From a virus: 21,393 nt of DNA. The stretch lies in the IMG/VR virus record IMGVR_UViG_3300037261_000005, positions 1 through 21,393 of that record; one strand, 5' to 3'. The translations under genes were made by a program, and so were the position numbers. Positions 1-21,393 of this stretch are shown piece after piece. Numbering within the stretch: position 1 is the first letter of the stretch; every line of letters begins with the position of its first letter. Under the pieces are notes generated by a model. The model was not told the origin of the DNA and searched no databases. It worked only from the letters and a program-made list of their open reading frames with translations.

Positions 1-987
1 GTGGACGGCCTCACGATGCGCTCGTTGTTCGTCATCTACACCGAGACGGAAGTCTGGGCGGCCGAGCAGACGGGCACGCAGGCCGTCTTCCAGTGGCAGC
101 AACTGTTCGGCAACGGCGGCCTGATCGCCCCGAACTGTGTCGTAGACGTTGACGGTGTCCACTACTGCTTCGGCCCGACCGACATCTACAAGCACGACGG
201 CACCACCAAGATATCAATCGTTGACAAGCGGAACCGTGACACGATTTACCGGAACCTGAACGTCAACGCCTCTGAAGCGTGCTTCGCCCAGTATATCCCG
301 CACCTAGACGCTGTCCTGTTCGGTTACCAGACGGGAGACACCTCGTTTTTCTTCAACAAGGCGGACAGGTGTAACGCAGGCGCCCTATACGATCTCACGA
401 ACGACACCTGGAGCTTCGTAAACCTCCCGAACGTCGCTGGGTTCGCCATGGCCAACACCGACTCGGTTTACACCTCCGCGTCTATCCCTGCGGGCGTCAC
501 GTCGGCCAACTGCGGCGGCTCCAGCTACGATCAGTTGAACACCCTTCGCAAGTCGGCTGTAGCTGTCTCTGCCTCGCTTAGTGGCCAGATTACGAACAGC
601 CGGCTCCTGGGCTACGACTATGTAACCCTGGGCTGGATGACATACGCCTGGGCGGCTGAAGTAAACCCGCCGATGTTTGTGGAGCGGACGGGCATAGCCC
701 TCGACCAAATGGGCTCAAATCTGACCACCTACAAGCGCATCAGGCGCCTGTTTCCTCAGGTTGAGATTTTCGACAACGTCCCGATACGCGTGGAGATCGG
801 CTACTCCAATACGCCCTCTGGTGTCGTCACCTGGGGTGCGCCGGTCAGCTTCAACCCCACGACGCAATACAAGGTGGACACCATTACAGGTGGCCGTTAC
901 CTCGCAGTTCGCTTCTCGACGGCTACGCTCGTGGACTTCGCGATTGTGGGCTTTGACTGTGATGTGAGCGACGGAGGCCATCGGTGA
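1..987 (+). CDS. Tail beta-propeller / DNA stabilisation-like protein, C-terminal part (5' truncated by window)
   Basis: The reading frame is already open at base 1, so the GTG there is probably not the true start and the N-terminal part lies outside the window. The 328 visible residues look like the C-terminal part of the P22 gp10-type stabilisation or tail-hub proteins of podoviruses. These form a beta-propeller that closes the portal after packaging and are usually about 450-700 residues long. Supporting features are the run GLIAPNCVVDVDGVHYCF followed by a KRNRDTIYRNLN segment (residues 40-90), and a later CNAGALYDLTNDTWSFVNLP blade-like strand pair. The rest is beta-rich with scattered aromatics and ends in DCDVSDGGHR. 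The stop overlaps the next gene's start (GTGA). The family call rests on resemblance only; a generic tail protein is the alternative. Confidence 0.6.
   Translation: MDGLTMRSLFVIYTETEVWAAEQTGTQAVFQWQQLFGNGGLIAPNCVVDVDGVHYCFGPTDIYKHDGTTKISIVDKRNRDTIYRNLNVNASEACFAQYIPHLDAVLFGYQTGDTSFFFNKADRCNAGALYDLTNDTWSFVNLPNVAGFAMANTDSVYTSASIPAGVTSANCGGSSYDQLNTLRKSAVAVSASLSGQITNSRLLGYDYVTLGWMTYAWAAEVNPPMFVERTGIALDQMGSNLTTYKRIRRLFPQVEIFDNVPIRVEIGYSNTPSGVVTWGAPVSFNPTTQYKVDTITGGRYLAVRFSTATLVDFAIVGFDCDVSDGGHR
973..977 (+). promoter_or_regulatory. Ribosome binding site GGAGG deciding a GTG start
   Basis: GGAGG lies six bases before the GTG at 984, inside the end of the upstream tail gene. It supports that GTG as the true start of the next gene and, with the GTGA overlap, suggests translational coupling. 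Confidence 0.6.
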
Positions 988-1298
988 CAGCCAACGTCGT
1001 CTTCTCAAGTATCCCCCCAACGCCCCCTCAGGGCGCTACACCGACACTAGAGGGGTCAGGGGCTCAGGTGTGGGCCGATCAGCGCGTCAAGGGCCTGATA
1101 CGGTCGGTCCTCGGGCTGATCCAGATGGCCGTCTGCAACGCCACGAAGGCGCCTACAAGTCCCGCAGACGGCACCACGAAGCTCTCCAGGTGGCCCTGGT
1201 GGCCCGTTTCAGGCCAGACGGCGGACGCGTGGGTTTTCTTCGACCAAGCCGCCGCTATCTGGCGCCTTACTTCGACAGCACCAACTTCAACACACTGA
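984..1298 (+). CDS. Small hypothetical phage protein (104 aa)
   Basis: I do not recognise the family. The protein has a Pro-rich N-terminus, a helix-like stretch near residues 30-52 (WADQRVKGLIRSVLGLIQMA) and a Trp-rich C-terminus (WPWWPVSG, WVFFDQAAAIWRL). There is no signal peptide or clear membrane segment. The GTG start overlaps the upstream tail gene stop by four bases and has a good GGAGG six bases upstream. The stop at 1296-1298 sits directly before the sulfotransferase gene, whose ribosome binding site overlaps it. Its place behind the tail protein suggests a minor virion or assembly role, which is inference. Confidence 0.7.
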   Translation: MTANVVFSSIPPTPPQGATPTLEGSGAQVWADQRVKGLIRSVLGLIQMAVCNATKAPTSPADGTTKLSRWPWWPVSGQTADAWVFFDQAAAIWRLTSTAPTSTH

Positions 1299-1303
1299 GG
1301 CCA

Positions 1304-1888
1304 ATGCCCCCTTTCGTCATTCTCGCACTCCCCCGTAGCCGAACAGCGTGGCTCAGCCACTTCCTGACATACGGCCCCTGGGTGTGCGGCCACGAAGAGT
1401 TGAGACACTGCCGCTCGCTGGAGGACGTAAAGTCCTGGCTTGATATGCCCTTCACAGGGACTTGCGAGACGGCCGCGGCACCTTACTGGCGGACGCTGCT
1501 GAAGCTGAGGCCTGATGTTCGAATTGTCGTCGTCCGAAGGGACGTTGAAGCGCCCTTTAAGTCGTTCCTGAAGATACCTGGGACGACGTGGGACGAGCCG
1601 GCCCTACGCGCGCAACTGCGCCATCTGGACTGCAAGCTAAACCAGATCGTGAAGCGTGTCCCGAACGTCCTTGAGGTTCAATTTGACGACCTCACAGACG
1701 AGGCCACCTGCGCGCGCATCTTCGAGTTCTGCTTAGAGATGCCTCACGCCTCTCCGCGCTGGCAGCAACTCGCCCCAATGAACATTCAATGTAACATGCC
1801 GATGATCCTGCGCTACTTCAGCACGCACATGCCGCAGTTGTTCAAGTTCTCGGCGCAAGTGAAGCAGGACACGCTAACATGGCTCTGA
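1304..1888 (+). CDS. Small PAPS-dependent sulfotransferase
   Basis: The 194-residue protein has the two cofactor signatures of the sulfotransferase superfamily, which moves sulfate from PAPS to a hydroxyl or amine acceptor. The 5'-phosphosulfate loop is at the N-terminus (ILALPRSRTAWLSHFL, residues 6-21). The 3'-phosphate motif is a strand followed by VVVRRDVEAPFKSFLK (residues 75-90), with an Arg pair and Ser87. A later segment, EVQFDDLTDEATCARIFEFC (124-143), matches the family's 'YEDL ... FLG' region. At 194 residues it is short for the family (about 200-300), but both motifs are intact. The open frame runs back to 1070, but that upstream part is Arg-rich and overlaps the previous gene in another frame, so I chose the ATG at 1304, just after GAGG. 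It overlaps the oxygenase gene by 10 bases. The acceptor is unknown. Confidence 0.8.
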   Translation: MPPFVILALPRSRTAWLSHFLTYGPWVCGHEELRHCRSLEDVKSWLDMPFTGTCETAAAPYWRTLLKLRPDVRIVVVRRDVEAPFKSFLKIPGTTWDEPALRAQLRHLDCKLNQIVKRVPNVLEVQFDDLTDEATCARIFEFCLEMPHASPRWQQLAPMNIQCNMPMILRYFSTHMPQLFKFSAQVKQDTLTWL

Positions 1889-2421
1889 TGACCAGGCTCA
1901 TGACGGGCCTGGATGTCGAGCCGCTGCTGAAGCAACTAGCTGCGCAGCCCCATCTGTGGTTTGAACGGCCGGACAGGCTCCTAGGCAATAGCCCTCACAG
2001 GGAAACACGCGACATCTGGGTTCGCTATATGGACCCTGCACTCTGCGCGGCCCACGACTTTACGACTCCGCATACGTCTATCTGGCTTCCTGGCGCGTCT
2101 TTAATACCAGCAGTGCGGGACCTTCACGCCGCCGTTACGCCTCCAGGCGCGGACATCGGCGGTGTGCTGATAACGCGCATCCCGCCGGGGAAACAAGTCT
2201 ACGCGCATCACGATCAAGGAACGTGGCACGCTGAGTGGTTCACGCACAAGGTGTGGATACCGCTGCGTGCCAACGACGAATGTATCAACCGGGTTGAACA
2301 CGAGCAAGCGGTTTGGCGACCGGGCGAGGCGTGGACCCACGACAACTTGCGCGTTCACTCGGTGGAGAACCACGGGGAAACGGAGCGGATTGTTCTGATC
2401 TGCTGCTTCAGAAAGGACTAA
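1879..2421 (+). CDS. 2-oxoglutarate/Fe(II)-dependent oxygenase (aspartyl hydroxylase-like)
   Basis: This 180-residue protein carries the double-stranded beta-helix oxygenase signature. The metal triad is HxD at H110/D112 (in VYAHHDQG) and a distal His160. R170 is well placed to bind 2-oxoglutarate, within RVHSVENHGETERIVLI, the usual H-x-V-x-N-x-G...R pattern. The HKVWIPLR strand at 123-130 recalls the 'R-x-H-x-P-L' strand of aspartyl/asparaginyl beta-hydroxylases and some lipid or peptide hydroxylases. Such enzymes couple 2-oxoglutarate decarboxylation to hydroxylation. The start overlaps the sulfotransferase gene by 10 bases; a second in-frame ATG at 1888 would give a one-base TGATG overlap. 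Either way translation is probably coupled, implying a joint task. The substrate cannot be read from the sequence. Confidence 0.78.
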   Translation: MALMTRLMTGLDVEPLLKQLAAQPHLWFERPDRLLGNSPHRETRDIWVRYMDPALCAAHDFTTPHTSIWLPGASLIPAVRDLHAAVTPPGADIGGVLITRIPPGKQVYAHHDQGTWHAEWFTHKVWIPLRANDECINRVEHEQAVWRPGEAWTHDNLRVHSVENHGETERIVLICCFRKD

Positions 2422-2425
2422 CGAC

Positions 2426-3919
2426 ATGCCTTGGAGTGTAGCCGCGGCAGCGGTAGGCGCAGTTGGCGCCATTGGTGCGGCGTCTATGAGTAAGGGCTCG
2501 GGCTCTGGCGGTTCCTCAGCAGGGACGAGCCAATCCGGACCTTGGGCTGGGCAGGTAGGCTACGACAACAACGCCATGATGGAGGCGCAGAGCGTCTACG
2601 GTCAGCGTCAGGCTCAAGGCCCCTTCACGGGCGAGATGGTTGCCCAGGGCACCCCTGGCCAGACCAACGCGGCGGGGGTGGCCGAGAACTTCAACCAAGG
2701 CCCTGGCGCCAACATACCCAACTACACGGCGGGCACTGCGGGCACCCTCATGGGCGCTGCAAGCCCCTACGTGCAAAACGCGGGTAACATCGCGGCCAAC
2801 GGCATCGCCGGCCCTAACCAAGGCCTCTACGGCACCCTACAAAACTACAGCACGGGCGCTAAGGCCATTGCAGGCGCTTCGGCTCCCCTCTCCACGGCTC
2901 TGAACTCCGCCGCAGTCTCTGGCGCGAACTCCCTTCAGGGGTTCCAGAACACGCTCACGAGCGCTGCCAACAAGGGCCTTTCAGACCCCACGCAGCAGAT
3001 TGAGCAGAACGCGCAAACCTACGCGAACGCTCCTCAAGTTCAGAACTCGGTCAACGCCACCAACGCGGCCATCAACCAGACCCTGAACGAGTCCACGCTG
3101 CCTACCCAGAACCAGCAGGAAGCCTCCGCTGGAGCGCTGAACAGCTCGCGCTCGGGCATGGCCGAGGGTATGGCGCGGCAGAACGCGGCGACCACCGAAG
3201 GGCTGGCCGACGCCAACATCTACAACAACGCCAACAACACCGGCATGGCGCAGGCGGGCAGCCTCTACACCGCAGGCCTCAACACCGCGACCCAGGCGGG
3301 CATGTTCGGCTACAACGACGTTGCGAACAACGCGAACACGCAGGCCCAGCAACAGATCGGCCTCAATGAGGCCAACACGACAAACCAGATGGGCGCCGCG
3401 AACGCCGGCCTCACGCAGGGCCTGAACTATTCGAACGCCGACATCAACGCCAAACTGAACGCCAACTCGCAGTTGGGCAACGCCACAAACATGGGCGTCA
3501 ACGCGGGCACAGCCGCGACCACCCAGGCGGGCAACAACTTCAGCCTGGGCGCCGCAGCAGGCACTCTCCAGCAACAGCAACAGCAGGCCGCGGACACCAA
3601 CGCCTACGACGTCTGGGGCAACAACAACACCTACCAGCAGGGCATCCTACAGCAATACTTCGGTATCGTCGGGGCACCTCTGGGGACGAGCGGCGCTACT
3701 ACGCAGACAGCGCAGGCCCCCTTCAACCCCGTTGGTATGGCGGCTGGCGGCGCTTCGGCGGCCTACGGTTTGTATAAGAACTACAAGCAGAACCAACAGG
3801 GGCAGCAGGCCAACTATGGCAACGCCCCGGCCGGTGGCTACGCCCAGTATGGCGCGGCGCAGTCCGGCCTCTACCAGCCACCTACAGGCGCAGGCGGAAC
3901 CTCCGCCAACTACTACTAA
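2426..3919 (+). CDS. Probable internal virion / DNA-ejection protein, Ala-Gly-Asn-Gln rich (497 aa)
   Basis: The N-terminus is a hydrophobic glycine-zipper-like stretch (residues 3-20, Ala/Val/Gly/Ile). Several hundred residues follow that are dominated by Ala, Asn, Gln, Gly and Thr, with a Gln run near residues 382-388 and a Gly/Tyr-rich tail. Charge is very low and there is no catalytic motif. This size, composition and N-terminal segment fit podovirus internal core or ejection proteins (the position of T7 gp14 or P22 gp7/gp20), which insert into the envelope to make a DNA channel. The ATG follows AAGGA about 10 bases upstream. Two larger probable ejection proteins follow directly, supporting the role by context. 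No specific family was recognised, so a structural tail protein remains possible. Confidence 0.55.
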   Translation: MPWSVAAAAVGAVGAIGAASMSKGSGSGGSSAGTSQSGPWAGQVGYDNNAMMEAQSVYGQRQAQGPFTGEMVAQGTPGQTNAAGVAENFNQGPGANIPNYTAGTAGTLMGAASPYVQNAGNIAANGIAGPNQGLYGTLQNYSTGAKAIAGASAPLSTALNSAAVSGANSLQGFQNTLTSAANKGLSDPTQQIEQNAQTYANAPQVQNSVNATNAAINQTLNESTLPTQNQQEASAGALNSSRSGMAEGMARQNAATTEGLADANIYNNANNTGMAQAGSLYTAGLNTATQAGMFGYNDVANNANTQAQQQIGLNEANTTNQMGAANAGLTQGLNYSNADINAKLNANSQLGNATNMGVNAGTAATTQAGNNFSLGAAAGTLQQQQQQAADTNAYDVWGNNNTYQQGILQQYFGIVGAPLGTSGATTQTAQAPFNPVGMAAGGASAAYGLYKNYKQNQQGQQANYGNAPAGGYAQYGAAQSGLYQPPTGAGGTSANYY

Positions 3920-3931
3920 GGGAGACCGCTT

Positions 3932-5914
3932 ATGCCTCTAGGAATGGGTCTCAGCTCAATCCAGCAGCTACAGGCGCTCGGCATCCTGCCACAAGAGCAG
4001 ACGCCGCCGGCGCCGCAGATGCCGCCTTCACCAACGCCGACACGGCCCCCCCTGGCCGCTTCCCCAATGGACGGTATGGGCGAGGCGTCTATGCCTATGC
4101 CGCCTGGGGCCACACCTACGGCCGCGCAGGCTCAGGCCGCTACGCCAGGAATGGGCAACATCGCCGGCGCGCTCATGCCTGCCTTAACGCAGTCTGACGA
4201 CGCGCGGCGCGCCGCCGCCGCGCCGGACGCAGCTTCCACGGTGCAAGCCTTGGACGCCGCCAAGGACGCTACAAGCCCACCTCAAGGCCTCTACGGTCCA
4301 CCTAACGCCCCAGCAGGCCCCCCGCCGCCCCCTCAAGGCCTCTACGGGCCTCCTCAGGGTGCTCCCGCTAGTGCTCCCGCCCAGACGGCTCCTACGCCGC
4401 CTGTGGCCCCTCCAGGGCCTGTAGCGCCCCCTCAGCCTATGACGGCGACACCGGACGCTTCCGCTCCGGAGCCTCAAGCTCCTCAGGCACCCCAAGGGCA
4501 AGCGCCGGCCAGTGGCGGGAAATACGCGCCAGCCCAAATCACGGCGGCGCTGATTAAAGCGGGCGTGCCACCTGACGACGCCAACACGTTGACGGCCGTT
4601 AGTGGCGCCGAAAGCAGCTACAACCCCAGCGCGGTCGGACCAAAGAACCGTAACGGCACAACCGACTACGGCCTGTTTCAGATTAACTCCGCCCATGGCG
4701 ACCTCAACCCCGCCAGCTTGCCCGGTGCTGACTTGGATACCCAGGCGCAAGCCGCGGCGGCGGTGTATAAAAAGGAAGGCCTGGGTGCTTGGAGCACGTA
4801 TAACGACGGCCGCTACAAGACCTTTATGGGGGGCACGCAGTTCGCAGGCCCCGGAGCGCCACCTTCGGGCTCACCTTCAGGCAACCTTCAGTCAGCCCAA
4901 AACGCCATGGGCGGCGGCCTCTCCAACCAAGCCGACGCCATCGGGATCAACCCCGACGAGATCATGAGCATGGCCACGAAGCTGGGCTACAAGCCTACGG
5001 ACAACCTGACCGGCCCCGGCGACAAATACATCGCGATGGGCCTGGGCATGATGGGCGGCCGGACAATGGCCGACTCGTTCAAGAACGCGGGCGAGGCATA
5101 CCAGGGTATGCGTGGGCAGGACATTGCCATGCGCGAGAAGCAGAACAGCAACGCAATGTCGATGGCTCAGGTGGGCATCAACGACGCCCGTATGAACCAA
5201 CAGATGCGGATGCAGGCGGCGCAGAACGCTCTGGGAAACAGGCGTGCGGATCAGCAGCAAGTCTACCAGAACGCCATGCTCGGCATCAAGCAGGAAGGTC
5301 AGGCGAACGCTACGGCGCGCGTTGACGGCACGGCCGCGGCCAATATCGCGGGCGCCAAGGAAGCCAGCGCGGACGTTCAGGAACTCATGGACGGCCAGCA
5401 GGCCGGCACCTTGCAGATGCAGAAGATTGACCAAGTCCAGAAGCTTCTCACCTCCGGTCAGGTATCCCCAGGACCGACAGGCGCCGCCCAGATGAAGACG
5501 GCGCTGGGCAACCTGCTCGGAGTGTCAATCAACGGCGCCGATCCGAACGCCAACCAGATGCTTCAGCAGGCGATCTCGTCAGCCCGAGGCAGTGGCATCA
5601 TGGGCAAGAACATGCGCACGCAGAAAGAGTTCGACACCGTCATGCAGGGGATGCTGAACTTCGACAAGCAGGGTCCCGAGGCGATGGGGCAGGTGCTCAA
5701 CTCGCTCCGGAACATCTCCGACCAGCGTATCCAGGCGGGGCAGGCTTTCTACAAGCTCCCTCAGGATCAGCAGACGAAGATGCGGCGTGACCCAGTCGTT
5801 GTCGGTAAGTTCATGCAGGATCAGGCCGACAAGTGGTCTCAGACCATGAACCAAGGCGGTGGCATGTATACCGCCAAGGACCCAACGACGGGCCTGGGCT
5901 TCACGATCCACTAA
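3932..5914 (+). CDS. Internal virion protein with lytic transglycosylase (SLT-like) domain (660 aa)
   Basis: Residues 1-195 are Pro/Ala/Gln-rich and probably disordered, with two copies of PQGLYGPP. Residues 196-300 form a lysozyme-like transglycosylase domain. The expected catalytic Glu is E227 in the AVSGAESSYNPSAVG context, then DYGLFQIN (245-252), and an A-A-V-Y-K-K...GAWSTYNDGRY segment (277-295) typical of the end of the fold. Such domains cut peptidoglycan between MurNAc and GlcNAc; in virions they open the wall locally during DNA entry, as in T7 gp16. Residues 310-660 are helical and Gln/Met/Ala-rich, probably structural. A GGGAGA ribosome binding site precedes the ATG. It lies between two other low-complexity virion proteins, which argues against a free endolysin. 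Confidence 0.75.
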   Translation: MPLGMGLSSIQQLQALGILPQEQTPPAPQMPPSPTPTRPPLAASPMDGMGEASMPMPPGATPTAAQAQAATPGMGNIAGALMPALTQSDDARRAAAAPDAASTVQALDAAKDATSPPQGLYGPPNAPAGPPPPPQGLYGPPQGAPASAPAQTAPTPPVAPPGPVAPPQPMTATPDASAPEPQAPQAPQGQAPASGGKYAPAQITAALIKAGVPPDDANTLTAVSGAESSYNPSAVGPKNRNGTTDYGLFQINSAHGDLNPASLPGADLDTQAQAAAAVYKKEGLGAWSTYNDGRYKTFMGGTQFAGPGAPPSGSPSGNLQSAQNAMGGGLSNQADAIGINPDEIMSMATKLGYKPTDNLTGPGDKYIAMGLGMMGGRTMADSFKNAGEAYQGMRGQDIAMREKQNSNAMSMAQVGINDARMNQQMRMQAAQNALGNRRADQQQVYQNAMLGIKQEGQANATARVDGTAAANIAGAKEASADVQELMDGQQAGTLQMQKIDQVQKLLTSGQVSPGPTGAAQMKTALGNLLGVSINGADPNANQMLQQAISSARGSGIMGKNMRTQKEFDTVMQGMLNFDKQGPEAMGQVLNSLRNISDQRIQAGQAFYKLPQDQQTKMRRDPVVVGKFMQDQADKWSQTMNQGGGMYTAKDPTTGLGFTIH

Positions 5915-5932
5915 CGTAACGGAAGGGCCGTC

Positions 5933-8665
5933 ATGGCACAGATTTCCTTTGAGATGCCGGACGGCTCTTCCCAAACGGCTACAGTTGACGACGGGATCAA
6001 GTCGCTCCCACCAGAGCAGCAGGCTGCCTTCGTCAATCACATCCGCGAGACCGCTCTGGCCGCGAAGGGTGTGACACCGGGGGGCGAGAGCCCTAACGAC
6101 TCATTCGGTAATGATCTGAAAAGCGCTGCCGGGACCGCAATGTCCGATGCAGGCTCACTCGCGCAAGGCGCCGGGTCAGCATTAGGCAGCAGCACCCTTA
6201 CCGACGCGGGCTCATGGCTCCGCTCAAACGCCCCTCAGCCAGCCCCCGGATACACCGGGCGCGGCGGGGACTTCACCAAGGACATTGGAAATGCTCAGTA
6301 TCTTCGGGCTGGCGGTGACTTACTTCATGGGGCAGCTTCCGGCTCAGCCGAGTCCCTTGCTGAACTCGGTGCCGGAGCCGTTGGCGGCGCCATGGGTGGC
6401 CCCCTCGGAGCAGCAGCAGGCGCTGGCCTCGCTGGCGGAGCCTTCAGCCTCGGCCGTGGCGGTAGATTACGTGCTGGGCAGAACGCCGTAAGTGGCTCCG
6501 ACCTCGCAGCCGCAGCACCAAGCGCTGCCCTCGATGCAGGCGTTGACGCAGTTACCATGGGACGCCTCCCAGGCGGTATGCTTACCCGAGCCGGTGCGAT
6601 GGGCGCTGGAGGTGCAGTTCACTCAGCGAATGATCAGTATGACGCTACAGGCAGGATCGATCCCTCCCAAGTAGTCAACGACGCGGCCTCAGGCGCAGCG
6701 ACAGGCGCCCTTGCCGAGGCGGTTCCGGCCGCACGCAACGCCGGCAAGGGCGCCGTCGAGAACATCATGTCTCGTTCGGCCAAGTATCAGCCCGGCAGTG
6801 ACGCTTCGGCTAACGTCGGCGCGCGCGTGATGCAGGACTTGGAGGCGCGCAAGGCGAACGCCTCAAACGTCCCCGGTGCGCCTAGCGATTGGAACAGCAT
6901 CGCAAACAGCCTGAAGAGCGACTACAGCGTAGACGCCCGGCAGCGCATCGCGGACATTAGCGACAAGAACGCGCGAATGGTGGCTACAGCGGCCTACGAG
7001 CAGGCCCTCAGGCACAACAACACCACCAGTGATGACCTGACGTCAGCACTCGGCCAGCTTGACAGACTGGATCACGGCCTTTCGGACGAGCAGGCAGCGG
7101 GCCTCAAAGACCGCCTGATGGACCTCAACGCCATCTCCCGCCAGAGCTTCAAGGGCTCCAACGTGGGGCCGCTCCAGAGCTTCCTCGGGGCCGCTGGACG
7201 CTACTCAGGGATCGGCGCCGGCTTTGCGGCTGACGGTGGCGTGGGCGCCGCTATCGGCCTCCTCGCGGGCCACAGTCCCATGGGCAACGTCGGCAGCAAG
7301 ATCGGTGGTGGCATCGGCTCCCTCGGGGACCGTATGCTGGGAACTTCCGTTCCCCCGGCAATCCTCGCCGGGCTGGCCGCCAAGCGGTATCTGAAGGGCG
7401 CCGACGTGGCCCCGGTAACGCCGTTTCAGGCAACCCCAGAACCGGCACCGCCGGCGCCCGAGCCTACTGGCCCCTACGGGCCGTCAAGCAAGGCCCCTGC
7501 CGGGGGCTTCGGGATCATAGGCAGGCAGCAACTGGCGTCCGAGTTGCTCTCCCGGCCGGGTGGCCTGACTTCCCCCTTGGCTCCTATTCCGAGGGTTGCT
7601 CCACCGGAAGCCCCTGGCCTGACTTCGCCCTTGGCTCCTATTCCCAGGGTTGCCCCTCCAGGCGCCCCTGGCCTGACTTCGCCAGTGGTAGCTCCCCCTA
7701 GGGTTGCCCCTCCAGGCGCCCCTGGCCTGACTTCGCCAGTGGTAGCTCCCCCTAGGGTTGCCCCTCCAGGCGCCCCTGGCCTGACTTCGCCAGTGGTAGC
7801 TCCCCCTAGGGTTGCTCCACCGGAAGCCCCTGGCCTGACTTCGCCAGTGGTAGCTCCCCCTAGGGTAGCTCCTCCAGGCGCCGAAGCGCCGCCCTCCAGC
7901 CCCTACGGGAACCCAGGCAAGGCCCCTCCCTTCGTTCGCGTCAAGGTAGACGCGCCCGAGGAACCGGCCATTAATCCGGACACGGGCAACCCCGTGGACC
8001 CCATTCCAGTCAACACGAGGATCAAGGGAAAGGCTGCGAGACTAGCACAAGCCACCGCCGCGCAGGATGCGCCGCAACCGGCCTTTAAAGAGGACACGGC
8101 GGCGACGATAGCGCAGGCTATGGCGGCTGATCCGACGCTGGCAGCAGCGGCACGGACGCAGAGCCCCGGCTCAATCTACCTACAGCGCGGCCTGGGTATC
8201 AGCCACGACGAGGCGATTGACCTCGCCCATCGCTCAGAGGCGGCCGGCGTCATCCCGCAGGGGGCGGCCAGTGTCGTTTCCAACGTCTCCGCCACACCGT
8301 CACACCCGTCCGATCTGGCGGCCATTAAGGACTTCCACAGGCTGTCCCAAGGCTTCCCTAAGGCCACCACCGGCCCCCAGCTAGACGCCCAAGGCCAGCC
8401 TATACGCTCCGTTCCGGCCTACCAAGCGGCCCACGGCGCGTATCACAGCACGGCCCAGGCGCTCGCCCAGCAGGCTGAAGCAGCGTTCCCCGGAGCAGGG
8501 GGCGCAGCGGTCCTCCAGGTGGCGGCGACGCACGGGGCAACCCGCGCTGAGACGGTGGCGTTGAAACGGGCGGAAGCTCGTCAGCTACTCGACAAGCTCC
8601 CACCAGAACAGCGTTCAGCGGCCTCCGCGTATCTCCTGGCCGACAGCCTCATTAACCACGGATGA
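5933..8665 (+). CDS. Large probable ejection/internal virion protein with 18-residue Pro-rich tandem repeat (910 aa)
   Basis: The N-terminus (MAQISFEMPDG...) resembles the short beta segment opening many phage virion proteins. Several Gly/Ala-rich hydrophobic stretches follow (about residues 135-175 and 410-470) that could contact or cross a membrane. Residues 250-400 are helical and polar. Residues 543-650 are six copies of an 18-residue Pro-rich unit (consensus PGLTSPVVAPPRVAPPGA), flanked by related PYG...KAP motifs. The C-terminal 200 residues are helical, with no recognised catalytic site. Size, position after the transglycosylase protein and membrane-active-looking segments fit the large DNA-ejection protein of podoviruses. 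The ATG is preceded by GGAAGGG. The function is inferred from context. Confidence 0.55.
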   Translation: MAQISFEMPDGSSQTATVDDGIKSLPPEQQAAFVNHIRETALAAKGVTPGGESPNDSFGNDLKSAAGTAMSDAGSLAQGAGSALGSSTLTDAGSWLRSNAPQPAPGYTGRGGDFTKDIGNAQYLRAGGDLLHGAASGSAESLAELGAGAVGGAMGGPLGAAAGAGLAGGAFSLGRGGRLRAGQNAVSGSDLAAAAPSAALDAGVDAVTMGRLPGGMLTRAGAMGAGGAVHSANDQYDATGRIDPSQVVNDAASGAATGALAEAVPAARNAGKGAVENIMSRSAKYQPGSDASANVGARVMQDLEARKANASNVPGAPSDWNSIANSLKSDYSVDARQRIADISDKNARMVATAAYEQALRHNNTTSDDLTSALGQLDRLDHGLSDEQAAGLKDRLMDLNAISRQSFKGSNVGPLQSFLGAAGRYSGIGAGFAADGGVGAAIGLLAGHSPMGNVGSKIGGGIGSLGDRMLGTSVPPAILAGLAAKRYLKGADVAPVTPFQATPEPAPPAPEPTGPYGPSSKAPAGGFGIIGRQQLASELLSRPGGLTSPLAPIPRVAPPEAPGLTSPLAPIPRVAPPGAPGLTSPVVAPPRVAPPGAPGLTSPVVAPPRVAPPGAPGLTSPVVAPPRVAPPEAPGLTSPVVAPPRVAPPGAEAPPSSPYGNPGKAPPFVRVKVDAPEEPAINPDTGNPVDPIPVNTRIKGKAARLAQATAAQDAPQPAFKEDTAATIAQAMAADPTLAAAARTQSPGSIYLQRGLGISHDEAIDLAHRSEAAGVIPQGAASVVSNVSATPSHPSDLAAIKDFHRLSQGFPKATTGPQLDAQGQPIRSVPAYQAAHGAYHSTAQALAQQAEAAFPGAGGAAVLQVAATHGATRAETVALKRAEARQLLDKLPPEQRSAASAYLLADSLINHG
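7561..7884 (+). repeat. Six tandem 54-bp in-frame repeats
   Basis: Units start at 7561, 7615, 7669, 7723, 7777 and 7831, each opening with TGGCCTGACTTC. Units 3 and 4 are identical. Units 1 and 2 carry an older-looking variant (LAPIP instead of VVAPP). Units 1 and 5 share a variant end (GCTCCACCGGAAGCCCC) that encodes PPEA rather than PPGA. This pattern indicates recent duplication and exchange between units. The repeat encodes a Pro-rich linker in the large virion protein. Confidence 0.95.
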
Positions 8666-8669
8666 TAGA

Positions 8670-9134
8670 ATGATAAACCACCTCTCGATCCCGCACACCG
8701 GGGTGTCGGCGTCCGCGGGCATGGGCCAGATGAACCACGGCCACAGCCAGCAGATGGCCTTCGCGGCCAACCGCCGTCTACAGATGGCACGGGCAATGAG
8801 CGGTCAGCCCGCCCAGCCCGGCCCGATGTCTGGCATGATGGGGGCGCCCCCGCCACAACAGGCTCCGCAAGGCGACTTCCGCCAACACGTAGCGCAGGCC
8901 GCAGGCGTCCCCGCAGGCCCCCAGGAAGTGCATGGAGCAATCCAGAAGCTCACCCAGGCGGGCCAGTTCACGCCGCTCCAGGGGCACGCCTTGATGGCGC
9001 ACCAAGGGCCACTACAAGGACCCCAGGGCGCTGCGACTGTCCAGAAGATCGCTGGAGTGGTGCGGCAAGGCCGTATGGCCCCACGGCCCCCGATGGCGCC
9101 GCAAGCCCCGATGGCCCCCGGAATGAGGCAGTAA
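8670..9134 (+). CDS. Small Met/Gln/Pro-rich virion-associated protein (154 aa)
   Basis: I do not recognise a family. The N-terminus is His/Met/Gln-rich, a short Pro/Gly linker follows near residues 45-65, and a compact helical segment with HVAQAAGVPAGPQEVHGAIQKL and TVQKIAGVVRQGR occupies about residues 71-140. It ends in a Met-Ala-Pro repeat (MAPRPPMAPQAPMAPG). The composition matches the two preceding ejection-type proteins, so it may be a small partner in the same complex. The ATG is five bases after the upstream stop and has only a weak ribosome binding site, so translation may depend on coupling. An internal ATG at 8721 is a less likely start. Confidence 0.6.
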   Translation: MINHLSIPHTGVSASAGMGQMNHGHSQQMAFAANRRLQMARAMSGQPAQPGPMSGMMGAPPPQQAPQGDFRQHVAQAAGVPAGPQEVHGAIQKLTQAGQFTPLQGHALMAHQGPLQGPQGAATVQKIAGVVRQGRMAPRPPMAPQAPMAPGMRQ

Positions 9135-9135
9135 G

Positions 9136-9663
9136 GTGGCACGCAGGGGACCGAAGATAGGCCCTAAGCATGGGACGGAATACGTTGACTACCGGGGCTA
9201 CCGCCCCCTGGCGTCGCGCGGCGCAGGACGGGGTAGTCGCGCCGGAGCGAGCGGGGACTGTCAGCGCCACTTCCCCGGCCCGCCGTTTTACAAGGGGAAG
9301 GTGAAGTTTACCTCCTGGTATACGTCACCGAACGGCCGGAAGTGGCGGGCCATCTGCCGCGCCAACGCGCGAAGCAAAGCATTTAGGATCGTGAGCAACA
9401 TGGAAAAAGACGTCGAGTTCGCGGACTCCCGCGCCAGACTTATGGTCGAGAAGGCCGTTGAGATCGTGGTGGACATCTGCGCCCCTGCGAACCCCCGCGC
9501 CCAGGCCGAGGGCTACGAAGGCAAGGCGGTCTACGAATATAGCGCGAAGGACCGTATAGCGGCCCTGAAGACGATTTTGGAATACACACAGTCCAAGCCT
9601 GAGAGCAAGTCAAAGGTGACTGTAGCAACCGCCGAGGACTGGCTCGCGGGCCTTGACAACTGA
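9136..9663 (+). CDS. Probable terminase small subunit (175 aa)
   Basis: The call rests mostly on position: the gene ends 11 bases inside the large terminase gene, the usual place of the DNA-recognition small subunit. The protein has a very basic N-terminus (Arg/Lys/Gly-rich, about 45 residues), suited to nucleic acid binding. A mixed middle part follows, then helices around residues 90-165 (MEKDVEFADSRARLMVEKAVEI and DRIAALKTILEYTQSK), which could be the oligomerisation region, and an acidic C-terminal tail ending AEDWLAGLDN, where small subunits often contact TerL. It starts at GTG with TGAGG seven bases upstream, and the preceding stop is one base away. No clear helix-turn-helix can be called by eye, so a different DNA-binding protein is possible. 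Confidence 0.55.
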   Translation: MARRGPKIGPKHGTEYVDYRGYRPLASRGAGRGSRAGASGDCQRHFPGPPFYKGKVKFTSWYTSPNGRKWRAICRANARSKAFRIVSNMEKDVEFADSRARLMVEKAVEIVVDICAPANPRAQAEGYEGKAVYEYSAKDRIAALKTILEYTQSKPESKSKVTVATAEDWLAGLDN

Positions 9664-11284
9664 AGAGAAGGCCAAGGCTGCGCGTAAACGGCTCCGGGAT
9701 GATTTCCGATACTGGAGCATGAATTGTTGGTCAATCAGGACCAAAGAGGCGAAGATCGTCACCATGCGGCTCAATCGAGCCCAGGAGAGGCTGCTGGAGT
9801 GCTGCACGCAGCAACTTGAGGACAGGGGCTATGTCCGCCTGATAGTTCTCAAGGGCCGGCAGATGGGCTCCTCGACGTTCTTTGAAGCGTTCCTTTATCA
9901 TTGGGTGTCTCAACGAGAAGCCCAGAAGGCCCTTGTTGTGGCCCACGATAAGGAAGCCACCAAGGTCCTCTTCACGATGACGCGCCGCGGCCACGACAGG
10001 ATGCCCGAAGCCCTCAAGCCCCATACGGCCGCCGCCAGCACCACTGAGCTTGTCTTTGACAAGTTGGACAGCGCCTACCGCGTGGCTACGGCTGGCGGCG
10101 ACGGCATTGTGCGGGGTGATACCTTGACCGCGACGCACCTCTCGGAGGTCGCGTGGTGGCCTAAGGGCTCAGCCCTTGATAACTACTCAGGCCTCATGGA
10201 CGCCATGCCTACGGGCGTAGCTGCGAGCGGCACGGTGGCGTTTGAAGAGAGCACGGCTAACGGCTTCAACATATTTTGGGACCACTGCCAAGCAGCGCGT
10301 GGACTTGCGCGTGACGCGAATGGCGTGCGAATTGACAGCGATTGGAAGTTCGTCTTCTTGCCGTGGTTCTGGGATACCACTTGCGAAGCCAAAGTCCCCG
10401 AGGGGTTCGAGCGGTCCCCAGGTGAGATCGAACTCGCAGAGAAAATGCTCGCAGAGTTCGGTGACGTGTTGACTGACGCCCACTTGCAATTTCGCCGATT
10501 GAAGATCGCAGAGAAGGGGACGGACCTCTTCATGCAAGAATATCCCTGCACGCCTGACGAAGCGTTCTTAGCTTCCGGCGCGCCGGTTTTCGACGCTGGC
10601 AAGATACAAGCGCAGTTAGAGAAGCAGATCAAGCCGATTGCACTTAAGGTGTTGACGCCGGCCTTGAAGTGGGAGGACAGCCGCCTAGGGGAACTTAAGT
10701 GTTACCTTCCCCACGACCCAGCGGAAACCTACTACATCGGCGGGGACGTCGGCTTCGGTGTCCGCAAGGACGCCTCGGTGTTCCAGGTGCTCGACAGCAA
10801 GAAGCGTCAGGCAGCCGTGTGGCGCTCTAACCGCATTGGCGCGGACTGGTTTGGGACTGTCGGCGCGTGCTTGGCGAGCTACTTCAACGACGCTTTCCTC
10901 TGCATCGAGCGCAACGGCCCAGGCATCCTGACGAACCGTGTCGTCCACATAGACATGGCCTACCGGAACGTTTACCGCGAGTTCCTGTATGACAAGATCA
11001 CGGACACTGAGACGGAAGTTGTCGGGTTCGGCACGACCGTCCGCAGCAAGCCGTTGGTGATTGAGGAACTCCGCGCCGCCATCCTCGGCAGCGAGATTGA
11101 GATTTACGACGAGACGACGCTCCACGAACTGATGCGCTTCATCGTCAGTGAGTCGGGGCGATACGAGGCCGAACAAGGCCATCACGACGACACGGTGCTT
11201 GCACTGGCGTTCGTTAACCACGTTCACGAGGGTGAAGTGACTGCGATCGTCAACCAGGAAAGCTGGTATACGCGCATCGAGTAG
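9653..11284 (+). CDS. terL: Terminase large subunit (packaging ATPase/nuclease)
   Basis: The 543-residue protein has both terminase domains. In the ATPase part, Walker A is KGRQMGSST (67-75), Walker B with its catalytic Glu is at THLSEVAWW (E165), and the coupling motif EESTANG is at 198-204. In the RNase H-like nuclease part, acidic residues lie at D365 (YYIGGDVGFG), E419 (FLCIERNG) and D512/D513 (QGHHDDTVLALAF). It drives DNA into the procapsid through the portal and cuts the concatemer. The TTG start at 9653 is chosen because the N-terminal segment RKRLRDDFRYWSMNCWSIRT matches the helix usual in this family before the adenine-binding LNRAQ; the first ATG (9719) would remove part of it. The gene overlaps the small-subunit candidate by 11 bases. 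Confidence 0.95.
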   Translation: MTTEEKAKAARKRLRDDFRYWSMNCWSIRTKEAKIVTMRLNRAQERLLECCTQQLEDRGYVRLIVLKGRQMGSSTFFEAFLYHWVSQREAQKALVVAHDKEATKVLFTMTRRGHDRMPEALKPHTAAASTTELVFDKLDSAYRVATAGGDGIVRGDTLTATHLSEVAWWPKGSALDNYSGLMDAMPTGVAASGTVAFEESTANGFNIFWDHCQAARGLARDANGVRIDSDWKFVFLPWFWDTTCEAKVPEGFERSPGEIELAEKMLAEFGDVLTDAHLQFRRLKIAEKGTDLFMQEYPCTPDEAFLASGAPVFDAGKIQAQLEKQIKPIALKVLTPALKWEDSRLGELKCYLPHDPAETYYIGGDVGFGVRKDASVFQVLDSKKRQAAVWRSNRIGADWFGTVGACLASYFNDAFLCIERNGPGILTNRVVHIDMAYRNVYREFLYDKITDTETEVVGFGTTVRSKPLVIEELRAAILGSEIEIYDETTLHELMRFIVSESGRYEAEQGHHDDTVLALAFVNHVHEGEVTAIVNQESWYTRIE

Positions 11285-11314
11285 TCCACGGCTCCGCACA
11301 CAGGACAACCATAC

Positions 11315-13411
11315 ATGGCTGAACGAAAAGAGCCGGCGCTGGACGACGATCGTATCTGCGCGCTCATTGACCACGGGATCGGACAGAGCGTCGGGTTCAG
11401 CGAAAGTAAGCTGAGCAAGGAGCGCGAGAGGGTCCAACTCTTCTACGACGGTGAGCGCCCCCTCAAGGCCCACGCAGGCGACTCAGGATACGTTTCAGAC
11501 GACGTCTGGATCGGCGTCGAGAGCATGAAGGCTCAGCTCCTCGACGTCTTTGCGGCCAACGCAAGGCCCGTGAAGTTTACCCCGACGTCGGCTGAAGATG
11601 TCCCTGCGGCTAAAATCCGCACCGACTATGTTACGCACGTCATCATGGACCAAAATCCCGGCTACGAGATCATGCGGGACACCATCGAAGAGGGCCTGAA
11701 GTCCCGCGCGGGTATCTGCAAGGTCTGGTGGGACGTCAAGTCCAAATGGGAATACACAGAACTTAGTGACGTCGCTGAGCAGGACCTCGTCCAGTGGCTC
11801 GCCCAGAACCCCGACGTGGAAGTCCACGAGAAGGAGACCAGGGCCGGCGACGGCGCGGTCTTCAAACGGGTCAGCCTGAAGCAGCGTAAGGACGTCTCGC
11901 AGGCGCGCATTAAGCAGCTTGCTGGCGAAGAGTTCGGCATCAGCCCGATGGCCGAGGACCTTGAGACGGCGGACCTTACCTTCGACCGTCACGAGATGAC
12001 TGTCAGCGACCTCCTGAAGGCCGGCTACGACAAGGACAAGGTCGCTGACCTTCAGTCTAATGATCGTCTGTGGCTGGCCACGGAGCCCGAGAAGATTGCG
12101 CGCTTCCAAGGCACAGACGACATGATCGGCACGAAGGTGCTGGAGGACGGCCAGGAGGCGCGCCGCACCGTCATGGTCTACGAGTGCTACCTGGAGCTAG
12201 ACATTGACGGCACGAAAGAGAGTCAGCTCTTCAAGGTAACCAAAGTCGGGGACACTATCCTCGACAAAGAGCCTGTGGACGAGAAGCCCTACATCGCCTT
12301 CGTCCCGCTCCCCCGCCCTAATGCCTTCTGGGGGGCCAACTTCGCGAAGCGCCTGGAGCACATCCAGACCGCGAAAACCTACCTGCAACGCTCCGTCGTC
12401 AACCATTCGCTCCACACGAACAACCCTAAGACGCTCGTCCGGTCAGGCACTCTGGCCAACCCTCGGGAGCTGATGGAGAACCGCTTCGGCGGCATCGTCA
12501 ACGTGAAGGACGTCAATGGCGTCGTCCCGATGCAACAGTCCGCGTTGAACCCGTTCGTGCTGCAAGTCGTGCAGATGCTTGACCAGCAGAAGCAGGAACT
12601 CACCGGGCAGTCGTCCCTAAGCCAAGGCCTCAACCCCGACGCGGTGTCCAAGCAGAACTCCAGCGACATGGTCCATGAGCTGATTTCAGTCAGCCAGCTT
12701 CGCACGAAGATCGTCGCCCGGAACTTCGCTGAAGGCTTCCTACGGCCGCTCTACACCCGCATCTACCAGCTTGTCCTCCGCAACGAGGACCGCAAGAAGA
12801 TCGTCGCGGTGTCCGGCCAGTGGGTCCACGTAGACCCCTCTCAGTGGCCCGACGAGTGTCAGGCCCAGGTTAACTTCGCCCTTGGCTACGGGGAAGCTGA
12901 CAAGGAAGTGGCCAAGTGGGGGACGATTGTCCGGGCGATGACGTCCGACCCCACGCTGGCCCCGTGGTTCACCCCACAGGAGCACCACTACTGTGCCACA
13001 CGGGCGCTTGACGCCTGGGGCATAGCTGACAGCGCTCAGGTGCTCAGGCCGCTCCAGAGCCCCATCCAGCCCCCGCCAGACCCCCTGCACGCGGCTGAGG
13101 TCAGCATGAAGAACGCTGACGCCGCTGCCAAGAACGCCCAGGCGCAAACCAGCGTCCAGGCCCAGCAGCTCGCCTCTCAGAAGATGCAGAACGAGCATCA
13201 ACTGGAGATGACGAAGTTGCAGCTTGAAGTGAAGAAGCTTGAGCTGGAGATGGCGAAGATACAGCAGACCGGCGGACAGCATGACGAGAAGCTCCAGATT
13301 GAGAAGGACAAGCTCGCTCATCTGGTGACCGTAGACGCTGCGGAAATAGCGCTGCAATACGCGGCCCAGCAGCAAGACAAGCTCACTGCGAACGCAGAAC
13401 CGAAGGGTTAG
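11315..13411 (+). CDS. Portal protein (P22-like, 698 aa)
   Basis: The portal forms the dodecameric ring at one capsid vertex through which DNA enters and leaves. Length, position after TerL and sequence features fit P22-type portals. There is an acidic N-terminus with RERVQLFYDGERP, then DDVWIGVESMKAQLLDVF near residue 70. The core contains KVWWDVKSKWEY, and the stem/wing region is helical with VPLPRPNAFWGANFAKRLEHIQTAKTYL worded as in portals. The C-terminal 105 residues form a Gln/Lys/Glu/Leu coiled coil (EHQLEMTKLQLEVKKLELEM), possibly the barrel that extends into the head in P22. The ATG at 11315 has AGGACA about eight bases upstream. The next gene begins two bases after the stop. Confidence 0.88.
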   Translation: MAERKEPALDDDRICALIDHGIGQSVGFSESKLSKERERVQLFYDGERPLKAHAGDSGYVSDDVWIGVESMKAQLLDVFAANARPVKFTPTSAEDVPAAKIRTDYVTHVIMDQNPGYEIMRDTIEEGLKSRAGICKVWWDVKSKWEYTELSDVAEQDLVQWLAQNPDVEVHEKETRAGDGAVFKRVSLKQRKDVSQARIKQLAGEEFGISPMAEDLETADLTFDRHEMTVSDLLKAGYDKDKVADLQSNDRLWLATEPEKIARFQGTDDMIGTKVLEDGQEARRTVMVYECYLELDIDGTKESQLFKVTKVGDTILDKEPVDEKPYIAFVPLPRPNAFWGANFAKRLEHIQTAKTYLQRSVVNHSLHTNNPKTLVRSGTLANPRELMENRFGGIVNVKDVNGVVPMQQSALNPFVLQVVQMLDQQKQELTGQSSLSQGLNPDAVSKQNSSDMVHELISVSQLRTKIVARNFAEGFLRPLYTRIYQLVLRNEDRKKIVAVSGQWVHVDPSQWPDECQAQVNFALGYGEADKEVAKWGTIVRAMTSDPTLAPWFTPQEHHYCATRALDAWGIADSAQVLRPLQSPIQPPPDPLHAAEVSMKNADAAAKNAQAQTSVQAQQLASQKMQNEHQLEMTKLQLEVKKLELEMAKIQQTGGQHDEKLQIEKDKLAHLVTVDAAEIALQYAAQQQDKLTANAEPKG

Positions 13412-13412
13412 T

Positions 13413-13703
13413 ATGAACCGCTCTACAGACGACCTCATCGCCCAAGTTGAACGGGGGCAGGCCATGGATACCGCCCTCGACTCCGAGCCGTTCAAAGAGG
13501 CCGTTGACCACCTTACGAGTTACCACTTGGCAGCCCTTATCGCCTGCCGGCCGGGTTATGCGGCCGACGCGGAGGCGCTAGCGTTCCACCATAGCCAACA
13601 CCACGCTCTAGCGGAGATCATTGCCCAGATGGTGCAGTGGTCGGCCGCGGGCAGAGCAGCCAGCGACGCGCTCGAATGGGCGCGCGAACACGGAGATGAA
13701 TAA
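13413..13703 (+). CDS. Small helical hypothetical between portal and scaffold (96 aa)
   Basis: No family is recognised. The protein looks fully helical and mildly acidic. It has a His-rich middle (residues 52-69, ALAFHHSQHHALAEIIAQM) and a C-terminal helix ending WAREHGDE. It has no signal peptide or membrane segment. The ATG comes one base after the portal stop with AAGGG upstream, and the scaffold gene starts six bases after its own stop, so it sits in the procapsid operon. Small genes at this position are common in podoviruses and usually unassigned. Confidence 0.7.
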   Translation: MNRSTDDLIAQVERGQAMDTALDSEPFKEAVDHLTSYHLAALIACRPGYAADAEALAFHHSQHHALAEIIAQMVQWSAAGRAASDALEWAREHGDE

Positions 13704-13708
13704 ACCTG

Positions 13709-14665
13709 ATGTCTGTCTCTATCCTAATGGACGAGCACCAAGACGACGGCGTAGACGCCTTCCTGAGCAATTTGACAGGCGAGGACCCTAAGAAGCCCTC
13801 CACCAAGAAAGTTGAAGAGGCACCCGAGGAGCAGGAAGAGACACCTGTGTCCGAGGAAGATACACAAACTGCGGACGAGAAGACCGAAGATACCGAAGAT
13901 ACCGAAGGCGAAGAGGGCGAGACTGACCCCGACGACGCCGAAGTCGAGATCAAGGTCGGTGAAGAAACCAAGAAGGCCACGATCAAGGAGCTGAAACGGC
14001 TCTACGGTCAAGAGGCCGCTCTCACGCAGAAGTCTCAAGCACTAGCTGCCGCTCGCACGGCCGCGGACCAAAAGTTCTCTCAGGCCGACACCGCGCTGAC
14101 CGCAATGGTCGAACGCGCGAAGACCGCCTACGAGCCCTACGCCAACCTGGACTTCATGGTCCTGGCCCAGCGGATGGACACAGAGACCTTCCAGGCTCTT
14201 CGCCAGGACGCTGCACAAGCCGAAAGCAACCTCAAGTTCTTTGAGGCCGAGCTTACAGGCCTTCAGCAAACCCAGGCACAGCATACAGCCCAGGCCCACC
14301 GCGAGGCGGCCACGGCTTGTATTGCGGAGCTTAACGACCCTGAAAAGGGTATCAAAGGTTGGGGTGAGCCCCTGTATAACGAACTGATGGCTTTCGGCGC
14401 CAAACACATTGGCCCGACCGTTCGTCAGATGACCAACCCCGCCGCCATCAAGACGCTCCACATGGCGATGCAGTGGGCGAAGTCTCAGGACGCTCTCAAG
14501 ACTGCCGCGGCCAAGGTCCAGGCAGCCCCCAACAAACCCACCGTGGTGCTGAAACCCGGCGCCAGTAAAACCCAAGGCGGACGTCAGGCCACTGCAATGC
14601 AGGCCCTACGCCGTTCGGGTTCCACTGACGACGCCACTGACGCGTTTCTCGCCAGCTTCAAGTAA
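13709..14665 (+). CDS. Capsid scaffolding protein
   Basis: The position just before the major capsid gene and the architecture identify it. Residues 30-80 are extremely acidic (Glu/Asp/Thr, including EDTEDTEGEEGE). A short beta element (VEIKVGEETKKATIKELKRLYG, 79-100) follows, worded like the 'VDGE..TVKEL..GY' start of many phage scaffolds. Residues 100-270 are helical coiled coil rich in Ala/Gln. The C-terminal 50 residues are basic with Pro, then a terminal helix. Scaffolds direct coat assembly into a procapsid and leave before packaging. A motif near the N-terminus (DDGVDAFLSNL, 12-22) is echoed at the extreme C-terminus (DDATDAFLASF, 307-317). No protease domain is visible. Confidence 0.82.
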   Translation: MSVSILMDEHQDDGVDAFLSNLTGEDPKKPSTKKVEEAPEEQEETPVSEEDTQTADEKTEDTEDTEGEEGETDPDDAEVEIKVGEETKKATIKELKRLYGQEAALTQKSQALAAARTAADQKFSQADTALTAMVERAKTAYEPYANLDFMVLAQRMDTETFQALRQDAAQAESNLKFFEAELTGLQQTQAQHTAQAHREAATACIAELNDPEKGIKGWGEPLYNELMAFGAKHIGPTVRQMTNPAAIKTLHMAMQWAKSQDALKTAAAKVQAAPNKPTVVLKPGASKTQGGRQATAMQALRRSGSTDDATDAFLASFK

Positions 14666-14689
14666 ACCCTCTATCTCTCAGGAAGTCCC

Positions 14690-15610
14690 ATGTCCAACGC
14701 TATTATGGCGTCCTACGACCAAATCGGTAAGAAAGAAGACATCTCCGATATCATCACGAACATCAGCCCGACGAAGACGCCCTTCCAGGCGATGATTGGC
14801 TCTGAAGGCATCCACCAGGGTGTCCACCAGTGGCAGGAAGACTCGCTGATCGCGGTCGGCACCAATGCCCAGGTTGAAGGCGCGACGGCCATCTCCGCCG
14901 TTCAGAACCCGACCGTGCTGCGTTCCAACAGCACACAAATCCTCATGAAGACCGCTTCCGTCACTGGAACGGCGGACGTCGTGAAGACATACGGCCGTGA
15001 CAAGGAACTGGCATACCAGCTCTCCCTGCGTTCCGCCGAGGTCAAGCGCGACCTTGAGAACGCCATGGTTGGCGTGAACCAAGCCGTGACGCTTGGCTCC
15101 GACGGCGTGGCTCGTTCCATGGCGTCTGCGCTGAACATGATTGACAGCACCGGCACCTACTTCATGGGCGCTGCCACCCCGCTTGGTGGCTCCTCGGGCA
15201 CCCCTGCGACGATCTCCGAGGCGGCACTGCTTGCCGTGGCTCAGCAGCTCTACACGGCCGGTGCAGACCCCGACACCGTGCTGGTGAAGCCGGGCGACAG
15301 CCTGAACGTGTCCGCATGGCAGTATAGCAACCGCACCCGGTTCGTTGACAACGGCACGAAAGACATCGTGAACGTGGTCAACTTCTACGAGTCGCCGTTC
15401 GGTCGCCTGAAGATCGTGATGGACCGTTTCATCCTGAACACCTCTGCGCTCGTGTTCGAAGCGTCCATGTGGAAGAAGCTGGTTCTCCGTAACTGGTTCC
15501 GCGAGACGCTGGCGAAGACCGGCGACTCGACGCAGGTAATGATTGTCGGGGAATTTAGTCTTAAGCACCGCAGCCGCACGGCTTCCGGCGCTATCACGAA
15601 CTTGGTCTGA
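14690..15610 (+). CDS. Major capsid protein (SU10-like, DUF5309 type)
   Basis: The 306-residue protein begins with the arrangement typical of the SU10/DUF5309 coat proteins: KKEDISDIITNISPTKTPF, then HQWQEDSL near residue 48. The middle contains ELAYQLSLRSAEVKRDLENAMVG, the long spine-like helix of the HK97 fold. TISEAALLAVAQQLY and DPDTVLVKPGDS follow, and the conserved end has RTRFVDNGTKDIVNVVNFYESPFG and later LAKTGDSTQVMIVGEFSL. It builds the icosahedral shell. The preceding gene is the scaffold and a terminator-like hairpin follows. The ATG has AGGAAG seven to eight bases upstream. Family wording and position agree. Confidence 0.9.
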   Translation: MSNAIMASYDQIGKKEDISDIITNISPTKTPFQAMIGSEGIHQGVHQWQEDSLIAVGTNAQVEGATAISAVQNPTVLRSNSTQILMKTASVTGTADVVKTYGRDKELAYQLSLRSAEVKRDLENAMVGVNQAVTLGSDGVARSMASALNMIDSTGTYFMGAATPLGGSSGTPATISEAALLAVAQQLYTAGADPDTVLVKPGDSLNVSAWQYSNRTRFVDNGTKDIVNVVNFYESPFGRLKIVMDRFILNTSALVFEASMWKKLVLRNWFRETLAKTGDSTQVMIVGEFSLKHRSRTASGAITNLV

Positions 15611-15618
15611 GGTTGGCT

Positions 15619-15644
15619 GAGAGGGGGCTTAAACTCCCCCTCTC
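15619..15644 (+). terminator. Rho-independent terminator or attenuator after the capsid gene
   Basis: A perfect 9-bp stem pairs GAGAGGGGG (15619-15627) with CCCCCTCTC (15636-15644) around an 8-base loop. It is followed by GTCCCTTTCT, a modest pyrimidine tract. It lies in the widest gap of the window, between the major capsid gene and the next gene. The weak T-run suggests partial termination or RNA 3'-end protection, so that capsid mRNA exceeds downstream mRNA. Confidence 0.75.
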
Positions 15645-15665
15645 GTCCCTTTCTAGGAGCCATCA

Positions 15666-16070
15666 ATGGCACAATCCAATCTGGCCGAAGGTGGTAATGT
15701 ATTCACCGACCTCGGCTTCCTTCAGGCGAACGTCGGCTTGCCGGCGCTGCAATTCCCGACCAAGTCCATCACGAACGCCATCACGTCCACCGCTTCCAGC
15801 GGCGTGGCGCTGACGTGCGCGATCAACATCATCTCTGTGGCCAACTCCACCACCACCTACGGCGTGTCTCTGCCGGCCCTGGTGCTGACCGGTATGGAGT
15901 GCCGCGTCATCAACAACGGCGGCACGATCCAGACGGTCTACCCACCGACAGGCGGGACGATTGACGGCGGCAGCGTAAACGCCGGCGTGACTATCGCAGC
16001 GGCGGCCAACTCTGGCAAGACGTTCCTCCAGACGGGGTCAATTACCTACATCACTTCCAGCCTCACCTAA
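15666..16070 (+). CDS. Probable capsid decoration-type protein (134 aa)
   Basis: This small beta-rich protein is dominated by Thr, Ser, Ala, Gly and Val. Residues 65-134 have the pattern YGVSLPALVLTGMECRVINNGG, then YPPTGGTIDGGSVNAGVTIAAAANSGKTF and SITYITSSL. This resembles a beta-sandwich module seen in many phage structural proteins ('LP...G..v.v.N.G....vyP..G..I.g......'). Position directly behind the capsid gene and its terminator fits a head-associated protein. AGGAG lies six bases before the ATG. The role is inferred; a minor head or fibre subunit is the alternative. Confidence 0.6.
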   Translation: MAQSNLAEGGNVFTDLGFLQANVGLPALQFPTKSITNAITSTASSGVALTCAINIISVANSTTTYGVSLPALVLTGMECRVINNGGTIQTVYPPTGGTIDGGSVNAGVTIAAAANSGKTFLQTGSITYITSSLT

Positions 16071-16080
16071 GGAACCCCCA

Positions 16081-16362
16081 ATGTCCTTCGGCATGAAGCC
16101 GGTGCTGTCGTATCAGGTGTCCATCAGTGGCTCATCTGCCGCAGCGTCCAATCCCGTCACCGCGGGCGTAACCCACGTCCGCCTCCACACCGACACAGCC
16201 TGTAGCGTGGACATCTCCCACGCTGCTACGGCCTCCCTGACGACCTCGATGCGCCTCGCAGCCAACTTTCCGGAATACTTCCTCTGTAACGGAAACGGTG
16301 GCGATAAGGTTGCCGTAATTGGCACTTCAGGCACCCTCACCGTCACCGAGATGTCCAACTAA
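16081..16362 (+). CDS. Small beta-rich virion protein (93 aa)
   Basis: The sequence reads as alternating strands (VTHVRLHTDTACSVDISHAATA, YFLCNGNGGDKVAVIGTSGTLTVTEM) with a single small sandwich-like domain. It is short, neutral, and lacks a signal peptide or membrane segment. Similar small proteins with a '...GGDKVAVI...GT..VTE' ending sit behind capsid genes of related phages and are thought to be head-associated; I have no firm family. The gene is ten bases after the preceding gene with AAGGAAC upstream of the ATG. Confidence 0.6.
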   Translation: MSFGMKPVLSYQVSISGSSAAASNPVTAGVTHVRLHTDTACSVDISHAATASLTTSMRLAANFPEYFLCNGNGGDKVAVIGTSGTLTVTEMSN

Positions 16363-16373
16363 AAGGTAGCCCC

Positions 16374-17471
16374 ATGGCCACAGTATACGACGACCTCAAT
16401 CTGACTACCGACGTCAACACGGCTATGGTGACCCGTTTAGCGGCTCCCGGCCCGATTGGCAACACGACTGCTTCCACCGTTGCAGCCACTACCCTGAACA
16501 ACACCGTAGCAGCGGGTTCGGCCATCAACGCGGCCTCGCTCGGTGCGACTACGGCAGGCACCGTTGCGGCGACCACGCTGAACAACACCACAGCGGCGGG
16601 CTCGGCTGTCACGGTTGCAACCCTGAACAACTCGACCGCTGCGGGCTCCGCCCTCAATGCGGCGTCGCTTGGCGCCATAACGCCGGGCTCGGTCGCTGCG
16701 ACGACTGTCAACGCCTCTGGACTGATCACGCCAACCAGCGCGATCGGCATCGCCGGCACCGTCACCAATGACGAAGCGCAGGCGGGCAGCATTGGCGAGT
16801 ATCTATCCTGTGCCATGACGACCGTTGGAGCCACAGGCACCACGGCCACCGTTGTGGGCGACAGCGTCTCGAAGGTCATCACTGCCACCGCGCACGGCCT
16901 CGTGGTCGGGCAGGCGGTCGTGTTCACCAACTCGGGTGGCGCGCTGCCAACTGGCATTGGCGCAGGCAATCTGTATGTGACTGCGGGCACCGTGACAGCC
17001 AACACGTTCGGCGTATCGGACACCCTGGCACACGCTCTGGCAGGCACGAACGGCATTGCTCCGTCCGGGGCTGGCACAGGCACGCAGACCGTTCACGGCT
17101 ACTGCTCCTTCGTCACGTCCACCACCACCTACGACATCTGCGGGATCAACCTCCCGGCCGGTGACTACGACGTGGACGCCTATATCTTCCCAGGCATGGC
17201 GGCTTCCGTCTCCTATACCAACTGGGAGTTCTGGATTGCACAGGCTGGAGCCTCTGCGGCCCCGACCACAGCAGCCCAGGTGCTCTCGCAGGGCTACACG
17301 ACCGCTCTGTCGGCTGTGGCGTCCGTCGTGCTGACCTCTCAGTGGGCCACTGCGGGCACCACTCGGGTCAAGCTGGCGAGTGCAGGCATCATCGCGCTGG
17401 CAGGCCGGGCGACCTTCACGGTCGGCACGCTGTCCCCGCAGGCGCTCCTTCGCGCTCGTCGGGTTCGTTAA
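16374..17471 (+). CDS. Fibre-like virion protein with shaft repeats and an FCCH-like module (365 aa)
   Basis: Residues 34-116 are degenerate repeats built from TVAATTLNN, TAAGSA and NAASLGA, resembling triple-stranded beta-fibre shafts. Residues 160-242 match the 'ATAHGL..G..VVF...GGALPTGI..GNLYVT....NTFGVS' pattern often annotated as ubiquitin-activating E1 FCCH-like beta-barrel in phage fibre proteins; no ubiquitin chemistry is implied. Residues 243-365 form a beta-rich C-terminal domain (TYDICGINLPAGDYDVDAYIF) resembling a jelly-roll head, ending in the basic RARRVR. Its place among capsid-associated genes, before the adaptor, suggests a head fibre or decoration, but a tail appendage is possible. 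Translation begins 11 bases after the previous stop with AAGGTAG upstream. Confidence 0.6.
   Translation: MATVYDDLNLTTDVNTAMVTRLAAPGPIGNTTASTVAATTLNNTVAAGSAINAASLGATTAGTVAATTLNNTTAAGSAVTVATLNNSTAAGSALNAASLGAITPGSVAATTVNASGLITPTSAIGIAGTVTNDEAQAGSIGEYLSCAMTTVGATGTTATVVGDSVSKVITATAHGLVVGQAVVFTNSGGALPTGIGAGNLYVTAGTVTANTFGVSDTLAHALAGTNGIAPSGAGTGTQTVHGYCSFVTSTTTYDICGINLPAGDYDVDAYIFPGMAASVSYTNWEFWIAQAGASAAPTTAAQVLSQGYTTALSAVASVVLTSQWATAGTTRVKLASAGIIALAGRATFTVGTLSPQALLRARRVR
16476..16721 (+). repeat. Degenerate in-frame shaft repeats
   Basis: The segment encodes repeated blocks TVAATTLNNTxAAGSA and NAASLGAxTxG. CTGAACAACACC/TCG followed by GCxGCGGGxTC recurs three times, at roughly 16494, 16579 and 16623. 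DNA similarity between copies is partial, so the repeat is old or selected at protein level. Confidence 0.75.
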
Positions 17472-17764
17472 TGCTGCGCCTCCTCGACAACGAAGTCCAG
17501 TTTAAGTCCAACGCTGATGGCCTGCTTGTTCTACACGAGCAGGTTATCACGCCGGAGTTTCTGGCTAGCTGTAAGTCTATGCGAGAAGCGCAAGCGGACA
17601 TGCGCCAGCGTGAAATGAACCAAGTGGCCAGCGTGCCTTGCCACGTTATTGAGATTTGGATCAAACAGGGCCGGGACCCATGGAACGCCTCTTCACGGGA
17701 GATCGTTCAGTGGTTGGAGAAGGATAGTCTCCAGGCGTTTATTACCACAAACGGTAAAGTCTGA
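17471..17764 (+). CDS. Conserved-looking small phage protein (97 aa)
   Basis: The start is the ATG at 17471, which overlaps the previous stop by one base (TAATG); the open frame further upstream overlaps the fibre gene and has its composition. The protein has helical and beta parts. The C-terminal half (VASVPCHVIEIWIKQGRDPW, then EIVQWLEKDSLQAFITTNGKV) resembles small proteins found in podovirus head gene clusters with a 'VP..V.E.W...G.D......EI...L....L..F.TT...V' pattern. No function is known to me for that family. Context suggests a structural or assembly role near the head-tail junction. Confidence 0.65.
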   Translation: MLRLLDNEVQFKSNADGLLVLHEQVITPEFLASCKSMREAQADMRQREMNQVASVPCHVIEIWIKQGRDPWNASSREIVQWLEKDSLQAFITTNGKV

Positions 17765-17775
17765 GCTGCGCGGAT

Positions 17776-18210
17776 ATGGCTCAGACTAAAGAAGAGCGCG
17801 TCGCCCGTAACAAAGTGTGGCGCCAGGAGAACCCTGAAAAGGTGCGCTCCTGCTACACTAAGTCCGCGCGCGCGCGGTATCGGACACAGAAGGGACGCGC
17901 GTCTGCGTTGTGGTATATGGCGCGGACGCGCGCCAAGAAAGCCGACGTTCTATTCATGATCACGAAAGAATGGATCGAGGAACGCCTCATAGGGGGCGTG
18001 TGCGAGGCGACAGGATTACCCTTAGACATAGGCCTAATAAAGGGGCCTTACGCCCCTTCGCTAGATCGCATTGAACCGTCCGCGGGATATACTCCAGACA
18101 ACTGCCGGATGACCATTACCGCGTTCAATCTAGGCAAGAACCGCTGGCCCGATGACGTGCTAGCTCACTGGGCGAAAGCCTTCCTTCAACAACACGACTC
18201 AGCACACTAG
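17776..18210 (+). CDS. HNH-like endonuclease, probably free-standing mobile gene (144 aa)
   Basis: The N-terminal 55 residues are strongly basic (Arg/Lys/Ala), suited to DNA contact. The C-terminal part has the layout of phage HNH-like nucleases: GGVCEATGLPLD (C76, T79, G80), then APSLDRIEPSAGYTPDNCR (S95-R111, with D97, R98, N109), then a later Asn118 in TAFNLGKNRW. The classic first His is not seen; the SLDRI variant is common in these small phage proteins but leaves activity uncertain. The gene sits alone between capsid and adaptor genes, as homing-type genes often do. Upstream it has only a weak ribosome binding site (GCGGAT). A Cys-rich zinc pair is not obvious. Confidence 0.58.
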   Translation: MAQTKEERVARNKVWRQENPEKVRSCYTKSARARYRTQKGRASALWYMARTRAKKADVLFMITKEWIEERLIGGVCEATGLPLDIGLIKGPYAPSLDRIEPSAGYTPDNCRMTITAFNLGKNRWPDDVLAHWAKAFLQQHDSAH

Positions 18211-18217
18211 AGGAGGG
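18211..18217 (+). promoter_or_regulatory. Strong ribosome binding site AGGAGGG deciding a GTG start
   Basis: AGGAGGG begins directly after the TAG stop of the nuclease gene and lies five bases before the GTG at 18222. It is among the strongest such sites in the window and fixes the adaptor gene start at GTG rather than the ATG at 18237. Confidence 0.65.
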
Positions 18218-18221
18218 CCGG

Positions 18222-18842
18222 GTGTCTTATAATTCGATGCTGAACTCGTTCGAAGTCATTTTGAACAGGGACGACTGCTCCGATGCCCAGGCTGAGGAGT
18301 TCATGGCGCAAGGCATACAACGAATTCAACGCGATTGTAGGCTCCCAAGTATGGAAAGGGCTCAGGTAGTCAACATCGGCGCCTCCGGCTCCAGCATGAT
18401 CCTGGTGCCGCAGGACCTCGTCCAGCTCATTGACATCATCTGGCAAGGCCCCCGAACGGCCTACCCGGTGGCCCTCAAGAAGCTCCCCTACCGCGACCTT
18501 CTCCGCCGCCCGGCCCTCGCTACGCCGCAGTATTACGGGCGCCTTCAGGGCCAGTATTGGCTCTCCGGCACGGCAGCCTCGGGGGACACGCTCCAGCTCA
18601 TTTACTACGGCAACTTTAGCGACTGGACGACAGCGGACTCCGACAACGAGTTGTCCGCAAGCACCCCTGATCTCGGCGTCTACGCCGCCCTCAGCTACGC
18701 GGGCGACCACTTCGAGTGCTCCTTGGCCGCCCAGTGGGAGGCTCGCTTCCAGGCCATCAAGGCTGAGGTCATTCAGATGTCCATTGACCTCGACGCCGAA
18801 GGCGGGGAGCAAACCATGCAGCCTATCTACCACTGGGATTGA
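18222..18842 (+). CDS. Head-tail adaptor protein (SU10/P22 gp4-like position)
   Basis: The 206-residue protein follows the pattern of podovirus adaptors. The N-terminal helical part reads SYNSMLNSFEVILNRDDCSDAQAEEFMAQGIQRIQRDCRLPSMERA (residues 2-47), close to the usual 'L...L.R.D......FI..A..RI.R.LR...ME'. Then ILVPQDLVQLIDIIWQG and PQYYGRLQGQYWLSG...LQLIYYGNF follow, matching the 'LP.D...L..I...G...YY...G..L...P....L.L.YY' region. Such proteins ring the portal and connect it to the tail. Start is GTG with AGGAGGG upstream. The next gene begins three bases after the stop. Having the adaptor after the coat genes is usual for SU10-type phages. Confidence 0.78.
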   Translation: MSYNSMLNSFEVILNRDDCSDAQAEEFMAQGIQRIQRDCRLPSMERAQVVNIGASGSSMILVPQDLVQLIDIIWQGPRTAYPVALKKLPYRDLLRRPALATPQYYGRLQGQYWLSGTAASGDTLQLIYYGNFSDWTTADSDNELSASTPDLGVYAALSYAGDHFECSLAAQWEARFQAIKAEVIQMSIDLDAEGGEQTMQPIYHWD

Positions 18843-18845
18843 GCC

Positions 18846-20291
18846 ATGACCGACACAGTCACTTCTACGCCTGCTGGCTTCTTCCAGATCGGACAAGTGA
18901 ACAACACCACCGTTGAGGACCTCGTCTCCGCGGTAAACGGCGCGCTGACCATCTCAGACGAGGTGGCAGCGGCCCTCACGGCGGCCAACACAGCGACAGC
19001 GGCGGCACAGGCAGCTCAGACCGCCTCTGCGGCGTCTGTGGCCTCCATTGCCAGCTCAGTGACGGCCGCCGCCGCCAGTGCCACCTCAGCGACCAACAGC
19101 GCCACTACGGCCACCACAGGGGCCACTAACGCGGCCACCAGTGCCACCTCAGCCGGCACCAGTGCGACTGCCGCGGCTGCAAGCTCCTCTACGGCCACCT
19201 CAGAAGCCTCTACGGCCACCACGGGAGCCAGCAACGCCTCCACCTCGGCCACCGCCGCGGCCACCTCAGCTACTGCCGCAGCCTCCAGCGCCACCTCAGC
19301 GGCCACCAGTGCCACCTCCGCTACAGCCTCGGCCACCACTGCCGCGGGCTATGCGATCAACTCCGGCACCGTCACCGCGGGCGGCGCGCTCGGCCTCGTC
19401 CTGACCAACGGCACCACCATTGCCGTGGGGGGCACCTTCGCCACGGCCTCTGCGGCAGCGGGCTACGGGCTCAACACGGGCACCGTGACGGGTGTGGGCA
19501 AGCTCAATCTGATCCTGACCAACGGCACCACTGTCACAGCCGCCGGGCTGGTGACGCCGGCGGAGCGCGGCGCTCTGGGTGGGCTGATCACGTCCCGCAA
19601 CGGCGGCACACCAAACACCCAGATTGACATCTCGGCTGGCTACGCGATGGACGAGGTGGCCCAGGCGGGCTACATCACGTCGTCCGGGGTGCTGACGATC
19701 AACGCTGCGACAACCGGCGCCAATGGCCTCGACAGTGGCTCCCTGGCGAACTCGACGGTCTACCACGTCTTCGTCATCGGCAAGACAGACGGCACTGTTG
19801 CCGGCTTCATGTCCACCAGCCTGACGCCTACGTTACCTACAGGCTACACGCTCCGCCGCCGCATCGGCTCGGTGCGCACAGACAGCAGCGCCCACTTCCT
19901 CGCATACGTGCAGCTAGGGGACGAGTTCCTGCTGGCGGCGGGTATAGCGGACGAGGCGGCCCTTGGCGTCACGAACTCCGCTACCCTTCTGGCGTTGTCT
20001 GTCCCCACGGGTATCCAGGTAAACGCGCTCTTTAACGGGGAAATGATCTCCGACACAGCGGCCACCCTGGGGCTGTTTACGAGCCCTGACCAGACTTCCA
20101 CAGCCGCAAACACGCCAGCAGGAAACTTTCAACTCGACGTAGCTGTAGCCCTCGGGGCTGACGCCGCGCAGTTGAACATCCGCACCAACACGAGCGGGCA
20201 GGTGCGCTTCATCTCGTCCATTGCCTCGCCGCACTCCACGTTGAGCATTGTGACGCAGGGTTGGGTAGACACCCGCGGTAGGTTCGCATGA
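18846..20291 (+). CDS. Tail fibre protein with Ala/Ser/Thr-rich shaft (481 aa)
   Basis: Residues 1-45 form a short N-terminal domain likely to attach to the virion. Residues 48-167 consist almost only of Ala, Ser and Thr with Gly/Asn, the composition of trimeric shafts in lambda-like side fibres. Residues 168-205 and 206-240 are two copies of a beta module (GYxxNxGTVTxxGxLxLxLTNGTT). Residues 255-365 match a domain frequent in phage fibres: NGLDSGSLANSTVYHVFVIG, LPTGYTLRRRIGSVRTDSS and FLAYVQLGDEFL. The last 115 residues form the distal beta domain, the likely receptor-binding part. The stop overlaps the SGNH hydrolase start (ATGA). Receptor recognition is inferred. Confidence 0.8.
   Translation: MTDTVTSTPAGFFQIGQVNNTTVEDLVSAVNGALTISDEVAAALTAANTATAAAQAAQTASAASVASIASSVTAAAASATSATNSATTATTGATNAATSATSAGTSATAAAASSSTATSEASTATTGASNASTSATAAATSATAAASSATSAATSATSATASATTAAGYAINSGTVTAGGALGLVLTNGTTIAVGGTFATASAAAGYGLNTGTVTGVGKLNLILTNGTTVTAAGLVTPAERGALGGLITSRNGGTPNTQIDISAGYAMDEVAQAGYITSSGVLTINAATTGANGLDSGSLANSTVYHVFVIGKTDGTVAGFMSTSLTPTLPTGYTLRRRIGSVRTDSSAHFLAYVQLGDEFLLAAGIADEAALGVTNSATLLALSVPTGIQVNALFNGEMISDTAATLGLFTSPDQTSTAANTPAGNFQLDVAVALGADAAQLNIRTNTSGQVRFISSIASPHSTLSIVTQGWVDTRGRFA
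18987..19346 (+). repeat. Low-complexity Ala/Ser/Thr codon repeat in the fibre shaft
   Basis: GCCACCTCAG-type blocks recur at irregular spacing (about 19079, 19142, 19195, 19258, 19291) and encode Ala-Thr-Ser-Ala strings. This could allow length change by recombination or slippage. Confidence 0.8.
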
Positions 20292-20893
20292 GCCTCTATT
20301 GGGACGGCTTGGTAGCCAGTGACGGCGTGCAAGCGCTGATCAACGGCACCGGGCACCCCGCGGTGATCGGGGACAGCATTACCTACTACATGACGCCCCA
20401 CTGGACTGGCTTAGGGCCGTGCAACGGGCCTTATGCCAACCTAGGGTTCCCTGGGGCCATGCTAGAGGACATGTGCGACTACGCAGTGCCTATGCTGGCC
20501 AAGGTAAAGCCCTCCGCAGCCATCATCCTGATTGGCATCAACAACGCACTCGACGCGCAGAACAGCCGACCAAACCCGTTCATTAACGGGTTGGGGGTGA
20601 TCATCCCGGCGCTGCGCGTGTGGACGAACAAGATAGCGCTAGCGACGATCCTTCCAATGGAGAAGGGCATCCCAGGTATTGCGGATGCTGCCTCTATCCA
20701 GCCGTTCGTAATCAACCTCAACGGGATCATCAGGCAGGCAGCTACCGTTGAAGGCGTGTGCCTGCTGGAGACCAACGCGGCCTTCGCTGGCCCTGACGGC
20801 TTCGCGCTCCCAGGCAACACCGTGGACAGCGTGCATCCGTCTGCGGCTGGGTTTGCAGCGCTCAAGCCTCTTTACGACGGATTTCTCTCATGA
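20288..20893 (+). CDS. SGNH/GDSL-family hydrolase (201 aa)
   Basis: The four SGNH blocks are recognisable. Block I is VIGDSIT with nucleophile Ser30, block II is NLGFPGAM (G56), block III is ILIGINNAL (N85), and block V is DSVHPSAAGF (D180 and H183). The order and spacing fit a single-domain esterase or deacetylase of about 200 residues. Such enzymes remove acyl groups from lipids or polysaccharides; several phages carry them on tail fibres or tailspikes to de-acetylate capsule or O-antigen. The start overlaps the fibre stop (ATGA), so a tail-associated surface-modifying role is the best inference. There is no signal peptide. A lysis-related esterase is the alternative, since two membrane proteins follow. 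Substrate is not predictable. Confidence 0.8.
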   Translation: MSLYWDGLVASDGVQALINGTGHPAVIGDSITYYMTPHWTGLGPCNGPYANLGFPGAMLEDMCDYAVPMLAKVKPSAAIILIGINNALDAQNSRPNPFINGLGVIIPALRVWTNKIALATILPMEKGIPGIADAASIQPFVINLNGIIRQAATVEGVCLLETNAAFAGPDGFALPGNTVDSVHPSAAGFAALKPLYDGFLS

Positions 20894-21258
20894 ACGAGTG
20901 GCTTAAAACGAACATGATGGTCGTCATTATGGCCGTTGGGTTCATCATCTCAGCCTCCCTATGGGTGGGCTCACTGTCCTCCAAGAGCGGGGTTACCGAC
21001 GCCACCCTGGTTGCCACCAACGGCGCCCTGACGGTCGTCAACGCGCGCATGGATCGGCTATTTGACAAGCTGGACAGCATAACCGGCACACTGCCCGTCA
21101 TGGCTGAACAGATCAAACAAGTCCGGGAGGCTATCGCCCTCGCCAGAGGAGACGCCGCGTCATTGGACGTCCGTCTGCGTGGCATGGAGAACAACATCGC
21201 TGCTGTCCATGCCGAGGCAATTGTCCCCGACAGCCAGAAACCGCGTATATCACGGTAG
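20890..21258 (+). CDS. Single-pass membrane protein with coiled coil (122 aa), possible lysis-cassette member
   Basis: A transmembrane segment at residues 9-30 (MMVVIMAVGFIISASLWVG) follows a short N-terminus with one Lys. Residues 45-108 look like a helical coiled coil (VVNARMDRLFDKLDSI, MAEQIKQVREAIALARG, LDVRLRGMENNIAAVHAE). The C-terminus is basic and short. This one-pass plus coiled-coil build is seen in inner-membrane spanins and in some small phage proteins of unknown role. The ATGA overlap ties it to the SGNH hydrolase gene. No endolysin or outer-membrane spanin is visible in the window, so the lysis role is only a suggestion. Confidence 0.65.
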   Translation: MNEWLKTNMMVVIMAVGFIISASLWVGSLSSKSGVTDATLVATNGALTVVNARMDRLFDKLDSITGTLPVMAEQIKQVREAIALARGDAASLDVRLRGMENNIAAVHAEAIVPDSQKPRISR

Positions 21259-21265
21259 GAATAAC

Positions 21266-21391
21266 ATGACTGAACTGGTGAGCCTTCCGGCAGCGTTCTT
21301 CGGCGCGCTGCTCCTTTATCGCTTTGTATGCGGCTGCATGGGGCTCGAAACAGGCTTCCGCATCAGCGTGATCCACATACACGAGGAATAA
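21266..21391 (+). CDS. Tiny membrane protein (41 aa)
   Basis: The ATG at 21266 has TAGGA five bases upstream, which supports translation. The product has one hydrophobic segment (residues 5-26, including LPAAFFGALLLYRFVCGCMGL) and a polar, His-containing end (VIHIHEE). It follows the larger membrane protein by seven bases. Position and size would allow a holin-like or accessory membrane role, but nothing identifies it. An open frame extends upstream to 21179, but that part overlaps the previous gene and lacks its own start signal. Confidence 0.5.
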   Translation: MTELVSLPAAFFGALLLYRFVCGCMGLETGFRISVIHIHEE

Positions 21392-21393
21392 AC

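Follow-up and report, generated by a model that had tools for sequence, protein, structure and literature searches.

A sulfotransferase-hydroxylase gene pair beside a DNA-ejection gene: a possible version of a combinatorial enzyme locus in podophages

Ejection proteins form a transient channel that carries phage DNA across the cell envelope. The gene orders around them are 26-14-7-20-16 in P22 and 12-13-14-15-16 in T7, and in both phages the slot immediately before the ejection gene holds a small gene: gene 14 in P22 (PF11039, DUF2824, "virion stability factor"), the last before gp7, and gene 13 in T7 (PF11090, "probable scaffold protein"), the last before gp14. In the virus DNA analyzed here (the window, a stretch of 21,393 bases that is probably a fragment of a virus genome), the order is tail-(small ORF)-ST-HY-ejection-SLT. 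The same slot is occupied by a sulfotransferase gene (ST) and a 2-oxoglutarate (2OG)-Fe(II) hydroxylase gene (HY), which belong to families and folds other than those of P22 gp14 and T7 gp13.

Accessory enzymes of the same broad classes have been described in phages. 2OG oxygenases were reported in cyanophages (PMC3037559), and the function of phage sulfotransferases has been called unclear (PMC10580990). Unlike the window, however, the phage enzymes in the accessible text of these two papers are described neither as a pair nor in a fixed slot beside the ejection genes. The earlier note on this DNA knew of no phage system with an ST-HY pair, and none was found in the open-access literature. 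The same literature yielded no combinatorial enzyme locus in the ejection slot; as only open-access sources were covered, both results are weak evidence of novelty. Our analysis suggests that such a locus at the ejection module was previously unrecognized.

The coordinates given for the overlapping ST and HY genes in the earlier note are exact, including the 10-base overlap at 1879-1888, and their setting between tail and ejection genes is borne out by a phrog_3287 protein upstream and a putative ejection gene downstream (Table 1). The HY start at position 1879 is supported by a well-spaced AGGA motif lying 9 bases before it; an alternative in-frame ATG at position 1888 would shrink the overlap to 1 base (TGATG). 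Overlap of this kind likely leads to translational coupling of the two genes. The putative ejection protein is 54% identical over 394 amino acids to its homologue in the related locus L098 (7066-8580); its own match to phrog_4287 ("DNA ejection protein") is weak (0.01), and that of the L098 homologue reaches 3e-12. Other features of the window include a 54-bp tandem repeat at 7592-7882 (5.4 copies of a Pro-rich 18-amino-acid unit) in the third ejection-module protein. At 17776-18210, a putative HNH-like endonuclease was noted by eye (C..TG.P...PSLDRI.P..GY..DNC; no Pfam match at 0.01). A GDSL lipase/acylhydrolase at 20288-20893 (PF13472, 5e-12), which adjoins the tail fiber gene, is possibly a receptor-modifying esterase.

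Table 1. Genes and sequence elements of the window from the tail gene to the third ejection-module gene
Feature	Coordinates	Strand	Basis
Virion structural/tail protein, truncated 5' by the contig	1..987	+	phrog_3287, E=2.7e-49; 53% identical to L098 639-2300
Small late protein in the gap between tail gene and ST	984..1298	+	ORF; no Pfam or PHROG match
Sulfotransferase (ST), unfused, ATG start, 194 aa	1304..1888	+	Pfam, motifs, AlphaFold, ST tree
AGGA, Shine-Dalgarno-like, 9 bases ahead of the HY start	1866..1869	+	Sequence
Overlap of ST end and HY start, 10 bases, ATGGCTCTGA	1879..1888	+	Sequence
2OG-Fe(II) hydroxylase (HY), Asp_Arg_Hydrox PF05118, ATG start, 180 aa	1879..2421	+	Pfam, motifs, AlphaFold
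Putative DNA-ejection protein, N-terminus MPWSVAAAA	2426..3919	+	Homology to L098 7066-8580
Second ejection-module protein, lysozyme-like SLT domain	3932..5914	+	PF18896, E=2.9e-10
Third large ejection-module protein, Pro-rich repeats	5933..8665	+	Homology to third L098 gene; repeats

Both enzyme assignments of the earlier note agree with Pfam profile searches, intact motifs and predicted folds. At the level of sequence and structural model, ST is confirmed as a PAPS-type sulfotransferase with intact fold and cofactor motifs. It scored 25.1 bits against PF17784 (Sulfotransfer_4), above the cut-off of 22.8, and 26.4 bits against PF13469 (Sulfotransfer_3), 0.6 below the cut-off of 27. Six positions of the 5'-phosphosulfate loop LPRSRTAW (L9, P10, R11, R13, T14 and W16) are invariant in 47/47 ST homologues, C28 and H30 are essentially so, and the 3'-phosphate-binding pair, eight residues apart, is present as R79 in 46/47 and as S87 in 45/47. 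The AlphaFold model (pLDDT 95.4) retrieved human tyrosylprotein sulfotransferase at the top rank in Foldseek (E 1.6e-5); VIA-align, whose list is likewise headed by sulfotransferases, matched it to a Synechococcus olefin-synthase sulfotransferase (Z 12.7, 161 residues, 3.3 Å) and to TPST1 (Z 12.4), with a Z of about 12 for TPST2 as well. Because P-loop kinases reach a Z of about 11 against the same model, the fold alone leaves the PAPS cofactor unsettled, and the motifs discriminate better. TPST1/2 and the bacterial PAPS sulfotransferases of PF13469 and PF17784 have the P-loop fold, the PAPS loop and the 3'-phosphate Arg/Ser in common with the window ST, but are only 11 to 18% identical to it, and the window ST is much shorter. 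A PDB sequence search with ST returned only weak or spurious matches, designed helix bundles among them, and a search of plasmids found no match. One divergent ST, in the ST-HY pair of L029 (4288-4797), is without the 3'-phosphate Arg. A distant relative of ST is encoded by Clavibacter phage 33 (L005, 3977-4558), where the start as annotated omits the P-loop; its gene lies apart from the structural genes, a few genes past an annotated cysteine dioxygenase.

HY is likewise confirmed, from profile, motif and model evidence, as a 2OG-Fe(II) hydroxylase with intact fold and catalytic motifs. It scored 50.3 bits against PF05118 (cut-off 22.6); the iron-binding triad (H110-x-D112, H160) is conserved in 33/33 homologues and the 2OG-binding R170 in 32/33. 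The AlphaFold model (pLDDT 96.2) has a double-stranded beta-helix fold, with proline 3-hydroxylase (Z 16.2, 147 residues, 2.4 Å), L-proline cis-4-hydroxylase (Z 15.0, 169 residues, 2.8 Å) and AspH (Z about 14) as structural neighbors in VIA-align. The profile search also matched L-proline cis-4-hydroxylase (E=7.8e-13). These three enzymes share the beta-helix fold, the HxD...H motif and the Arg with the window HY. However, identity to the proline hydroxylases and AspH is at most 20%, and HY is shorter than most relatives. Assignment as the lipid A hydroxylase LpxO was rejected (29.7 bits against an NCBIfam equivalog cut-off of 500), and the score for the lipid hydroxylase OlsC (14.8 bits) was far under its cut-off. 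Upstream of ST, L006 (130-600) and L008 (2862-3332) each contain another HY-like ORF, which is shorter and has WQE in place of HxD; judging by this replacement, these copies are probably pseudoenzymes beside an active HY.

Alignment-based IMG/VR scans provided the loci for comparison, with 80 of the 100 confirmed HY loci and 80 of the 281 confirmed ST loci analyzed. Single-sequence scans of viral contigs with either ST or HY as the query gave no match, as default patterns missed the conserved loops. Ordinary gene calls in GC-rich contigs conceal some GNAT genes; hence, loci were tallied with HMMs on all ORFs, which gave 165 loci with truncated loci counted. On the ST side these comprised 73 ST-GNAT fusions, 5 ST followed by HY, 2 ST flanked by HY on both sides, 2 ST-GNAT fusions followed by HY and 6 with ST only; on the HY side, 48 had HY followed by GNAT, 14 HY followed by cupin, 14 HY only and 1 an HY-GNAT fusion. 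The typical ST ORF, of about 350 amino acids, consists of ST plus a GNAT domain (Acetyltransf_1 and phrog_1249 matches), and this arrangement without HY accounts for 73/88 ST loci. Pseudomonas phage PfAn1 encodes a GNAT similar to this fused domain as a free-standing protein after HY. A counterpart of the ST-GNAT fusions is the HY-GNAT fusion of L080 (739-1836), a single ORF of 365 amino acids.

A search for the same adjacent pair, as proposed in the earlier note, recovered it in eight other viral contigs, so that with the window nine loci contain both ST and HY. In L007, L010, L011, L029, L140 and L144, ST lies directly upstream of HY, and the two overlap by 4 to 17 bases; in L006 and L008 the two genes adjoin, and two HY-like genes flank ST. 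The occurrence of the pair in eight further contigs argues that it is not due to chance. The ST phylogeny places the window ST within the ST-GNAT fusions, where its neighbor is a protein encoded on a contig of Azospirillum rugosum (L099/L168); over the whole tree there are at least four changes in the presence of HY and at least two in GNAT fusion. L098, which has an ST-GNAT fusion and no HY, encodes a tail protein, an ST and an ejection protein that are 53 to 54% identical to those of the window. These relationships are most simply read as loss of the GNAT domain and gain of HY in the lineage of the window. In terms of gene content, the window HY takes the place of the GNAT domain borne by related STs.

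The earlier note had put forward a two-step pathway in which ST sulfates the same hydroxyl that HY creates. In favor of such a pathway, the ST tree shows at least four gains or regains of the adjacent pair, nine loci contain it, and L006 and L008 have two HY-like genes around ST. However, HY is absent within about 6 kb in 79/88 ST loci, and ST is missing from most HY loci; neither enzyme requires the other, and HY partners GNAT or cupin more often than ST. Hydroxylation followed by sulfation does not hold as a rule, and as an explanation of the locus we judge it highly improbable. It is possible in the few phages with ST followed by HY, but is not needed to account for the pair. As most loci have one gene without the other, ST and HY are independent of each other, and their distribution suggests modules of a single locus that can replace or be added to each other.

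All cassettes have neck or tail genes upstream (e.g., phrog_578, head closure) and mostly a small DNA-ejection gene downstream. The downstream protein matched a DNA-ejection or internal-virion PHROG in 51 of the 69 loci scanned, and further internal proteins with transglycosylase domains often come next. Since profile-to-profile comparisons of the downstream ejection proteins were mostly not significant, these proteins cannot be called one family. In DC33-type phages, HY followed by GNAT is flanked by the terminase and portal genes and adjoins a gene for a small protein that is at most a candidate ejection protein. For one contig, L002 (MW202665), the product annotated as "putative terL" (10771-12609) appears by eye to be a P22-type portal protein.

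The slot was also surveyed in reverse, with a subset drawn from 34 ejection proteins as the query, which biases the result toward that subfamily. Among the 80 contigs recovered, 27 had HY followed by GNAT, 22 cupin, 4 GNAT, 3 an ST-GNAT fusion and 1 ST followed by GNAT. Where the 23 contigs without an HMM match were translated, a small gene was present, in part with DUF2824 matches; others resemble GNAT or T7-gp13-like proteins by eye. In L317, for example, the slot occupant is a member of DUF2824, the P22 gp14 family (27.0 bits, cut-off 25), next to a homologous ejection protein. Of the isolated phages, 11 of 13, mostly of Vibrio, carry a cupin gene in the slot. The slot gene of the isolated phages L365-L376 and of L023 (5332-5691) is labeled "short tail fiber" or "tail fiber adhesin" (phrog_12032/24280); that of L023 matches Cupin_2 weakly (7.6e-5), and the tail-fiber label on this cupin-like gene may be a misannotation. 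Homology of the locus GNAT to T7 gp13 or P22 gp14 was not significant. The f1 family, found beside phrog_598 ejection proteins, aligned to P22 gp14 with a probability of 63% (E 7e-5); the value for the T7-like f2 family was 18%. The slot contents are interchangeable, comprising ST-GNAT, HY followed by GNAT, HY followed by cupin, ST followed by HY, cupin, GNAT and DUF2824. Overall, as far as sequence comparison can tell, the slot is regularly filled by a small, mostly enzyme-like gene, and its occupants are non-homologous.

By itself, the slot position may mark a tolerant insertion site in the late operon. In that case the enzymes could be host-directed accessory functions whose targets are glycans of the host surface, lipids or metabolites, with roles such as superinfection exclusion or lysogen fitness. 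The diverse and often swapped slot contents are consistent with this explanation, as are the weak resemblance of HY to LpxO and OlsC (far under the cut-offs), the location of the Clavibacter phage 33 relative away from structural genes and the presence of ST relatives, probably in prophages, in the genomes of Alphaproteobacteria including Azospirillum rugosum. However, the locus keeps to the ejection gene, with overlapping late genes, across very divergent phages, and the ejection-protein query recovered these enzymes again, not a random assortment of genes. We therefore regard host-directed activity as unlikely.

Two further explanations were weighed. The first, that the occupants are assembly chaperones or scaffolds which retain enzyme folds and no longer need catalysis, is suggested by the "virion stability factor" and "probable scaffold protein" annotations of the same-slot genes in P22 and T7 and by degenerate members such as the upstream HY copies of L006 and L008 and the ST of L029. 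A pure scaffold would need no catalytic residues, yet these are invariant or nearly so in divergent homologues (33/33 for HY and 46/47 for ST), which makes this explanation very unlikely. The second, in which the enzymes accompany the internal proteins during packaging or ejection and exert their activity after entry into a new host cell, also appears distinctly unlikely. T7 gp13 is annotated as an internal virion protein, and phage GNATs can modify host targets early in infection (Rac of a phiKMV-like phage, as cited in PMC10504331). In contrast, the text on the T7-like phage phiPsa17 lists homologues of gp14-16, and no gp13 homologue, among the detected virion proteins (PMC4517105), and ST and HY are small and do not have the Ala/Gly-rich N-termini of ejection proteins.

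The N-terminus of the ejection protein varies with the enzyme content of the locus. In loci with GNAT, residue 2 of the ejection protein is Gly, Val, Ala or Ser in 110/116 cases and Pro in 1/116, whereas Pro2 is found in 23/31 loci that have HY or ST and no GNAT. For L012 and L013, the ejection-protein starts were assigned manually, and some start codons are uncertain. Six of the eight non-Pro2 exceptions (L036, L063, L071, L072, L075 and L076) form one group in which the downstream gene is only putatively an ejection gene, L141, L348 and L363 combine GNAT with Met-Pro, and Met-Ala or Met-Ser starts are frequent in cupin-only loci. The difference is also seen between close relatives, as the ejection protein starts with MGLGAAG in L098 (ST-GNAT) and with MPWSVAA in the window (ST followed by HY), the two proteins being about 54% identical. 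Fisher's exact test gave 4e-19 for the association of Pro2 with GNAT on raw counts; tree-aware tests were left with two to five independent contrasts and did not reach significance. The correlation is striking but phylogenetically thin, and we treat it as a lead and not as a result. A comparison of Tyr, Pro and Asn composition of the ejection proteins by architecture showed nothing clear.

Such a pattern could arise if the locus were a dedicated N-terminal modification system for the ejection protein, in which GNAT acetylates Gly, Val or Ala, HY hydroxylates Pro and ST sulfates. Removal of Met would leave Gly or Val, usable by an N-terminal acetyltransferase; from Met-Pro it would leave Pro, a poor acetyltransferase substrate that a proline-hydroxylase-like enzyme might use. 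However, HY is also found with Val and Gly N-termini and so cannot act on N-terminal Pro alone. This specific form of the idea is doubtful. If it were true, the swappable enzyme set would let a phage tune the membrane-inserting end of its ejection protein.

In its general form, we propose that the ST-HY pair represents one configuration of a combinatorial enzyme locus in the ejection module of P22/T7-type podophages that covalently modifies ejection proteins, a proposal in which our confidence is about evenly balanced. The enzymes would be made together with the late virion proteins and would modify one or more of these before packaging. Of the candidate targets listed in the earlier note (a virion protein, a host surface glycan or a small molecule), a virion protein is favored, specifically the adjacent small ejection protein, because the slot is fixed and the N-terminus of that protein varies with the enzymes. 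ST, whose top structural neighbors include the peptide-acting tyrosylprotein sulfotransferases, would transfer the sulfate of PAPS onto a hydroxyl of Tyr, Ser or Thr. HY, whose nearest solved relatives are proline hydroxylases, would hydroxylate an amino acid side chain. Modification would enable the ejection protein to be correctly packed, released or inserted into the envelope, with a presumed role in ejection. The presence of modifying enzymes in the slot of P22 gene 14 and T7 gene 13 offers a testable idea of that gene's role. If the proposal is true, the few recognized steps of podophage genome delivery would come to include post-translational modification, and phage sulfotransferases would gain a function.
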